Shown: positions 1 through 64,000 of the stretch, piece after piece | Layout of the letters: each line of letters opens with the position of its first letter | Position numbering within the stretch: the first letter of the stretch is position 1 | Assembly (NCBI GenBank): GCA_023666275.1 | Contig: JAMPCJ010000001.1 | Coordinates: 1 to 64,000, forward strand | DNA length: 64,000 nucleotides | Direction: 5' to 3' | Origin: Treponema brennaborense | GTDB taxonomy: Bacteria; Spirochaetota; Spirochaetia; Treponematales; Treponemataceae | The notes under the pieces: generated by a model | What the model was told of the DNA's origin: nothing | The model's input: only the letters and a program-made list of their open reading frames with translations | Database searches by the model: none | Made by a program: the position numbers and the translations under genes

Positions 1-175
1 GTTCCTTTCTTTGCCTCATTTTCAGAATACCTTCCTTTATTTTCCACCCCCCCCGTCCCATAACCGAAAAAGTACTTTAAAAGCACTTCGCCCCAGTCAG
101 GGCGCAGAGGTTTATTTTATGTACACATAAAAAGCGCGCATAAGTTTTTCGTCATTCCGCAAACCGCGGACGGTT

Positions 176-988
176 TCAGCTGTACAAAAGCTTTGCCGTT
201 TCTTCCGATATAATCTGATAGATCTTTTTATTCAAAAGCGGTTCCAGCTTCGATTCCAGCCCCGGAAGATCTTCCGGCTTGCCGTGAACAAACATAAATA
301 CAGCCGTAAGAACGCCGCATTTATCGCGCTTCATGAGCAGCGTAAGATCGCTTGTCATTTCAAGACCGTTTACGAAAAAATGCGCGTCGCGGATTTTCGA
401 AAAAACATTCATGCCGCCGAAATCTCCCGCAGTCGCGACACAGCGGAAATGCGAAATATTCACGTCTTCTATTTTTGCGGACAATTCCCGCCCCTCGAAA
501 CGGAATGACACATTGCTGAATTCATCGCAGGCTGCACGGATATAATTGCGCCGCCCTTTTGCACCGATTTGCTCGAGCACTTTCCGCAGCGTGAAAAAAT
601 TCCCGTCGTCATTCGGCATGAGCGAGATGCAGCCCACCTGCGGGCTTACATTGCCGCCGAAGCGGACATCCATTTCCACCCGGCGGGTTTTTCCGTCTTT
701 ATATATCACGCCCGCGAGCAAATCCGCATGGGAATTGCAAAGCGCTTTTATGCGCTGTCCCAAGTCAACGCCGTATGTTTCCGCATCCGCGTCGAAAAAC
801 AAAACAGCATCGGGAAAATGCCGGACAATCTTTTCGACACTGTCGAATATTCTGCCTCCGCCGGCAATAATGTGCGTTTCAAAGCCGAGTGTGCAGAATT
901 TTTCCATATATGAAAGAGGAACAAGAGAGTCATCCGGCGCAATAAAAAAACTTTTCCGCCCGAAAATATCAGTATTTTTCACAACCAT
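176..988 (-). CDS. PilZ-domain-like protein, possible c-di-GMP effector
   Basis: The product is 270 residues with no signal peptide or membrane segment, so it is probably cytoplasmic. The first 130 residues look like an alpha/beta fold, possibly a degenerate receiver. Around residue 145 the sequence RNYIR fits the PilZ RxxxR signature. About 30 residues later NISHF resembles the second PilZ motif (D/N)xSxxG but lacks the final Gly. PilZ domains bind cyclic di-GMP; whether this one can is inference, given the imperfect second motif. The gene stands alone behind an extended -10 promoter. A GGAG lies very close to the ATG; a GTG two codons downstream is better spaced and may be the true start. 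It could also be a treponeme-specific protein of other function. Confidence 0.55.
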   Translation of the reverse strand: MVVKNTDIFGRKSFFIAPDDSLVPLSYMEKFCTLGFETHIIAGGGRIFDSVEKIVRHFPDAVLFFDADAETYGVDLGQRIKALCNSHADLLAGVIYKDGKTRRVEMDVRFGGNVSPQVGCISLMPNDDGNFFTLRKVLEQIGAKGRRNYIRAACDEFSNVSFRFEGRELSAKIEDVNISHFRCVATAGDFGGMNVFSKIRDAHFFVNGLEMTSDLTLLMKRDKCGVLTAVFMFVHGKPEDLPGLESKLEPLLNKKIYQIISEETAKLLYS

Positions 989-1044
989 ATCTCCAATAAA
1001 ATAAAATGCTCAATCCACAGCCTTTCATTTATGCATGGGTTTTA

Positions 1045-1073
1045 ATTATAGCATATATTTGCAAACAACGTAA
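1045..1073 (-). promoter_or_regulatory. Extended -10 promoter for the PilZ-like gene
   Basis: On the minus strand a perfect TATAAT (1050 to 1045) is preceded directly by TGC, forming an extended -10. TTACGT lies 17 bases upstream. It sits about 57 bases before the downstream start codon. Confidence 0.55.
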
Positions 1074-1272
1074 AGTGAAAAGCCCTGTATTATCAATAGG
1101 CGCGGCATTTTTGCAGCCGGCACGCCGAGTCGGCAGACAGATTGAATGAAAATAAAATGCGGTGTACTATACACGCATCGCAGAGCAGGCGGTTTCTTTT
1201 GCGGCGCCGCATGATGCGAAAAAAAATCGAAAGGGACCGATTAAAGCGCAAAATAACCGCTGCCGAAACGCA

Positions 1273-1941
1273 ATGAAAGATTACATTTTTTTTGACTTGG
1301 ACGGAACACTGACCGATTCTCAAACAGGCATCATCAATGCCCTGCGCAGCGCGCTCGGCTGCTTTGATATGCACAAAAGCGACGCCGAACTGCGCATGTT
1401 TATCGGACCGCCGCTGAAAGAAACGTTTCGAAAAACCTTGTCGCTTTCCGACGCGGAAACGGAAACAGCCCTCGAACGTTTTCATGCATATTACGATACA
1501 AAAGGACTTTTCGAAAACCGCGTGTATGACGGCATCGTTCCGCTGCTCGCAAATTTGCGGAAAAACGGAACGCATCTTGCCGTGGCAACTTCAAAACCGG
1601 AAATAACCGCGAAAAGAATTCTTGCGCATTTTGACCTTGCGGAATACTTTGACTGCATTTGCGGAAGCGGCTTTGACGAATCGAACGGAAGCAAAGCGGA
1701 AGTAATAGCCGCCGCTATGCGGCGGTGCGCGCTTTGCGAAAAAGACGTTTCGAGAATCATAATGGTCGGCGACAGGAACAACGATATACTCGGCGCACAC
1801 AAAAACGGAATAGAAGCCGCCGCCGTGCTGTACGGTTACGGCAGCGAAAAAGAATTTAAGCAGGCCGGAGCCGATTATATTGCGGAAACACCGGCTGCAC
1901 TTGAAATTTTTTTGCAGTCAATAACACGCTGTTCGCCGTAA
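1273..1941 (+). CDS. HAD-family phosphatase, phosphoglycolate phosphatase-like
   Basis: The 222-residue product is a HAD superfamily hydrolase of the Gph/PpaX type. HAD motif I is FFDLDGTLTDS at residues 6-16, with the nucleophile and acid/base Asp at 8 and 10. Motif II is probably the Thr-Ser of VATSKPE, and motif IV is VGDRNNDILGA. A helical cap follows motif I. The frame is open further upstream, but the MKDYIFFDLDG start gives the standard family N-terminus and the 37 extra residues look non-coding. Phosphoglycolate is the usual substrate of close relatives; the true substrate cannot be read from sequence. It is monocistronic. Confidence 0.85.
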   Translation: MKDYIFFDLDGTLTDSQTGIINALRSALGCFDMHKSDAELRMFIGPPLKETFRKTLSLSDAETETALERFHAYYDTKGLFENRVYDGIVPLLANLRKNGTHLAVATSKPEITAKRILAHFDLAEYFDCICGSGFDESNGSKAEVIAAAMRRCALCEKDVSRIIMVGDRNNDILGAHKNGIEAAAVLYGYGSEKEFKQAGADYIAETPAALEIFLQSITRCSP

Positions 1942-1996
1942 ACGGCGGTCGGCGAACCGGTTGTTCACCGCGGCGGCGCGGCAGTCCGGGGCATTA

Positions 1997-2872
1997 TCAG
2001 CGAACCGTCAACGAAAGAGAAGACGTTTCTTCGCTGCCGCTTATGTCGGTCAAAATTACAGTGATAATCGAATATCCGGAATTCAGCGTTACTTCCGCAA
2101 GGTACTGCATCCCGTTTTTATAGATGCGCTCGAACGGATGCAGCGCCGCTCCCGCAACCACTCGCTTTCCGCGGGCAACAGACAGCATATCATAAGAAAC
2201 GGTTTCGACTGCGGCGCCGTTTACCGCGACAGCCGTTTTTAACGGCATGTTTTCGGAAACGGCACGGCAAAGCGTATATGTCCCCGCCGGAATAATTTTA
2301 TGTTCCGCGGGATTGAGAACGGCATTTTTTTTATTTATCAGCCGCAGACCGCGCGCCGGTATTTTTTCGTAATGCACCGATTTCGGCATAAACACAAGCG
2401 GATTTACCGCCGCCTTGTTCTTTAAGTCGGAAATCTGGAATTCAAGCGCGCAATTCGGTTCGTGCCAGCCGGAAGCACCCGAAACGCCGATTTCGTCATG
2501 TCTTGCGGCCGGCGATCCGTCTTTCGCACAGGAAACCGCTTCCAAATTCGCATATACAGACAGCAGTCCGCCTTCATGCGCGATAATAACAGCGTTTCCC
2601 AGCGGAGAAGGAAACCAGCCCATATCATCGGCAGCATCTTTGAGGCAGGCAATAATCGTGCCGTCTTCCGCCGCACGGACAGGAGCGGAATCGGAAAAAA
2701 TCACGGAAGAAGACACCGTTCCTCCGCGCGGTTCGCCGAAAAAACCGCCGAAACTTTCGGAACTCTCGACACTCTGCGGCCAGTCGAATGCATGCACACA
2801 AACAGCTTGCGCAAACAGCAAAGCCGGCGCGAAAAATCCGAAAAAACTATATAATCCGCCGCGGTTTCTCAT
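1997..2872 (-). CDS. Secreted M23-like protein with degenerate active site
   Basis: This 291-residue protein has an N-terminal hydrophobic segment (about residues 8-28) that looks like a cleaved signal peptide, so it is probably periplasmic. Residues 55-160 follow the LytM/M23 layout: a 'PVRAAEDGTII' strand, 'GNAVIIAHEGGLLSVYANLEA', then a turn region. Active M23 peptidases read roughly 'YAHL' at the second position and have an H(x)nD upstream. Here YANL replaces YAHL, so zinc binding should fail. I infer a non-catalytic, peptidoglycan- or protein-binding role like that of EnvC/NlpD-type LytM proteins. The gene starts three bases after the stop of the upstream propeller-like gene, so the two are cotranscribed. 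Confidence 0.6.
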   Translation of the reverse strand: MRNRGGLYSFFGFFAPALLFAQAVCVHAFDWPQSVESSESFGGFFGEPRGGTVSSSVIFSDSAPVRAAEDGTIIACLKDAADDMGWFPSPLGNAVIIAHEGGLLSVYANLEAVSCAKDGSPAARHDEIGVSGASGWHEPNCALEFQISDLKNKAAVNPLVFMPKSVHYEKIPARGLRLINKKNAVLNPAEHKIIPAGTYTLCRAVSENMPLKTAVAVNGAAVETVSYDMLSVARGKRVVAGAALHPFERIYKNGMQYLAEVTLNSGYSIITVILTDISGSEETSSLSLTVR

Positions 2873-2875
2873 ATA

Positions 2876-3940
2876 CTACCCCCGCACAATCCGCAAACAT
2901 GAAATAGCAGTATCTTTTCCGATAAACAGCAGATTGTCTTTTACGGAAATAAATGCCTGATCCGCCTTGAATGAAAAAGAACCGGCAAGCGATTTTCTTC
3001 GTTCAATGATATATATATGGTAAGAATCGGCAGTTCGGCATAACACAAAAGATACCTGCACGTCCGTAATATCTTCGACAGCAAGAATTTTTCCGTTCAG
3101 CGGAATATGCACCGCAGTCAGTTTTCCGCAGTCGACAATGCCGAGACCGCCGCTGTAATTAAAATACACCGCGGATTCATCTTCCGTGAATTTTACAAAC
3201 AGCTGTTCCGCAATATTATCGTCAAAATATTCGTGAAACACGGTTTTGCAGCGCTGGCCAGATATCTGCAAAAGCACAAAGCGCTGACGGTTTATGCCGG
3301 AAACGCATGCGGCATATTTTCCCGAATCGGAAATATCCGTTCCGAGTATAATCGGATAGTCGCTGCCGCCCGGCTCCGTTGAAAAACGCACGGCGCCGTC
3401 ATTGCCGAAGCACTGCAAAGAACCGTCCGCAAAGCCCGCAATGCAGCCCGCGTCCGAAGAAGAAAAACAAACAAGCGGAACATAATTTTCATGCCGCCAC
3501 AGCAATTCGCCGGAAACATCGTAGCGGGCAAAAGAACTGCCGCCCGCCGGAAACATAAAAATTCTTTCGCCGCTGAAAAAAGGAAAGCCGGCTTCCGGCA
3601 GTTCGCACAATACGGTGCCGTCATTCCGCTGCACAGTGATTTTTTTCGAATCGGCGGCGTAGTCTGCCGTATAATACGCAGACACCGCCACGCGGTCCCG
3701 AACTTCCCGATAGGACGCGATTGTCCCGTCAGGTCTGAAATATCCCGCATGTTTTCCAAGCTGAAAAGGAAGCACAGCGCCGGTTTCTCCGTTTTGTTCG
3801 GATTGTTCTCTGACATCAACAGACCACAGCGGTTCCAGCTGCAATTCCATTCCCAGCGGTTTCCCCGCAAATATCATATATATGAGAAAAATAACCGCAA
3901 ACGGAATTACAAAAATCATGCAGCTTTTTTTTATTTTCAT
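2876..3940 (-). CDS. Membrane-anchored beta-propeller-like protein, unknown function
   Basis: The product is 354 residues. One hydrophobic segment (about residues 7-28) probably acts as an uncleaved anchor, and the rest faces the periplasm. The soluble part is a string of short beta-rich repeats with phrases such as 'FRPDGTIASY', 'RYDVSGELLWRHE' and 'GFADGSLQCFGNDG'. These resemble PQQ/WD40-type propeller blades, though I cannot count blades confidently. The frame is open ten codons further upstream, but MKIKKS gives a proper basic-hydrophobic N-terminus. The stop lies three bases before the degenerate M23 gene, so the pair probably acts together, perhaps in envelope assembly. No enzymatic motif is visible. 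Confidence 0.6.
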   Translation of the reverse strand: MKIKKSCMIFVIPFAVIFLIYMIFAGKPLGMELQLEPLWSVDVREQSEQNGETGAVLPFQLGKHAGYFRPDGTIASYREVRDRVAVSAYYTADYAADSKKITVQRNDGTVLCELPEAGFPFFSGERIFMFPAGGSSFARYDVSGELLWRHENYVPLVCFSSSDAGCIAGFADGSLQCFGNDGAVRFSTEPGGSDYPIILGTDISDSGKYAACVSGINRQRFVLLQISGQRCKTVFHEYFDDNIAEQLFVKFTEDESAVYFNYSGGLGIVDCGKLTAVHIPLNGKILAVEDITDVQVSFVLCRTADSYHIYIIERRKSLAGSFSFKADQAFISVKDNLLFIGKDTAISCLRIVRG

Positions 3941-3952
3941 AGGCAAACATGA

Positions 3953-3958
3953 TATAAT
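3953..3958 (+). promoter_or_regulatory. Extended -10 box for cdd
   Basis: TATAAT preceded by TGA (TGn extension) lies 36 bases before the cdd ATG and inside the divergent spacer. No good -35 is visible at 17 bases, as is common for extended -10 promoters. Confidence 0.45.
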
Positions 3959-3993
3959 AGGAAAAGACAATTTTCAAGACGAGGATGCTCCAA

Positions 3994-4398
3994 ATGGATT
4001 TGAAAAAACTTTTCGATGCGGCGCTTTCCGCATCGGCACACGCATACGCGCCGTATTCCCGCTTCCGCGTCGGCGCGGCCGTTTTAACCGACAGCGGCGA
4101 AATCATTACCGGCGTCAATGTAGAGAACCGCTCCTACGGGCTTACAAACTGCGCCGAACGGACTGCGATATTCAAAGCGGTATCGGAGGGATATACGTCC
4201 TTTCAGGCAATCGCAATTGCGGCTCCGGATTCGTCATATCCTGTCGGACCGTGCGGCGCATGCCGGCAGGTTATTACGGAATTTGCGCCTGAGGCCGCGG
4301 TGGTTTTCGGCAGCAGCTGGGAAAACCGCATAGAAACAACAGCCGCTCAATTGTATCCCTATGATTCTCTGCACGAGCTGGCGCAAAAAACCGACTGA
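3994..4398 (+). CDS. cdd: Cytidine deaminase
   Basis: The 134-residue protein is a homotetrameric-type cytidine deaminase, which converts cytidine and deoxycytidine to uridine and deoxyuridine in pyrimidine salvage. The signature 'NCAERTA' holds Cys53 and catalytic Glu55, and 'PCGACRQ' holds Cys87 and Cys90; the three cysteines bind the zinc. Substrate-binding 'NVENRSYG' precedes them. An ATG at 3985 is in frame, but GAGG at 3981-3984 touches it. The ATG at 3994 has nine bases of spacing and matches the family N-terminus, so I chose it. It diverges from the propeller-like gene. Confidence 0.95.
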   Translation: MDLKKLFDAALSASAHAYAPYSRFRVGAAVLTDSGEIITGVNVENRSYGLTNCAERTAIFKAVSEGYTSFQAIAIAAPDSSYPVGPCGACRQVITEFAPEAAVVFGSSWENRIETTAAQLYPYDSLHELAQKTD

Positions 4399-4433
4399 TC
4401 GCCGCATGGCCGCGCACGCGTTTTGCCTGAACG

Positions 4434-4468
4434 GGGGAAAGCCTGCCCGCAATAAGCAGACTTTCCCC
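4434..4468. terminator. Hairpin after cdd, terminator-like
   Basis: GGGGAAAG (4434-4441) pairs with CTTTCCCC (4461-4468), with a second inner stem CTGC/GCAG. No T-run follows, so intrinsic termination is uncertain; it may instead protect the cdd transcript end. Confidence 0.4.
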
Positions 4469-4592
4469 GATTGCCGCAGGCGCCTGTGATGCCGTGCTTT
4501 ATTCCACTGTAATCACGTTCGGAAATTCTGCCGTGCGTTTTGCGGCGGAAGATTTTCTCCCGAGATTATGTCGCTTTTGGAAGAGAAAAAAG

Positions 4593-5010
4593 ATGAGTAA
4601 TGATACAGCAAAACAAAACGACGAAATGACCGAATACGGCAAGCACATTTTAGCCGAGTTATCCGCAAAATTGACGAAAGAATTCGGCAAAGGGTTTGAC
4701 GAGTGCAATTTGCGCCCCATGAGAAACTTCTATCTTACTTTTCCGATTTGGAACGCAGTGAGTACCGAATTGTCGAGGACGCATTATCGTTCGCTTTTGC
4801 GCGTGGGAAATGAGGCCGCAAGAAAATAGCATTATATTATATAGAAGAATCTATAGCCGAAATATGGTCATCCCGTCAACTCGATAGACAAATAAAACAA
4901 TTACTTGCTTCCAAGTATCAATTCACCCTCCCTACTGCCGAGGAATTACAGCACCAAATCAAGCCCCAGTACCGCAAGATTGAGCAAGGAGCAACAGACG
5001 ATGAAGGCTG
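4593..5010 (+). pseudogene. Broken DUF1016 / YhcG-type PDDEXK nuclease
   Basis: Starting at ATG 4593, about 78 codons match the N-terminal domain of DUF1016 (YhcG) proteins: 'GKHILAELSAKLTKEFGKGF', then 'MRNFYLTFPIWNAV' and 'THYRSLLRVGNEAAR'. An in-frame TAG at 4827-4829 interrupts the gene. The same frame continues with 'LYYIEESIAEIWSSRQLDRQI', again family-like. It then jumps directly to 'LASKYQFTLPTAEEL', which resembles the extreme C-terminus of intact homologues. The central and nuclease parts are missing, so the gene has both a nonsense codon and a large internal deletion. Intact YhcG genes are about 350 codons and often sit inside type I restriction loci. The family match is from memory of conserved phrases. 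Confidence 0.7.
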
Positions 5011-5040
5011 AACAGTTGCGTAAATCCATATTGCAAACAG
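5001..5040 (+). pseudogene. Start fragment of a type I restriction specificity gene (hsdS-like)
   Basis: ATG 5001 opens 'MKAEQLRKSILQ', a phrase typical of type I restriction S-subunit segments, where it is followed by 'AIQGKLV'-like sequence. Here the resemblance stops after about twelve codons and the frame continues with unrelated residues to 5243. The ATG overlaps the last codons of the broken DUF1016 gene, as coupled genes do in intact loci. This supports a remnant of a deleted restriction-modification operon. The match is short, so chance cannot be excluded. Confidence 0.45.
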
Positions 5041-5239
5041 TCGCGTATCTTCTGATAACAGCGATTATACCCACAGCCATCGCCAACTGTAATTTTTTCG
5101 CCCCATCATCCGAAACAATTTTTCACCAAATTTTTTTTTCCCCCCCCACCACTGCTGCGGCGCATATTCAGACAACGCGTTTCAGATGTCCCCGCCACCC
5201 TACCCTAAAAAAAGCTGCCGCTCTTTTTGCATTTTTGTG

Positions 5240-5268
5240 TTGACAAAACTGCCGTGCGGCAGTATATC
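5240..5268 (+). promoter_or_regulatory. Consensus promoter with a palindromic operator as spacer
   Basis: A perfect TTGACA (5240-5245) and TATATC (5263-5268) are separated by exactly 17 bases. The spacer contains the perfect palindrome CTGCCGTGCGGCAG (5249-5262), which fills nearly the whole -35/-10 gap. A protein bound there would block RNA polymerase. No protein-coding gene starts directly downstream; the transcript would run into the hairpin at 5360. Confidence 0.65.
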
Positions 5269-5274
5269 TTAACA

Positions 5275-5390
5275 GTAAAACATTCGATTTTATCGAATGA
5301 ATCATATTTTGTTTTGTCAAAGCACGCAAAAAAAATAATGCCGAAAGATTTCTCGAAAAGGCCGCATTCATAAGCATGCGGTCTTTTTTT
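5275..5390 (+). ncRNA. Candidate small RNA, about 115 nt
   Basis: The interval lies between the strong promoter at 5240-5268 and an intrinsic terminator at 5360-5390. It begins with a small hairpin, ATTCGAT...ATCGAAT, near 5282-5298. No convincing reading frame with a ribosome site is present; the longest short frame encodes about 13 residues. It does not match any RNA class I recognise, including SRP, tmRNA, 6S and RNase P. Confidence 0.4.
5360..5390 (+). terminator. Intrinsic terminator of the candidate small RNA
   Basis: An eight-base-pair stem (5360-5367 with 5376-5383, one G-T pair) and an eight-base loop are followed by seven T. Unit zero of the 22-bp array starts inside this hairpin. 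Confidence 0.7.
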
Positions 5391-5537
5391 CATACGTATG
5401 AAAATTTCCGTTCATGCTTATGAAATGAATGTTTCATAAGTATCAAGTGCATGCGTTCATACTGATGAAATAGTTCGTTCATGCTTATAAAATAAAAGCG
5501 TCATGCGGATGAAATGCGGCATTCATGCGCAAACCGG
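5367..5537. repeat. 22-bp period array of eight palindrome-like units
   Basis: Units begin at 5367, 5389, 5411, 5433, 5456, 5478, 5500 and 5522, giving steps of 22, 22, 22, 23, 22, 22 and 22. The core resembles TTCATGCTTATGAAAT, an inverted repeat TTCAT-N6-ATGAAA, followed by about six variable bases. Units at 5389, 5411 and 5456 keep both half-sites; units at 5367, 5433 and 5522 keep mainly the left half. Two helical turns per unit would place all sites on one face of the DNA. It could be a cooperative operator array for the downstream HTH-PtsN gene (start 5696) or an iteron-like element. Confidence 0.75.
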
Positions 5538-5695
5538 CGATTTGCTTCCGTATGCACAGACCGCTTCTGCCTTTGGCGGCGGTTTATTTCGCAATACTTG
5601 ACAGAAAAGCGAAAACAATGCAAAATAATGCAAAGCAATACACTTTATAATCATAAGATTGCAAATAAAATAGTCCGTTGCCAAAGGAGAAAATT

Positions 5696-6349
5696 GTGGA
5701 AAGCGATATTCTCACAATAGAAGAAGTTGCAAAATATCTGCGGGTTTCAGAACGTACCGTATATGACTGGGCGCAAAAAGGCGAAATTCCGTCGGGAAAA
5801 ATCGGCACCGTCTGGCGTTTCAAAAAAAACGAGATAGAAAAATGGGTAAACGATCGGCTTTCGTCGAATACAAAAGTTATCCAAACCAATTCGCCGATAC
5901 AAGTAAAAAATATTCTTTCGCCGGATCGGATTTTATTTTTGAACCATTCCACAAAACGCGACGCGCTTGTCGAATTGTCCGAAAATCTCAGCACCGCGCC
6001 GCAGATAAAATCAAGCCAGGAACTGCGCGAAGAAATCTTAAAACGCGAAGAATTGATGTCTACCGCAATCGGACGCGGCATTGCCATTCCGCATGTGCGG
6101 CTTTCTTCCGTAACGGATTTGGTAATGTCCATAGGCATTTCAAAAACGGATATAATCGATTTTCAGACAATAGATGACGAACCGGTGCGCCTTTTGATAA
6201 TGATTGCGGCGGCGTATAATCAGCACGCATATTATTTGCAGACCCTGTCGTTTTTCAGCGCAAAACTGAAAAACAACGAACTGAAAGACAAACTGATTCA
6301 CTCGGAAAATTCCGCAGACGCCTACTCGCTCCTTATTCGGGAAAATTAG
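5696..6349 (+). CDS. HTH–PTS EIIA (PtsN-like) fusion regulator
   Basis: The product is 217 residues. Residues 4-55 form an excisionase/MerR-type winged helix ('LTIEEVAKYLRVSERTVYDWAQKGEIPSGKIG'). Residues 70-215 form a PTS EIIA type-2 domain with the phosphorylation motif 'GRGIAIPHVRL', where His133 is the expected phosphosite. In many spirochaetes PtsN-like EIIA proteins are regulatory and receive phosphate from HPr rather than moving sugar. The fusion here suggests DNA binding switched by phosphorylation. The frame is open from 5678 with a TTG, but AAGGAG (5684-5689) sits six bases before GTG 5696, so GTG is the start. The upstream 22-bp array is a natural candidate target. Confidence 0.85.
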   Translation: MESDILTIEEVAKYLRVSERTVYDWAQKGEIPSGKIGTVWRFKKNEIEKWVNDRLSSNTKVIQTNSPIQVKNILSPDRILFLNHSTKRDALVELSENLSTAPQIKSSQELREEILKREELMSTAIGRGIAIPHVRLSSVTDLVMSIGISKTDIIDFQTIDDEPVRLLIMIAAAYNQHAYYLQTLSFFSAKLKNNELKDKLIHSENSADAYSLLIREN

Positions 6350-6401
6350 CGTTCGTGCGGCAGCGGCACAAAGCCGTGAAATTATCCCTCGGCAGACGAT
6401 G

Positions 6402-7586
6402 CTATTCGGGAAAATCGACGGCAATCCATTTGCGGCTGTCTGTCATACTCGCCTCCACAAGCCCCGCGCGGACGGCAGCGGTTGTTTCGCACAGCAAATA
6501 AGAAACGCCGTTTGCGGAAAGCCGTGCTCCGCTTCCCTCCAGCGCAATACCTGCGAGCGCGTGGCTGTATTCCGGCGAAACAAACATAAGTGCCCGATAA
6601 TTCATGTGAGATGCAAGAACCGCGAACAGCATGGAGCGGCTGTCGCAGTCGGAAGCTTGTCCGCATAACGCCTGCGGAAGCGGCGTAAAATCAGTTCCGG
6701 CATTGTCGCGCGCATACGGCATCTGCTGAATCCACCGCAGCATTTTATGTACGTGCCGCGCTTCTCCGCCGTCGTTTTTTTCCGCACCGCCGGAGGCATC
6801 GGCAAAACTCAGTGCCGCATATATATCAAACGCCGCTTGTTTCAGGCGGCTGTACGAATCCTGATAAATCAGCCGATAGTACCGCTGCCAGGCGGGAAGC
6901 CAATTTTCTCCGTCGGCAAACATCGCCAAAACCGCGTGTTCCCGCTCGACGACAAACAGCGCCGCTTCTTCGTCGGCAGCATCAACTGATGTATCGACGG
7001 AAACGCCGTCAACCGAAAGTTTTACGCTTTTTCTGCCGGACGGCGGAAAGGCATACGAGGTCAGCGGACCGGCTTCAAAATAACTTCCGCGGTCGATGCG
7101 GATGCTGTCCGTTATCGACGCAATAAACTGCGCAAGCTGCTCATAACGCGAAAGCGGAGCATACGCCGTAAAAAAAAGGATGCCTTTTTCCGCAGGCAGC
7201 TCGCAGCAAAACGCCATTCCGCGGAAAGAAGCACGGGAAATCCGCATGTCAAAAGGCGCCGCTATGCAGCACGCTCTGCCGCGCCACACAAACGAATCGC
7301 GCGGACCGGAGGCATTGAGCTGCGAAAACGCGTAATCAAACGCCGCATCGGGATTCGAAAATCTGCCGGCATCGTAAAAGCGCACGGCGGCTTCAACGGG
7401 AAACACCGTATGCCGAAAACTGCAGGCGCCGTCTTCCGCAGCTGCGGCAAATCCTTCCGGAAGATCCAGCGCAAAACCGAAGCGCTCATCCGCAAATATA
7501 TCCGCCGCCGGTTTTCCGGAAAAAAACAGCGTCATGCACAGCAAAAACGCCGCAAAAAGCCTGCCGCGGCAAAAACAAAATTGCAT
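6402..7586 (-). CDS. Exported transglutaminase-like cysteine protein
   Basis: This 394-residue protein starts with an N-terminal signal sequence (about residues 1-32). The last 120 residues carry a transglutaminase-like triad in order: Cys in 'ASDCDSRSML', His in 'YSHALAG' and Asp in 'IAVDFPE' at the very C-terminus. The middle (residues 35-270) is beta-rich and has no domain I can name. Bacterial members of this superfamily are usually proteases or peptide-bond-rearranging enzymes in the envelope. The reading frame extends three codons upstream, but ATG 7586 has AGGTGG five bases ahead. It diverges from the pseudouridine synthase with only 31 bases between the start codons. Confidence 0.7.
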   Translation of the reverse strand: MQFCFCRGRLFAAFLLCMTLFFSGKPAADIFADERFGFALDLPEGFAAAAEDGACSFRHTVFPVEAAVRFYDAGRFSNPDAAFDYAFSQLNASGPRDSFVWRGRACCIAAPFDMRISRASFRGMAFCCELPAEKGILFFTAYAPLSRYEQLAQFIASITDSIRIDRGSYFEAGPLTSYAFPPSGRKSVKLSVDGVSVDTSVDAADEEAALFVVEREHAVLAMFADGENWLPAWQRYYRLIYQDSYSRLKQAAFDIYAALSFADASGGAEKNDGGEARHVHKMLRWIQQMPYARDNAGTDFTPLPQALCGQASDCDSRSMLFAVLASHMNYRALMFVSPEYSHALAGIALEGSGARLSANGVSYLLCETTAAVRAGLVEASMTDSRKWIAVDFPE

Positions 7587-7617
7587 AAAAACCACCTTCT
7601 GCTGTATAGTTTATCGG

Positions 7618-8355
7618 ATGAATTGCATTCCTATCGTATATTCGGATTCGGAAATTGTCATAATCCGCAAACCTGCGGGACTTGCCGTTCAAGGCGGAAG
7701 CGGCATTACGCATTCCGTCGATACGCTGCTTGCCGCGCAGCTGGGCATTCCGATATACCTTGTGCATCGGCTGGACAAAGACACTTCGGGGCTTCTTGTT
7801 GCGGCGAAATCTCCGCAGGCGGCTTCGAAATGGACGCGCATAATCGGTTCCAAAAAAGCGCAGAAAGAATACCGCGCGCTGTGCATCGGCGTTCCGCGGC
7901 AGAAATCGGGCATAATAACAGCGCCCGTTACGCAGCACGGAACGGAAAAACACGCGGAAACACGATTCCGCGTTCTGGAAACATACCAAACAAAGCCGCC
8001 GCTTTCGCTTGTGGCGCTGAAAATCGGCACGGGCAGAATGCATCAAATCCGCATACATCTTGCACAGCTGGGGCTTCCGATTGCCGGCGACGACAAATAC
8101 GGCGATTTCAAAAGCAACCGTGAAATAAAAAAAATATACGGCATCAAACGGCTGCAGCTCGCGGCGGTAAAGCTTTCCGTGCCGCTTGCCGGAAAAACGC
8201 AGGTTTTCGAAGTGCCCGACAATTTCGAAACGCCGCCGAAGAGCGTGCAAAGCGCACCGGAACAGCCTGCCGAAGCAGACATCGCTGTTTATTCCGAGCG
8301 GGAAGCGTCCCCCCCTCCCCGCCGCAAACCGATTGTAAATCAAAAAAAAATATGA
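7618..8355 (+). CDS. RluA/RluD-family pseudouridine synthase
   Basis: The 245-residue enzyme isomerises uridine to pseudouridine in rRNA or tRNA. The family motif 'HRLDKDTSG' lies at residues 50-58 with catalytic Asp53. 'KEYRALC' and 'GRMHQIRIHLAQLGLPIAGDDKYG' follow as in all RluA/RluD members. There is no N-terminal S4 domain, so it is the short RluA/RluC-like form. The target base cannot be assigned. The last 40 residues form an unusual Pro/Ala/Glu-rich tail ending in lysines. I chose ATG 7618 because upstream codons overlap the divergent gene and do not match the family. TATAGT at 7605-7610 may be the -10. Confidence 0.88.
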   Translation: MNCIPIVYSDSEIVIIRKPAGLAVQGGSGITHSVDTLLAAQLGIPIYLVHRLDKDTSGLLVAAKSPQAASKWTRIIGSKKAQKEYRALCIGVPRQKSGIITAPVTQHGTEKHAETRFRVLETYQTKPPLSLVALKIGTGRMHQIRIHLAQLGLPIAGDDKYGDFKSNREIKKIYGIKRLQLAAVKLSVPLAGKTQVFEVPDNFETPPKSVQSAPEQPAEADIAVYSEREASPPPRRKPIVNQKKI

Positions 8356-8402
8356 TAAAATAAGCGGCAACGGCAGTGAATTAAAAGGAGTTTTGACATC
8401 AA

Positions 8403-8738
8403 ATGGAAGAAACACTTTCGCAGCAAGAAACACAAACAGAAATAAAAACGGCAGAAAAAATTTTCTGCGCGAACTGCATTCATTGCAAACTGGTGGCATC
8501 TCCGGCGGCTGCCGGTCAGTTTTTTCTGCGTGTCCGCTGCGATGCGGGGAAATGGCGAAAAAAAACGGGCGAAGAAAAAATCCACAAATATTTTACCGTA
8601 AGCCGCCGCTGGCTTGAAAGCTGTGCCAGCTATGAACCTATGGGCGAGCCCGAAGATTTTATGCGCGAACTGCGGAAAAATCTTCCGTCAAAAGACGAAT
8701 CATACGATACTCGGAGCGACAATGAATTCAAAATATAA
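8403..8738 (+). CDS. Small cysteine-containing conserved protein
   Basis: The 111-residue product has 'FCANCIHC' around residues 21-28, a further Cys in 'VRCDAG' and one in 'ESCASYEP'. This spacing is compatible with a small zinc- or iron-binding fold. Charged tails flank it, with no signal peptide. AAGGAG lies about 12 bases before the ATG. The end overlaps the start of the lipoprotein gene by 17 bases, so the two are translated from one message. I do not recognise a named family. Confidence 0.6.
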   Translation: MEETLSQQETQTEIKTAEKIFCANCIHCKLVASPAAAGQFFLRVRCDAGKWRKKTGEEKIHKYFTVSRRWLESCASYEPMGEPEDFMRELRKNLPSKDESYDTRSDNEFKI

Positions 8739-9165
8739 CGCGGCATCGGCAAAGCATATATTTTTTGCCGCGCTTTCCGCGCTGTGCCTTGTTCTTTCTG
8801 CTTTGTCATGCGCAAGCGTTTCCAAAACGCTGCCGGAAGACGCATCGGCGGCGGATCTGCTGGCAAAAGCGCTTGATTTATACGACAGCGGCAAATACAA
8901 AGCTGCTGAATATTACTGCGAAGCGGCGATTGCCCGTTCGACGGATGATGTGCAGCAGCTCATTCCCGCGGAATACGAACTTGCCCATATGTATAACAAA
9001 AGAAAAAAATGGTCGGAGTCAAAGCCTATTTTCGAGCGGATTGTATCATATTACCAGTCGCCGGAATCATACGCGTACCCGCAGGAATACAAAAAGCTCT
9101 CGGAACTTGAACTAGCGAAAATTCCGCCGGAACAAAACGGCGAAGAACTGCCGCAAACAGAATAA
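8722..9165 (+). CDS. Small TPR-like lipoprotein
   Basis: The product is 147 residues with a basic start, hydrophobic core and lipobox-like 'LSALSCAS' around residue 30, so it is probably a lipoprotein. The mature part has helical repeats ('LLAKALDLYDSGKYKAAEYYCEAA', 'PAEYELAHMYNKRKKWSES') that look like two TPR units. TPR lipoproteins of this size often serve as scaffolds in envelope complexes (inference). ATG 8722 is preferred over an upstream in-frame ATG because it begins the signal peptide. It overlaps the Cys-containing gene by 17 bases. Confidence 0.65.
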   Translation: MNSKYNAASAKHIFFAALSALCLVLSALSCASVSKTLPEDASAADLLAKALDLYDSGKYKAAEYYCEAAIARSTDDVQQLIPAEYELAHMYNKRKKWSESKPIFERIVSYYQSPESYAYPQEYKKLSELELAKIPPEQNGEELPQTE

Positions 9166-9324
9166 GCGGACATCGGCGCCGAACCGATGCGGGCATTGTC
9201 TGTTCCCGCAATGATGTGCTGCCTGCCGAAATGCAATGCCGCACCGAAAGTCGCGCACAAAATATACCCGGCGTGCGGTGCGGCATTGCCGTATTTTCGC
9301 AAATCCGTGCAGGGATACGTGCTT

Positions 9325-10500
9325 TCAGCGCGGCTGCGAATTTTTGCTCCGATCTTTGCCGTCCGGAACAATAACGGCGTCTATTGAAATGCCTTTTTCC
9401 GCAGACTGCCGTTCTATCAGTTCCCGTGTGCAAACGATTAACGATCCGCGCGGTTTTTTATGCGGCTCGGCATCTCCGATAAGTACTATTTTTTTTACCG
9501 CGTCCGCATCCCATTCATAAAAATTTATCGCCGCGTACAAAGCTTCATACACTGCTTCCGGTATATCGCCGCCTTCCGTGCCGAGTATTTTTACTCCTTT
9601 TATGTTTTTGAGAATTTCCTCTGCTTTTCTGGTAAACGGAAAATACTTTACCGGAAGATTTTTGTATTTATAATTGTCGCCGTAATCACGATACAATAAC
9701 AGTCCCATTCGCACATCGCCGAATTTTTCCAGTTCTTTTTCAAGGCGCGCACCGAAATCTTTTTTCAGCGCTTCCATATCGTCTTTCATGCTGCCGGTCG
9801 TATCCACGGCAAAAACAATATCGACTCTGTCCTTGGATGCAATCCCGTCGAGAATCCGTATAATATCGTCGACAAGCGTTTCCGGACCTTTGGAATACGT
9901 TATTCTGCCTTCCGATATATCCTTGAACGCGTCGGCAGCGGCGGAATTGTACAAATCCGTAAGAATCGGTTCCGGAACGCTTTTGAAATTGAACATAAAC
10001 GGATTTTCGGAAAATTCGCCGGTATAATCCGCATACGGTTTTTCAAACATTCTGATATTGATAAACGTTCCTGTTTCCACGGGAACCGTGCCGTGCCGCG
10101 TCCACTCATACCCATATTCCAATTCCGACGGAATATAAATGTGGAATGCCAGTCCGAACTGCTCATCGGCTTCCGGCGTAGAATCAATCAAGCTGTACTT
10201 TGCGTTTTCGGATACAAGAAATTCGCCGTTGAGCATTCGGCGCTCGTCGCCGTTTACTGCGTTCCAGGTTTTGGCGCGGTACGCATAGTTCGGAGAACTT
10301 CCTTCGGGATCTTTTGTGGTTTCGGTCAAAAGTACGGAAGCGGCGCCGTCTTTTTTCCTGATATACAAATGATAACCTCCGCTTCCGTCTGCCTGCAGTC
10401 TGATATCGTTTTCGGTTACGGTTAAATCGGCAGCAGAGAGCACCGCGGCAGAAAAAAGAAAAACGGCGGCGCATGCGCAATATAATATCTTTCTGTTCAT
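9325..10500 (-). CDS. Exported von Willebrand factor A domain protein
   Basis: The 391-residue product has a signal peptide (residues 1-24, 'FLFSAAVLSAAD'). Residues 25-220 form a beta-rich domain that I cannot name. Residues 225-390 form a vWA domain: 'DIVFAVDTTGSMKDDMEALK' contains the MIDAS motif DxxGS-type (Asp233 to Ser237), and 'LIGDAEPHKKPRG' near the end supplies the later metal-site Asp. Such domains bind a divalent cation and mediate protein-protein contacts. ATG 10500 was chosen because it begins the signal peptide. It converges with the TPR lipoprotein and has no obvious partner nearby. Confidence 0.75.
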   Translation of the reverse strand: MNRKILYCACAAVFLFSAAVLSAADLTVTENDIRLQADGSGGYHLYIRKKDGAASVLLTETTKDPEGSSPNYAYRAKTWNAVNGDERRMLNGEFLVSENAKYSLIDSTPEADEQFGLAFHIYIPSELEYGYEWTRHGTVPVETGTFINIRMFEKPYADYTGEFSENPFMFNFKSVPEPILTDLYNSAAADAFKDISEGRITYSKGPETLVDDIIRILDGIASKDRVDIVFAVDTTGSMKDDMEALKKDFGARLEKELEKFGDVRMGLLLYRDYGDNYKYKNLPVKYFPFTRKAEEILKNIKGVKILGTEGGDIPEAVYEALYAAINFYEWDADAVKKIVLIGDAEPHKKPRGSLIVCTRELIERQSAEKGISIDAVIVPDGKDRSKNSQPR

Positions 10501-10733
10501 ATCTGATATATCGGTTTTTTTCCGCGCAGAAACAACCATAATCAGCAGGAAATATTTGTTTTTCGAAAAAACATCGGCGGATTTCCGCGCCGCAAAGAGC
10601 GGCGGCGCAATGAATGCAGCTTATGACAAGGATAAAGCCGAAAACAAACGCAAAAACGGAAAAAAACGGCATGCAGACGCCCATAATAATTAGGCGGCGG
10701 AAACAAAAAACACACCGGATTTATTCTGTTTTT

Positions 10734-10752
10734 ATACAAAATACCTTTGTAT
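10734..10752. promoter_or_regulatory. Inverted repeat upstream of the XRE regulator
   Basis: ATACAAA (10734-10740) and TTTGTAT (10746-10752) form a perfect seven-base inverted repeat with a five-base gap. It lies about 30 bases before the HTH gene, which suggests an autoregulatory operator. Confidence 0.5.
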
Positions 10753-10781
10753 CAACACTTTATTTGATTAAAACTATAGAA

Positions 10782-11060
10782 ATGAGTAATGAACAGGAAC
10801 AAGAAATTCAAATACTCCGAAAACTGAAAGCGGAACGAAAAAACGCAAAAATGTCCCAGCTTGAATTATCGCTCGAATCAGGCGTTTCGCAAAATATGAT
10901 TACATACATAGAAACAGGCAAACGAACGCCTACGCTGCGCACATTGTTAAAACTTTGCAACGCGCTGAATATCAGTCCCGCTATTTTATTTTCTTGTCCC
11001 GATAACGAAAAAGAAAAGGCTAAACAGCAAGTCCTCTCTCTTATCAGAAAATATCTGTAA
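10782..11060 (+). CDS. Small XRE-family transcriptional regulator
   Basis: The 92-residue protein is almost entirely a Cro/CI-type helix-turn-helix. Residues 10-68 read 'LRKLKAERKNAKMSQLELS', then 'SGVSQNMITYIETGKRTPTLRTLLKLCNALNIS', which is the full five-helix fold. A short charged tail follows. It belongs with single-domain repressors. ATG 10782 starts the domain; the in-frame extension to 10614 lies over the palindrome and is unlikely. No partner toxin follows; the next gene, era, is on the other strand. Confidence 0.75.
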   Translation: MSNEQEQEIQILRKLKAERKNAKMSQLELSLESGVSQNMITYIETGKRTPTLRTLLKLCNALNISPAILFSCPDNEKEKAKQQVLSLIRKYL

Positions 11061-11098
11061 TAAAATAAACAAGTTTCAATCTAAAAATAAAATAAAAA

Positions 11099-12046
11099 TC
11101 AATGCACCAATCTGTTCAGCAGCAAGTCTTTTTGCCGCCAGTTTTTGTGAACTTTCACCTGCAAATCGAGTTCCGTCCGCCAAGGGAAGATTTTACGCAG
11201 CGCTTTTATCGATTCGATGCGGATATTTTTTATCTTTGATGCGCCGCTGCCGATTACCATGCCTTTTTGGCTTTCCCGCTCAACAACAAGAAATGCGCGC
11301 ACCCACAAAACACGCCCGTCTTTCCGCTGTTCCATATCGGCAATTTCGACATACAAAGCGTGAGGCAGTTCATCGAAGAGCACGTTTATTGCTTTTTCGC
11401 GGATAATTTCCGCAATGCGGAAATCAACTTCCTGATCCGTATAAAATTCTTCGGGATACAGCGGCACGCCTTCGGGCACAATTGCGTACAATGCGCGCAG
11501 TACATCATCCACGCCGCGGTCTTTTTCGGCAGATATTTCAAAAACGCGTTCCGCCGGAATATCGGGCAGCAGCCGGTTTGCAAAACTGCGGAGCTTTGCG
11601 GAATTTGCCGAAGGCAAATCCGTTTTGTTCAGCGCGATGACTGTTTTCGCCGCGGACGTTCCGACAATTTCCGCGATGGCGCTTTCTTCCGCGGCAGGTT
11701 CGCGGGAAGCATCGATGATATACAGCGCAGCGTCGGCGTCGGCAAGATTGTCTTCCGCGATTGAACGCAGCCGCAGATTCAGTTTTTTTTCGGAATTATG
11801 ATAGCCGGGCGTATCAATGAATACCAGCTGTCCGAGTGATGTATTGACGATTCCGCGGATCGCGTTGCGCGTTGTCTGCGGAACAGGAGATACAATCGAG
11901 ATTTTTTCACCCGCGGCAGTATTCAAAAATGTGGACTTTCCGGCGGACGGTCGCCCGATAAGCGCAACTGTTCCGGCTTTTTTTATGAGCGGCGGCCGGC
12001 TGTGCTGATTTCCGCTGATGAGTTGTTCGTTGCTTTTATCCGGCAT
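11099..12046 (-). CDS. era: GTPase Era
   Basis: Era binds the 3' end of 16S rRNA and couples small-subunit maturation to GTP hydrolysis. The 315-residue product shows G1 'GRPSAGKS' (residues 31-38), switch region 'PQTTRNAIRGI', G3 'DTPG' (78-81), G4 'NKTD' (140-143) and G5 'SAEKDRGV'. A C-terminal KH domain carries 'VIGSGASKIKNI'. A 24-residue polar N-terminal extension precedes the usual start. It lies 15 bases downstream of purD on the same strand, so the two are probably cotranscribed. Confidence 0.95.
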   Translation of the reverse strand: MPDKSNEQLISGNQHSRPPLIKKAGTVALIGRPSAGKSTFLNTAAGEKISIVSPVPQTTRNAIRGIVNTSLGQLVFIDTPGYHNSEKKLNLRLRSIAEDNLADADAALYIIDASREPAAEESAIAEIVGTSAAKTVIALNKTDLPSANSAKLRSFANRLLPDIPAERVFEISAEKDRGVDDVLRALYAIVPEGVPLYPEEFYTDQEVDFRIAEIIREKAINVLFDELPHALYVEIADMEQRKDGRVLWVRAFLVVERESQKGMVIGSGASKIKNIRIESIKALRKIFPWRTELDLQVKVHKNWRQKDLLLNRLVH

Positions 12047-12061
12047 ACGGTGCTTTTTCCT

Positions 12062-13396
12062 TTATAACGATTCCGCCGCGCCCGGTGCTCCTATATCATG
12101 CCGAAAAAACATGCCGTCGAACGCAACGGATTCCATTGCTTTATAAGAAGCGGCGCGGGCTTCTTCAAACGTCGTTCCCAATGCGGAAACGGCAAGGACA
12201 CGGCCTCCGTTTGCTGCAAGAACCGAGTTTTCATCGGAAACAGCGCCGGCTATAAACACTTTTGCGCCCTGTGCGCGCACGGCAGCTTCGTCAATGGAAA
12301 TCTTCATGCCTTTTTTATACGCAGCAGGATAACCGGCGGAAACAGCTACCGGAGCGCAGACAAATCCTTTTTTCCATTTGAAATCGAAAGACGACAGCGT
12401 TCCGTCCGTGACAGCTTTGCACATGGCGGCAAAATCAAAATCCATAAGCGGCAGCACCGCCTGCGTTTCCGGATCTCCGAGACGGACATTGTATTCAAGG
12501 AGCTTCGGACCGTCAGCCGTAAGCATAACGCCGAAAAAAATAAATCCGCGGTAATCCATTTTTTCCGCTTTCATGCCGCGCAGCGTCGGTTCTAGAATAC
12601 CTGTGCGAAACTCAGACATCTGCTGTTCGGACACATCCGGAAGCGGCGCAACGGCTCCCATTCCGCCGGTATTCGGTCCCTGCGCGCCGTCAAGCAGGCG
12701 CTTATGATCACGCGCCGGCACAAACGGAATGATGCAGGCATCGCCTGTCCGAGCGGTTTCTTCCGTAACGGAAACCGCGGCAAGGACGGAAATTTCGACA
12801 CCGCGCAAATAGTCTTCGATTACAACGGAAGAACCTGCGCTTCCCAGCACGGCATCGCGCATAAAACGGTCAACCGCGTCATGTGCTTCGGCAATTTGTT
12901 TTGCCACGACAACGCCTTTGCCAGCGGCAAGTCCGTCCGCTTTTATCACGACAGGCGCACCGTGTTCTTCTATATATTTATGCGCAGCGTCGGCGTCCGC
13001 AAACGTTTTGCTTTCGGCGCAGGCGACACCGTATTTATGCATAAATGTTTTTGCGGCATCTTTGCTTGCTTCCAGCGCGGCACCCGCGGATTTGGGACCG
13101 ACGGCAGGAATGCCGGCTTCCCACAATTTATCGGCAATGCCCGCGGCAAGCGGATCTTCCGGTCCGATAACTGCCATATCGACGTTTTCATGCAGCGCAA
13201 TTTGCACAAGTGCATCCACAAAAGGCAATTTCTGCGTATAGGCGCAGCACGAGGGATTTATATTTCTGCATTTCTGCTCATATTGTGTACCGCCGTTTCC
13301 GGGAACACAGACAATTTCACTGACAAGATGACTTTGCGCAAGACGCCAACTGATTGCATGTTCGCGTCCGCCTGATCCGGCAACAAGAATTTTCAT
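12062..13396 (-). CDS. purD: Phosphoribosylamine–glycine ligase
   Basis: The 444-residue enzyme catalyses the second step of de novo purine synthesis: 5-phosphoribosylamine plus glycine plus ATP gives GAR. It begins 'MKILVAGSGGREHAISWRLAQ', then 'GPEDPLAAGIADKLWEAGIPAVGP', the ATP-grasp core 'APVVIKADGLAAGKGVVVA' and 'YNVRLGDPETQAVLP'. All are diagnostic PurD blocks. Twelve further codons are open upstream, but ATG 13396 is the family start. No other purine genes are in the window; the nearest related function is adenine deaminase at 47.3 kb. Confidence 0.95.
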   Translation of the reverse strand: MKILVAGSGGREHAISWRLAQSHLVSEIVCVPGNGGTQYEQKCRNINPSCCAYTQKLPFVDALVQIALHENVDMAVIGPEDPLAAGIADKLWEAGIPAVGPKSAGAALEASKDAAKTFMHKYGVACAESKTFADADAAHKYIEEHGAPVVIKADGLAAGKGVVVAKQIAEAHDAVDRFMRDAVLGSAGSSVVIEDYLRGVEISVLAAVSVTEETARTGDACIIPFVPARDHKRLLDGAQGPNTGGMGAVAPLPDVSEQQMSEFRTGILEPTLRGMKAEKMDYRGFIFFGVMLTADGPKLLEYNVRLGDPETQAVLPLMDFDFAAMCKAVTDGTLSSFDFKWKKGFVCAPVAVSAGYPAAYKKGMKISIDEAAVRAQGAKVFIAGAVSDENSVLAANGGRVLAVSALGTTFEEARAASYKAMESVAFDGMFFRHDIGAPGAAESL

Positions 13397-13443
13397 ACGT
13401 ATTATACTAGCAAAAAAAGAAAGTCCTTGCAATGTGCCGGCTG

Positions 13444-14013
13444 TTACAGCAGCTCGTACTCATCTATTTGGCAGTTTTCCGCCCGCCAATGAGCAAATTC
13501 CGTGTTGGTCATTCCGCAAAAATAACTGCGAATAACGCGGCAGACTCCGCCGTGAGTTACAAACAGCACGTTTCGGTATTCGCGCGGTTCCTGCATGCGC
13601 AGTTCTTCAATCAAAGAATATACCCGCCATGCGACATGCAGAATAGACTCCATTCCGCCGGAAGTCTGCGCAAACTGCATTTTGCTTTCCGCAAAAGCCT
13701 GCGAAAGACGGTCTGTTTTTTCAAATGCGCCGTAAGCTTGTTCGATAAGCCGCGGCTCGGTAATAAACGGCACGGATATATTTTGTTTTTGCCGGATTGC
13801 TTCGTGCACGATTTCTGCCGTCTTCTGCGCACGGGAAAGCGGAGAAACAAACATTGCGTCAACGGCTTGTTCCGCCTGCAAAGACGCAAGCCGAATGCCG
13901 GCAGCTTCCGCCTGTTTTTCGCCGTCCGCAGCCAGAGCGTCATCCGTGCGCCCGCAAATCAGGTTGCGTGCATTCAGATTTGTTTGTCCGTGTCTGAGCA
14001 CATATAATTTCAT
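13444..14013 (-). CDS. Histidine phosphatase family protein
   Basis: The 189-residue product has the branch-1 phosphoglycerate-mutase fold. The phosphohistidine motif 'LRHGQTNLN' is at residues 6-14, and the second conserved His is in 'VLFVTHGGVCRV' near residue 158. 'FVSPLSRAQKTAEI' is also typical. Relatives dephosphorylate sugars, alpha-ribazole phosphate or nucleotides, and the substrate cannot be assigned. A 51-codon extension upstream of ATG 14013 has no family similarity. It lies 47 bases upstream of purD on the same strand. Confidence 0.85.
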   Translation of the reverse strand: MKLYVLRHGQTNLNARNLICGRTDDALAADGEKQAEAAGIRLASLQAEQAVDAMFVSPLSRAQKTAEIVHEAIRQKQNISVPFITEPRLIEQAYGAFEKTDRLSQAFAESKMQFAQTSGGMESILHVAWRVYSLIEELRMQEPREYRNVLFVTHGGVCRVIRSYFCGMTNTEFAHWRAENCQIDEYELL

Positions 14014-14213
14014 ACGCCGCAGTATATCATTAAAACGATTTTTGCGACAGCGGATTGATATGCAAAACACGCGGATATATTGCGGACTGAAAAAGCGATG
14101 CGCGCATTTTTTTAATGCGCCGCAAAACGGCAAGGCAAATATCGGCACAGGAAAAAACAGGCGCAAGGCCGGAAGCGTGAAACCGAAATATTTCCGCTTC
14201 CGGCAGGCACCGG

Positions 14214-16526
14214 CTACAGAATTGCCGCAATGAACGCCGCCGTAAGTCCGCTGAAAATCGAAAGCCCCAAAACATGAACCGGAACAAAAGAACTCAGTGC
14301 CAAAGATCCGAAACTTATCGCCGTCGTAAAGAAAGAAAGCGCAATCGCAAAAATTTCCGTAAAATTTTCTTTGTTTTCCGTTTTGTAAATTACGTAATCC
14401 AATCCGAGTCCGAAAACAAGAATTATTCCCGTAACGCAGAAAAATTCGATTTTCAAATCCGCAAAAACAAATACGCAGAAAATAATCAAAACGCTTAAAA
14501 TCGGAATCGAAATAATTTTCAGCGTATCTTTCCAGCTGTAAAAAAACTTCATTAAAATGCCGATGACCGCAAACGCGATTGCGAACATAACCAAAATTTG
14601 CGCCGTTAATTTATCGAGTCCCGAACTTTTGTCGCGAATTCTGTTTTCGTAGTGAACGTTTTCGAATTGTTCCGCAAGCGCTTCGTAAAATATTTCATCG
14701 CTTACAAATGACGGAAGCAAAACGGAATAATATTTTCCGTCGATTTTTCCGAGCCAAATATTTTCCAAATACGAAGCAGCGCTTTTCGGCATTTCGCTTT
14801 CGGGAGTCAGAAAATGTGTTTTTGCTTTTTCAAAAGCCGAATAAAATTTATTCTCGCTTTCGGAATCGAAACCGAAATATTCAAACTGAGTTTTTGCCAG
14901 CGGCAAAAGTTTTTCCGACGCTGCCAATGATTTTTTTTGATTTTCAATCGAAGGAATAAATTTTGCCGTGCAAATAAAATTGTCGGGAATCTGCACAATA
15001 AGTTTTTCCTCGGTTTGCAGAACTTCTTCGATTGAATCTCCTTCCACAACAAGCCAGCTTGTGAGATTGTACGATAAAATTTTGTTTGCAAGCTCGAAAT
15101 CGGACTTTAAGCGATCCTGCATCTCGTAAAGATTGGAAACATCGTTTTTAATTTGAACTTTTTCGAAATTCGGGATCAGAAACAAAGCTGCCGCGCAAAA
15201 AACCGCGAAGACTGCAATTCTGCCGATTTTATTTTTGCGCGGAATTTTGCGATCCAATTTTTCAAGAAGCGGAATTGTTCTTTTTTCTTTCGGCGGAAAT
15301 TCGAATTCCGTAAAAAATCCATTCACTGTCAAAAACGAACTTAAAATTCCGGTAAAACTGAAAACCGCCATTTGTTTCAAAAGCTTGAACGGCGTAAAAA
15401 GCAAAAGAATAAAACAAAGTTCCGTTGAAACAAGCGAAAGAATAAGTCCGTTGAAAATATGTTTTCGGATTTTTTCCGCGGAATCGAGATTTTTCGATGC
15501 TTTCCAATTTATAAAAAAATGAAGACTATAATCGATGCAGGAACCAATCAGCGAAGTTCCGAACACCAAGGCAATCATTTGAATTTCGCCGAAAACTACA
15601 TGCGTTGCGCAAAATCCGGCGCCGATCGAAAGCAGGATCGAAAACAAACTGGCAAAAATCGGAACCGCCGAGCGAAAAACAAAAAACAAAATCAAAATTA
15701 CGGCACAAAGTGAAACCGAAGAAATTACGGAAATTTCATTCAGCGCCGAACTTGAACTTTGGCAGCTGTGAAAAGGCACTCCGTGAAAAACAAATTGGAT
15801 TCCGTCTTTTTCCAGCGGAAGGCATTTTTCGTAAATGAACGGAACTGCGTTTGTTTTGCTCATCAGCCGCGCGCCGTCTTTTGTCAATTCGCCTTTTATT
15901 AAAACATACCATTTTCCGCCGAAACTTCCCGCAAAAACGCCCTCTTTTAAATTCATTGCCGTTTGAGAAGCGGCAATTGTTTTCGAATAGTGATTGAAGT
16001 TTATTTCGTCAAGCAAAAAAGGATCATCTTCCAAATTATCGAAATCGGCAAAAGAAAAACTGCCGTAAATTGCTTCCAAAGCGTTTTGCGCAAAATCCGG
16101 TGCTTTGCCGTTTTCCAATTTTTCGCGCACGTCTTCATTTAAAAGAGAAAATCTATATTCGCCCAAAAAGGTTTGAATTTCTTTTACGGAAGAAAAATCC
16201 TGATAAAGCGTCAAGGTGCGGAATTTGCTCCGGTCATTTAAAAGAGAATAAGCGTTTTCGGCGCAGGCTTTTGCTTCGCCGAAATTTTCGTGTCCGACTA
16301 AAATAAAAACCGTCGAATTGCTGGCGGAAAGAATCGCTTTTTCCGCAATTTTCGCCGCCTTGCTTTCCGTCGCAGCCGGCAGCATATTTGTGTAGTCGGC
16401 ATCGAAATTTATTCCTTTTGCAAAAAAAAGCGAAACCAAAAAAGCTGCGGCGATTCCAAAATGAAAAATCAAAAAAGAATAAAACCAGGCACTTTTATTC
16501 TTATTCAAAAAAAGATTTTTCTTCAT
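14214..16526 (-). CDS. MMPL/RND-type exporter of a putative lipid product
   Basis: This 770-residue membrane protein has the RND/MMPL layout: one membrane segment at residues 13-36, a periplasmic loop from 'FDADYTNMLPAA', a block of five segments around 260-400, and then a second half repeating the plan. 'GSCIDYSLHFFI' and 'GLGLDYVIYKTE' are the paired segment-4 motifs with the Asp that normally carries protons. MMPL proteins move lipids or lipid-linked metabolites across the inner membrane. The start overlaps the end of the LolA-like gene by 26 bases, and this pairing is also seen in aryl-polyene-type loci. The coding region is AT-richer than purD and era. Confidence 0.8.
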   Translation of the reverse strand: MKKNLFLNKNKSAWFYSFLIFHFGIAAAFLVSLFFAKGINFDADYTNMLPAATESKAAKIAEKAILSASNSTVFILVGHENFGEAKACAENAYSLLNDRSKFRTLTLYQDFSSVKEIQTFLGEYRFSLLNEDVREKLENGKAPDFAQNALEAIYGSFSFADFDNLEDDPFLLDEINFNHYSKTIAASQTAMNLKEGVFAGSFGGKWYVLIKGELTKDGARLMSKTNAVPFIYEKCLPLEKDGIQFVFHGVPFHSCQSSSSALNEISVISSVSLCAVILILFFVFRSAVPIFASLFSILLSIGAGFCATHVVFGEIQMIALVFGTSLIGSCIDYSLHFFINWKASKNLDSAEKIRKHIFNGLILSLVSTELCFILLLFTPFKLLKQMAVFSFTGILSSFLTVNGFFTEFEFPPKEKRTIPLLEKLDRKIPRKNKIGRIAVFAVFCAAALFLIPNFEKVQIKNDVSNLYEMQDRLKSDFELANKILSYNLTSWLVVEGDSIEEVLQTEEKLIVQIPDNFICTAKFIPSIENQKKSLAASEKLLPLAKTQFEYFGFDSESENKFYSAFEKAKTHFLTPESEMPKSAASYLENIWLGKIDGKYYSVLLPSFVSDEIFYEALAEQFENVHYENRIRDKSSGLDKLTAQILVMFAIAFAVIGILMKFFYSWKDTLKIISIPILSVLIIFCVFVFADLKIEFFCVTGIILVFGLGLDYVIYKTENKENFTEIFAIALSFFTTAISFGSLALSSFVPVHVLGLSIFSGLTAAFIAAIL

Positions 16527-17160
16527 CCGTAAGTTCCCGTTTGTAAATTTTATTTTGCAGCGAATAAGAAATTATTTCGTCCTGCGTTTGAAAAATCTTT
16601 ATAACATCAAGCGAATAAAACGGCGCCGAAGGATTCTGTTCGACTGCTCCGGAAAGTTCTATTTTCGCAATAATTTGCGCAAAATCCGCATTCTGAGGAA
16701 TCAGCACGAGCGACCAATTTTTCGAATCCGAAGCGAAATTTTCGACGCCGAAAAATTTTTCCATTTCCGTTATTTCGCCCCGCAAAACGGAAGAAACCGT
16801 CTGCGCCGCAGACTGAAAAACCGAATTCTGCGCGCCGTCGAAAATTATTTTTGTACCGTCGCGTTTTGTTTGAATTATCGAATTCCGAGTAACCGCCGTT
16901 GAAGAAGGAAACGGTTTTAAAGTCCGCCAGAAAAATCCCTCTTCGGAAAAAAGAAACGTTCCCTCGGATTTTAAGGGACGATTCAATTTCGGAGAAAATT
17001 TTTCCTGAACAAAATCGCCACAAATGACTTTATTCTTCGAAAAAAAGTTTAAGACATCGGGAAACGAATTGTTCTGCGCAGCGGCAAAATTCGATTCGGC
17101 AGAAAATAAACAAAAAAACAAATAAAAGAAGATTTTTTTTAAGCGATTTTCATTTTTCAT
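16501..17160 (-). CDS. LolA-like outer-membrane lipoprotein carrier protein
   Basis: The product is 219 residues with a signal peptide (residues 1-29, 'KKIFFYLFFCLFSAESNFAAAQ'). The mature part has LolA-type phrases: 'VICGDFVQEKFSPKLNRPLKSEGTFLF', 'FFWRTLKPFPSSTAVTRNSI', and a later strand rich in hydrophobic residues. LolA proteins are periplasmic carriers of acyl chains. Here the coupling to an MMPL exporter suggests a dedicated chaperone for the exported lipid rather than general lipoprotein sorting (inference). A longer frame exists, but ATG 17160 starts the signal peptide. It diverges from the GH3-type gene across 120 bases. Confidence 0.75.
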   Translation of the reverse strand: MKNENRLKKIFFYLFFCLFSAESNFAAAQNNSFPDVLNFFSKNKVICGDFVQEKFSPKLNRPLKSEGTFLFSEEGFFWRTLKPFPSSTAVTRNSIIQTKRDGTKIIFDGAQNSVFQSAAQTVSSVLRGEITEMEKFFGVENFASDSKNWSLVLIPQNADFAQIIAKIELSGAVEQNPSAPFYSLDVIKIFQTQDEIISYSLQNKIYKRELTDEEKSFFE

Positions 17161-17215
17161 TGGAAAAATATATAAAAAAAAGGAAAAATTGCCAACAATC
17201 AAATGCAACATTTTA

Positions 17216-17245
17216 CTTGAAAATCTTTGTTTTTCTGTTTAATAT
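17216..17245 (+). promoter_or_regulatory. Promoter of the GH3-type gene
   Basis: TTGAAA (17216-17221) and TAATAT (17240-17245) are 18 bases apart, 35 bases before the ATG. The surrounding AT-rich spacer must also carry the promoter for the divergent LolA/MMPL pair. Confidence 0.6.
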
Positions 17246-17280
17246 AGGAGAATATTTTTTTTACGGGGATTCATTCAAAA

Positions 17281-18975
17281 ATGGAAAAGACAAAAAACTT
17301 ATGGTTAATCAACTTTGCGCTTGGTTTTGCGGGAAAATCGGTTTTGAAAAACGTGAACAAAGCGGCGAAAAACTGCAAAAAAGCTTCCGCCGAAACACTC
17401 AGAAATATTCTTGAGTACGCAAAAGAAAGCGAATGGGGAAAAGCCCGCAATTTTCAGGAAATTTTGAAAGCCGAAAGCGACGACGAACTTTTTGCGCTTT
17501 ACAAAAAAAATCAAAGCGTTTCCGATTACGAAACAATCCGTCCGTTTGTCGAGCGGCACAAAAACGGCGAAGAAAATGTTTTATTTCCGGGAAAGCCGAA
17601 AATGTACGCAACGACATCGGGCACCACAGGGCTTGCAAAATGGATTCCGATTACAAACGAATATTATGACAACGTTTACAACAAAATGACCAAACTGTGG
17701 CTTTACACATTCATGATGTACAAAAAACAGTGCTTTTCGGGAAAAACGCTTTCCATTGTAGGAAAAGCAATCGAAGGCTACGCTCCGGACGGAACCGTTT
17801 ACGGCTCGGTAAGCGGCGTTACAAGGCGCGACATTCCGTCGTTCATCCGCCCGATTCATTCCGCGCCGGACGCAGTCTTTGCGATTTCCGACTATACGGC
17901 GCGCTATTACACGCTCATGCGCATAGGAATCGAGCAGAACGTTACAGTCATTGTAACGGCAAATCCTTCCACAATCATCGAAATGCAGAACAATGTGAAC
18001 GAATTTTTCGACGACTACGTAAAAGACATCGAAAACGGAACGCTGAACAAAAATCTGAAAATCGAAAGCGAAATCAGAACGGAAATCGAAAAAACCTTGA
18101 AGCCGAATCCCGCACGCGCAAAAGAACTTCGCGCACTGAAAGAAAAACATTCCGTGATTCTGCCCAAACATTATTGGCCGAACTTTCAAATACTTACGAC
18201 ATGGAAATGCGGAAACACAAAAGTCTACATGGAAAAGTTTGCAAAAAGTTTTCCGGAAGACATGCTTTATCAAGAGTTTTCGTATTTTGCTTCGGAATGC
18301 AGAGCGGGACTGGTTCTGAACGGCAAAGACGACACGGTTTTGTTTCCGCACATGCATTATTTCGAATTCGTAAAACGCGAAGACATCGACAACGAAAATC
18401 CCCGCTTTTTGGAACTTCACGAACTGGAAGAAGGAAAAGAATATTCCGTTTACGTTACAACCTGGTCGGGGTTTTACCGCTATCCGATGAACGACTTGGT
18501 AAAAGTTACCGGACGCTACGGCACAATTCCAACCATTCAATTTATTCAAAAAATCAACGGCATTGTTTCAATGACGGGCGAAAAACTTTCGGAATCGCAG
18601 TTCATCGAAGCAGTTCACATGGCGGAAGAAGAAACAAAAAACGCCGTGCAGTTTTTTGTGGGTTTTGCCGATGTTCAGGAATCCGTTTATCACTTCTATT
18701 ACGAATTCAAGGACGCGCAAATTTCTTCCGAAGACGCCGCGCGCTTTAATAAATGCGTGGACGCGAACTTAAAAAAACTCAACATCGAATACGAAGCAAA
18801 ACGCGACAGCTTCAGAGTAAAAGAACCGATTGCGCACAAGCTGCAAAAATTCAGTTTTGAAACATTCAAAGAAAACTGCATAAAAAACGGCGCACGCGAC
18901 GGACAGTTCAAGCTCATGCTTTTGATGCAGGACGAAACGCGGCACGAAATGTTCAAAAATCTCGTGATTGAATAA
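17281..18975 (+). CDS. GH3-family acyl-adenylate / amido synthetase
   Basis: The 564-residue product belongs to the GH3 (plant auxin-responsive) family of the adenylating superfamily. These enzymes activate a carboxylic acid with ATP and conjugate it, in plants to amino acids. The ATP-binding loop 'TSGTTGLAKWIPIT' lies at residues 112-125. Further family blocks are 'TANPSTI', 'YFASECRAG', 'YSVYVTTWSGFYRYPMNDLVKV' and 'MTGEKLSESQF', the last at the hinge before the C-terminal lid. The acid and the acceptor are unknown in bacteria. Its position beside a LolA/MMPL pair, a HAD hydrolase and an acyltransferase suggests lipid or lipid-linked metabolite assembly. Codon use is AT-rich like its neighbours. 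Confidence 0.85.
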   Translation: MEKTKNLWLINFALGFAGKSVLKNVNKAAKNCKKASAETLRNILEYAKESEWGKARNFQEILKAESDDELFALYKKNQSVSDYETIRPFVERHKNGEENVLFPGKPKMYATTSGTTGLAKWIPITNEYYDNVYNKMTKLWLYTFMMYKKQCFSGKTLSIVGKAIEGYAPDGTVYGSVSGVTRRDIPSFIRPIHSAPDAVFAISDYTARYYTLMRIGIEQNVTVIVTANPSTIIEMQNNVNEFFDDYVKDIENGTLNKNLKIESEIRTEIEKTLKPNPARAKELRALKEKHSVILPKHYWPNFQILTTWKCGNTKVYMEKFAKSFPEDMLYQEFSYFASECRAGLVLNGKDDTVLFPHMHYFEFVKREDIDNENPRFLELHELEEGKEYSVYVTTWSGFYRYPMNDLVKVTGRYGTIPTIQFIQKINGIVSMTGEKLSESQFIEAVHMAEEETKNAVQFFVGFADVQESVYHFYYEFKDAQISSEDAARFNKCVDANLKKLNIEYEAKRDSFRVKEPIAHKLQKFSFETFKENCIKNGARDGQFKLMLLMQDETRHEMFKNLVIE

Positions 18976-19033
18976 CTGTTTTTCGGGACGGAGCTTTCCG
19001 TCCCGCTTTTATTTTCGGGAATCGGGCTTTGAA

Positions 19034-19708
19034 ATGAATTTCGGCAACGTAAAAGCTGTTATTTTTGATTTCGACGGAACTCTGTACGATTACAAAGACG
19101 CCGCAAAAAATCTTTTAAAACAATTGGATTTGCGGGGAATTCTTTACGCAGGAAAAGAACGCGCACTGCGGAAACGCTACAAAGGAAAATATTTTGCAGG
19201 CGCCGAACAATTCTACCGTGAATTTTTTGCGGACCTGGCAAAAGCGTGCCGTTCGGCTTCCGGCAAAATCGAAAATTGGTACAATCAAAAATACATGAAA
19301 GCGATGACCGATTCTCTGAAAAAAAACTATTCGTGCAGACAAGGCGCAAAAGAAGTTTTTTCGCACTTGAGAAAACGCGGCATCAAAACGGCGGTTTTTT
19401 CGGACTACGCGCAAATAAGCGAACGAATGAACGCCGTCGGATTCGAAGAAAACACCGCCGATTTTTTGTTTTCCGCGGAAACGTTAGGCGGCTTAAAACC
19501 GGCAGTGCAGCCTTTTTTGAAAATCGCGGAAGTGCTGCGGACCGAGCCTCCGAATATCTTGGTTGTCGGCGACCGAAGCGATACCGACGGCAAAGGCGCG
19601 CTTTCCGCGGGAATGCAGTTTGTACAAATCAAAACACATAAAACCGGAAAAAACGAAAACGCAATCGAATGGAACGAATTCGTAAAACTCGTTTTCGAAT
19701 TCCGCTGA
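19034..19708 (+). CDS. HAD-family hydrolase
   Basis: The 224-residue product carries the HAD motifs: I 'VIFDFDGTLYD' (Asp12 and Asp14), II 'AVFSDYAQ' with Ser, III Lys in 'LGGLKPAVQPF' and IV 'LVVGDRSDTDGKGA'. An alpha-helical cap lies between residues 18 and 100. It is a small-molecule phosphatase of unknown substrate. It follows the GH3-type gene by 58 bases on the same strand and probably shares its transcript, which would fit removal of a phosphate from an intermediate of the same pathway (inference). ATG 19034 begins motif I directly; the open frame upstream overlaps the GH3 stop. Confidence 0.85.
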   Translation: MNFGNVKAVIFDFDGTLYDYKDAAKNLLKQLDLRGILYAGKERALRKRYKGKYFAGAEQFYREFFADLAKACRSASGKIENWYNQKYMKAMTDSLKKNYSCRQGAKEVFSHLRKRGIKTAVFSDYAQISERMNAVGFEENTADFLFSAETLGGLKPAVQPFLKIAEVLRTEPPNILVVGDRSDTDGKGALSAGMQFVQIKTHKTGKNENAIEWNEFVKLVFEFR

Positions 19709-19717
19709 AACCGAAAA

Positions 19718-20554
19718 TCAGTCGCCCTCCGCGTTCCAGCAATTCCGTTCAATGCCGGCAAGCGCGCAAATAGTTTGATGAGTTTTTATTCTGAGTTTTT
19801 TGCAGAACTCGTTTTTGGAAATATGTTCCGTGTTGTTTGTCGGAATTACTTCGCCGATTTTTATCGTAATGAACGGATGCTTTATGCCGAAAAGCTTCCG
19901 CAAGCCGCAGGGTTCCCTGTAAAAAATCGCAAGCGGCACAATCGGATAGCCGTATTTGTACGCCATTTTGAATGCGCCGAGTTTAAACGGACGGATCGGC
20001 TCGTAATAACTCCAGCACGCAACTTCCGGAAAGAAATGAATCCACTTTTTTTCGGAAGCGATTTCATCAAAGGCTTCGTTGAATTTATGCATTGCTTTTA
20101 TGGTATTCGGAATCGGGATTCCGCCTGCACCGCGGATAATCAGATGATCGCTTGTTTCCAAATTCGCGCTTTTCGCAGGAAAATAATGTCTTCCGTGTCC
20201 CGTTGCCATCAGGCAAAAACAATAATCCCAGCGATGAACGTGGTTGCAAATCGTCATCGCGCCGTTTTTCAGCAGTTTTTTGTTTTTCCGCAAATGCTCT
20301 TTTCCCTCGATTCTCAAATCGAAGCGAATCTTCGAAAGAAAGCGAACCAAAGTTTTTATGCCGAAAGTAATTCCGACGTGCAAAGCGCGCGCTTTAAAAG
20401 ATGTGTCCAAAAAAGGATAATTCTCGTCGATCGAAACAGTCCGCACCTTTTTTGGATGCCGAACCGATTCATCCGGAAATTCGGGGATTTCGTAATCGAC
20501 TTTCGGAATAAAAGTTCCGTCTTTTACCTTGTGTTCCTGTATAATATCGTTCAT
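19718..20554 (-). CDS. PlsC-like 1-acyl-glycerol-phosphate acyltransferase family protein
   Basis: The 278-residue protein has the PlsC/LPLAT acyltransferase motifs. The catalytic HX4D is 'NHVHRWD' near residue 118. 'GGIPIPNT' gives the phosphate-site block and 'HFFPEVACWSY' corresponds to the FPEG block. The last motif departs from the usual FPEGTRS, as in other spirochaete paralogues. A basic amphipathic segment ahead of the HX4D probably docks on the inner membrane. It converges on the HAD gene with only nine bases between stops. It may acylate glycerophosphate lipids or the product of the neighbouring cluster. ATG 20554 was preferred over the long hydrophobic extension upstream. Confidence 0.8.
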   Translation of the reverse strand: MNDIIQEHKVKDGTFIPKVDYEIPEFPDESVRHPKKVRTVSIDENYPFLDTSFKARALHVGITFGIKTLVRFLSKIRFDLRIEGKEHLRKNKKLLKNGAMTICNHVHRWDYCFCLMATGHGRHYFPAKSANLETSDHLIIRGAGGIPIPNTIKAMHKFNEAFDEIASEKKWIHFFPEVACWSYYEPIRPFKLGAFKMAYKYGYPIVPLAIFYREPCGLRKLFGIKHPFITIKIGEVIPTNNTEHISKNEFCKKLRIKTHQTICALAGIERNCWNAEGD

Positions 20555-20694
20555 GTTTTTCCGCAGGCAGTACGCAAAATATTTTATACTATAGCACAAA
20601 TTTCGAAAAAAACAAAGAACACAGCACAAAATTAAAAAGCTATCGACATATAAGAAAAATTGATTTTTATATGGATTTTCCAATCTATATAAAT

Positions 20695-20718
20695 TATACT
20701 GTAATACAGATGTATTAC
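20695..20718 (+). promoter_or_regulatory. -10 box and palindromic operator of the antitoxin–kinase operon
   Basis: TATACT (20695-20700) is followed at once by GTAATAC-AGAT-GTATTAC (20701-20718), a perfect seven-base inverted repeat that covers the expected transcription start. This is the classic place for antitoxin autorepression. A -35 is not clear. Confidence 0.6.
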
Positions 20719-20739
20719 ACAAAAAAAGGAGATTACATT

Positions 20740-21009
20740 ATGGCAAGTTCTCTTGTTCAGGTAAGAGTAGACGAAAGCATACGAGATGAAGCAAGCGAAA
20801 TATTTCATAATCTTGGAATGGATATGTCATCGGCTGTCCGTCTTTTCTTGAATCGTGTAATATTGGCGCAGGGATTACCTTTTCCCATGCGACTGCAAAC
20901 CGAAGATCATGCAGAAGAAATGTATGAAATCCCTGCAGCACAACCAGCACCAACATTTAATCCCTCTGAATATCTTCAGTCATTGATAGGAAAAGAAAGT
21001 GAACTATAG
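20740..21009 (+). CDS. RelB/DinJ-like ribbon-helix-helix antitoxin
   Basis: The 89-residue product begins 'MASSLVQVRVDESIRDEASEIFHNLGMDMSSAVRLFLNRVIL', an almost textbook RelB/DinJ ribbon-helix-helix: one beta strand and two helices, with dimer DNA binding. The C-terminal 35 residues are acidic and proline-rich and would be the disordered toxin-binding tail. AAAAGGAG lies eight bases before the ATG. The stop overlaps the GTG of the next gene by 11 bases, so translation is coupled. RelB/DinJ antitoxins normally pair with RelE/YafQ RNases; here the partner is a kinase-like protein. Confidence 0.82.
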   Translation: MASSLVQVRVDESIRDEASEIFHNLGMDMSSAVRLFLNRVILAQGLPFPMRLQTEDHAEEMYEIPAAQPAPTFNPSEYLQSLIGKESEL

Positions 21010-22420
21010 TTTATTCCATAAAAACATTGAAGTCTTGAAAGCCGATTACAATCCTGAAGAAAACAAGTTCATCAATGTGATTGAAATTCTTAACGAAAGT
21101 CATATTCCTGTCGGGATAAAAAACATACCAAATTATTCTCTTGAACAAGGATTGAACTTCTGGTGGCAATCAAGGTTAATTTCAAAAAAAAGACGGAAGT
21201 TTTCAAATCCAGAAATCAACTTACAGGAAATATTTAAGGACAGCTATGGCTTTAATTTAAGTGACCATTACTGGGTAAAGGATTCCGATTCCGATATGAC
21301 ATGGGAAAAAGGAAACTTTCTTCTCAATGATTTCAATGAAGATATTGGAATATACCTTGTAAATAATGATGATAACGGCATAAAAAATATGAGCAGTAAA
21401 TCTCCAGATTTATTCTCAAATGGAGAGCAGGATAAACGCTGGGTCATAGAAAAAAATGAGCGTATGCTGATTAAATACGGAAAACCACCTTATTTTGAAC
21501 AGCCTTTCAATGAAATGCTTGCAAGCGAACTTTGTCGAAGACTGGGAATCCCCCATGTATCCTATTCCTTCCTGGTAAAAGGAAAAACAGAAGACATCAA
21601 AATTTACTCGTCATGTCCATGCTTTATTGATGAAAATACTGAATTTGTGCCGGCAGGATTTGTTCAATATGCAGTAAAAAAAGAAAAGCAGGAGTCTGAC
21701 TATGACCATTTAATTCGCTGCTGTGAACATCTTGGAATGAAAGATATAGAAAGAATAAAAGAAAGCATGGTACAAATGGTTGTTCTTGATTATATATGTG
21801 CAAACGTAGACAGACACTATGGTAATTTTGGATTTATAAGAAATGTAAATAGTCTTGAATGGCTTGGAGCAGCCCCAAATTTTGATACAGGAAATGCCAT
21901 GTTCTTTGAATACCCGACTTCTGATTTAAGGAGAAGTTCCGGCATCATGGATAATGTTCCCTCAAAGAATTTCACTTCATCACAAAAGAAACAGCTTACA
22001 AGGTTTGCAACAGAAGCAGCTTTATTAAACATTGATTACTCAAAACTGAATGGTATTGAAATCTATTATGAAAACATTCTTTCAAAAAATCCAAAAGTTG
22101 ATACTGAAAGAGTTAAATTACTTGGAAGACTTCTTACTGAAAGAATTGAAAACTGCAAAAAAATTGTCTTTTCTAAAAACAGCATTACACAAAACTTTTT
22201 AGAAGAACTGAAAAATAATACAGAGGATAAACCTTTTATAAAAAAAGTATCGGACTTGTATAATAAGTTTTCAAAAGAAGATTCGAAAAAGAAAGCTATT
22301 CTTGATGCTTATTTCTTGAGTTTAAAAACACAGGATGAAAAAGATTTTGAATCAACTCTTAAAGCTGCCGTTCAGAAAAAGCAGGAAACTCAATCTTATG
22401 CCCCGAATCGAGATATGTAA
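20999..22420 (+). CDS. HipA-like serine/threonine kinase toxin
   Basis: The 473-residue product has the HipA_C/CtkA kinase core. A likely ATP-binding Lys is in 'MLIKYGK' (Lys159). The catalytic loop 'DYICANVDRHYGNFGFIRN' holds Asp271 and Asn276, and 'APNFDTGNAMF' holds the metal-binding Asp296. HipA kinases phosphorylate glutamyl-tRNA synthetase or other targets and cause growth arrest. The first 140 residues do not look like the usual HipA N-subdomain, and the C-terminal 110 residues are a charged helical extension. The start is GTG 20999, inside the antitoxin gene. The pair is visibly AT-richer than the flanking genes, which suggests horizontal acquisition. Confidence 0.75.
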   Translation: MNYSLFHKNIEVLKADYNPEENKFINVIEILNESHIPVGIKNIPNYSLEQGLNFWWQSRLISKKRRKFSNPEINLQEIFKDSYGFNLSDHYWVKDSDSDMTWEKGNFLLNDFNEDIGIYLVNNDDNGIKNMSSKSPDLFSNGEQDKRWVIEKNERMLIKYGKPPYFEQPFNEMLASELCRRLGIPHVSYSFLVKGKTEDIKIYSSCPCFIDENTEFVPAGFVQYAVKKEKQESDYDHLIRCCEHLGMKDIERIKESMVQMVVLDYICANVDRHYGNFGFIRNVNSLEWLGAAPNFDTGNAMFFEYPTSDLRRSSGIMDNVPSKNFTSSQKKQLTRFATEAALLNIDYSKLNGIEIYYENILSKNPKVDTERVKLLGRLLTERIENCKKIVFSKNSITQNFLEELKNNTEDKPFIKKVSDLYNKFSKEDSKKKAILDAYFLSLKTQDEKDFESTLKAAVQKKQETQSYAPNRDM

Positions 22421-22510
22421 AGGGATTTCAATCTTGGGTATAAACAATTCGGAATATATTTGTCTTAGATGCGATTCATTATTTGTTCGCATTTAAGCGC
22501 CGAAACGGAA

Positions 22511-23641
22511 TTATCCTCTGCCGCCGTTAAACACCGCAAACACAGGCGGACAGATTTTTTTGAGGACGGCTCCCAGCGCCGTGCCGATCAGAACAGTGAG
22601 CGCCGAAACAAACAAATATTCGGCAAGGCAGAAGAACGCGTTTTTCATCGGAAACAGCATAAGCCATACTTTCTGCACAACACCAAGCACAACGGGTATA
22701 TGAACGGCATACAAAAAGAACGAGTATTTCGAAAGACGGGAAGCAAACGCAAACCATCGATTATTGCCGGCAATTGCTTGGGAACATTTCAAGGCGAGAA
22801 CGCACGATGCTATGGTGAGTGAACAATCGAAAAACCGCGATGCGCCCGCATCCGCGCCGAATACATCCGCATGACAAAAAACAAACGACAGCACGAAAGC
22901 AAACAGCGCTTCGCTCCATTTGACTTTGTCGATGCTGCCGAATAAGTCTATGTCGTATTCCGCCCAGAAAATGCCTGCCGTAAAGAAAAACAGCGCGGTC
23001 GGCGCATGATCGTCGGCGGGAATGTTTCCGCAGACATAAAAAAGCGATGCAAGAAAAACAACCGCCGTGGGGAACCGTTTTGCCGCACGCACAAGAAGCG
23101 GCGAGAAAAGCATCAGAATCATTAAATCGCGCACAAACCAGAATTGTATGGCAAAAAGCGGCATTCCTTGCTTGTCGGCAGCGGAACCCAAGCGGAATCC
23201 GACGGCGAATTCAGCCCAGTCAGCCGCCGTCTGAGAAAAAATCGTTTTTTCGGGAGTTGCCAGCAGCGACGGTAAAAAGCGTGCGGCGAGCAGTTTCAGG
23301 GGACCGTAATACAGTACGCCAACGGCAAACCAGGCGGCATACGGCAGAAGAAGCGAACGCGATTTTTTCGCAAGCATGACGGAAAACGAATCGCCTTTTT
23401 TTTCAAAAAGATATGCCGCAAACAAAAAGAACAGCGGCACCGCACAAACCGCGATTCCGCTGCTCAAAAGTCGCTGCACCCACACTCCGAATTCACTCTG
23501 CACAAACAGCATGGGCGCCGCACCTTTCTGCACCGACTCGGCGATGCTTTCCGCCGTAAAATTATTGTGAATGCACACCACAAGAACAGCGAGCGGAAAT
23601 CTCAGCGACGTTATTCTTTTTGACGTTTCTTCCGTAATCAT
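22511..23641 (-). CDS. Acyltransferase-3 family membrane protein
   Basis: The 376-residue polytopic protein has about ten hydrophobic segments. The N-terminal 'RITSLRFPLAVLVVCIHNNF' contains the conserved His of acyltransferase-3 (OafA/NodX-type) enzymes, and a second basic segment follows in 'SRSLLLPYAAWFAVGVLYY'. The family transfers acetyl or other acyl groups to extracytoplasmic sugars or lipids. The recipient is unknown. The start faces the XRE regulator gene across a 120-base spacer with three operator palindromes, so that regulator probably represses it. Confidence 0.75.
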   Translation of the reverse strand: MITEETSKRITSLRFPLAVLVVCIHNNFTAESIAESVQKGAAPMLFVQSEFGVWVQRLLSSGIAVCAVPLFFLFAAYLFEKKGDSFSVMLAKKSRSLLLPYAAWFAVGVLYYGPLKLLAARFLPSLLATPEKTIFSQTAADWAEFAVGFRLGSAADKQGMPLFAIQFWFVRDLMILMLFSPLLVRAAKRFPTAVVFLASLFYVCGNIPADDHAPTALFFFTAGIFWAEYDIDLFGSIDKVKWSEALFAFVLSFVFCHADVFGADAGASRFFDCSLTIASCVLALKCSQAIAGNNRWFAFASRLSKYSFFLYAVHIPVVLGVVQKVWLMLFPMKNAFFCLAEYLFVSALTVLIGTALGAVLKKICPPVFAVFNGGRG

Positions 23642-23681
23642 ACTATCCCCTTATGACAAGATTTTGTTATCAAAACTGAAA

Positions 23682-23752
23682 AACACAATTGTGTTACAAG
23701 AAGAAATTAACACACTATTGTGTTTTTATCAATAACGAAACACGATTGTGTT
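23682..23752. promoter_or_regulatory. Three operator palindromes between divergent genes
   Basis: Site 1 is AACACAATTGTGTT (23682-23695, a perfect palindrome). Site 2 is AACACACTATTGTGTT (23709-23724, six-base arms with a four-base gap). Site 3 is AACACGATTGTGTT (23739-23752, one mismatch). They lie at 27- and 30-base steps between an acyltransferase gene and an XRE regulator gene, which is strong evidence for an autoregulated switch. Confidence 0.75.
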
Positions 23753-23763
23753 ACCGTTCGGAT

Positions 23764-24126
23764 ATGAGTTTTTGGGAAAATGTGGAGAAAATCCGCGAAT
23801 ACAAGGATATTCCGCGCAAGGAATTGGCGTATCGGGCAGATTTTTCGCTTAACAGCATTTCAACGGGAATTGCGCGGAACAGCGTGCCGTTAGCCGACGT
23901 TGCATGCCGAATTGCGCAGGTGCTCGGCGTAAGCGTGGAATTTTTGGTAACCGGAAAACCGACGAAAAAGCGGCAGTCCGCGGAAAAAATCGAAGCGGCG
24001 CTTGACAGCAGGCGCGAAAAAATCACACATCTTGCCGAAAAATACGCCGTCATGCTGGAAGAATTTTCCGCACTGAGCCCGTCTATGCAAAAAGCCGTCA
24101 GCGACGTAATTCACGCGGCACTCTGA
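23764..24126 (+). CDS. XRE-family transcriptional regulator
   Basis: The 120-residue protein has an N-terminal Cro/CI-type HTH (residues 4-64: 'NVEKIREYKDIPRKELAYRADFSLNSISTGIARN', then 'ADVACRIAQVLGVSVEFLVTG'). A Lys/Arg-rich linker and a C-terminal helical segment ('ITHLAEKYAVMLEEFSALSPSMQKAVSDVI') probably drive dimerisation. The gene begins 11 bases after the last of three palindromes, so autorepression together with control of the divergent acyltransferase is likely. ATG 23764 starts the domain. Confidence 0.8.
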   Translation: MSFWENVEKIREYKDIPRKELAYRADFSLNSISTGIARNSVPLADVACRIAQVLGVSVEFLVTGKPTKKRQSAEKIEAALDSRREKITHLAEKYAVMLEEFSALSPSMQKAVSDVIHAAL

Positions 24127-24214
24127 GTTTTACGCAGACACCGCAGACTCCCGCCGAAAAACAAGACGCATGCCGCAAAAAACGCGGTCTGCGCCCCGAA
24201 AATTTTCTGCCGCT

Positions 24215-24353
24215 CAGACTGACAAAATCATCTTGTACGTACAAAAAAATTATGTTTTTGTACCAAAAAGATCTTCTTGCACGACGCACAAGACGCTGCT
24301 GTACGCCGCACAAGATTATATTTTTGTACCAAAAAGATGATGCCGGCAGTCTG
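24215..24353. repeat. Nested inverted-repeat element with internal direct repeats
   Basis: The outer arms CAGACTG (24215-24221) and CAGTCTG (24347-24353) enclose second arms ATCATCTT (24227-24234) and AAGATGAT (24334-24341). Inside are the palindrome TTGTACGTACAA (24233-24244) and a 24-base direct repeat with one mismatch (24249-24272 and 24315-24338) containing TTTTTGTACCAAAAAGAT. No reading frame is evident. It could be a MITE-like element or a large structured transcript end after the XRE gene. Confidence 0.55.
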
Positions 24354-24378
24354 TACGGAAATTTCCGCGGATTTTTCG

Positions 24379-24579
24379 AAAAAAACGGACGTTTTTTTTA
24401 AGAACCTGTGCTACAATAAAAAACAGAAAATCATGAAAAAAGATTGAAAAATGCACTGAAAAACAAGGAAAATCGTGATTTTTCGTGCGTTTCGGAAGAA
24501 AAATCGGCAGGCGCAAAAATCAAACCGCGCGCGTGCCGTTTCGTGATTTAAACGTCCGTTTTTTTTTAAGGAGGAAACT
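24379..24579 (+). promoter_or_regulatory. Promoter and long 5' leader of the pectinesterase gene (copy 1 of a duplicated cassette)
   Basis: TACAAT (24412-24417) preceded by TGC is an extended -10. About 160 bases of untranslated leader follow up to a strong AAGGAGG and GTG 24580. A 16-base perfect inverted repeat, AAAAAAACGGACGTTT (24379-24394) with its complement at 24550-24565, brackets the region. An inner pairing, CGGCA with TGCCG, is also present. A close copy lies inverted at 49964-50165. Confidence 0.7.
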
Positions 24580-27441
24580 GTGAAAAAAACAACACGTATT
24601 GCCGCGCTTTTGGCTGCCGCGGCGCTTATCTTCGGAAGCCTGTTCTTCTCGTGCGGAGGCGGAGATGACGACGATGACGACCGAGTACCTGAAAAAACTG
24701 CCATAACATCGACGCATCTTGTGGACATGATGGAAACCGGCACGACCTGGGACGCAGCGGCAAACGGATTCACAAACGCAGCGAGCGGCGAAGCCTTTCT
24801 CGTGTATAACTACATCGTGGATCTGAAAAACGACGCAGTTACGCTGCGCGCAAAGGTGAAATTTTCATCAACCGGCGGACATGTCGGCGTCGGCTTTATC
24901 AGCGCGAACGGAACGGCTCGCAAAGGCTACCAGCTTTTGACGGGGCAGAACATTAAAAACCTCGGCTGTACCGGCGGCGGAAGCGGACAGGGATTCGACA
25001 CGAAAGCCGACAGCTTTGCCTGGGCAACAGGCACCGAGTACGTTTTCGAAGTTTCAATCGGCGATAGCACGATAAGCTATATCGTCTATAATGCCGACGG
25101 AACGACGGAACTCGCCGCGAAAAAGAATACGAGCATTTATCATGCGGAAAGCGACATTGTATATCCCGCATTCGGCGGCACGCAGGCGGCAAACGCACAA
25201 TACAGCGATATTTCCGTTACCGTAAACGGCGTAACAAAACAAATAGACGGCATCGACGAGCAATCGATGCTCCCGACGCTTACCGTTGCAGAATCCATAG
25301 TGCGGATAAAATCGACAACCACAGACAAGACCGTGCAGGCAGCAGCCACTTACAACGGGCAAAACGTCAAAGTTACGGCGGCATCCGCGGATCCGTCGAA
25401 AGTCGAAGTTGCCGTCCTCGACGGCAATAAAATCGCGATAACACCGAAAGCGCAAACCACGGGCACGCTCATCACCGTTACGCACCCGAACGTTGCTGCC
25501 GTGAAAGCACAGTTCACCGTCGTGGTGGCGGATTATCCCGAAACGAATGCCGCACTCAGCGGCAAAACGATGTATCCGCCGGCAGGTGCGACAGGCGTTT
25601 ATGAAGACGCAACGCTGCGCTTGGCATTTGATTCGGCACCGAAGCTTACAGACGGCGCATCCGTTTCGATTTTCGACGCGGACGGAAACCTTGCCGACAC
25701 AATCACGCGCGACGAAACACAGCAAACCGACTCCGGAACAATAAAAGTAAAAGACCAGCTGCTCCGCGTTGGCGGAAACAACGTGCTCATTACGCCGCAC
25801 TTCGGAAAACTTCAGGCAGGCAAAACGTATCACGTTGCCGTTCCCAACGGTGCAATTACGGGATTCGACGGCATTTCCGATGACGGCAACGCGGAAGGCG
25901 CCTGGAAATTTACCGTGCGGGCGGCAAAAATCGCTTCGTCTTCAATGAAAGTAAACGGCTCCGAAAGCGATACAAGCGCGGACTTCAAAACCGTCGGCGG
26001 CGCACTGCGGGCAATCGGCAGCGCAACAGGCGATTATACCATTACCGTTGCAGACGGAACGTATTACGAACTTATCAACGTAAAAATCAACGCGAACGTT
26101 ACAATCAAAGGAAGCGATACAACATCCGTATTGACAAGCAGCGGCAACACGAATAAAACCGTCATCACATACGTTAACCACAACGACTGGAACGGCGGCA
26201 CGGCAATCAGACCTTCGTTCTATTTCGGCGGAAACGGAAGCCTCACGCTCGAAAACGTAACCATTCAAAACGGCACAAAGCGCGGCGTAAACACAACCGC
26301 GCAGGAAGCACAGGCGGAAGCAATTTACTTCCAGTCAACAGGAAACCTTGCCGCGTACAACTGCGCGTTCAAGAGCTATCAGGACACCGTGCAAGTCGGC
26401 AACAAAGGCGGCAAAGCCTGGTTCTACAAATGCTACATCGAGGGCGATGTCGATTATTTGTGGGGAACCGCAGACGTTGCGCTGTTTGAAGAATGCATGC
26501 TTAAAACGCTCAACGATAGCGCACGCACGACAAAAACTTCCGATTTAATGGTTGCGAGAACGTATCTTGAAAGCGGAAAAATCGGCAAAGGATTTGTGCT
26601 GCTCAATTCGACACTCGACATAGAAAGCGGCATGACGCAGACATTCGGACGCTGTGCAGGAAGCGATAATAATTACTACGATCAGTGCGCGGCGGTAAAC
26701 GTAACAGTCAGCGGAAGCGGTACGATGGACGGTGCTTTCTGGAAAGCAAGCAACTACACGCCGCTTGCGGGACACGAAACGCACGTCGGCTGGAAAGATT
26801 ATAAGATTAACAACGGAAGCACCACGCCGACCAAACGCTGCGACCAAACAAGCGAAATAGCGGAAGACTTGTACAGCAAAGAATACAACGGACGCCGCAC
26901 AATTTTGAACCGCGTATACGTTCCCGATGTGAAAAAATATGCCGACGCAAGCGCTGTATGGGATGTTTCGTCGCTGGAAACAGAGTTCAGTGCAACAACT
27001 GATGCGTCGAAAAACAACACGTATGAAACAGTGATAACCGATGACGAATGGACTGCGGCACAGTACAAAGCAGCAAATCTCGGCGATAAAGGCACAGTAC
27101 AAAATACAACCGCAGAATTCAATGGTATGATTTTGGATGCTACTGCCAGCGGTGCGAAATTTTATCCGAACAGCGACGGTTGGATTCAAGTCAATGAAAA
27201 TTCCGTTGCTTACATTCCCGTAAAAGCCGTCGGAACAATTACAATAACAACAAACGGTGCTAGTAAAACCATAACGGGAGGGGCAGACAACAGAGCGTTT
27301 ACCGAATCACCGACTAAGACACATACACTGGCATTTACAGCTGCCGATTATATAACTCCCGACGGGAAAAGCGGAAATTATGTCAAAGTAACAATGGGCT
27401 CAAATGATTATTGGGATGGCGTTAAGGTAAGTTATAAATAA
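24580..27441 (+). CDS. Multidomain lipoprotein with a pectinesterase (CE8) domain
   Basis: The 953-residue product has a lipoprotein signal 'MKKTTRIAALLAAAALIFG' ending 'LFFSC' (Cys25). An acidic Gly/Asp linker follows, then a beta-rich domain (40-230), Ig-like modules (235-310 and 315-445, the second SbsA/Big_5-like), and a right-handed beta-helix pectin methylesterase (about 453-760). The catalytic Asp residues are likely Asp602 in 'YQDTVQV' and Asp625 in 'DVDYLWGT'; the Arg of the usual GRxW motif may be Arg691 in 'FGRC'. A C-terminal beta domain (850-953) ends the protein. It would remove methyl groups from pectin at the cell surface, consistent with pectin use. The GTG start is supported by GGAGG eight bases upstream. 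Confidence 0.85.
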   Translation: MKKTTRIAALLAAAALIFGSLFFSCGGGDDDDDDRVPEKTAITSTHLVDMMETGTTWDAAANGFTNAASGEAFLVYNYIVDLKNDAVTLRAKVKFSSTGGHVGVGFISANGTARKGYQLLTGQNIKNLGCTGGGSGQGFDTKADSFAWATGTEYVFEVSIGDSTISYIVYNADGTTELAAKKNTSIYHAESDIVYPAFGGTQAANAQYSDISVTVNGVTKQIDGIDEQSMLPTLTVAESIVRIKSTTTDKTVQAAATYNGQNVKVTAASADPSKVEVAVLDGNKIAITPKAQTTGTLITVTHPNVAAVKAQFTVVVADYPETNAALSGKTMYPPAGATGVYEDATLRLAFDSAPKLTDGASVSIFDADGNLADTITRDETQQTDSGTIKVKDQLLRVGGNNVLITPHFGKLQAGKTYHVAVPNGAITGFDGISDDGNAEGAWKFTVRAAKIASSSMKVNGSESDTSADFKTVGGALRAIGSATGDYTITVADGTYYELINVKINANVTIKGSDTTSVLTSSGNTNKTVITYVNHNDWNGGTAIRPSFYFGGNGSLTLENVTIQNGTKRGVNTTAQEAQAEAIYFQSTGNLAAYNCAFKSYQDTVQVGNKGGKAWFYKCYIEGDVDYLWGTADVALFEECMLKTLNDSARTTKTSDLMVARTYLESGKIGKGFVLLNSTLDIESGMTQTFGRCAGSDNNYYDQCAAVNVTVSGSGTMDGAFWKASNYTPLAGHETHVGWKDYKINNGSTTPTKRCDQTSEIAEDLYSKEYNGRRTILNRVYVPDVKKYADASAVWDVSSLETEFSATTDASKNNTYETVITDDEWTAAQYKAANLGDKGTVQNTTAEFNGMILDATASGAKFYPNSDGWIQVNENSVAYIPVKAVGTITITTNGASKTITGGADNRAFTESPTKTHTLAFTAADYITPDGKSGNYVKVTMGSNDYWDGVKVSYK

Positions 27442-27463
27442 TCAATCCGCATATTTTTATGGA

Positions 27464-27510
27464 GGGTTTCATATCTCGGCGCCAGCGCCGCAATAAAAGA
27501 TATGAAACCC
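27464..27510. repeat. Long perfect hairpin after the pectinesterase gene
   Basis: GGGTTTCATATCT (27464-27476) pairs with AGATATGAAACCC (27498-27510). A second stem, CGGCGC/GCGCCG, stacks inside it (27477-27490). No T-run follows, so it is more an mRNA-end stabiliser than a terminator. Confidence 0.6.
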
Positions 27511-27530
27511 GAAGCACAATTTCGTAAAAA

Positions 27531-27575
27531 AAGCGCCCAGGCAAATCCGTTCGGAAATGCTTGGGCGCTTTTTTT
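27531..27575 (+). terminator. Intrinsic terminator of the pectinesterase gene
   Basis: AAGCGCCCAGGCA (27531-27543) pairs with TGCTTGGGCGCTT (27558-27570) with one mismatch, followed by a run of T to 27575. The A-run on the other side would also allow use on the minus strand. Confidence 0.85.
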
Positions 27576-27858
27576 GCGGCGCATGGACTTGCGAAAAATA
27601 AACGCGCCGTCACGGGTACACAATCCGTATCGATAACGGCGCAGACACTGCATTCGTTCCATACGGCGCCTCATTCAGTACGCGGAGTGCAAGAAGTGAT
27701 TGCGCCGTCACGGGCAAGGGATGCGGAGGGTACGCCGCAGGCGTATTCCGAAGCGAGCGGACGCGAGCGCAGGAATGAAGCGCATCAGGCGCGCAACCCG
27801 CAGCAGCGCGGTTTTTTGCGCAGCAAAAAATGCCCCCTGAAAAAACAAAACGCTTTTT
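27576..27858. other. Non-coding spacer between pectinesterase and aminopeptidase
   Basis: No gene is seen here. GCGCCGTCACGGG occurs twice (near 27604 and 27703). TTTTTTGC/GCAAAAAA near 27814-27832 is a small hairpin that may end the minus-strand aminopeptidase transcript. Confidence 0.4.
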
Positions 27859-29013
27859 TCAAACAGAAACGCTGTCGGTAAGCACGCCGTCTTTTTCGAT
27901 GACACAGGAAGAGCCGTCGGCATAGTGCACCGTGATTGTCGGGCTGCGCACCACGCCGTCGAGATGTATCAGCGATTCCGCGTCGCCGTCGTAATTTGCG
28001 CCGATCGCGAAATGGCACGTGCGGAACGCTTTTTCGTCTTCGAGCATGTTGCCGGTGATCTGCGCTTCGGGATTCAGTCCGATGCCGAGTTCTCCGATAT
28101 TGCGCGCGTTCCGTTTATATACCGCGCCCTGCCCCGCCGGCAGTTTTCCGTCTTGCTCCATTTGCAGCGCACGTTCTTCCGCGCCGGCAATCGACGCGAG
28201 CAGGCGTCCCGCTTCGCAGGATTCAAACGTAAGCGGTTTTTTCGAACGGGAAGCAATGTCGCAGACAAAGCCGTCTTTTACGGAAACGATTATCGGATCG
28301 GAAATAACTATGTCGCCTTCCGTCAGCGACATGGAGCCGTCGAATACGATGGTGCCTTGGCAGCCGCCTACGACGGGAGAAATAAAAACTTCTCCTGCCG
28401 GAATGTTTCCGCCGCTGCCGGGTTTTGAAAAATTGCCGTCATCCGCCATGGGCGTGCGTCCGGCAATCGGCACGGTAATATCCGTTCCGCCGGGCGCCGT
28501 TACGTGCACGGATTGTGCGGAAGTCAGTCGCCGCATGAGCGCCTCGCAGCGGGCGGCAAGCAGCGCGTAATCGATGCATACCGTGCGGCTGAACATGCTG
28601 CACGTTATTCCCGGCGTCCATACCGCGCGCAGCGTTTTTTTCCCGTCAAGCAGATAATCGAATATATGCGGAAATCGGCGGGATCCGTCGTCCAGCGTAT
28701 ACGGATTTTTCATCGCCTGTTCGTCTTTGCCGAGCTTATTGGCGGAAATCGAGAGCACGATGTCGGGATTTGTGCCGATTGCTGCTATCACGGCGGGATC
28801 CGCGTAATCGAGCAGCGTTTTTTCTTCCTGATATATGAGTGCCGGAACCGTGCTGGCTTCTCGCGCAGCGGCAAACAGCGCAGAACCGATTTGTTCCGTG
28901 TCCGCCGACGGATTTGTGATAATCAGTACGCGCTCGTTTTTTTTGCATGCGCATACTTCGGAAATCACGGTGCGGGCGGCACGGGAAAGATCCGAAAAAT
29001 TAAATGTATTCAT
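27859..29013 (-). CDS. M29-type metallo-aminopeptidase
   Basis: The 384-residue cytosolic enzyme resembles the thermophilic aminopeptidase (M29, AmpS/AmpT) family, which trims N-terminal residues with a two-metal centre. Candidate ligands appear in the expected order: Glu in 'IPAGEVFISP', Glu in 'IGELGIGLNP', His in 'RTCHFAIGANYDG', then His and Asp in 'LIHLDGVVRSPT'. The first 150 residues form the Rossmann-like half. It is monocistronic, with spacers of 246 bases upstream (to tyrA) and 283 bases downstream. Confidence 0.8.
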   Translation of the reverse strand: MNTFNFSDLSRAARTVISEVCACKKNERVLIITNPSADTEQIGSALFAAAREASTVPALIYQEEKTLLDYADPAVIAAIGTNPDIVLSISANKLGKDEQAMKNPYTLDDGSRRFPHIFDYLLDGKKTLRAVWTPGITCSMFSRTVCIDYALLAARCEALMRRLTSAQSVHVTAPGGTDITVPIAGRTPMADDGNFSKPGSGGNIPAGEVFISPVVGGCQGTIVFDGSMSLTEGDIVISDPIIVSVKDGFVCDIASRSKKPLTFESCEAGRLLASIAGAEERALQMEQDGKLPAGQGAVYKRNARNIGELGIGLNPEAQITGNMLEDEKAFRTCHFAIGANYDGDAESLIHLDGVVRSPTITVHYADGSSCVIEKDGVLTDSVSV

Positions 29014-29095
29014 AAGGAAATAATATCCGTTTTCGGCGCATAAGTAAACACTGAATATTTTTTTGCGGAAATCCGCACGTTTTGCCGATTCCGCC

Positions 29096-29261
29096 GCACA
29101 TTGCCTGCTGCGTTTCGGACAGCGCTTTTGCTTTTATGCAGTTCCATAGACGCGCGCTCCGCGCTGCCGATACGACAAGCGCGCCGCGGAATGCACAAAA
29201 CTCCGAAAATTACGCGCAATTCTGACGCACACTGCCCTGCCGCGTTTCGCGCAGCGGTTTT
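29096..29261. repeat. Imperfect direct repeat in the tyrA–aminopeptidase spacer
   Basis: A segment of about 35 bases at 29096-29129 recurs at 29227-29261 with several changes; both contain CGTTTCG flanked by CAG-rich arms. The second copy touches the tyrA stop. Function is unknown, possibly transcript-end hairpins. Confidence 0.35.
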
Positions 29262-30174
29262 ATGTATTTTTGGGTTTCTGCATGATAATCCGCCGCGCGC
29301 GAACCTGTTCCAGAATGTCCTGAAGCTCCGCAGCATTGCAGCTGCCGATGCACTTTTTTATCCTGCCGAGCGCATCCTCAAACGCACTGATGTGCGCGAG
29401 CAGTTCCGCGCGGTTTTCCAAAAATAATTCGGTCCACAGCGGCGCGTTTATCATGGCAATCCGCGTAAGATCTTCGAAACTGCCGCCGCCGAACGCCGTA
29501 ATATTCGTATCTTCTGCGCTTTGTACCAGCGCGGACGCAATCACGTGGCACAGCTGGGACGTAAAGGCGATTTTGTGATCATGAATATCGGCGGTCGTTT
29601 CTATGATGCGCGAAAAACCGAGCGCGGTTATCAGGCGTTTCAAAAGGCTCAGATTTTCCGGACGATTGCGCGGCTGCGGCATCAGGATATAATTGCGTCC
29701 GTCGAAAATATTCGCGGAAGAATGAATAAATCCTTCTTTTTCGCTGCCCGCCATAGGATGCCCCGGAATAAAATCCGCGCCGTCTTCGGGAAGCAGCCCG
29801 TTTTTCAGCGCGGAACACAATTCCGTTTTTACGCCCGCAATATCCGTAACGACTGCATTCTGCTTGAACGAAGCGCGGTGCGCGGAAATAAACGCAAGCG
29901 CCGCTTTCGGATACAGGCAGATATACACTATATCGCAGCGCGCAAGCATTTCATCCGCTTTTTCCAGCGGAAATCCCTCGTCTATCGTGTTGTCCTCGGC
30001 GGCAAGTTCCAGCGTCTGCGGGCGAATATCGCATGCGAGAATCCTGCCGGCGGCTGTTTTTTGTCCGAGGGAATCATCGGAAAGAATGCGCTCGCGGACA
30101 GCGCGTGCGAGAGAACCGCCCATAAGACCGAGCCCGACAAATCCGTAAACAAGCGATTGTAAATCAGCATCCAT
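29260..30174 (-). CDS. tyrA: Prephenate dehydrogenase
   Basis: The 304-residue enzyme oxidatively decarboxylates prephenate to 4-hydroxyphenylpyruvate in tyrosine synthesis. The NAD(P)-binding loop GxGxxG is in 'GFVGLGLMGG' (residues 11-20). The catalytic and substrate block 'PGHPMAGSEKEGF' lies at 137-149, and 'DIHDHKIAFTSQLCHVIASAL' follows. There is no chorismate mutase or ACT domain, so it is a single-function TyrA. It lies 79 bases after aroF on the same strand and is probably in the same attenuated operon. ATG 30174 begins the nucleotide-binding domain; the 24-codon extension upstream is not conserved in type. Confidence 0.92.
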   Translation of the reverse strand: MDADLQSLVYGFVGLGLMGGSLARAVRERILSDDSLGQKTAAGRILACDIRPQTLELAAEDNTIDEGFPLEKADEMLARCDIVYICLYPKAALAFISAHRASFKQNAVVTDIAGVKTELCSALKNGLLPEDGADFIPGHPMAGSEKEGFIHSSANIFDGRNYILMPQPRNRPENLSLLKRLITALGFSRIIETTADIHDHKIAFTSQLCHVIASALVQSAEDTNITAFGGGSFEDLTRIAMINAPLWTELFLENRAELLAHISAFEDALGRIKKCIGSCNAAELQDILEQVRARRIIMQKPKNT

Positions 30175-30253
30175 AGTATCTTCCTTAAAACACGAAAGCG
30201 CAAAACGCGGCCGCACGGATAAAAGCCGTAACGGCGCCCGCGGCAATTCGCGT

Positions 30254-31279
30254 TTACATAATTTTATGTTCTATTTCCGCATACTGCCGCAGAGAATGCA
30301 TCAGTTCATCAAACTGCGTCGGCGTGATAGACTGCTCCCCGTCGCACAAAGCGGCTTCGGGATTATTGTGCACTTCCACAATGATGCCGTCGGCGCCGGC
30401 TGCAAGCGCGGCTTTTGCCATCGGCTCGACCATCCAGGCAAGACCGGTCGCGTGGCTCGGATCCACAATAACAGGCAGATGCGTTTCTTTTTTCAAAAAC
30501 GGAATCACGCCGAGGTCCAGCACGTTGCGGGTAAACGTATCAAAACTGCGGATGCCGCGTTCGCAAAGAATAACTTGTTCGTTTCCGCCTGCCATAATGT
30601 ATTCGGCAGACATCAGCAGTTCCTTGGCAGTGTTCGCAAGACCGCGTTTCAGCAGAATCGGCTTTCCGCAGCGGCCGAGTTCTTTCAGCAGCGTAAAATT
30701 CTGCATGTTGCGCGCGCCGATTTGAATAATATCCACATCGCCGAAAACTTCCAGCTGGTTTATTCCCATCAGCTCCGTAACAATCGGCAATCCGGTTGCC
30801 TTTTTCGCAAGCATCAGCAAGTCAATGCCTTCGCAGCCCATGCCCTGAAAACTGTACGGCGATGTTCTCGGCTTGAAAGCTCCGCCGCGAAGAAATTTCG
30901 CGCCGGACTTTTTGACCGCTTCCGCTATTTCCACAATTTGCTGTTCGCTTTCAACGGAACAGGGCCCCGCCATAACGCTGAAATTCGGTTCGCCGATAAT
31001 CACATCGTCTGCACCTGCACGCGGCACATGAATCAGCGTATTTTGCGGATGAAATGCCCTGTTCGCCATTTTATACGGCGACTGTACGCGCATAACTTGG
31101 TCGACAATTTGATACGCTTTCAGGCTTTGCTCGTTTATCTTTGTGGTATCGCCGATAAGTCCCAAAATGGTATGATCGACACCGGCGGAAATATGCACGC
31201 CGAGTCCTTTCTGCTTCAGCATTTCAATAAAATTCTGAATATCCGTTTCCTGCGTTTTCGGTTTCAAAACAATAATCAT
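30254..31279 (-). CDS. aroF: 3-deoxy-7-phosphoheptulonate synthase (DAHP synthase)
   Basis: The 341-residue enzyme condenses PEP with erythrose-4-phosphate, the entry step of the shikimate pathway. The first 65 residues are a ferredoxin-like (ACT-like) domain. In related type I-beta enzymes this domain mediates tyrosine and phenylalanine feedback. The catalytic barrel shows 'AGPCSVESEQQI', 'KPRTSPYSFQG', 'ILLKRGLANT', 'LCERGIRSF' and 'VDPSHATG'. ATG 31279 has GGGAG six bases upstream; a longer open frame runs through the leader hairpin and is rejected. The gene symbol follows common usage for this family. The 450-base upstream region holds regulatory structures listed separately. Confidence 0.92.
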   Translation of the reverse strand: MIIVLKPKTQETDIQNFIEMLKQKGLGVHISAGVDHTILGLIGDTTKINEQSLKAYQIVDQVMRVQSPYKMANRAFHPQNTLIHVPRAGADDVIIGEPNFSVMAGPCSVESEQQIVEIAEAVKKSGAKFLRGGAFKPRTSPYSFQGMGCEGIDLLMLAKKATGLPIVTELMGINQLEVFGDVDIIQIGARNMQNFTLLKELGRCGKPILLKRGLANTAKELLMSAEYIMAGGNEQVILCERGIRSFDTFTRNVLDLGVIPFLKKETHLPVIVDPSHATGLAWMVEPMAKAALAAGADGIIVEVHNNPEAALCDGEQSITPTQFDELMHSLRQYAEIEHKIM

Positions 31280-31285
31280 ACAAAA

Positions 31286-31398
31286 CTCCCGATAAAAAAA
31301 TCCTGCGCCGCTGACCGCACACGAATGCGCGGAAATCAAAGTCCGCAAATGCAACGCATGCAGACTTCCCGATAAAAATGCACGGTGCATTTTTATCG
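31286..31398 (-). promoter_or_regulatory. aroF proximal leader: perfect hairpin and duplicated ribosome-site segment
   Basis: CGATAAAAATGCAC (31370-31383) and GTGCATTTTTATCG (31385-31398) form a perfect 14-base inverted repeat. On the message, ATTTTTATCGGGAA (31379 to 31366) is echoed by ATTTTTTTATCGGGAG (31301 to 31286), which includes the aroF ribosome site. The upstream arm CGATAAAAAT could pair with either copy, so alternative structures that expose or cover the ribosome site are possible. Confidence 0.5.
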
Positions 31399-31456
31399 CG
31401 CTTTTATACATGCCGCCGAAGTTTTACGGCCATGGTTCCGCAAAACCTGCCGGCAT

Positions 31457-31486
31457 AAAAAAAGGGAACCCCTTTACGGAGTTCCC
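31457..31486 (-). terminator. Intrinsic terminator ahead of aroF (attenuator candidate)
   Basis: On the minus strand GGGAAC (31486 to 31481) pairs with GTTCCC within 31470 to 31464, and seven T follow (31463 to 31457). It lies between a strong promoter and aroF. CTCCGT in its 5' arm (31481 to 31476) could instead pair with GCGGAG (31543 to 31538) near the end of the upstream short reading frame. Confidence 0.75.
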
Positions 31487-31519
31487 TGTAAATACCGGTA
31501 TATACGCAAACCGATGAAA

Positions 31520-31639
31520 CTAATTCACGGCGCGCCGCTCCGCAAGACAAAAAGAATTCCCGCAGCTAAAGTAAAAGTATACCGCATTGATATCGCGAAC
31601 AGCATCGGAATAAATATTTGCCATGCAGAGTGTATTCAT
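31520..31639 (-). CDS. Putative Tyr/Phe-rich leader peptide of the aroF–tyrA operon
   Basis: A 39-codon reading frame runs from ATG 31639 (or ATG 31624, giving 34 codons) to TAG 31520. Its middle reads 'INAVYFYFSCGNSF', with the consecutive codons TAC TTT TAC TTT. It lies just after a consensus promoter and 34 bases before an intrinsic terminator that precedes aroF. In enteric attenuators such as pheL, stalling at codons for the end-product amino acid decides terminator formation. No good ribosome site is visible, and the first ATG is so near the expected transcription start that leaderless initiation would be needed. The role is inferred from position and codons, not from homology. Confidence 0.5.
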   Translation of the reverse strand: MNTLCMANIYSDAVRDINAVYFYFSCGNSFCLAERRAVN

Positions 31640-31646
31640 GTGCATT

Positions 31647-31675
31647 ACTATACAAAAAAACAACAGCACCGTCAA
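31647..31675 (-). promoter_or_regulatory. Consensus promoter of the aroF leader
   Basis: On the minus strand TTGACG (31675 to 31670) and TATAGT (31652 to 31647) are exactly 17 bases apart. Transcription should begin near 31640, just at the short leader reading frame. Confidence 0.7.
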
Positions 31676-31728
31676 TAGATATGCGCAAAAAAATGCAGTT
31701 CCGTAAAACGGCTTGCCGCCGCAAATCG

Positions 31729-33843
31729 TTATGTTTTGAACAGATTTATTTCATCGCCGATTTTATCGATCGACCGTCTGACCTGTTCGGAAGCATCGGA
31801 AAGCGCACTGCCTGTTTTATTGATTCTTTCGGCTTTCGCAGCCATTACATCCATATTTTGATTCATGGCATCGGTAGTATCTTTTAAGTTCCGCAGCTCA
31901 TCGTTAATCCGCTCATTATGCAAAGATATTTCTTTCGAAGACTTTTGTACTTCCATTGTACTGTCATTCATATTTTTCAGCGTGGCAATGATCTGCTGGG
32001 AGCCTTCGTGCTGTTCGGACATTGCCGCTTTTATTTGAATGACAAGCTGTTCCGTTTCCTTTATTTTGCCGGAAACAGCGGACAGCGCTTCCCCTGATTT
32101 TGTGGAAGCAGACACAACGTCCGAAATAGAATCAAGTATTTTGTTCAGCTGTTCGCCGATTGTTTTCGACTGCTGCGACGATGTTTCCGACAGCTTTCTG
32201 ATTTCGTCCGCAACAACGCTGAAGCCTTTTCCCGCTTCGCCGGCATGCGCCGCTTCGATTGCCGCGTTCATGGCAAGCAAATTAGTCTGTTCGGCAATGC
32301 TTGAAATAACGATATTCGCTTCCTGGAGCATTTCCGACTGATTTTCTATCTGCTTGATTCTGTCATTCACATCCTGCTGGCTTGAAAAACTCATCTGCGC
32401 ATTATTCAGAAGCGAATCAAACGAGGATGACAGTTTATCGACCGAAGTATTGACAGAAGCTATATTTCCGATCATTTCTTCGATAGCCGCCGAAGCTTCG
32501 GTAACACCGCTCGACTGGCTTTCTATCATTCGGCTGAGCGACGTGAAATTTTTCGAAATTATACCGACGGTGTCGCTCGTCTTATAAACAGTATCTATTT
32601 GCACCGAAATGCGCTCTCTCATGTTGGCGATGTTTTCGATAACGTCATTTATGCTGGTAGCGGTTTCTTTGGTGCTTTCCGTCATTTCATTGCCGGCGGA
32701 ACTCAGCAAATCCCGCGAATTTTTAAGCTCGCTGATTATGCTCTGTAATTTATCGCAAAACGCATCGAATTTGATAACCAAAAATCCGATTTCATCGCGT
32801 ATAAACAGCTTGCAGCGTTTTGTCAAATCAGCTTCGCCGGTTGCCATTTCATCAAGCTGGTTTGTTACGTTTTTGATTCGCCACATAAGCCAATTTATAA
32901 ACATGCCGCTGCTGACAATAAGAACCGCCGCAAGCAGCAGCGCAATCGGCATGACAATCCGCAGCGTATTTGCACGCACCGCATTCATGGAATGCAGGCT
33001 TTTCGCGATAAATATCATGCCGGTGATTTTTCCGTTGCCGGAAAGAATCGGGAAGTAATAACTGTAAAACCTTTTTCCGGCGATAGATACTTTGCCCATG
33101 TAACCGTTGCCGTCGCGCAGAACGACCTGTTCTACGGCACTGTTGTTCAATTTTGAGCCGACGAGCGTTTCGTTGTTCTCGGAAACCAGCGAAGTCGACA
33201 TCCGCACATCGTCTTTGAATATCGTGCATTCGACGTTGTAGTTGTTTGAAATGGATTTTACCATTGTACCGTCGGTCATGTCGTATCCCGCGACGATGCA
33301 GCCCACAACGCGCCCCGCAAAAAACACGGGATGCGCGGCAGCGATTGCATACTTGAAATTCGCAATTCCTTCTATTCCGCTGGAAGCGTTTCCGCGCAGC
33401 GCTTCCGCAACGGTACCGATGTATGACACATCAATTCCGCCGGTAACGCCTGCGCCGCCGCCGGTATACACCCGTCCCCGTGCATCGGTAATGAACAGAA
33501 AAGAGAGTCCGCCGAATTCTGCCGCGTTGCTGATAAAATTCTGCAGCTTCGCCGATGAAAGATTCGCGGCTTGCTTCAGCTCCTGCATTTCCGACAAAAT
33601 AGCGGCATATCCGGCTAAGTGCACCGAACGCTCATTGATATTCAGTTCAACGCCGTCGGCAGTATGACTTAAATCGTCTATTACGGTTTTGATTAAGCCG
33701 GAGTTAAATATTTGCAGCGACAGAAAACCGACGCCCAGACAGCTTATAATTATCGCGCCGGCGATTATAAGCCGCAATTTTGTCGCGATTTGCATATCCC
33801 GTTTAGGATTCGGATCAAAACGGTCTAATTCTTTTATTGCCAT
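31729..33843 (-). CDS. Methyl-accepting chemotaxis protein with a periplasmic Cache-type sensor
   Basis: The 704-residue receptor has a first membrane segment at about residues 25-47. A periplasmic double-Cache-like domain (about 50-310) includes '[18 protein letters not shown]' and '[24 protein letters not shown]'. A second membrane segment (about 315-338) is followed by HAMP and then a long coiled coil. The signalling tip is '[23 protein letters not shown]', followed by '[15 protein letters not shown]'. GAGGA sits seven bases before ATG 33843, so that is preferred to GTG 33849. It lies 24 bases after the DctP-like gene in one operon, so the binding protein may present the ligand to this receptor (inference). 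Confidence 0.9.
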
Positions 33844-33867
33844 TACCACGTCCTCGTTTGCCGACCG

Positions 33868-34953
33868 TTATTTTGCTTCACGGACGAGTTGAATAAAGCG
33901 TTCCATGTTGTTTTCTTTCGCATAAGCATCTTGGATCGGATATGCAAGTTTTTTGAATGCTTCTATATCAATGTCCTTGTTTTCGACTACAACCGCACCA
34001 TCCGCGATAACTTTTGCTTTTGAAGAAGAAAGCTGCTCAAATGTCCGCTGGCGTTCAACCTGCGTTGCGTACTCGGAAGCCTGATTCAGCCAGTTTTTCT
34101 GATCCGGAGTCAGGCTGTCATAAAACGCGCCGTCAATCAGCATAAAGCGTGTCGTAAAGTCATGGTCTGTTTCGCACACGTAATGACCGTTCGGTGTTTT
34201 ATGATGTTCTTTAAGCGAAAAGTTTGTGTAATCGTTTTCCGCGGAATCGACTTCGTTGTCCAAAAGCGCCTGATACAGCGCCCCCCAGCCTACCGATTTC
34301 GGAACGGCGCCGCACGCTTTCCAGAACTGCTGCTGCACCGGAGACGACGAAATGCGGATTGTCATGCCTTTCAAATCCGCCGGAGTACGAACCGGTTTTT
34401 TTCCGTAATAATCGCGGACGCCGGCAGACCAATAGCCGAGGATTCTGAACTTGTTGCCTGTTTTTTGATTGATAAGATCGGCTAATTCCGTTCCGAACGA
34501 TCCGTCGAGGCAGGAACTCCAGTGCGCAAAGTTGTCAAACAAATATTCAAGCGAAAACACGTCTACTTCGGGAATCGTAATGAGGCTCGGAGAAACAACG
34601 ACGATAGACGCCTGACCGTCCTGCATTTTCTGCATCAGTCCGTCTTCGTTTTCGTCAAGCGTTCCGTGAAACAGCGTCGCTTTGATTCTTCCGCCGGAAA
34701 CTTGTTCTATTTTTTCCTTGAAAGCGATAATTCCGTATGCATAAGGATTGTCAAGCGACACCTGATTATGCGCGATATTCAAATTCAGTTCGACGGTGCC
34801 TGTTGTCGATGCCGACGATGCCACAGACGAGCGTTCGCCGGAAGCTGAACTGCGCATAACGACTGTTCCCGTATTGGATTTCGAACAAGCAGCAAATGCA
34901 AGCATAATAACAGCCGAAGCCGCCGCAAAACCGATAAAGCGTTTTAATTTCAT
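33868..34953 (-). CDS. TRAP-type (DctP family) solute-binding lipoprotein, orphan
   Basis: The 361-residue product has a lipoprotein signal ('FIGFAAASAVIMLAFAACSKS', Cys about 23) and a Ser/Thr-rich linker. A DctP-type binding domain follows: 'NPYAYGIIAFKEKIEQVSGGRIKATLFH', 'QDGQASIVVVSPSLI', 'DLKGMTIRISSSPVQQQFWKACGAVPKSVGWGALYQALLDNEVDSAEND'. The conserved Arg of 'TIRI' normally grips a carboxylate, so an organic acid ligand is likely. No DctQ or DctM membrane partners are present. The next gene is a chemoreceptor, which suggests a sensory rather than a transport role. Confidence 0.85.
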   Translation of the reverse strand: MKLKRFIGFAAASAVIMLAFAACSKSNTGTVVMRSSASGERSSVASSASTTGTVELNLNIAHNQVSLDNPYAYGIIAFKEKIEQVSGGRIKATLFHGTLDENEDGLMQKMQDGQASIVVVSPSLITIPEVDVFSLEYLFDNFAHWSSCLDGSFGTELADLINQKTGNKFRILGYWSAGVRDYYGKKPVRTPADLKGMTIRISSSPVQQQFWKACGAVPKSVGWGALYQALLDNEVDSAENDYTNFSLKEHHKTPNGHYVCETDHDFTTRFMLIDGAFYDSLTPDQKNWLNQASEYATQVERQRTFEQLSSSKAKVIADGAVVVENKDIDIEAFKKLAYPIQDAYAKENNMERFIQLVREAK

Positions 34954-35016
34954 AAAACATCCTTTGTAAAAAATATAGAATTGCCGGGCAGTAACTCCGC
35001 AGCAGTCTGATTATGT

Positions 35017-35045
35017 ATTATACAGCTATTTTTGCGATTTGACAA
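35017..35045 (-). promoter_or_regulatory. Promoter of the binding-protein–chemoreceptor operon
   Basis: TTGTCA (35045 to 35040) and a perfect TATAAT (35022 to 35017) on the minus strand are 17 bases apart, 64 bases before the DctP-like ATG. Confidence 0.7.
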
Positions 35046-35131
35046 ATTTTTTACAATAAAAACAAAAAAGAATTTTCCGCAGCGGACAAACAAAAACGCC
35101 GCACAGCTGTACATATACAAAAATTACGCGG

Positions 35132-35137
35132 TATAAT
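35132..35137 (+). promoter_or_regulatory. -10 box for the amidohydrolase–ABC operon
   Basis: A perfect TATAAT lies 61 bases before ATG 35198. A weak TGTACA at 35108-35113 could serve as -35 with an 18-base spacer. Confidence 0.4.
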
Positions 35138-35197
35138 GATATGCTTTATTTTACGCAAAGCATGCATCTTAACAGTCTGCAAACAATTGGAGAAAAT

Positions 35198-36421
35198 ATG
35201 AAAATCGCATTCGACGCACACATGCATCTGCTGCCGCTGCATCACATTTGTTTTTCCGCGTATCTGTCTTTTTTGACCGGCAATTGGCTCGAAGTACCGA
35301 AAACCGTCATGGCGGCGCCGGATTATCTGGCAAAAGACATCATCAAGCACACGGACGTTATGCTCAATTTGCTGAATATCGCGGAACAAACGGTCTGCGG
35401 CGCGCTGTGCTCGCTTGAAGACGACCTGCGCGGAGAATTCGGTGCGCAGCCGATGCTCGGCGGCAGCGGATTTTCCGCGGGCGGCGCCGTATACGATTAT
35501 CTGTTTATAACGCCGCTGATAATGGACTTTACGCTGCCGGACGCACACAGCTCCGCGTACTATTCCCGTATGCCGGAACATGACGTGATAAAGCAGGCAG
35601 CCGATATTCTTGCGGGCATTCGGGAATACAGAATAAAACGGCCGGAAAGCCGCATCATTGTGCGTCCGTTTCTCGGCATAAACACGCGGAACACAACGGC
35701 GCAGCAGCTCGAAAATTTACTGGAAACGCATTTTTACGGTTATTCGCCGCGCATAAGCGACGCGCTCAAAACCTGGAAAAAACTGCCCGGCCTGCACGCA
35801 AAAGGAAACAAACCCTATCCCAATGCGTTTGCCGGCATAAAAGTGTATCCGCCTTTGGACTTCGATCCATACCCCGACAATCCGCAGGAACGGGAAAAAC
35901 TCGATATGTTGTACTCGTTCTGCCAAAAGAAAAAAATTCCGCTCATAACGCACTGCGATGATCAAGGATTCCGCGCCATTCCGCAGGAAGCCTCCGCAGT
36001 GTTTACAAGCCCCGAACGCTGGGAACTCGTGCTGCGCTCATATCCCGATTTGCGCATCGATATAGCGCACTTCGGAAAGCAGTACAGCCGCGGCTATAAA
36101 TTCAGGGAAGAAACGCAGTGGCGCGACAAAATTTTGCAGCTGATGCTTTCGTATCCGCATGTGTATTCGGATTTGGCTTTTAACGGCGTCGATACGAATG
36201 TATGGGAACAAACCGAGCAGCTTGCCGCATCATTTTCGGAAAAAGACGCGCAGACAATCGGGGAACGGCTGCTGTTCGGAACCGACTGGCCGCTGAGCCT
36301 GATAAAGATACAATCCGCAGCGGCATATTGGCACGGATTTTCGGAATCGCCGGCTTCCGCCGCGTTCAAAGAACGGCTTGTAAGCGCCAATCCCTGCGCG
36401 TTCAACTTCGGGACAGAATAA
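35198..36421 (+). CDS. Amidohydrolase-superfamily metal-dependent hydrolase
   Basis: The 407-residue product has the amidohydrolase-2/TatD-like metal-site layout: 'FDAHMHLLPL' (HxH at the N-terminus), 'GIKVYPPLDF' (Lys strand), 'ITHCDDQG' (His), 'IAHFGKQ' (His) and 'LFGTDWPLSL' (Asp). There is no signal peptide, so it is cytosolic. The substrate is unknown. Its TAA overlaps the ATG of the peptide-binding lipoprotein gene by one base (TAATG), so it is the first gene of the ABC-transporter operon. It may process what that transporter imports (inference). Confidence 0.78.
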   Translation: MKIAFDAHMHLLPLHHICFSAYLSFLTGNWLEVPKTVMAAPDYLAKDIIKHTDVMLNLLNIAEQTVCGALCSLEDDLRGEFGAQPMLGGSGFSAGGAVYDYLFITPLIMDFTLPDAHSSAYYSRMPEHDVIKQAADILAGIREYRIKRPESRIIVRPFLGINTRNTTAQQLENLLETHFYGYSPRISDALKTWKKLPGLHAKGNKPYPNAFAGIKVYPPLDFDPYPDNPQEREKLDMLYSFCQKKKIPLITHCDDQGFRAIPQEASAVFTSPERWELVLRSYPDLRIDIAHFGKQYSRGYKFREETQWRDKILQLMLSYPHVYSDLAFNGVDTNVWEQTEQLAASFSEKDAQTIGERLLFGTDWPLSLIKIQSAAAYWHGFSESPASAAFKERLVSANPCAFNFGTE

Positions 36422-38322
36422 TGACGCGCGCATTTACGGTTCTTTTTCCGCGCGTGCGGCGCGCTTCATGCCGTCGAATCATCCGCACGGCCGCGTGTTT
36501 GTGTGTTGCCGCGTGTTTGTGCGTGTCCTGCACGAAAATTCCGGAGATAACGCTGGAAGAATTGGATGCCGCCGTGCCGCAGGGAACGCTGGAACTGCTC
36601 GCAAAAACGGTATCAAAGCCATGGCAGGGAGAAAGTTTTGTTCCGGGCACGCAAGGCGGCGTATGGCACACGTCCGTAACGTCGGATCCGAAAAGTTTTA
36701 ATTTGCTTATTGCGGAACGGGACGGCGAAACCGCGGCAATCCTTCAGCATGTAACCGATTACTTGGTCGATTACGATTACGTAAAGCATGAATTCGTGCC
36801 GCAGGCTGCTTTTTTCGACATAAAAATCGACGAAAAACAAAAAACCATGTCCGTGTACTATACGCTGCGGGATAATTTGTACTGGAGCGTATGGAAAAAC
36901 GGAAAAGCGGAACGCGTCATGCCGGTTACATCCGACGACGTGATTTTTTGGTACGACGAAATAGAAGGCGACGAACAGTTCCATTCTTCGGCATATAACG
37001 GACAATTCACCGTAATGGAAGACGGAACAACGGCGCGCATTACTATAGAAAAAATCGACGAAAAAACGTTTGCCTTTCATTTTCCGCGCATCGATTCAAA
37101 TCCGCTTCTTTCCACAAACCGCACATTCGGGCCGCGTTATATATATGAACCGGCAAAACGGCGCGGCGGCGTGCAGGGCGTGCTGGAATTATTCAGCGTT
37201 GCTTCGGATCCGCGGGAAATTCCGTCTATGGGGCAATGGTTCCTGACGGAATACACGCCGGGGCAGCGGCTTGTGTTCGAACGCAACGACACATACTGGC
37301 GCACAGACAGCGCGGGCACGGTTATTCCGTATCCCGATAAAAAAATCGCGCAGATTGTCAGCGACAGAAATACGCAGTTTCTGCTGTTCAAGCAGGGAAA
37401 GCAGGAAACCTATTCTCCGATGCCCGAAAATATCGACGAACTCGCGGCGGGCGCAAATGCCGATACGTACACGATATTCAACGCGGCAGGTTCGCTCGGC
37501 GCCTCGATGTGGAGTTTCAATCAGAATCCGCGGAATTCGGAACAGCCGTACTACCGCTGGTTCACAATCAAAGAATTCCGGCAGGCGATGAGCTGTCTTT
37601 TGAATCGGGACAGAATCATAGCGCAGGCATTCCGCGGACTTGCGGAACCGAAGCTGACTTTTTTTGCAGAGGCGAATCCGTTCTATAATGAAGACATTAC
37701 TCTGCGCTATACGTTTAATCCGGAAAAAGCGCGCGAACTGCTGGCAGCTGCCGGCATGAAAAAAAACGAAGACGGCATGCTTGTTGACGGCAGCGGCATT
37801 CCCGTAGCGTTTGATTTGAGCATTCCGTCGGAAAATTCCGCAATGACCGACATTGCTTCTATCATTGCCGACGAATGCAAAAAAGAAGGCATACAAATCC
37901 GCATAAAAAACGTGGATTTTCAAAAACTCGTGGAACAGCTCACCGCAACGTATGACTGGCAGTCCGTGATGATCGGGCTGGGCTCGAACTACTGGCCGAC
38001 ACAGGGTTCCAACGTGTGGCCTTCGAACGGCAATCTGCATTTGTGGCATCCGCTGCAAAAAACGCCTGCCACGGACTGGGAAGCACGCATCGACTTTTTG
38101 TACAACGAAGGTTCTTCCGCCGCCGACACAGATAGCGCATGGGAAATTTGGAACGAATATCAGCGCATACTGCTGGAACAATGTCCCGTTATTTATTTGG
38201 TGCGGCCGCGCAGTTTTTTCGCGATTCAAAATACCTGGGATTTGACAAACATATACTTTGACAACATCGGCGGAGAACAAACAACGTTCGCGTATCTGCG
38301 ACGGGGAGACACAGGCTTATGA
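36421..38322 (+). CDS. Oligopeptide-type ABC transporter substrate-binding lipoprotein
   Basis: The 633-residue protein has an N-terminal basic-hydrophobic signal with lipobox-like 'CVAACLCVSC'. The SBP_bac_5 (OppA/DppA) fold follows, with 'GGVWHTSVTSDPKSFNLLIAERDG', 'LRDNLYWSVWKNGKAERVMPVTSDDVIFWYDEI', 'FRQAMSCLLNRDRI' and 'NPEKARELLAAAGM'. It binds peptides or similar solutes outside the inner membrane. The ATG overlaps the amidohydrolase stop, and the end overlaps the first permease by four bases. The signal segment is Arg/Cys-rich, so the exact modification Cys is uncertain. Confidence 0.88.
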   Translation: MTRAFTVLFPRVRRASCRRIIRTAACLCVAACLCVSCTKIPEITLEELDAAVPQGTLELLAKTVSKPWQGESFVPGTQGGVWHTSVTSDPKSFNLLIAERDGETAAILQHVTDYLVDYDYVKHEFVPQAAFFDIKIDEKQKTMSVYYTLRDNLYWSVWKNGKAERVMPVTSDDVIFWYDEIEGDEQFHSSAYNGQFTVMEDGTTARITIEKIDEKTFAFHFPRIDSNPLLSTNRTFGPRYIYEPAKRRGGVQGVLELFSVASDPREIPSMGQWFLTEYTPGQRLVFERNDTYWRTDSAGTVIPYPDKKIAQIVSDRNTQFLLFKQGKQETYSPMPENIDELAAGANADTYTIFNAAGSLGASMWSFNQNPRNSEQPYYRWFTIKEFRQAMSCLLNRDRIIAQAFRGLAEPKLTFFAEANPFYNEDITLRYTFNPEKARELLAAAGMKKNEDGMLVDGSGIPVAFDLSIPSENSAMTDIASIIADECKKEGIQIRIKNVDFQKLVEQLTATYDWQSVMIGLGSNYWPTQGSNVWPSNGNLHLWHPLQKTPATDWEARIDFLYNEGSSAADTDSAWEIWNEYQRILLEQCPVIYLVRPRSFFAIQNTWDLTNIYFDNIGGEQTTFAYLRRGDTGL

Positions 38323-39422
38323 CACATATAGCGCATTTACGGAATGCGTGTTCCGCACCGTTCCGCTTATTCGGACTGTTCAGGGAAAAACTGCCGCTGC
38401 TTTCGTTTATCGTAACGCGAATCATCACAATGCTCGGCATTTTGTTCGTGCTCGGTTTGGCGGTTTTCGGGCTAATGGAACTTTCTCCGGGCGACATCGT
38501 GGATCAGATGATGACACAGCAGCTTTTGGCAGCGAACACAAAGCAGACGCAGACAAACAACGCGTTTTCCGCGGAACAGTACGAACAAACCCGCGCGGAA
38601 CTGGGATTGGACAAACCGTTTTATATTCAGTACTTCAGATGGCTGCACAGAGTTATTGCACACGGGGATCTCGGCGTAAGCCTTATTTCCAAAGCGCCGG
38701 TTTCGTTTCTTATCGGGAGCAGCATGGCAAATTCGATTTTGCTGAATCTTATATCGCTTGTGTTCATCACGATGTTTTCATTTATACTCGGCATTTGGTT
38801 TTCTTCAAAAGCCGGAACCGCCGCGGATCTTGCGGCAGCGTTTTTCGCGCTTTTTTTTCACGCTTTTCCGGGAATGCTGCTGCTGATTCTTTTGCAGCTG
38901 TTCGCGTCTGTTTCGGGACTTTTTCCGGTAACAGGATACCCCGATTTTCCGTTCCATGCGGCGCCGGGCAAATTCGTGTTCAGCTACGCGCATCACGTTT
39001 TTCTTCCGCTGCTGGCGTCGTTTCTCGGCAGCGCGGGCGGCACAATGCGCATGATTCGCGCAACGATGCTCGATCAGCTCGGTCAGCCGTACATAACAAG
39101 CCTGCGAAGCCGCGGCATCGGCGAACGCCGCATATATCTGAATCACGCGTTCCGCAACACGCTCAATCCGTATATCACCGGCAGCGCGAATCTGCTTGCG
39201 AGTTTGTTTTCCGGCTCGCTGGTGCTCGAAATAATTTTCGCGTATCCGGGAATCGGGCGGCTCATGTACGAAGCGGTTATGCAGGAAGACGTCAATCTTG
39301 TGCTGGCAAATTTAATGTTCATATCGTTTCTCGTGCTGGTCGGCATGGTTATTTCGGATATTCTGCTTGCCCTAACCGATCCGCGCATTAAATACGGAAA
39401 AGAACGGGGGCAGACGGCATGA
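38319..39422 (+). CDS. Oligopeptide-type ABC permease (OppB-like)
   Basis: The 367-residue inner-membrane protein has about six membrane segments and the BPD_transp_1 fold. 'ITMLGILFVLGLAVFGLMELSPGDIV' is the family N-terminus. 'TMRMIRATMLDQLGQPYITSLRSRGIGERRIYLNHAFRNTLNPYI' is the EAA loop that contacts the ATPase. A 30-residue soluble extension precedes the first segment. It overlaps the genes on both sides by four bases, which shows tight translational coupling. Confidence 0.9.
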   Translation: MTHIAHLRNACSAPFRLFGLFREKLPLLSFIVTRIITMLGILFVLGLAVFGLMELSPGDIVDQMMTQQLLAANTKQTQTNNAFSAEQYEQTRAELGLDKPFYIQYFRWLHRVIAHGDLGVSLISKAPVSFLIGSSMANSILLNLISLVFITMFSFILGIWFSSKAGTAADLAAAFFALFFHAFPGMLLLILLQLFASVSGLFPVTGYPDFPFHAAPGKFVFSYAHHVFLPLLASFLGSAGGTMRMIRATMLDQLGQPYITSLRSRGIGERRIYLNHAFRNTLNPYITGSANLLASLFSGSLVLEIIFAYPGIGRLMYEAVMQEDVNLVLANLMFISFLVLVGMVISDILLALTDPRIKYGKERGQTA

Positions 39423-41722
39423 AACGTTTTTTTCTGTATCTGAAAACACGGCCGCTCGCGCTGTTTTCCGTCTGCATTCTCGCAGTGCTGTACATTGTCA
39501 TGCTGTTCGCGGAATTCATCGCGCCTTACGCGCCGACAACGACATTCGAAACAATGACGTATCATCCGCCGACGGTGCGGATAGCGCGCGGCGGAGAAAG
39601 CGGAACGTTCGGACTGAAAATGCAGGAAGCGCGCGTCATCAATTCCGTTACCTGGAAATATGCACGCATAAAAGGATTGTACCGCGACATCCGTTTTTTT
39701 GCCCGCGGCGAACGCTACTTGTTATGGGGCATCATTCCCTGCGACAGGCATTTATTCTGCACGCTGCCTGACGAAAACGGGCGCACGTATCCGGTTTTTC
39801 TGCTCGGCGCGGATCATCTCGGAAGAGATATGTTTTCGAGAGTCGTGTACGGAAGCAGAATATCGCTGACAATCGGTTTTATCGCCACGATTATATCGCT
39901 GCTGCTCGCGGTTCTTTTCGGCGGATTTGCCGGATATTACGGCGGCCGCGCGGACTGGTTTATTATGCGCTTGTCGGAATTTTTCATGCTGATTCCCGGA
40001 TTGTATCTCATTTTGTTTCTGCGCAGCCTGCTTTCAAACTCGATGGATTCGGGGCAGTCGTACATGGTCATCACGCTGATACTGTCGCTTGTCGGATGGC
40101 CCGGTTCCGCCCGCACCATCCGCGGACTGACGCACGCGATAAAGCGGGAAGAATTCGTGCTGAACGCGCAGCTCGAAGGCATTCCCGCGGCGGCAATTAT
40201 TTTCAAATATATTCTGCCGCAAACGGCAAGCCTGCTGATTGTTTCGACGGCGCTTTCTATTCCCGGCTTTATCATGAGCGAAACGACGCTGTCGTATTTG
40301 GGACTCGGAATCGCAGATCCCGCGGTCAGCTGGGGTTCGCTTATCAGGCGCGACATATCGACGCTGGCAAATCTGCGCAATTATCCCTGGCTGCTGAATC
40401 CGGTCTGGCTGCTTTTAACCGTTACGCTGGCGTTTAATTTTACTGCGGACGCACTGCGCGATTTTTTCGATCCGTATCACAGCGGAACGTGCGGCATTTC
40501 CGCAGCACGCATACTGCATCGCTTGGTGCGGCGGCTTTGCGGCACGAAACGCCGTGCGGAAAAACACGGCGGCAGCGGTTCATCAGACTGCGCCGAAAAC
40601 ACCGCGGAAGACAGCGCCGGCAAATCCGCGCAAAGCGAAAGCGGAACGCGCGGCAGCGGCACGATTCTTTCGGTACGAAACCTGCATGTATCATTCCCGA
40701 TGCTCCGCGGTACGGAACGCATCGTCATTCAAGCCGTGCGCGGCGTTTCGTTTGACATGCGCCGCGGAGAAATACTCGGCATTGTCGGCGAATCGGGTTC
40801 GGGAAAAAGCGCGGCAACGTCGGCAATTTTGGGTTTGCTGCCGCCGCATGCGCGCGTGTGCGGCACTATTGCATACACCGATACCGGCGGAAGCACGGCG
40901 GATCTTGTCAGCCTGCAAAACGACGCGCGGCGCCGCAAAAAATCATCAAGTCCCGCGCTGCGCGCGGTTCGGGGACGCAGAATCGGCATGATTTTTCAGG
41001 AACAAGGACGTTCGTTCGATCCGCTGCAAAGCATCGGCAGTATGTTTTTCGAAACATTCCGCAACTCGGATCCCGCAATCACCAAACGCGAAGCGGCGGA
41101 AAAAGCGGCGGCACTGCTCGAAGAAACCGGCATTCCCCGTGCACGCGAACGGCTTTCCGGCTATCCGCATCAGTTTTCCGGCGGACAGCTGCAGCGCATC
41201 GGCATCGCGCTGGCATTGGCGCAGAACTGCGAGCTTTTGATAGCCGACGAACCGACAACCGCGCTGGACGTTACGATTCAGCTGCAAATTGTCAATTTGC
41301 TGAAAAAGCTGCGGGAAACGCGGAATCTTTCGATAATTTTTATCAGCCATAACATCGATCTTGTAACGGAAATATCGGACAGAATCATGGTCATGTACGG
41401 CGGACTTATCATGGAAATCGGCAGCGCACAAAAAATTCGGCAGCCGCTGAATCCGTACACGCAGGCGCTGTTCGCCGCCGCGCCGGCATTCGGAAGCCAT
41501 TACAGCAAAACGCCGCTTGCTTCCATTCCGGGAAAAGTTCCCGATCCCGCACAGCCGCCGCAGGGCTGTCCGTTTTCTCCGCGCTGCCCGCATGCCGAAA
41601 AAGACTGCGCGCAGGAACTGCCGATTTTGGCGGAAACAAAAACGGAAGAATTATCGTATCCGCAGGACTGCCGCCGATTCCGCCTCTGCCCGATGCTGCG
41701 GAACGAAAGCGGCGCATCATAA
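39419..41722 (+). CDS. Fused ABC permease–ATPase (OppC-OppD-like)
   Basis: The 767-residue protein joins two usually separate subunits. Residues 1-350 are an OppC-like permease: first membrane segment at 15-38, then 'LGADHLGRDMFSRVVYGSRISL', an EAA loop around 'ARTIRGLTHAIKREEFVLNAQLEG' and a final segment near 330. Residues 350-415 are a linker rich in Arg, Ser and Ala. Residues 418-767 are an OppD-like ATPase: Walker A 'GESGSGKSAAT' near 457, signature 'FSGGQLQRIGIALALA' near 586, Walker B 'LLIADEPTTALD', and a Cys-rich tail 'GCPFSPRCPHAEKDC'. Such fusions exist but are not the common form. There is no frameshift between the halves. Confidence 0.9.
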   Translation: MKRFFLYLKTRPLALFSVCILAVLYIVMLFAEFIAPYAPTTTFETMTYHPPTVRIARGGESGTFGLKMQEARVINSVTWKYARIKGLYRDIRFFARGERYLLWGIIPCDRHLFCTLPDENGRTYPVFLLGADHLGRDMFSRVVYGSRISLTIGFIATIISLLLAVLFGGFAGYYGGRADWFIMRLSEFFMLIPGLYLILFLRSLLSNSMDSGQSYMVITLILSLVGWPGSARTIRGLTHAIKREEFVLNAQLEGIPAAAIIFKYILPQTASLLIVSTALSIPGFIMSETTLSYLGLGIADPAVSWGSLIRRDISTLANLRNYPWLLNPVWLLLTVTLAFNFTADALRDFFDPYHSGTCGISAARILHRLVRRLCGTKRRAEKHGGSGSSDCAENTAEDSAGKSAQSESGTRGSGTILSVRNLHVSFPMLRGTERIVIQAVRGVSFDMRRGEILGIVGESGSGKSAATSAILGLLPPHARVCGTIAYTDTGGSTADLVSLQNDARRRKKSSSPALRAVRGRRIGMIFQEQGRSFDPLQSIGSMFFETFRNSDPAITKREAAEKAAALLEETGIPRARERLSGYPHQFSGGQLQRIGIALALAQNCELLIADEPTTALDVTIQLQIVNLLKKLRETRNLSIIFISHNIDLVTEISDRIMVMYGGLIMEIGSAQKIRQPLNPYTQALFAAAPAFGSHYSKTPLASIPGKVPDPAQPPQGCPFSPRCPHAEKDCAQELPILAETKTEELSYPQDCRRFRLCPMLRNESGAS

Positions 41723-41785
41723 ATCGAACGCCGCGGCAGAAAATCGGCGCATGCGGCAGCCGGCACGCAAAACGGAGGAACACTT

Positions 41786-42841
41786 GTGAATTTTTCAGAT
41801 GCGAACAATAATACGGCGAATACCGGTACGGCGCTGGAAATCATATCGCTGAAAAAGCGCTTTAATCTCGAAGCAGGATTTTTCGCAAAATACGGCAAAT
41901 TCGTGTACGCGGTCAACGATGTTTCGTTCCGCATAGCCGGCGGCGAAACATACGGACTTGCAGGCGAATCCGGCTGCGGCAAAACGACACTCGCCCGCCT
42001 CATTATCCGCATGTACGAAGCGGATTCCGGTTCCATACTGTACACGCCGCAAAACGAACGCGAAGCCGCGCAGACACATCAATCACCGCTCGACGTGCGC
42101 ACGCTTTCCGGCGCGGCGCTGAAAAAATATCGGGAGCGCGTCAAGTATATATTTCAGGATCCGGCGCGCAGCTTGAATCCGCGCATGACCATATACGACA
42201 TACTGACGGCGGGCATTGCCCATTCGCAGCACAAAACGGACGCGCGGCAGCTTCGTGCCATGGCGGAAGCGATACTTGAAGAAATCGGACTGAGTGCACG
42301 TGATGCGAATCGGCACCCGTCGGATTTTTCCGGCGGACAACGACAGCGCATATCCATTGCCCGCGCGCTGCTGATGCATCCGCAGACGCTTATCTGCGAC
42401 GAAATCGTTTCCGCACTCGATGTATCCGTGCAGGGACAAATTCTGAATCTGCTTCAGGAAATCAGAAGCAAATACCGCCTTTCGATGCTGTTCATCGCGC
42501 ACGATTTGAAAACAACGTGCTATTTCTGCGATCGAATTGGGGTAATGTATAAAGGAATGCTCGTTGAAGAAGCGCCGGCGGCGGATTTTTACAAAACCGC
42601 GCAGCACCCGTACACCAAAACGCTGTTTGCCGGCGCAGGTTTTGCCGCCGAACCCGATACAGCGCAGAGTTCCGCAGAAACTCATGCGCAGACGCCGCAG
42701 ACATCTTCCGATATGCGCGGCTGTCCGTTTGCGCACCGCTGCCGATTTGCGGAAAAAACCTGCTTTGATGTGCTGCCCGAACTAACCTGCAAAAGCGGCA
42801 GCGGCGGCACGCAGCACAAAGTACGCTGCCATAAAGTATAA
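41786..42841 (+). CDS. Oligopeptide-type ABC ATPase (OppF-like)
   Basis: The 351-residue ATPase has Walker A 'GESGCGKTTLARL' near residue 58, Q-loop 'YIFQDPARSLNPRMT', signature 'FSGGQRQRISIARALL', Walker B 'LICDEIVSALDVSVQGQ' and H-loop 'LFIAHDLKTT'. The C-terminal 'GCPFAHRCRFAEKTC' is the Cys-rich motif of oligopeptide transporters. The start is GTG 41786 with GGAGGA six bases upstream. It completes a transporter made of binding protein, OppB, an OppC-D fusion and OppF, 63 bases after the fusion gene. Confidence 0.9.
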   Translation: MNFSDANNNTANTGTALEIISLKKRFNLEAGFFAKYGKFVYAVNDVSFRIAGGETYGLAGESGCGKTTLARLIIRMYEADSGSILYTPQNEREAAQTHQSPLDVRTLSGAALKKYRERVKYIFQDPARSLNPRMTIYDILTAGIAHSQHKTDARQLRAMAEAILEEIGLSARDANRHPSDFSGGQRQRISIARALLMHPQTLICDEIVSALDVSVQGQILNLLQEIRSKYRLSMLFIAHDLKTTCYFCDRIGVMYKGMLVEEAPAADFYKTAQHPYTKTLFAGAGFAAEPDTAQSSAETHAQTPQTSSDMRGCPFAHRCRFAEKTCFDVLPELTCKSGSGGTQHKVRCHKV

Positions 42842-42969
42842 CGCAGCCGAACAGCAGCAGCGGCGCATTCGGTACATGTGAAAGCTCTTCCTCCTGCCGG
42901 AAAAGATGCGGTGTCAAGGAAGAAGAAATCCCCGTTTCACAGGCAGAATGCGTCTTCTCCCTTGATAAA

Positions 42970-43010
42970 AAATTGCAGCGCGCTTTTGTAAGCACGCCGC
43001 AATTTCGATT
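42970..43010. terminator. Bidirectional terminator between oppF-like gene and cstA
   Basis: AAATTGC (42970-42976) pairs with GCAATTT (42999-43005), with further GC pairing inside. An A-run lies on one side and a T-rich stretch on the other. It sits between converging genes. Confidence 0.6.
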
Positions 43011-44720
43011 TTATTTTTTATGCTTGGCGAAAGTACGGATTCCTTCGATAATCAAAACGATTGCAAGAACTGCCATTGCCGACGCGAAAATCAGCTGGAA
43101 CCAATTGCCCCAATGGAACGCGCCTTGTGCGCCCGCCGTCATTGCCGTGATTTTGCTGCGCACGGTGAGCACAAGCTGCGTGATTGTCGCGCAAAGCATG
43201 AACACAGTCGGAATCGCGAACATCTTGTTGTTCTTGCCGACATTCATCAGCCATGCCGCCACCGCCATCAGTGCGATTCCCGCGAGCAGCTGGTTTGCCG
43301 CGCCGAACAATCCCCAAATCTGGCTCAGGCTCAAGCCGCCGAAAATGCATCCGATCAAAACCATGACGACTGTTCCGGTGAACGGGAATGCCAAAACCTT
43401 GCGGACGGGATTTTTCGCTTCGCGCCAATTTTTTTCGTCTTCTTTCAGAAAAAGTTCGGTGAACATAAAGCGGCTCAAGCGAGTGCCCGTGTCGAGCGAC
43501 GTGAGCGCGAACACGGAAACCGAAAGCGTGAGCAGCGCGTAAATCGCATTCGTGTTGTCCGAAAATCCGAACATTTTCGAAATGCCGCGCGCAAACGCCA
43601 CCGGAGGCGCGCCGACAAATCCGCCGTCCTTGATGAATTCATTTGAAACGACGCCGAGCGCAATCAGCGAAATGACGCCGAGCAGCGATTCGATGAGCAT
43701 CGAACCGAAGCCTATCGCCTTGGCATTTTTTTCGCTGTCCAATTGTTTTGACGTTGTTCCCGAAGCGATGAGCGAATGAAATCCCGAACACGCGCCGCAC
43801 GCCACCGTGATAAAAAGCGCGGGAAACAGCGTTCCGATTTTCGTTGTCCATCCGGTGAACGCGGGCAAAGCAAAACGCGCGCTTCCCGTAATTGCGGAAA
43901 GAACAATTCCGATCAAAGCCAAAAGCATCATCGCATACAAAAGAAACGAAGAAAGATAATCACGCGGCTGAAGCAGAATCCAAACCGGCACAAGAGATGC
44001 AACCGTGATGTAAACGCCGATCAAAACAATCCATGCCGTGCGTCCGAGCGCAAGCCCGAAATTCATTCCGATTACGACCGAAAGCACGATGCCGCAAATT
44101 CCGATGATTGTTGCCGGAAGCGTTTTCATGCCGAATCGGTTCGTGAGAATTCCGTAGATAATTGCCAGCACGATAAACAAAACCGAAACCATCGCCGTGG
44201 TTTGGTTGCCGTTCGGATGCGAAACGATTCCGAATTGATGCGCATCCGCCGCCGTGAAAAAAGTTGCGGCGACGACGTTCACGAAACTGGCGATGACCAA
44301 AATCAAAACCAAAAGCGTAAAAATAATGAACAATTTTTTGGAACGACTTCCCATCGAATCCTTGATGATTTCGCCGACCGATTTTCCGCCGTGCCGAATC
44401 GAAGCGAACAGCGATCCGAAATCCTGCAAGCCGCCGAAAAAGATTCCGCCGAGCAGACACCAAAGAAAAACCGGCACCCAGCCGAACACCGCCGCCTGAA
44501 TCGGACCGTTGATAGGTCCCGCACCCGCGATCGAAGAAAAATGGTGTCCCATTAAAACAGCGGGCTTCGCCGCCACGTAGTCCACGCCGTCGCGCAGTTC
44601 CTCGGCGGGCGTTTTTTTCGAGGGATCGATTCCCCATTGCTTTGCAAGCCATGAACCGTAAAAAACGTAGCCGCAAAACAACACGGCAACCGCCGCAATG
44701 ACAATCAATAAAGCTGTCAT
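43011..44720 (-). CDS. Carbon starvation protein CstA family transporter
   Basis: The 569-residue polytopic protein belongs to the CstA/YjiY family, which imports peptides or pyruvate. Family landmarks are 'VDYVAAKPAVLMGHHFSSIAGAGPINGPIQAA' at the N-terminus, 'GGIFFGGLQDFGSLFASIRHGGKSVGEII', 'ACSGFHSLIASGTTSKQL' and 'SLDTGTRLSRF'. About 14-16 hydrophobic segments are visible. The open frame extends 96 codons upstream through hairpin DNA, but ATG 44720 has GGAGGA and starts the hydrophobic N-terminus, so the extension is rejected. It is preceded by an unusual array of hairpins and may be controlled at the message level. Confidence 0.92.
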   Translation of the reverse strand: MTALLIVIAAVAVLFCGYVFYGSWLAKQWGIDPSKKTPAEELRDGVDYVAAKPAVLMGHHFSSIAGAGPINGPIQAAVFGWVPVFLWCLLGGIFFGGLQDFGSLFASIRHGGKSVGEIIKDSMGSRSKKLFIIFTLLVLILVIASFVNVVAATFFTAADAHQFGIVSHPNGNQTTAMVSVLFIVLAIIYGILTNRFGMKTLPATIIGICGIVLSVVIGMNFGLALGRTAWIVLIGVYITVASLVPVWILLQPRDYLSSFLLYAMMLLALIGIVLSAITGSARFALPAFTGWTTKIGTLFPALFITVACGACSGFHSLIASGTTSKQLDSEKNAKAIGFGSMLIESLLGVISLIALGVVSNEFIKDGGFVGAPPVAFARGISKMFGFSDNTNAIYALLTLSVSVFALTSLDTGTRLSRFMFTELFLKEDEKNWREAKNPVRKVLAFPFTGTVVMVLIGCIFGGLSLSQIWGLFGAANQLLAGIALMAVAAWLMNVGKNNKMFAIPTVFMLCATITQLVLTVRSKITAMTAGAQGAFHWGNWFQLIFASAMAVLAIVLIIEGIRTFAKHKK

Positions 44721-44736
44721 TTTTTCCTCCTCCGAA

Positions 44737-44984
44737 TTTTCAACATCGCAGAAAACTTCGGTTTTCGAGAATGTTGAAAACCGTGATTTTACAGCGAAGC
44801 GAAAAATCACATTAAATAACGAGTTTTCGAAAGAAAACTCGAAGTTAAAAAATGCGGCACTGCTTCTGACGCATTTTTTAATGTCCGTAAAAAGTTTTGC
44901 AGATTGCTTTTTTTGCAATCGAATTTTTTTTTGCGAATTGCGGCAGCAACGCTGCTTTTCGAATTCGCAGATTAAAAACTTTTT
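44737..44984. repeat. Array of consecutive hairpins upstream of cstA
   Basis: Hairpin 1: TTTTCAACAT/ATGTTGAAAA (44737-44780) with inner GAAAAC/GTTTTC. Hairpin 2: GTGATTTT/AAAATCAC (44783-44810). Hairpin 3: CGAGTTTTC/GAAAACTCG (44820-44841). Hairpin 4: TTAAAAAATGCG/CGCATTTTTTAA (44845-44881). Nest 5: AAAAAGTTTT (44889-44898) with AAAACTTTTT near 44975-44984, enclosing GATTGC/GCAATC and GCGAATT/AATTCGC. No coding frame is plausible. This is the whole cstA 5' region. Confidence 0.75.
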
Positions 44985-45010
44985 CATTGTGTCATCGCCG
45001 ACCCGCAATC

Positions 45011-45038
45011 CGTCATCGCGAGTGAAACGAAGCGACCC
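45011..45038. repeat. Interspersed 'cattgcgagcgaagcaatc' element, copy A
   Basis: CGTCATCGCGAGTGAAACGA at 45011 and the following AGCGACCC resemble a widespread bacterial intergenic repeat of the form GTCATTGCGAG...GAAGCAATC. Related copies lie at 45801 and 50299. Confidence 0.45.
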
Positions 45039-45074
45039 ATTGCAAAACTCGCAAGGCCGCCGCAGACAGACGAC

Positions 45075-45644
45075 TCATTCAAACAAAATCTTTTGCAAAT
45101 TCTTTTTCAGGTTTTCTCCGCGCGAATTCGAAAAAATCTTCCGCAAAGAAAAATCGCAGAACGCAGCATTGAACGCGCTCCAGCCGTAAATTCCGAATTT
45201 GTACGATTTATACCGATGCAGTTTTTTCACGAATTTTTTCGCGGCGGAATCGGATTCGTCTGCAAGAATCACAAGCGAAACGTCGGAATTTTTGTGTCCG
45301 AAATACGGCTTTACAAAACGCAGTCCGCGATCCCAAGCCGCATCCGCCAGTGCCGCAAGATTTTCCGCATCGAGAAATTTTTCCTGCGCAAAAAAAACAT
45401 ATTCGTTCGTGTCGATGTCCGCGACTTTTGCCGCCTTTGTCAAAAAAAACTGTTCGCCGTGCGCATGGAATTCCGCAAGCGCGCAAAACGGCGCAAAAGG
45501 CGCGTCGGCAGCGCAGGTTTTCACCGTATAAAATTTTTCGAAAGCACGCAAAACGTTTTGCAGCGCACTGCCGCCTTCTGCTGCTGCCCGGATCTGCGAA
45601 ATGTCTTTTGCATTGTCAATCAGCGTATTCTGCAAATCTGCCAT
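45075..45644 (-). CDS. Conserved hypothetical protein, possibly cytosolic
   Basis: The 189-residue product has no signal peptide or membrane segment. It reads as an alpha/beta protein. The N-terminus 'MADLQNTLIDNAKDISQIRAAAEGGSALQNVLRAFEKFY' is helical, the middle has strands such as 'NEYVFFAQEKF' and 'VSLVILADES', and the C-terminus is basic ('SNSRGENLKKNLQKILFE'). I do not recognise the family. It lies upstream of cstA on the same strand, but the 350-base hairpin array separates them. ATG 45644 begins the helical region; eight extra codons upstream are less likely. Confidence 0.5.
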   Translation of the reverse strand: MADLQNTLIDNAKDISQIRAAAEGGSALQNVLRAFEKFYTVKTCAADAPFAPFCALAEFHAHGEQFFLTKAAKVADIDTNEYVFFAQEKFLDAENLAALADAAWDRGLRFVKPYFGHKNSDVSLVILADESDSAAKKFVKKLHRYKSYKFGIYGWSAFNAAFCDFSLRKIFSNSRGENLKKNLQKILFE

Positions 45645-45800
45645 AACATTCCCGCTTTTGAAAAGCATTTTGAGAACGGGAAATTATAGCAGTTTTTTGC
45701 ATATTTCTTCAATAACAGAAACTTCGCCGCCGCGAGAATTGCACATTTCTGCGCGAGTTTTGACTGCAAAAATCGTAAGCACGGCGCAATCCTTGCAATT

Positions 45801-45820
45801 CATTGCAAGCGAAGCAATCC
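45801..45820. repeat. Interspersed 'cattgcgagcgaagcaatc' element, copy B
   Basis: CATTGCAAGCGAAGCAATCC lies in the 237-base spacer between the hypothetical gene and the DUF2130 gene. That spacer shows no other feature. Confidence 0.5.
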
Positions 45821-45881
45821 GGCGCAGGCGCCGCGGCGGCGGACGCTTCCTTTCTTTCGCAAAATGTGCTATAGTTCCTCA

Positions 45882-47207
45882 ATGAAAAAAATCAGCGTGA
45901 TTGTAAAAGACAAAAATACTTTGGTGCTGAACGAAAATGCGGCGCAGGGCGACTACATCGACCTCACTTCGCTTTCGAGCATCGACACGAGCGGGATTGA
46001 AGAAACCATTTCGCGCGGCGCGGACAAGATTTACGCGGAAAAGCTGGAGCAGGCGAAAAATCAATTTGAGCTGAAAAAGCAGAACGAAATTGCGGAACTC
46101 AAAAATCAGATCGGAAAAACAAAAGCCGAAGCCGACGCGCTTGCCGCCGAAAAACGCCACGAAATGGAAAACGATTTCAACGCGAAGATTTCCGAGCTCA
46201 AAAATCAGATTGCGAATTTTGAAAACGAAAAAAAAATCGCAGTGAATGAAGCCGTGGCAAAAAAGAACGAGGAACTCGCCGCGTCCGACAAAAAATTTTC
46301 GGAAGAAAATGCAAAGCTGCAGATTGAAACCGAACGCCTCCGCGCTCAAATCGAAAACGAAAAAAATCAGGCGCAAATTCACGAAAAAGACCTCAAGGCG
46401 AATTTTGAAAATCAGCTCAAAGCAAAAGACGAACAGATTGACTACTACAAAGATTTGAAAGCGCGAATGTCAACCAAAATGATCGGCGAAACTTTGGAAA
46501 CGCATTGCCGCACTTCGTTCGAACAATTCGCGCGGCCGCTTATGCCCGACGCCTATTTCGAAAAGGACAACGACGCGCGTTCGGGTTCCAAAGGCGATTT
46601 CATTTTCCGCGACTTTGCCGACGGGCTTGAATATGTTTCGATTATGTTTGAAATGAAAAACGAGGCGGACACAACTTCTACCAAGCACAAGAACGAAGAT
46701 TTTTTCAAGGAACTCGACAAGGACAGAAAAGAAAAAAAATGCGAGTTCGCCGTTTTGGTTTCGCTGCTCGAAAGCGAAAGCGAATTGTACAACGGCGGCA
46801 TTGTAGACGTTTCGCATAAGTTTGAAAAAATGTACGTCATCCGTCCGCAGTTTTTCATTCCGATGATAACGCTTTTGCGGAACGCTTCGCGCAAGTCGCT
46901 CGAATACAAGCGGCAGCTTTCCGCGGCGCAGAATCAGACAATCGACATCACGAATTTCGAAGAAGCATTGAATTCATTCAAAAATGATTTCGGGCGCAAC
47001 TATCGGCTGGCGAGTGAAAAATTCCAGACGGCGATTTCCGAAATAGATAAATCGATCGACCACTTGCAGAAAATCAAGGACGCGCTGATTGGAAGCGAAA
47101 ACAATTTGCGAATCGCCAACAACAAAGCCGACGACCTTTCGATAAAAAAACTCACGCGCGACAATCCCACGATGCGAAGCATGTTCGAGGAAGCGGGCGG
47201 GAAATAG
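45882..47207 (+). CDS. DUF2130 coiled-coil protein with a nuclease-like C-terminal domain
   Basis: The 441-residue product begins with a short beta region (residues 1-40). A long Lys/Glu-rich coiled coil (about 45-200, 'EKLEQAKNQFELKKQNEIAEL' and on) follows, then the DUF2130 domain (about 205-380). 'MIGETLETHC', 'GSKGDFIFRDF' and 'SIMFEMKNEAD' fit a PD-(D/E)xK-like core with Asp, Glu and Lys; nuclease activity is unproven for the family. It ends with another helical segment. It stands alone on the plus strand. The role is unknown; links to DNA or to phage defence are speculative. Confidence 0.82.
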   Translation: MKKISVIVKDKNTLVLNENAAQGDYIDLTSLSSIDTSGIEETISRGADKIYAEKLEQAKNQFELKKQNEIAELKNQIGKTKAEADALAAEKRHEMENDFNAKISELKNQIANFENEKKIAVNEAVAKKNEELAASDKKFSEENAKLQIETERLRAQIENEKNQAQIHEKDLKANFENQLKAKDEQIDYYKDLKARMSTKMIGETLETHCRTSFEQFARPLMPDAYFEKDNDARSGSKGDFIFRDFADGLEYVSIMFEMKNEADTTSTKHKNEDFFKELDKDRKEKKCEFAVLVSLLESESELYNGGIVDVSHKFEKMYVIRPQFFIPMITLLRNASRKSLEYKRQLSAAQNQTIDITNFEEALNSFKNDFGRNYRLASEKFQTAISEIDKSIDHLQKIKDALIGSENNLRIANNKADDLSIKKLTRDNPTMRSMFEEAGGK

Positions 47208-47318
47208 CACACGCGCGCGGACAAAGCAATCCGCGTTTTTTCTCCGCAAACGACGGTGCGGCACTGCGGGAACCTCCCCTGCACTGCCGGAAACGCCGCG
47301 TCATGCCGATACGATACG

Positions 47319-49052
47319 TCAGACGCCGTCTGCTTCCAAAGCGATAATGCGTCCGGTGCTTACTTCGACAAGTCCGGAATCGGACAATTTTATTTCGGGA
47401 ATTACCGTCAGTGCGACAAAAGAAAGCATCATAAACGGATTGAAATCTATGCCGCCGCACAGCAGTTCCGCCGCCGCCATGCACGACTGCAGCTGAGCGC
47501 TTACGGTATGCGTGTCTTCCGTACTGAGCAGCCCCGCGACAGGCAGCGGAACTTCTCCCGTAACAGCGCCGTTGTCCGCGACGCAATAGCCGCCGCGCAT
47601 CTCTTTCAAATGATTGACGGCAATTTCCATGTCGCGCTCATTCATGCCGACGCAAATTACGTTGTGGGAATCATGGGCAACGGTTGTTGCGATTGCGCCG
47701 CGCTTCATTCTGAAGCCTGTTACGACGCACTTGCCGATATTGCCGGTTGCGGCATGGCGTTCCAGCACGCACAGCAAAGCTTGATCGTTTTCCGCGGACG
47801 GACGGAAAAATCCGTTTTCGACGTCAGCGGTTCCGATAATATCTTGAGTAAGCACATTGCCCGCGGAAACTTTCATTATATGAATGCGGCTGCTTTTCAG
47901 CGGAAGCTTCAGTTCGACACGCGAGAACGGCTTGAAATTAACGGAATTGCCGGCGGCTGCCGGTTTGCGGCAAGCTTTCGGTTCGCAGATTTTGCCGTTC
48001 AGCGCGGCAAGCTTTCCGTGCTGATATACGCGCTCCGGCTGCAATGTTTCAAGGCTGGCGCACAGGAAAAAATCCGCGTGATACCCCGGCGCAACGGCGC
48101 CTTTTTCCGTAAAGCCGTAGCAGACTGCCGGATTCAGCGACGCCATGCAGACAGCGGTAAGCGGATCGAGTCCTTTTTTTATTGCCATGCGCACAATTTC
48201 CGTTACGCATAATCCGTTTTCGAGATCATGCGTGTCGTAATCGTCCGTGCAGAACGCCATATAGCGGAACGTTTTTTCGTTTACGGCAGGCAGAAGCGCA
48301 TTCAGATTTTTCGCGACGGAACCTTCCCTGATAAAAACGTACATTCCGCGCCGCATGCGCGCCATTGCCTGCTCCGCGGAAACGCATTCGTGGTCGTTTT
48401 TGATTCCCAGCGCGGTATATAAATCGATTCCGCGGCCGTCGAGAATCGCACCGTGCCCGTCGGCAACGGGACTGCTGCAGTACGCGTCATACAATTTCAT
48501 GAGCATATCATCGTTTGTGAGCACGGAAAAATAATCCATTACTTCCGCAAGCGTGCGCACCTGTCTGCGCGAATAATACGGACGCAGATCCGCGGCGCGC
48601 AGCACGGCGCCCGAATGCTCGTTTTCCGCGGCGGGAACACAGCTCGGCAGATTGTATATTACGTCGAGGTCAAGCCCTTCCGAACCGGCAAGCATAAAAT
48701 CAAGACCGCGTGTTCCGAGCACATTGGCTATTTCGTGCGGATCGGCAATTATCATGGAAACGCCTCTCGGAAGCAGCGCGTCGTTCAATTTATCCGCGGT
48801 TACTTTCAGGCTTTCGATATGCGTGTGCGCGTCGATAAGTCCCGGCACCATATATGCACCGCGGGCATCGTACACGTCCTGCGCCTCGGCATCGAAAAAA
48901 CCGCACACATATCCGGCGGCGACCACAACGTCTGCGGAAAAAACTTCCCGCGTGAACACATTTACGACCCGCGCGTTTTTTATCAGCAGATCCGCTTTTT
49001 CGCGCCCCGCGATGACATCTCTGATTTTTTTGAATTCTTCAAAAGAACGCAT
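47319..49052 (-). CDS. ade: Adenine deaminase
   Basis: The 577-residue amidohydrolase converts adenine to hypoxanthine for purine salvage. The metal site opens with 'MVPGLIDAHTHIES'. Diagnostic adenine-deaminase blocks follow: 'IADPHEIANVLG', 'LPSCVPA', 'KNDHECVS', 'AFCTDDYD' and 'IATTVAHDSHNVICVGMN', the last in the C-terminal half that marks Ade rather than other amidohydrolases. GGAGG lies five bases before ATG 49052, which fixes the start over a 16-codon extension. A TTGCAA/TACACT promoter lies about 55 bases upstream. Confidence 0.93.
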   Translation of the reverse strand: MRSFEEFKKIRDVIAGREKADLLIKNARVVNVFTREVFSADVVVAAGYVCGFFDAEAQDVYDARGAYMVPGLIDAHTHIESLKVTADKLNDALLPRGVSMIIADPHEIANVLGTRGLDFMLAGSEGLDLDVIYNLPSCVPAAENEHSGAVLRAADLRPYYSRRQVRTLAEVMDYFSVLTNDDMLMKLYDAYCSSPVADGHGAILDGRGIDLYTALGIKNDHECVSAEQAMARMRRGMYVFIREGSVAKNLNALLPAVNEKTFRYMAFCTDDYDTHDLENGLCVTEIVRMAIKKGLDPLTAVCMASLNPAVCYGFTEKGAVAPGYHADFFLCASLETLQPERVYQHGKLAALNGKICEPKACRKPAAAGNSVNFKPFSRVELKLPLKSSRIHIMKVSAGNVLTQDIIGTADVENGFFRPSAENDQALLCVLERHAATGNIGKCVVTGFRMKRGAIATTVAHDSHNVICVGMNERDMEIAVNHLKEMRGGYCVADNGAVTGEVPLPVAGLLSTEDTHTVSAQLQSCMAAAELLCGGIDFNPFMMLSFVALTVIPEIKLSDSGLVEVSTGRIIALEADGV

Positions 49053-49104
49053 TGAATCCTCCGAATCCGCCCGAATGCTCAGCGATTTTTCAGCGGACAA
49101 AAAC

Positions 49105-49133
49105 AGTGTACTTTACCGCCTGCGTTTTTGCAA
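49105..49133 (-). promoter_or_regulatory. Promoter of adenine deaminase
   Basis: TTGCAA (49133 to 49128) and TACACT (49110 to 49105) on the minus strand are 17 bases apart. The resulting leader of about 50 bases is too short for a purine riboswitch. Confidence 0.55.
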
Positions 49134-49260
49134 GTTTTCGGCAGGGGAATGCATGGGATATCCGCGTATCGCGGCATTTGACACATTTTTCGAAGTGTGA
49201 ACCGATGCGCGCCGCACATAATTGCCGAAGAAAGAAAAATACGGCTGCGCGGACCGGCGC

Positions 49261-49296
49261 AAAAAAAAGGCGGAACACCGCGATGTGCTCCGCCTT
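49261..49296 (-). terminator. Intrinsic terminator of the small lipoprotein gene
   Basis: AAGGCGGA (49267-49274) pairs with TCCGCCTT (49289-49296), and on the minus strand the stem is followed by eight T (49268 to 49261). It lies 26 bases after the lipoprotein stop. Confidence 0.85.
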
Positions 49297-49321
49297 GATA
49301 AAAGCAGCAATTGCCTGGAAA

Positions 49322-49963
49322 CTAATTGCTGCTCAAAACAACTTTTGTAATAACAACTCCGCTGCCCGTGAAATTGTTCTCGCCTTTTGCAAGCTGAATA
49401 GTTTTTTCTGCGACATCTTTCGTATCTACAGAATCGAAATTATAAATCACAGTCTCGCCGAGTTTTAAGGCATTAACTTTCCCTGAAGATTTAGACGAAC
49501 TTGCAGATCCGACACTGATTGTCGCAGTACAGGCGGCATCTGCGTTAATTACAAACAAATCCGAATCTTTAGTTCCCGTAGAAAACTGCAATTTACCGTT
49601 CCATTCGCACTTTATTACCGTACCGATAAGCATTGTTGCGCCGGATCCGGTCTTGTTTGTCTTAAGTTCAAATGCCTCTGAAGGAATTTCTCCACCCTGA
49701 GTCGCACTAACGCCGTCTACGGCTTTGCCAGATCTCGCATTCCCTGTAAAATCCCAAGCTGCATCGATAGTAATAGTTTCGTTTCCGCCTCCGGAGCTTC
49801 CTCCGCTTGATCCTCCGCCGGCTGTTGTTGAACCTGTATTTCCGCTGTCCTGCCCGGCTCCTGTGTTGTCGCCGTCGTCCCCGTCCGAGCACGAGAAGAA
49901 CAGTCCTCCGAAAATAAGCGCCGCGGCTGCCAAAAGCGCGGCAATGCGTGTTGTTTTTTTCAC
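49322..49963 (-). CDS. Small lipoprotein sharing the pectinesterase gene's signal and leader
   Basis: The 213-residue product opens 'MKKTTRIAALLAAAALIFG' and then 'GLFFSCSDGD', with Cys25 as the lipid site. This is almost identical to the pectinesterase lipoprotein 25 kb away. A Gly/Ser/Thr-rich linker follows (about 28-68), then one beta-sandwich-like domain ('AAWDFTGNARSGKAVDGVSA' to the C-terminus) that resembles carbohydrate-associated modules without catalytic residues I can point to. The GTG start and GGAGG are also shared. It may be a surface carbohydrate-binding or decoy protein (inference). Confidence 0.72.
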   Translation of the reverse strand: MKKTTRIAALLAAAALIFGGLFFSCSDGDDGDNTGAGQDSGNTGSTTAGGGSSGGSSGGGNETITIDAAWDFTGNARSGKAVDGVSATQGGEIPSEAFELKTNKTGSGATMLIGTVIKCEWNGKLQFSTGTKDSDLFVINADAACTATISVGSASSSKSSGKVNALKLGETVIYNFDSVDTKDVAEKTIQLAKGENNFTGSGVVITKVVLSSN

Positions 49964-50165
49964 ATTTTCCTCCTAAAAAAAACGAACGTTTAAATCACGA
50001 AAACGGCACGCGCGTGGTTTGATTTTTGCGCCTGCCGATTTTTCTTCCGAAACGCACAAAAAAGCACGGTTTTCTTTGCTTTTCAGTGCAGTTTCAAGTC
50101 TTTTATCATGATTTTATGCTTTTTCAAGTATAGCACAGGTTCCCGAAAAAAACGTTCCTTTTTTT
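49964..50165 (-). promoter_or_regulatory. Promoter and long 5' leader (copy 2 of the duplicated cassette)
   Basis: On the minus strand TGC-TATACT (-10 at 50132 to 50127) starts a leader of about 155 bases ending in GGAGG and GTG 49963. It matches the 24379-24579 leader along its length, and near-perfectly from GTGCGTTTCGGAAGAAAAAT onward. The bracketing inverted repeat is present but imperfect: AAACGTTCCTTTTTTT at 50150-50165 against 49975-49991, with one substitution that preserves pairing relative to copy 1. Confidence 0.7.
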
Positions 50166-50458
50166 CGAAAATCTGTGAAATTTTATCGTGTGAGGGCAAG
50201 CATCTGAAATCCGCAGCCCTGTCATCGTGCGGATAGCCCATAGAGAGGTTTGCCGATAGGCTAGCGGAGAGGTGCGCAGGCAGCCTGCTGAGGGAATAGA
50301 TTGCTTCGCCGTCAAGCCGGCTCGCAATGACAAATGGTGCGAACAATGAGCCGTCGCCTTCGGCGGATTTACAAGTTTTTCGCTTCGCTGCAAAACTCGC
50401 TTGCGGTTCGCGGAATGAGGAATAAGTGCGCGGCACGCGGCGGCAGCCGTTATGCATT
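50166..50458. other. Non-coding spacer with interspersed element, copy C
   Basis: Between the lipoprotein leader and the EF-G2 stop no gene is seen. ATTGCTTCGCC at 50300-50310 and CTCGCAATGACA at 50321-50332 form the inverted copy C of the interspersed element (50299-50332). The rest is unstructured by eye. Confidence 0.5.
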
Positions 50459-52492
50459 TCAGAACCCGCCTTTTTTTACTTGAAAGCGGCTGAATTCCAG
50501 GCTGAAAGACGCGCGCCCCTGCGTTGCGGAACGGAGATTCGTCGAAAAACCGAACATCTGCGCCATGGGCGCCTGCGCGTGGATAACTTCCGCCGATGAT
50601 TTCGATTCAAGACTTTGTATAATGCCGCCGCGCTGCGTAACCTGGCTCATGGCATCTCCGACAAATTCTTTGGGAACAAAAATATCCACATTCATTATCG
50701 GTTCGAGCAGCTGCGGAGAAGCGGCTTTGCAGGCTTCGTCGAACGCGGCAGCCGCGCAGGCTTCAAAAGCAAACGGCGTAGAAGTAAGTTCGTTGTATTC
50801 AACGGCGGCAACCGTTACGGAAATATCGGAACACGGATAGCCGTACCGAATGCCCGATGCAAAAGAACCGTCGATTCCGCTTTTTACCACCTCCAGTATC
50901 TCTTCGGGCACCGTGCCTTTTTTGACGGCGCATATATATTCGTTGCCGCCGCCGGCATTCGGCGCAACGGTCAGAGAAATCCCCGCGGTTTGTTCTTTTC
51001 CGCCGATCACGCGGCTGAAATGTTCCGTATGAGAAACTTCCGCGGCAACGGATTCGCGGTAGGTAACCTGCGGCGCGCCGACGCGGGCGGAAACTTTGAA
51101 ATCATCTTTCATTCGGGAAACAAGAACATCGAGATGCAGTTCTCCCATGCCCGATATAATAAGCTGCCCTGTTTCGGAATCGTCGCGCGAAGTAAACGTG
51201 GGATCTTCTCTGGAAAGAATTTCCAGCGTTTCTTTTAATTTATCGCGGTCGGAAATAGTGTCCGGCTCGATAGCGACGGAAATAACCGGTTCCGGGAAGC
51301 GCAGGTTTTCCAGCAGCACGGGCATTCCCTCGCTGCCGACGGTATCGCCCGTCTGCGCTATCTTCAAGCCGATAAACACGGCAATATCCCCTGCTTCGAC
51401 GCTGTCCGCCGGTTCGGTTTTGTTCGCATGCATCCGCAGAATGCGGTTTACGCGTTCGCGCTTCCGTTTTCCGACATTATAAATTTGGTCGCCGGCTTTT
51501 ATTCTGCCGGAATACATGCGCACATAGCATAACGCGCCGGCTTCGCGGTCATACTGAATTTTGAAAATAAGACCGCACGGAAAAGCGGACGGATCGCACG
51601 GCACATCCGCGGGCGTTTCTTTTTTTACATGAATGCCTTTTGCCGGCGGAATCTCATTCGGCGCGGGAAGATAATCCACAATCGCGTCGATAAGCGGCTG
51701 AACCGCACAGTTCTTTCTTGCCGAGCCGCACAAAAACGGAACAAAATCCCGCGCAATTGTTCCGCGCCGTATTTCCGCACGGATTTTTTCGTCGGGAACA
51801 GCGTCGCCGTTCAAATACAATTCCGCTATTTCATCGCTGCGGGATGCAATCTCGTCCAGCAGTTTTTCGCGCCATTCTTCCGCGGAAGCAAGACGCTGCG
51901 GCGCAATATCGCTTTCGATAATCGTTTCGCCCTCATCGGACGGATCGAAGCGGAATTCTTTCATCCGCAGCAAATCGATTACGCCTTCGAAACTGCTTTC
52001 CGCACCGATCGGAATCTGAAGCGCAAGCGGCGTTACCTTGAATTTTTCCCGCACGTCGTTCATTACCGAAAAAAAATCGGCGCCGATGCGGTCCATTTTA
52101 TTGACAAAACAGAGGCGCGGCACGTGATATTCATCGGCCTGGCGCCATACGGTTTCCGTCTGCGGCTGCACGCCGCCGACTGCGCAGAGAACCGCAACCG
52201 CGCCGTCCAGCACGCGCAGCGAACGTTCCACTTCCGCGGTAAAATCGACATGCCCCGGCGTGTCGATAATATTTATTTGATGCGAACGCCAATATGTCGT
52301 AGTGGCGGCGCTTTGAATGGTAATGCCGCGTTCCTGTTCCTGCTGCATCCAGTCCATTGTCGCCGCGCCGTCATCGATTTCGCCGATGCGGTGAATCTTG
52401 CCGGTATAATACAAAATGCGTTCCGTTGTAGTCGTTTTTCCGGCATCGATATGCGCCATTATGCCGATATTTCTCATTTCGCGTAAATTCAT
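50459..52492 (-). CDS. Elongation factor G-like GTPase (second, spirochaetal-type EF-G)
   Basis: The 677-residue GTPase has G1 'AHIDAGKTTTT' (residues 13-23), switch 'QEQERGITIQSAATT', G3 'DTPGHVDF' and G4 'NKMDRIG'. EF-G domains II to V follow, with 'GMGELHLDVLVSRM' and 'PMAQMFGFSTNLRSATQGRASFSLEF'. EF-G catalyses translocation or ribosome recycling. Spirochaetes carry two EF-Gs with divided labour. Standalone location outside a str operon and family-II-like phrases such as 'IGGKEQTAGISLTVAP' favour the second type, but this is inference. ATG 52492 begins the GTPase domain; 68 upstream codons are rejected. Confidence 0.88.
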   Translation of the reverse strand: MNLREMRNIGIMAHIDAGKTTTTERILYYTGKIHRIGEIDDGAATMDWMQQEQERGITIQSAATTTYWRSHQINIIDTPGHVDFTAEVERSLRVLDGAVAVLCAVGGVQPQTETVWRQADEYHVPRLCFVNKMDRIGADFFSVMNDVREKFKVTPLALQIPIGAESSFEGVIDLLRMKEFRFDPSDEGETIIESDIAPQRLASAEEWREKLLDEIASRSDEIAELYLNGDAVPDEKIRAEIRRGTIARDFVPFLCGSARKNCAVQPLIDAIVDYLPAPNEIPPAKGIHVKKETPADVPCDPSAFPCGLIFKIQYDREAGALCYVRMYSGRIKAGDQIYNVGKRKRERVNRILRMHANKTEPADSVEAGDIAVFIGLKIAQTGDTVGSEGMPVLLENLRFPEPVISVAIEPDTISDRDKLKETLEILSREDPTFTSRDDSETGQLIISGMGELHLDVLVSRMKDDFKVSARVGAPQVTYRESVAAEVSHTEHFSRVIGGKEQTAGISLTVAPNAGGGNEYICAVKKGTVPEEILEVVKSGIDGSFASGIRYGYPCSDISVTVAAVEYNELTSTPFAFEACAAAAFDEACKAASPQLLEPIMNVDIFVPKEFVGDAMSQVTQRGGIIQSLESKSSAEVIHAQAPMAQMFGFSTNLRSATQGRASFSLEFSRFQVKKGGF

Positions 52493-52747
52493 ATAATCCT
52501 TCCGCTGTTCCGCCCGAATCGCTGCAAAGAACACCGCGCTGCGCCGTGCGGACAAACACACAGGTGCAAAGTATAACAGAAAGCCGCGCTGTTCGGCAAC
52601 GGAACAAGCGCTTTGCAGACGGTTTTTCCGCAGGCTTTTCCGCCGCGCCGTTTTCGGGCAGGCAGAGCGGAACACGGCGCAATATGGCGAGCGCAAATCG
52701 CGCCGAACGGTTGAGAGAAATGCGGCAAACTGCTATAGTGATGCATC

Positions 52748-54202
52748 ATGGAAAACAAACCTTTGAGCGCAAGCGCGCTGTTTACCGATTTTTACGAATT
52801 GACCATGGCGCAGGGCTATTGGAAAAAAAACATGAACACCCCCGCGGTTTTCGATATGTTTTTCCGGCGGCATCCGTTTTCCGGCGGCTTTTCCGTCTTT
52901 GCGGGCTTGGAAACGCTGCTTGAATCGCTTGTCAATTTTAAATTCAGCGCGGAAGATATTGACTATCTTAAAAGCCTTTCGTTTTTCGAAGCGGATTTCC
53001 TCGAATATCTGAAAGATTTCCGCTTCAGCGGCGATTTATACGCAATGGACGAAGGTTCGATTATTTTTCCCAATGAACCCGTCATCAGAGTTCACGCAAG
53101 TTTGATTGAATCGCAAATCATAGAAGGACTTGTTCTGAACCATATCAATTTTCAGAGCCTGATTGCTACAAAAACCGCGCGCGTGTGGCTTGCGTCGAAA
53201 AAAGGTTCCATCATGGAATTCGGACTGCGGCGCGCGCAGGGACCGGACGGCGCACTGAGCGCAACGCGGGCGTCGTATATCGGCGGCGCGGCGGGAACCA
53301 GCAATACGCTGGCGGGACAGCAATTCGGCATTCCCGTTATGGGAACAATGGCGCATTCCTGGATTATGTCGTTTCCGACGGAGCTGGAAGCTTTCGAGGC
53401 ATACGCGGATATGTATCCGGATAAATCCGTATTTCTTATCGATACCTACGACACGTTGAATTCCGGCATAAAAAATGCCATAAAAATCGGCGGGAAGCTT
53501 ACGGAAAAAGGATACAATTTCGGCGTCCGTCTTGATTCCGGCGATATTCAGTACTTATCCACGCAGGTCAGGGAACGTCTTGATAAAGCGGGTTTTCCCG
53601 ATGCGACTATTTCCGTTTCAAACGAACTGACGGAAGAAATTATCGAAACGCTGGTTCAGCAGGGCGCGCCGATAAACAGCTGGGGAGTCGGAACGCACAT
53701 GGTAACGGGCGGAACGGAAGCATCTTTTACCGGCGTTTACAAACTTGCCGCGCGGCATAATCCCGAAGGCGGCGGCCTTATTCCGACCATGAAATTTTCC
53801 GACAATCCGGAAAAAACCACGAATCCGGGAATCAAAAATGTCTGGCGGCTGTATGATGAAAACGGAATGGCAAAGGCGGATATTATCGCGCTCGAAGACG
53901 AAATAATAGAAAAAAACAAGGAATTCCGGTATTACCACCCGCAAATCGATTACCGCCAGTTCACCTGCAGTGCCGCGTCTGCCGAAAGCCTGCTGAAAAA
54001 ACGGCTCGAAAACGGCAGCCGGATAGACCGAATTCTTTCTCCGGCGGAAGCGCTCCGCGATGCGCGCAGCACGATGCAGAAGCAGCTTGCGTCTTTTGAT
54101 GCGACATACAAACGCATACTGAATCCGCATATATATAAAGTGTCGGTTACGGAAAAACTGAAAGATTTGAAGCTTGCGTTCATACAGGAAAGAATAAAAT
54201 AA
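52748..54202 (+). CDS. pncB: Nicotinate phosphoribosyltransferase
   Basis: The 484-residue enzyme makes nicotinate mononucleotide from nicotinate and PRPP in NAD salvage. The N-terminal 'LFTDFYELTMAQGYWKKNM' is diagnostic. Further blocks are 'FGLRRAQGPDGALSATRASYIGGAAGTSN', 'MGTMAHSWIMSF', 'LIDTYDTLNSGIKNAI', 'VRLDSGDI' and 'GVGTHMVTGG'. The His of 'AHSW' corresponds to the phosphorylated residue region. It is of usual length and monocistronic, diverging from EF-G2. Confidence 0.95.
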   Translation: MENKPLSASALFTDFYELTMAQGYWKKNMNTPAVFDMFFRRHPFSGGFSVFAGLETLLESLVNFKFSAEDIDYLKSLSFFEADFLEYLKDFRFSGDLYAMDEGSIIFPNEPVIRVHASLIESQIIEGLVLNHINFQSLIATKTARVWLASKKGSIMEFGLRRAQGPDGALSATRASYIGGAAGTSNTLAGQQFGIPVMGTMAHSWIMSFPTELEAFEAYADMYPDKSVFLIDTYDTLNSGIKNAIKIGGKLTEKGYNFGVRLDSGDIQYLSTQVRERLDKAGFPDATISVSNELTEEIIETLVQQGAPINSWGVGTHMVTGGTEASFTGVYKLAARHNPEGGGLIPTMKFSDNPEKTTNPGIKNVWRLYDENGMAKADIIALEDEIIEKNKEFRYYHPQIDYRQFTCSAASAESLLKKRLENGSRIDRILSPAEALRDARSTMQKQLASFDATYKRILNPHIYKVSVTEKLKDLKLAFIQERIK

Positions 54203-54258
54203 ATGCGCGCACTTCGCCTGCCGTCTTCCGTCCGGCGGCGAATCGGCACAGCTGCGGT

Positions 54259-54966
54259 TTACGGCAAATATTCCGGCTTGACATTCCGCAGCGCCTCGAA
54301 CAGCCGGCGCTTTTCGGCGGCGCTGCCGTTTGTGAGCGCCCGCAGCCTGTTCCGCGCGGTTTTTCTTCCGGAATTGTCTTGATACGCGCAGGTGCATACC
54401 GCGGCGGCATAACCGGCTTTTTTCCCGTGCTCGGCAATCGTGTCGACATCCGCAAAACACAGCGGTCTGATAATCGTAACGGGATACCGGCGGTACGCAA
54501 GGCGCGGAATCATTGTGGAAAGTTCGCCCTTATTCAAAGCGTTCATTAAAAGCGTTTCAAGAATGTCATCGAGATGATGTCCGAGCGCGATTTTATTAAA
54601 ACCGTGTTCGATCGCGTATGTATTCAGTTCGGAACGGCGCTGCGTAGAACACCACCAGCAGTTCATTTTCCGTCCCGGCTTGAGTCTTCCGATTACATCT
54701 GCGTGCACAATTTCCAGCGGAATTTTCCAGCGCTCAAACAACTGCCGCAGCGAGTCGGGCATGGAAGACGAAAATCCCGCATCGACATGCAGCGCGGCAG
54801 CCGAAAAATGTTCCCCGCTTCGGCGAAGCCGCGCGGCAAAATATTCAGCCAAAGCCGTCGAATCTTTTCCGCCGGACGCACCGATTAAAATGCGGTCGCC
54901 GTTTTCTATCATGTTATATTCGAAAACGGCTTTGTCAATGATGCTGAAGAGTTTCGGCTGCCCCAT
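54259..54966 (-). CDS. TtcA-like tRNA 2-thiolation ATPase
   Basis: The 235-residue PP-loop protein has 'GASGGKDSTALAEYF' (SGGKDS at 31-36), a CxxC 'NCWWCSTQRR' (Cys103 and Cys106), 'ALGHHLDDILETLLMN', and late cysteines in 'VCTCAYQDN'. This fits TtcA, an iron-sulphur enzyme that 2-thiolates cytidine 32 in tRNA. It is short compared with enteric TtcA (about 310) and may be a compact form or a related thiolase. It is followed ten bases from its start by the end of a lipoprotein gene in the same direction. Confidence 0.8.
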   Translation of the reverse strand: MGQPKLFSIIDKAVFEYNMIENGDRILIGASGGKDSTALAEYFAARLRRSGEHFSAAALHVDAGFSSSMPDSLRQLFERWKIPLEIVHADVIGRLKPGRKMNCWWCSTQRRSELNTYAIEHGFNKIALGHHLDDILETLLMNALNKGELSTMIPRLAYRRYPVTIIRPLCFADVDTIAEHGKKAGYAAAVCTCAYQDNSGRKTARNRLRALTNGSAAEKRRLFEALRNVKPEYLP

Positions 54967-54976
54967 ACAGGCTTGC

Positions 54977-55834
54977 CTATTCCGCCGGATACGAAGTCAA
55001 AAACGAATCATCCGCAAAGCGTCCGGAAATACAGTCAATCACCGCCGCGTCGATTAAATCCGGAAAAAAAGAAAACAATTTTTCATAATCATACGTGCCG
55101 CGTTCCGAGTATAATCGTTCGCTGCCGGAAGCGCTGCCCGAAAGCGTGCATATTTTCGAAGCGTTTGCATCGGTAAATTCGAGCGAAACAGATACAACGG
55201 GAATAATATCGCCGGTCATGTCGTCGCCGGAAAGCAGTTCTTTATTGAATTTGAATAAAGCAAATACACAGGAACGGGCGCCTGTTTCCGCCGATACGCC
55301 TTTGATGACAGCTTTGCTGGCAGGCGCGAAGCATCGGTAGCCTTCCGCAAGATTTCCGTCATCGCGCAGTACGTTGGCGTTCTGCCGCGATTCCGCATAC
55401 GTCTTTACGGCGAAAACATCTTCCGCCGGCACCAGCGAAAATCCCGCGGCAACCAATTTTTCCCGCAGGCATTTTTCGGCATAGGCAAGCAATTTATCCG
55501 TACTATTATATATGACAGAGGGTTTGTCGGCATTCGCAGACGCGCTTAGTTTCAAAAGATATCCGGTCAAAAGCCCGCCCGAATCATCATCGCCGTTTGT
55601 GCCCAGCCAGCCTATTCGTTCATTTGAAGCAATCGTAAGCACCGCGGCAGGAGAAACTGCGGCAATATCAATCGTCTTTTTGCTTGAAGCGCATGAAACA
55701 AACAGCAGCGCCGATACTATTGCCGACGCCGCCTGAAAAAAAAGCTTTCCGCGGGGCGCGGCAACTGAAGCCTGCTTCCGCACGGCAGCGGAAAAAAAAC
55801 GGTATTTCCGTTCATCACGCATACATATATTCAT
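54977..55834 (-). CDS. Hypothetical lipoprotein
   Basis: The 285-residue product has a basic N-terminus, a hydrophobic stretch around residues 33-48 and a lipobox-like 'SALLFVSCAS'. The mature part is alpha/beta with no motif I recognise; 'TYAESRQNANVLRDDG' and 'VVSVSLEFTDAN' suggest an outer-membrane-associated assembly fold, but this is weak. AAGGATG precedes two in-frame ATGs; ATG 55834 has the better spacing, with ATG 55843 the alternative. Its stop lies ten bases before the TtcA-like start, so the two are probably cotranscribed. Confidence 0.5.
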   Translation of the reverse strand: MNICMRDERKYRFFSAAVRKQASVAAPRGKLFFQAASAIVSALLFVSCASSKKTIDIAAVSPAAVLTIASNERIGWLGTNGDDDSGGLLTGYLLKLSASANADKPSVIYNSTDKLLAYAEKCLREKLVAAGFSLVPAEDVFAVKTYAESRQNANVLRDDGNLAEGYRCFAPASKAVIKGVSAETGARSCVFALFKFNKELLSGDDMTGDIIPVVSVSLEFTDANASKICTLSGSASGSERLYSERGTYDYEKLFSFFPDLIDAAVIDCISGRFADDSFLTSYPAE

Positions 55835-56158
55835 AATTTTCATCCTTAAACAAGGCAATTTCCGCCGAACCCGAATAAACATCGCATTCCGCGTTTGCTG
55901 CGGCAGTGCGGCGCATCACCGCAGACAAACCGCTGCGCAAATACATGAGACACACGTCCGCAGACTGTACGCGCCGCACGCAAACGGCATCCGCACTGCG
56001 GTACGGCGGCATAAACCGCGCAGAACCGGACAGAAGCCGCTACCATGCGCGGAACCGCGCATTGACTTTTCATGCCGCGCATTCGGCGTGCGCGGGGATT
56101 TTCATTTTCCGAAAATCCCCGAAACAATTATTTGCGCATGCTATGCCATGTGCGCGCA
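55835..56158. other. Spacer between secF and the hypothetical lipoprotein gene
   Basis: No gene, consensus promoter or terminator stands out in this stretch. ATTTTC near 56099-56106 and GAAAAT near 56107-56115 form a small inverted repeat that could be the end of the secF message. Confidence 0.35.
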
Positions 56159-57403
56159 TTATACCGATTGCAGCGTTCCCGAAGCAGCCGTAACAGATCC
56201 GCCGGACGGCTGCCAGTTGCGGCGCGCAAACGAGATAAACGCACCGGAAATATAAATCGTGGAATACACGCCGGAAATCATGCCGACAATCAGCGCCAGT
56301 GCAAAATCCTTCATGCTTCCGCTTGTAAAGAAAAACAGCGAAAAAACAGCAAGAAGCGTCGTTATCGTTGTGATAATCGTGCGGCCGAAAACTTCCGACT
56401 GAGAAATATCGAGTATTTCCGTAAAATTTATGTCCGTAACATTTTTTACGCGAAGCATCCGCACATTTTCTCTTACGCGGTCAAGAACAACAACCGTATC
56501 ATTGATCGAATATCCGACAATGGTCAAAATCGCGGCGATAGTTGTCGAAGTAAATTCCATTTGCGACCAAGCGATAAACGAGATCATAATCAAAACATCG
56601 TGTATGATGGCAAAAACCGCGCCGAACGCAAAATCCCAATTGAAACGGATCATGGCATATACCCAGATAAGCACCAGTGTAACGGCGACAAGCAGCGCCG
56701 ACTGCCACACAAGCGATTTCGAAAACTGCGAACCGACAAAATCCGTTTGAATCAGCGCGAAATTCTCGGCACCGTACTTTTCGCTGACGGCATCCGCAAT
56801 CTGCACCAGCGTTTTTTTGCTCATTTCGGGATCGCCTTCTTCATCGCCGACGCGGATCTGGAAGCAGTTTTCTTCGTCCGCGCCTAAAATCTTCACGGAA
56901 ACATTGTCGATTCCAGAAAGCGTTTCCCGCATATCATCCGCGGTGATTACATCGCGCGATAAATCGATGATATGAAGACTGTACGGAAAATCGGACAAGA
57001 CGGAAGACTGCTGCGAATTGGCAAAAACACCTGCGGAAGGCGTTTCGGCGGGAACATTCAGAACCGCCGCGACGTTTTCCATTTCGTTCATCGCGGCAGC
57101 AAGACTGCCCATATCGGGATATTTTGCGAACGGAAATGACACGGTCCTGTTGTCCGCACCGGCGCCGTTTACGACAAAATCGATCTGCTGAGCGGAGATT
57201 TGCACATTCACCGCGGCAGAACCGGCATACGTAATATCGACGGCGGACGGCGCTATGCGGATTTCCGTTACAAGCCCCGGACGGAAATCAATGCCCAAAT
57301 TGATTCCTTTTGTACACAAAACAACAACGCCGCTCAGAATAACTGCAAGACTGAACACAGCTGCCGGAACAAACAATTTACTAAAATGCAGTATTTTTTT
57401 CAT
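56159..57403 (-). CDS. secF: Protein translocase subunit SecF
   Basis: The 414-residue membrane protein assists Sec-dependent export using the proton gradient. It has one membrane segment (about 14-34), the entry 'LGIDFRPGL' that corresponds to the conserved GIDFxGG, a large periplasmic loop, and a five-segment C-terminal block with 'GYSINDTVVVLDRVREN' and 'MISGVYSTIYISGAFI'. The periplasmic loop is longer than in many bacteria. Its ATG directly abuts the secD stop, so the two are translationally linked. Confidence 0.93.
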   Translation of the reverse strand: MKKILHFSKLFVPAAVFSLAVILSGVVVLCTKGINLGIDFRPGLVTEIRIAPSAVDITYAGSAAVNVQISAQQIDFVVNGAGADNRTVSFPFAKYPDMGSLAAAMNEMENVAAVLNVPAETPSAGVFANSQQSSVLSDFPYSLHIIDLSRDVITADDMRETLSGIDNVSVKILGADEENCFQIRVGDEEGDPEMSKKTLVQIADAVSEKYGAENFALIQTDFVGSQFSKSLVWQSALLVAVTLVLIWVYAMIRFNWDFAFGAVFAIIHDVLIMISFIAWSQMEFTSTTIAAILTIVGYSINDTVVVLDRVRENVRMLRVKNVTDINFTEILDISQSEVFGRTIITTITTLLAVFSLFFFTSGSMKDFALALIVGMISGVYSTIYISGAFISFARRNWQPSGGSVTAASGTLQSV

Positions 57404-59146
57404 TTATTTTATCCTCCAGCTGATGCTCATCCGCTCTTTTTTCAGCACTTCCGTGTTGAAATCAAACATCAAGCGCGAAACAAACAACGCCGTGAATACG
57501 GAAGAAACAACGCCGATCGCAAGGCTGACAGCGAACCCCTGAATAGGACCGGTTCCCAGCTGCGACAGGAAAATGGCGGCGATAAACGTGGTAATATTCG
57601 AGTCCATTATTGCCCAAAAAGCGTGATCGAATCCCGTTTCTATGGCAGCGGCGCGGCTTTTGCCGGCAGCGAGTTCTTCTTTTATCCGCTCGAAAATGAT
57701 GACATTCGCGTCCACCGCCATGCCGATTGTCAAAATCATGCCGGCGATGCTCGGCAGTGTCAGCGTAAGGTTGAATGCGGACAAAATACTGAACATCATG
57801 AACAAATTCAAAATCTGCGCCACAACCGCGTTTATTCCGGCACCTTTATACCACAGCAGCATGAACACCATAACGGCAATAAGTCCAAAAATCAAAGCGG
57901 AAATGCCCTGATGTATCGCTTTTTCTCCGAGAGAAGCGCCGACAACCTGCTGGCTTTCAATCGAAAGCGGAACACTCAGCCACGCGGTTTGCAGAACTTT
58001 CTTTATGTTCTGCGCTTCTTCGAAGCCGAATCCGGATAATGCAACCTGACCGCCGGTAATGGCAGACTGAATTGTCGCATACGATTTTATTTTTTCGTCG
58101 GATACGATCGCGAGCTGTTCGCCGACATGTGCGCCGGTAAAGTCGCCGAAAATTTCCGCGCCTTCGGGATCGAGGACGAAATTGACCTGCGGTTTGCCGG
58201 AAATGGATTCGCTGCCGACTTCCGCGGATTTGATATGCTTTCCTTCAAGCGCAATTTCTTTTTTCACCGCCAAATATCCGATCCGTTCGTCCAGCCCGTA
58301 ATCGTCCTTTGTGTACAAACCGAGGATTTCGCAGTCGGCGGGAACGACGGAAACATCCATCAGTTCGCCCTGCGCGTTAAACGCATCCGCGGCGTGATTT
58401 CTGTAATATTCACTGAATGCGGCCGTTGCTTCGGAATCGACAAGGCGGAAATTCAAGATTCCTTTTCCCATAATGATGGAATTGATGCGGTCCGTTTCCG
58501 CGGCGCCGGGCATTTCTATATAAATGCGGTCTTCGCCCTGCTGGCGGATAACCGGTTCCGTCAAGCCGAAGCGGTCAATGCGGCTGCGCAGCGTTTCCAT
58601 AGCCTGCTCCATTGCCTCTTTTTTGAACTGCGCCGTGTTGTCCGCGGCGGCGGAATCTCCCTGCGAAGCAAGCGCCGCATCAAGATCCGCACGCACAATA
58701 ACGCTCATGCCGCCGGAAAGATCCAAGCCGAGCTTTACCGAATTCACGTATTTGTTTTTCGACGCAAGAACTTTATCGCGGTAACGTGTTTCTATGGCTG
58801 AAAGCAGCTCCGCTTCTCCGCCGAACGAGGACAGCATATCCCGCATCGTCATTTCTTTGGGAACTTTGCCGCCGCCTGCCTTTATGTTTTTTGCCGCAAT
58901 ACCGCAAAGCCAGCTGTATTCCGGCGGAACCGCGGCGGCAGGATCCGCGCGGATTACTTCATACAATTTTTTTACGTCGGATGACGCCATTACCAGCGAA
59001 TAATCTTTGATTTTTTCAAGCGTGCTCAGTGCGAGTGTTTGTTCTTCTTTCGGAGTACGGACATACCAGCACAAAGAAGGCCACAAAAACGCGAAACAAA
59101 TCACGAGTACTGCAAGAATGATAAAAAGGCGACCTCTTTTACTCAT
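57404..59146 (-). CDS. secD: Protein translocase subunit SecD
   Basis: The 580-residue membrane protein pairs with SecF. It shows the N-terminal segment 'LFIILAVLVICFAFLWPSLCW', 'KLGLDLSGGMSVIV' (motif D1), 'MEQAMETLRSRIDRFGLTEPVIRQQGEDRIYIEMPG', and the C-terminal five-segment block with 'TIGMAVDANVIIFERIKEELAAG'. It lies between yajC (15 bases upstream) and secF (abutting), the standard operon order. Confidence 0.94.
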   Translation of the reverse strand: MSKRGRLFIILAVLVICFAFLWPSLCWYVRTPKEEQTLALSTLEKIKDYSLVMASSDVKKLYEVIRADPAAAVPPEYSWLCGIAAKNIKAGGGKVPKEMTMRDMLSSFGGEAELLSAIETRYRDKVLASKNKYVNSVKLGLDLSGGMSVIVRADLDAALASQGDSAAADNTAQFKKEAMEQAMETLRSRIDRFGLTEPVIRQQGEDRIYIEMPGAAETDRINSIIMGKGILNFRLVDSEATAAFSEYYRNHAADAFNAQGELMDVSVVPADCEILGLYTKDDYGLDERIGYLAVKKEIALEGKHIKSAEVGSESISGKPQVNFVLDPEGAEIFGDFTGAHVGEQLAIVSDEKIKSYATIQSAITGGQVALSGFGFEEAQNIKKVLQTAWLSVPLSIESQQVVGASLGEKAIHQGISALIFGLIAVMVFMLLWYKGAGINAVVAQILNLFMMFSILSAFNLTLTLPSIAGMILTIGMAVDANVIIFERIKEELAAGKSRAAAIETGFDHAFWAIMDSNITTFIAAIFLSQLGTGPIQGFAVSLAIGVVSSVFTALFVSRLMFDFNTEVLKKERMSISWRIK

Positions 59147-59161
59147 TTCAATTCCAACCTT

Positions 59162-59599
59162 TTATTTTGCTTCTTCCGTTTTCGATTCGTCATTTTCTGC
59201 CGATGCAGCGGCGGTTTCCGAAGAAGATAATTTTGTATTGTCAGTTTCGGCATCGGCGGCTTTTTTCTGCTTTGCGGGTTTTCCTTCCGCAGTTACGCTG
59301 GCAATTGCGGAACGGCTGAATTCGATGCAGACATTAGTATCGACTTTGACCACAATTGTTTTTTCTTTTGCGGCAGATACCGTACCGTGAATGCCGCCGA
59401 TTGTAACGATTTTATCGCCTTTCTTTATGGCGGCAATCATTTTCTGCAATTCTTTTTCTTTTTTCCGCTGCGGACGAATCATCAGCAGATACATAATCGC
59501 AAAAATGATAATAAGGGGCGCCATGGACAGCAGCATCGAACCGCTGCCTGCGGGAGTTCCGCCGGCTTGCAACAAAGAAATATACATATTATTTTCCAT
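59162..59599 (-). CDS. yajC: Sec translocase accessory protein YajC
   Basis: The 145-residue protein has one membrane segment ('MAPLIIIFAIMYLLMI', about 26-41), then the conserved 'RPQRKKEKELQKMIAAIKKGDKIVTIGGIHGTVS' of YajC. An acidic Ala/Glu-rich tail (about 105-145) makes it longer than the usual 100-110 residues. It is the first gene of the yajC-secD-secF operon. Confidence 0.92.
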   Translation of the reverse strand: MENNMYISLLQAGGTPAGSGSMLLSMAPLIIIFAIMYLLMIRPQRKKEKELQKMIAAIKKGDKIVTIGGIHGTVSAAKEKTIVVKVDTNVCIEFSRSAIASVTAEGKPAKQKKAADAETDNTKLSSSETAAASAENDESKTEEAK

Positions 59600-59733
59600 C
59601 CTTCCTTTATCTGGTTTATAGTTTTTATAGAAAATATTTTTCAGATAGTATCATATCAATCCTGCTGTCGTCAATAGAAACGCAAAAGCCCCTGCAAACG
59701 GCGCCGATACGAAATGCGGTTTTTTGCGGAACG

Positions 59734-61464
59734 TCAGCGCGCGAGCAGTTTTTCCAAACGGGCATTCAATTCAAGGTATAAAGAATCATTCGGGCGCAGC
59801 GCGACAATTTGCTTGAGGTAATACTGCGCCTTGCGGTAATCTTTTTTCGAAAAATACAATTCATACATGCCGAACAGCGCATCTTCGTTCCGCGGATTGG
59901 CGGTAAGACTTGAACGCAGCCATGATAATTTTTCTTCTTCGGCGGCGGCAATGCGGCTGCGCTCATAATACAGAGCGCTCTTCTGCCGTGATGACGCGGC
60001 GGGCAGCGCGTCCCGTATCATCTGTTCCGCGGAAGCGATGTCTTTCGAAGCAATGCGGATTTTCACGGAAAGGAGCAGAAAGTCTTCGGAAGTGCGGTCG
60101 GACGGATCACAGACATTAAGCGTCTGCGCAGCCTCTTCGGCGAGCCCCAGCGAAACGCATATTTCCGCATGGCGGAACAGCGAGCGCCGATCTGCACGAT
60201 CGGAAGAAAAAATACGGCGGCTTACCTCATAGGCGTCTTCCCAGCGGCGCAGGCGCATCAGTTCATCCGCATATACGCCGAGCGCGGCAGTATTCTGCGG
60301 AAAAGCCGCCAGCGTTTTTTCCGCAACCGCCAGCGCATCCATATCCGCTATTTTTCTTCCCGACTCGGAAGCAAACACGGCGGCAAACAGCAGAACTTCT
60401 TCGTCGACGGGGTATAATTTCAGGGCTTCTTCCAGCGTCGCGGCAACTGCCGCTTCGTTTCTGTTCCAATTCCGCTGAAGAGAGGCTCTGAGAAGCAGAT
60501 AATCTTTGGATGTTTTATCCGTGCGCGCGTATAAATCAAGCAAAGAAGACACTTTTATATAATCATGTTTTTCCATAAGAATGTGCGCGCGGAATAAAAT
60601 GTACGCAAGATTATCGGGTTCCCGCTGAAGCACCTGCGCGATAAAGCGTTCGGACGCTTCGTAATCATTTAACTTCAGACTTGTTTCCGCGCACATTTTC
60701 AAAACATCGGCATTATCGGGAAAACGCGAATACAAACGCAGTGCGCATTTGTACGCTTCTTCGAAATTATCGGAAGCGCGCAATGACTCGCAAAACAAAA
60801 GCGCCATGGAAATATATCCGCTCCCGTCCGCGCAAAACGGTTTCAGAACGGCAGACGCTTCCTGCGGACGGTGCTGCCGCATGTACAGCAAACCGAGCAT
60901 ATATGCTGCCAAAACGCTGTCCGGCGCGGAAGCAGCGGCACTCCGCAGCGACGTTTCCGCTTCGGCGTAATAATTGCTGACAGACGGAACGGTAAACAGC
61001 AGCAGCGACGGCAGAACGCATAACAGCATATCGGAGGAATCGGCGGCGGCATGTTCGTATGTGCCTTTGCGGGCAGAATCAATCGCGGCGATATAATTAT
61101 TTTCGATCGGAACCGGCGGCAGCGGGGACTGCATGGCGTCTTCCGCATACACAATCAAAAGGACAGATGCCGCGGTATACAGCAGCACAGCTTCATCTTC
61201 GCTGTACGATTCGTCGGCACGGCGCAAATGCGAAACCGCGAACCGAAGCGATTCGGGAGAACCTATTTTAACGGCATCGAGGATATCCTGACTGATATGC
61301 CGGAACGGAACGGAACGGCTCCAGGCGGTTTTCGGCAGTTCGAGAACGGTTTCTTCCGCAGCGGGAAAGACCTCGGAAGCGGTATCCGGCGGTTTTGACG
61401 CGCATGAAAACAGAAACACGCCACAGCAAATGCTGCTCAAAAAGACAGCAAAGCGCATTGTCAT
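59734..61464 (-). CDS. TPR-repeat lipoprotein
   Basis: The 576-residue product has a lipoprotein signal ('FLSSICCGVFLFSCASK', Cys about 22). The mature part is almost all helical repeats, with several recognisable TPR units ('VLAAYMLGLLYMRQHRPQEASAVL', 'ADVLKMCAETSLKLNDYEASERFIAQVLQREPDN', 'AQYYLKQIVALRPNDSLYLELNARLEKLL'). It probably scaffolds envelope complexes. The start overlaps the stop of the upstream membrane-protein gene by four bases (ATGA), so the pair is coupled. No signature points to a specific partner. Confidence 0.78.
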   Translation of the reverse strand: MTMRFAVFLSSICCGVFLFSCASKPPDTASEVFPAAEETVLELPKTAWSRSVPFRHISQDILDAVKIGSPESLRFAVSHLRRADESYSEDEAVLLYTAASVLLIVYAEDAMQSPLPPVPIENNYIAAIDSARKGTYEHAAADSSDMLLCVLPSLLLFTVPSVSNYYAEAETSLRSAAASAPDSVLAAYMLGLLYMRQHRPQEASAVLKPFCADGSGYISMALLFCESLRASDNFEEAYKCALRLYSRFPDNADVLKMCAETSLKLNDYEASERFIAQVLQREPDNLAYILFRAHILMEKHDYIKVSSLLDLYARTDKTSKDYLLLRASLQRNWNRNEAAVAATLEEALKLYPVDEEVLLFAAVFASESGRKIADMDALAVAEKTLAAFPQNTAALGVYADELMRLRRWEDAYEVSRRIFSSDRADRRSLFRHAEICVSLGLAEEAAQTLNVCDPSDRTSEDFLLLSVKIRIASKDIASAEQMIRDALPAASSRQKSALYYERSRIAAAEEEKLSWLRSSLTANPRNEDALFGMYELYFSKKDYRKAQYYLKQIVALRPNDSLYLELNARLEKLLAR

Positions 61465-62078
61465 TCATTACGTTCCTTTGCCCCGCCGTTGTCTTTGGAA
61501 AGCGCACTCTTCCCCGAATATTCCCGATACATGTAAACGCCGACAAGAAATAATCCCGCAGCGACAAAAAGCACCGGCCACCAGCGGGTTACGACGTTCA
61601 TGAACCGCTCTTTTATGATATACAGCGAAAAAAGCATATAAAACAAACCGGATCCGGTTAAAGCCAGGGAAGGAACCATAAACACGGGACGGAACGCGCG
61701 GAATCTGTTTATTCCGGCAATGAATAACGAAATGCCGCACAAAACCACAAAGATCGGCCATAATTGCTTGATTTCATACGGCAGCAAATCCATTTCGATG
61801 ACAAGCAGCAAAAATCCGCAGGAAATGCATGCGCACGCCATAAAGACAAGCCAGCTGCGCCTTGACGCCGAAAGCACCCGATACAACGAAACGATTCCGG
61901 CAGCAACGACAAGCACAGGAATAATATACAGGCGGCGGCTGGCGGCGTCCGCAAAAATATAGCATAAAGAAAACGCACCGAAAAAAAACACGGCGAGCCC
62001 CGCTGTCAGCAGTACATTTCCGGAAAAAAACGATTTGATTCCCGAATATGTTTTTTTTGCGGAAAATTTGTTGTTCAT
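61461..62078 (-). CDS. Six-segment membrane protein, LiaF-like N-region
   Basis: The 205-residue protein has about six hydrophobic segments separated by short loops ('GNVLLTAGLAVFFFGAFSLCYIF', 'LYIIPVLVVAAGIVSLY', 'WLVFMACACISCGFLLLVI', 'LWPIFVVLCGISLFIAGI', 'VPSLALTGSGLFYMLF', 'WWPVLFVAAGLFLVGVY'). The repeated W-P-x(2-3)-V-x(3)-G pattern recalls LiaF/DUF5668 membrane domains. The function is unknown. AGGAG precedes the ATG and a good promoter lies 59 bases upstream. It is cotranscribed with the TPR lipoprotein. Confidence 0.6.
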   Translation of the reverse strand: MNNKFSAKKTYSGIKSFFSGNVLLTAGLAVFFFGAFSLCYIFADAASRRLYIIPVLVVAAGIVSLYRVLSASRRSWLVFMACACISCGFLLLVIEMDLLPYEIKQLWPIFVVLCGISLFIAGINRFRAFRPVFMVPSLALTGSGLFYMLFSLYIIKERFMNVVTRWWPVLFVAAGLFLVGVYMYREYSGKSALSKDNGGAKERNE

Positions 62079-62136
62079 GCAAACTCCTATGCTCTGCGGC
62101 GGGAAGCCGATAATATTTCAAGTCCGGATGCATTTT

Positions 62137-62165
62137 ATGATACACGCAAAAAAGGATATTGCCAA
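62137..62165 (-). promoter_or_regulatory. Promoter of the membrane protein–TPR lipoprotein pair
   Basis: TTGGCA (62165 to 62160) and TATCAT (62142 to 62137) on the minus strand are 17 bases apart. The region is shared with the divergent lipoprotein gene at 62195. Confidence 0.55.
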
Positions 62166-62194
62166 TCATAATCGCAACATGATACAGTTGCTTT

Positions 62195-63229
62195 ATGCAT
62201 ATCGGGAAAAAAATATCATTTTTTATCATTTATGTACATATTTTTACAGCCATTTCCTGTTCGCGCTCATCTGCGGATGCTTCGATCCAAAACCAATTGC
62301 TTCGGCTTGTCGAAAACCCTTCGCTTTCGGCGGAAAGCCGTTTTTCCGTCATAAACCAAATCGCCGGCAATTACAGCGCCGAACAAAACAGCGAAGCTCT
62401 TATCTTATTTTTAACCGAATATGCGGAAAAACATCCGCAGGATCCGTTCAACGCGTACTGGCTTTTGATGACCGCGAATGAATATTTGAACGAAAATTCG
62501 GAACCCGCCGCGGAATATTATTTCGATAAAATCATCCAAAATTACGACGATCTTCTCATTCAAAATACGTCGATTCACATTTTGTGCCTAAAGAATCTGA
62601 TTCAAATAAGCACTTCGCCGGAAAACCGAATTTATTATTTTTCGAAACTCATTTCGCAGTTTCCCGACCAAATAAATTTGGCGGAACTTTATGCCCGCCA
62701 AGCCGCCGAATACGAAAAACTCGGCGAATGGGATCAGGCGATGAAATCGTATGCATTGTTTCTCGAACAGCCGGACGCCGCATCCATTCAAATAACCGGC
62801 ATTCCGGACGCATACGCAACGGCGCGCAAAATGATAGATTTCAATAATTCGCCGAAAGACTGGACATTCGAAAGTCTTGACGCGGCGGTAAGTGCCGTAA
62901 AAACGGCAATCGATTCCCGCAATTACAGAAGACTCGATTCGTATAAATCGAAAGTCAATTTTTTCACTATGTCATGGAAGCAGGAAGCCACCGCCGTAAA
63001 CAGCCAGACTAATTTTTCTCTGAATGATTACGGCGCTGGAAACAGAATCCGCTACAATAAAACCATCGATGAATCATCCACTCCGCGGGAAGCGTATCTG
63101 CGGACAACCGGCTGGAGCCGCTATGTTTCCGTTTGGTACTTTTATTTTAACAAAATCAATTTTCCGGCAGATCCGGAAATCCACGGCAGGTGGGAATGGT
63201 CCGGCATTTATCTCGGCGAAAAACTGTAG
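62195..63229 (+). CDS. Lipoprotein with TPR-like repeats
   Basis: The 344-residue product has a signal ending 'IFTAISCSRS' (Cys about 22). It has helical repeats through residues 40-200 ('EQNSEALILFLTEYAEKHPQDP', 'LAELYARQAAEYEKLGEWDQAMKSYALFLEQPD') and a C-terminal beta-rich part ending 'GRWEWSGIYLGEKL'. The function is unknown. The next gene, a lytic transglycosylase, begins eight bases after its stop, so a role in cell-wall turnover together with it is plausible. Confidence 0.68.
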   Translation: MHIGKKISFFIIYVHIFTAISCSRSSADASIQNQLLRLVENPSLSAESRFSVINQIAGNYSAEQNSEALILFLTEYAEKHPQDPFNAYWLLMTANEYLNENSEPAAEYYFDKIIQNYDDLLIQNTSIHILCLKNLIQISTSPENRIYYFSKLISQFPDQINLAELYARQAAEYEKLGEWDQAMKSYALFLEQPDAASIQITGIPDAYATARKMIDFNNSPKDWTFESLDAAVSAVKTAIDSRNYRRLDSYKSKVNFFTMSWKQEATAVNSQTNFSLNDYGAGNRIRYNKTIDESSTPREAYLRTTGWSRYVSVWYFYFNKINFPADPEIHGRWEWSGIYLGEKL

Positions 63230-63237
63230 CGCACACC

Positions 63238-64000
63238 ATGCCTCGGCGGAAACTGCGGCGTTTTTTGCTGCTGTGTATTGCGGCACTTTTTCGGTTTCGC
63301 GCGCAGGCTGCCGCAGAAGCAGGCGGACAAACGCCGCAATTGCAGAGCATTGACCTTGACACCGCCGCTGCGGAAATTTCATCGATACGGCACGATGAAA
63401 CGCAGCAAAATACGCAAGACGGCACCGCAGACACGGACACCGAAAATTTCGTTTCCGCAGACGCAATATCGGCAGCGGAAAAGCCGCCGGAGAAAACGCA
63501 TATCGATATCGGCATTCCGATTCCGGAAGACAACATATATGTACAAAAATACAGGACGGAATATCTTTCGAATTACGGAAAAAAATGGCTCGACGCTGTG
63601 ATGCAGCGCGCGGCACCCTACCGTTCGTATATCCGCAGCGCTCTGAAAGAAATGGGTTTGCCCGAATGTCTTGAATATCTGCCCGTAATAGAATCCGATT
63701 TCAACACGCATGCCGTTTCCAAGTCGGGCGCAAAAGGATTGTGGCAGTTTATGGAAAACAGCATGGGACCGTATCTGAAAAAAGACGAATGGCGCGACGA
63801 ACGGCTCGATCCGTGGAAATCGACACAGGCGGCGCTGAAAAAACTGAAAGAAAATTACGAAACGTTCAAAAGCTGGGAAACAGCGCTTGCGGCATATAAT
63901 TGCGGCGGCGGAAGCATGTCCCGCATAATAAAAAAAGCCGGAAGCGCCGATTACTGGGAACTTGCGGAAAACGGTTTTTTCACAAAACAAACGCAATTGT
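63238..64000 (+). CDS. MltD-like lytic murein transglycosylase (partial, runs off the window)
   Basis: Only the first 254 codons are in the window. A signal-like N-terminus (about 1-25) precedes a low-complexity region (30-90), then a goose-type lysozyme/SLT domain. 'CLEYLPVIESDFNTHAVSKSGAKGLWQFM' contains the catalytic Glu152, and 'SWETALAAYNCGGG' is the family A-Y-N-x-G block. Such enzymes cleave the glycan strand of peptidoglycan with formation of an anhydro-muramyl end. LysM repeats usual in MltD would lie beyond the window. It follows the TPR-like lipoprotein by eight bases. Confidence 0.88.
   Translation, partial: MPRRKLRRFLLLCIAALFRFRAQAAAEAGGQTPQLQSIDLDTAAAEISSIRHDETQQNTQDGTADTDTENFVSADAISAAEKPPEKTHIDIGIPIPEDNIYVQKYRTEYLSNYGKKWLDAVMQRAAPYRSYIRSALKEMGLPECLEYLPVIESDFNTHAVSKSGAKGLWQFMENSMGPYLKKDEWRDERLDPWKSTQAALKKLKENYETFKSWETALAAYNCGGGSMSRIIKKAGSADYWELAENGFFTKQTQL

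Follow-up and report, generated by a model that had tools for sequence, protein, structure and literature searches.

A conserved candidate Tyr/Phe attenuator, apparently leaderless, upstream of aroF–tyrA in Treponema and related spirochaetes

Results

The aroF–tyrA locus and its leader

We analysed a 64,000-nucleotide stretch of the Treponema brennaborense genome (the window), in which aroF and tyrA follow a promoter, a short leader ORF and an intrinsic terminator, all on the minus strand (Table 1). An initial annotation had read this arrangement as a possible Tyr/Phe attenuator. It described a TTGACG-17-TATAGT promoter directly before a 39-codon frame with Tyr-Phe-Tyr-Phe codons and a later Phe, without naming the strand; promoter, frame and codons are all present, with the extra Phe codon at 31552 and the ATG 7 nt past the end of the -10 box. 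The terminator with seven T was also confirmed, at 32 nt from stop codon to stem where 34 bases had been given. The GCGGAG:CTCCGT pairing proposed between the frame and the terminator is real and extends to 8 bp (regions 2 and 3). Pfam assignments bear out the two downstream genes, which belong to the cognate pathway of the sensed amino acids, and aroF has its own Shine-Dalgarno-like sequence, GGGAG (31290-31286). Upstream on the same strand is a chemoreceptor (MCP) gene, whose end at 31729 lies about 240 nt ahead of the terminator.

Table 1. Coordinates of the features at the aroF–tyrA locus (window positions).
Feature	Position	Strand	Details
Sigma-70 type promoter TTGACG-17-TATAGT, near-consensus	31647..31675	-	-35 box 31675-31670, 17-nt spacer, -10 box 31652-31647
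Leader peptide ORF, 39 codons, MNTLCMANIYSDAVRDINAVYFYFSCGNSFCLAERRAVN	31520..31639	-	ATG 31639, TAG 31520; no Shine-Dalgarno site
Putative region 1, CTCTGCA	31624..31630	-	Potential protector hairpin with TGCGGAG of region 2
Sensor codons Tyr-Phe-Tyr-Phe (TAC TTT TAC TTT), codons 21-24	31568..31579	-	Aromatic run kept in relatives
Region 2, antiterminator 5' arm TTGCGGAG	31538..31545	-	Within leader ORF
Region 3, CTCCGTAA	31474..31481	-	Partner of region 2; inner part of terminator 5' arm and loop
Intrinsic terminator AGGGAACTCC-GTAAA-GGGGTTCCCT plus T run	31457..31487	-	Stem 31487-31463, 10 pairs, dG about -17 kcal/mol, T7
aroF, DAHP synthase type Ib with N-terminal ferredoxin-like regulatory domain	30254..31279	-	Pfam PF00793 + PF18152
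tyrA, prephenate dehydrogenase, second gene of the operon	29260..30174	-	Pfam PF02153 + PF20463

Between the terminator and aroF lies an inverted repeat, CGATAAAAATGCAC/GTGCATTTTTATCG (31370-31398), which was considered as a repeat element and rejected, as it is single copy in the genome. A search of the window against Rfam at gathering scores returned no family at the leader site; elsewhere, a TD-2 RNA (RF03162) lies above its gathering score at 44787-44886 (+).

To gauge how often such layouts arise by chance we used a loose detector, which asked for an ORF 12-65 codons long with four or more aromatic residues among six, and for a terminator 15-130 nt downstream with a stability of -9 kcal/mol or better. 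Applied to both strands of the window it found six places, roughly one per 21 kb of strand, among which the aroF leader has the strongest terminator. This density taken alone would favour a chance open frame beside a terminator that merely ends the MCP gene or a small RNA. The single-genome case is thus only suggestive, and the evidence rests on comparison.

Conservation of the aromatic run

Orthologues of aroF were located in relatives and their upstream DNA was read, giving 81 loci with at least 900 nt upstream. A leader with an aromatic run followed by a terminator precedes aroF in 65 of these 81, far more than chance would give: the reverse strand had 0/81 and dinucleotide shuffles 4/243. 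Tuning of the detector used the first 18 leaders, and the null runs kept its settings; because the compared sequences are related, Fisher-type p values would overstate the case. Six more loci have a leader by eye (L115, L116, L118, L119, L145 and L164). The conservation of aromatic codons and frame that the initial annotation had suggested checking therefore holds. Carriers span at least 11 genera of the family and one genus of a second family in the same order, and include two Treponema sp. records (L031 and L039). Some relatives have no leader (L005/L011, L015, L033/L034, L042, L114 and L162). The AroF tree groups 40 spirochaete sequences in a supported clade, 32 of them with the leader; four spirochaete sequences that fall outside it (L019, L020, L021 and L081) have none. 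In genus g2 (L005 and L011) aroF directly follows a tyrosyl-tRNA synthetase-like gene and has no aromatic leader; a search for a leader linked to this tyrS in the genus found none.

The densest six-residue windows of 48 non-redundant leaders hold 166 Tyr, 60 Phe and 19 Trp (order Tyr > Phe > Trp), in runs such as VYFYYYWN, FFYYYYEF, VYFYYYYDF, VYFYFYYWN, FYYYYWN, YLYYYYL, VYFYYYYWFY and YYYYYYF. Outside the run the peptides are conserved neither in sequence nor in length, which ranges from 22 to about 46 codons. Such variation suits a sensor better than a functional protein. It also counts against a leader that makes a functional small peptide, or a terminated RNA that acts in trans, with attenuation secondary. 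The Sinorhizobium meliloti leader peptide peTrpL is reported to have trans roles (PMC7298713); for the spirochaete leaders we regard such a function as very unlikely to be the principal one.

The aromatic run is the only strongly conserved sequence feature of the leader region, and it is coding. Tyr T-boxes control aromatic genes in Firmicutes, and a T-box or another tRNA- or metabolite-binding riboswitch might in principle govern the terminator here, with the ORF incidental. Yet neither a T-box nor any other Rfam family was found at the leader site in the window, six aroF loci searched at a relaxed threshold gave no significant leader match and no T-box, and what is conserved is a run of codons; we judge a riboswitch extremely improbable.

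A predicted leaderless start

When promoters were searched for blindly across about 200 nt in each of the 48 non-redundant leaders, 41 had the -10 box 6-10 nt (mostly 6 or 7 nt) upstream of the first in-frame start. A GGAG-type Shine-Dalgarno site before an ATG was found in none of these 48 spirochaete leaders. For context, among 36 long ORFs of the window a Shine-Dalgarno-like site precedes the candidate start in 21, and a promoter lies that close in three. Given the close -10 box and the missing Shine-Dalgarno site, the 5' end of the transcript is predicted to lie at the AUG or no more than a few nucleotides away. The leader thus appears to be translated from a leaderless mRNA that starts at, or 1 nt before, the AUG.

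An antiterminator that covaries with the terminator

For each leader we took the most stable uninterrupted helix between the part of the ORF that follows the run and the terminator 5' arm plus loop, with between-species pairings and shuffles as controls. In the first 18 leaders matched helices averaged -15.1 kcal/mol versus -11.3 kcal/mol for mismatched ones (permutation p = 1e-5); across the 48 non-redundant leaders the values were -14.5 kcal/mol versus -10.3 kcal/mol for cross-species pairings (p = 2e-5, the floor of the permutation), and the helix is individually significant (p < 0.05) in 34 of the 48. This covariation across species lends support to the antiterminator role that had been proposed for the pairing. 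An RNAduplex comparison of the ORF with a poorly bounded terminator arm had given no signal (permutation p = 0.13), because the arm boundaries took in upstream hairpins; the signal is clear once the arm is defined as the outermost hairpin adjoining the T run. In 44/48 leaders the antiterminator arm falls within the ORF. Over the 48 leaders, the median distance is 14 nt from the last aromatic codon to the start of the arm, and 14.5 nt from the end of the arm to that of the stop codon. This position provides the geometry needed: the arm would be free when a ribosome stalls in the run and covered when the ribosome is at the stop.

Folding was modelled for just the RNA that lies ahead of the ribosome, at the stage when the terminator 3' arm has yet to be made. 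Over the 48 leaders the mean modelled probability of the antiterminator was 0.86 with a ribosome stalled mid-run versus 0.40 with no ribosome, and exceeded 0.5 on stalling in 45; without a ribosome it still exceeded 0.5 in 19. With the ribosome at the stop codon it is zero by construction: region 2 is by then either under the ribosome or upstream of it. In the window the value is 0.95 when stalled, under the usual assumption that RNA on the two sides of the ribosome is separate, and 0.00 without a ribosome, because region 1 sequesters region 2. Masking the footprint while allowing pairs to span the ribosome, a treatment we rejected, gave 0.04 here. If the ribosome is placed on the run's first codon, the model for this genome prefers a shifted pairing with the same terminator arm. 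Across relatives the 1:2 protector helix has weak support overall (permutation p = 0.0065) and is clear in a subset; where it is strong, its 5' arm often lies 7-10 nt after the AUG.

At the level of sequence, conservation is thus established for the aromatic run in its frame, the terminator, the antiterminator covariation and the promoter-to-AUG spacing. A chance frame beside the MCP terminator, extremely unlikely as it now is, is already refuted as the main account by this conservation, as far as the compared loci can tell: in relatives with differing upstream sequence the terminator stays beside aroF, the aromatic run keeps its frame and a segment of the ORF covaries with the terminator.

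Related leaders in other lineages and before other genes

Outside the spirochaetes, aroF relatives (mostly Clostridia) have an aromatic leader with a terminator at 33 of 70 loci, against 0 on the reverse strand and 1 in shuffled sequence (L035, L043, L046, L050, L059, L060, L065, L067 and 25 others). A Shine-Dalgarno site and a 5' UTR tens of nucleotides long are present in most of these leaders, and the group is apparently undescribed. This genome is not alone in having the device, which occurs in 11 genera or more of the family, in a second family of the order and before clostridial aroF relatives.

Leaders with runs of 3-5 His codons and a terminator precede hisG at 11 of 24 loci in relatives (for example MKRITMNHHHHHGYSSRGA; L207, L209, L215, L217, L218, L222, L223, L224, L227, L228 and L229) and are probable His attenuators, judging by their layout. 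Leu-run (LLLL) leaders with a terminator precede leuA-like genes at 4 of 27 loci (L274, L275, L277 and L281); in L274, L277 and L281 a -10 box lies 6-7 nt before the ATG. Locus L217 also holds a sub-threshold match to the fluoride riboswitch at 2446-2561 (+) (29.3 of 34 bits, E 0.0003).

In the relatives searched, neither the tyrosyl- and tryptophanyl-tRNA synthetase genes nor the paralogue in which DAHP synthase is fused to prephenate dehydratase showed a Tyr leader upstream, and no Trp-run leader was seen before trpE. In this genome that second DAHP synthase, with its prephenate dehydratase domain, forms one frame of about 660 codons (L111, L177; G000:C16:125550-127196); no aromatic leader was found upstream of it.

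We lean towards the view that apparently leaderless leader-peptide attenuation is a standing form of amino acid operon control in this spirochaete order (Tyr/Phe for aroF, His for hisG, Leu for leuA-like genes), and that the aroF leader is ancestral to the aroF clade of the order, the clostridial relatives having a Shine-Dalgarno-led version.

Discussion

We consider it very probable that the leader is a ribosome-mediated transcription attenuator of aroF–tyrA that senses the charging of Tyr- and Phe-tRNA. The transcription start, the translation of the leader, the stalling and the response to amino acids are what we infer in the following model. RNA polymerase would start at or adjacent to the leader AUG, and a ribosome would load on the leaderless 5' end and trail the polymerase. 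With Tyr and Phe plentiful the ribosome would reach the stop codon and cover region 2, the terminator (3:4) would form and a transcript of about 180 nt would result. With Tyr or Phe short the ribosome would stall in YFYF; region 2, left free, would pair with region 3 (the 2:3 antiterminator) and transcription would continue into aroF–tyrA. With no ribosome, region 1 would pair with region 2 (1:2) and termination would follow. In many relatives the charging of tRNA-Trp would be sensed too.

The data indicate a conserved switch that would turn the aroF pathway on when Tyr or Phe runs short. It would give the phylum a conserved, testable RNA switch for a whole pathway. Leader-peptide attenuation is best known for Trp, His, Phe, Leu/Ile/Val and Thr, and the present leader would add a Tyr-dominated sensor to this repertoire. 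It would also couple attenuation to leaderless initiation, in which a ribosome should load very soon after transcription starts. Clostridia, where this enzyme family has a leader with a normal ribosome binding site, offer a natural comparison. According to a 2023 Borrelia study, the only riboswitch characterised in the spirochaete phylum is a TPP riboswitch (PMC10319736).

Comparison with known attenuators

The leader has the hallmarks of leader-peptide attenuators: cognate codons clustered in a short ORF, an intrinsic terminator before the first structural gene, and a covarying antiterminator that competes with this terminator. A 2010 statement held that amino acid leader peptides were unknown outside Proteobacteria and Actinobacteria except for a Firmicute case that the same paper reported (PMC2965389). 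The remark in the initial annotation that no treponeme case was known agrees with the literature we searched, of which coverage was incomplete and which yielded no description of such a leader in Treponema or other spirochaetes.

The arrangement had been likened to enteric pheL, and as regards attenuator architecture the likeness stands. Enteric pheL (pheA) and trpL likewise comprise a short ORF with cognate codons, the cognate biosynthetic operon downstream and a mutually exclusive antiterminator and intrinsic terminator. However, enteric pheL is Phe-only and has a Shine-Dalgarno site, whereas the spirochaete leader is Tyr-dominated and apparently leaderless, and its antiterminator arm lies in the ORF. 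The Rfam family Phe_leader (RF01859) has no match in the window at the gathering score; the six aroF loci gave a single match to it, below that score (L013, 32.2 of 55 bits, E 0.14).

A further known system is uORFC-13-1, an upstream ORF of Acholeplasma with Phe codon(s) that is likewise followed by an intrinsic terminator and precedes aroF (PMC8632094). It differs in having an RBS and Phe only, with no Tyr run reported, and is confined to Acholeplasma and unassigned environmental sequences (PMC8632094); judged on the RBS, the spirochaete leaders fall outside it, with a GGAG-type site in 0/48. The predicted attenuator before the DAHP synthase gene aroF of Corynebacterium glutamicum likewise has a Phe/Tyr leader, but this is a single case from an actinobacterium with a short run, Phe-Tyr-Phe (PMC4046766). 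Attenuator leader peptides whose transcript begins at the start codon have their counterpart in trpL1 and leuL of Streptomyces lividans; these leaderless leader peptides of Actinobacteria differ in phylum and amino acids, and several are without a clear intrinsic terminator (PMC8079986). The mechanism is thus a known one, classical attenuation, and each of its features has a precedent; the combination is lineage-specific.
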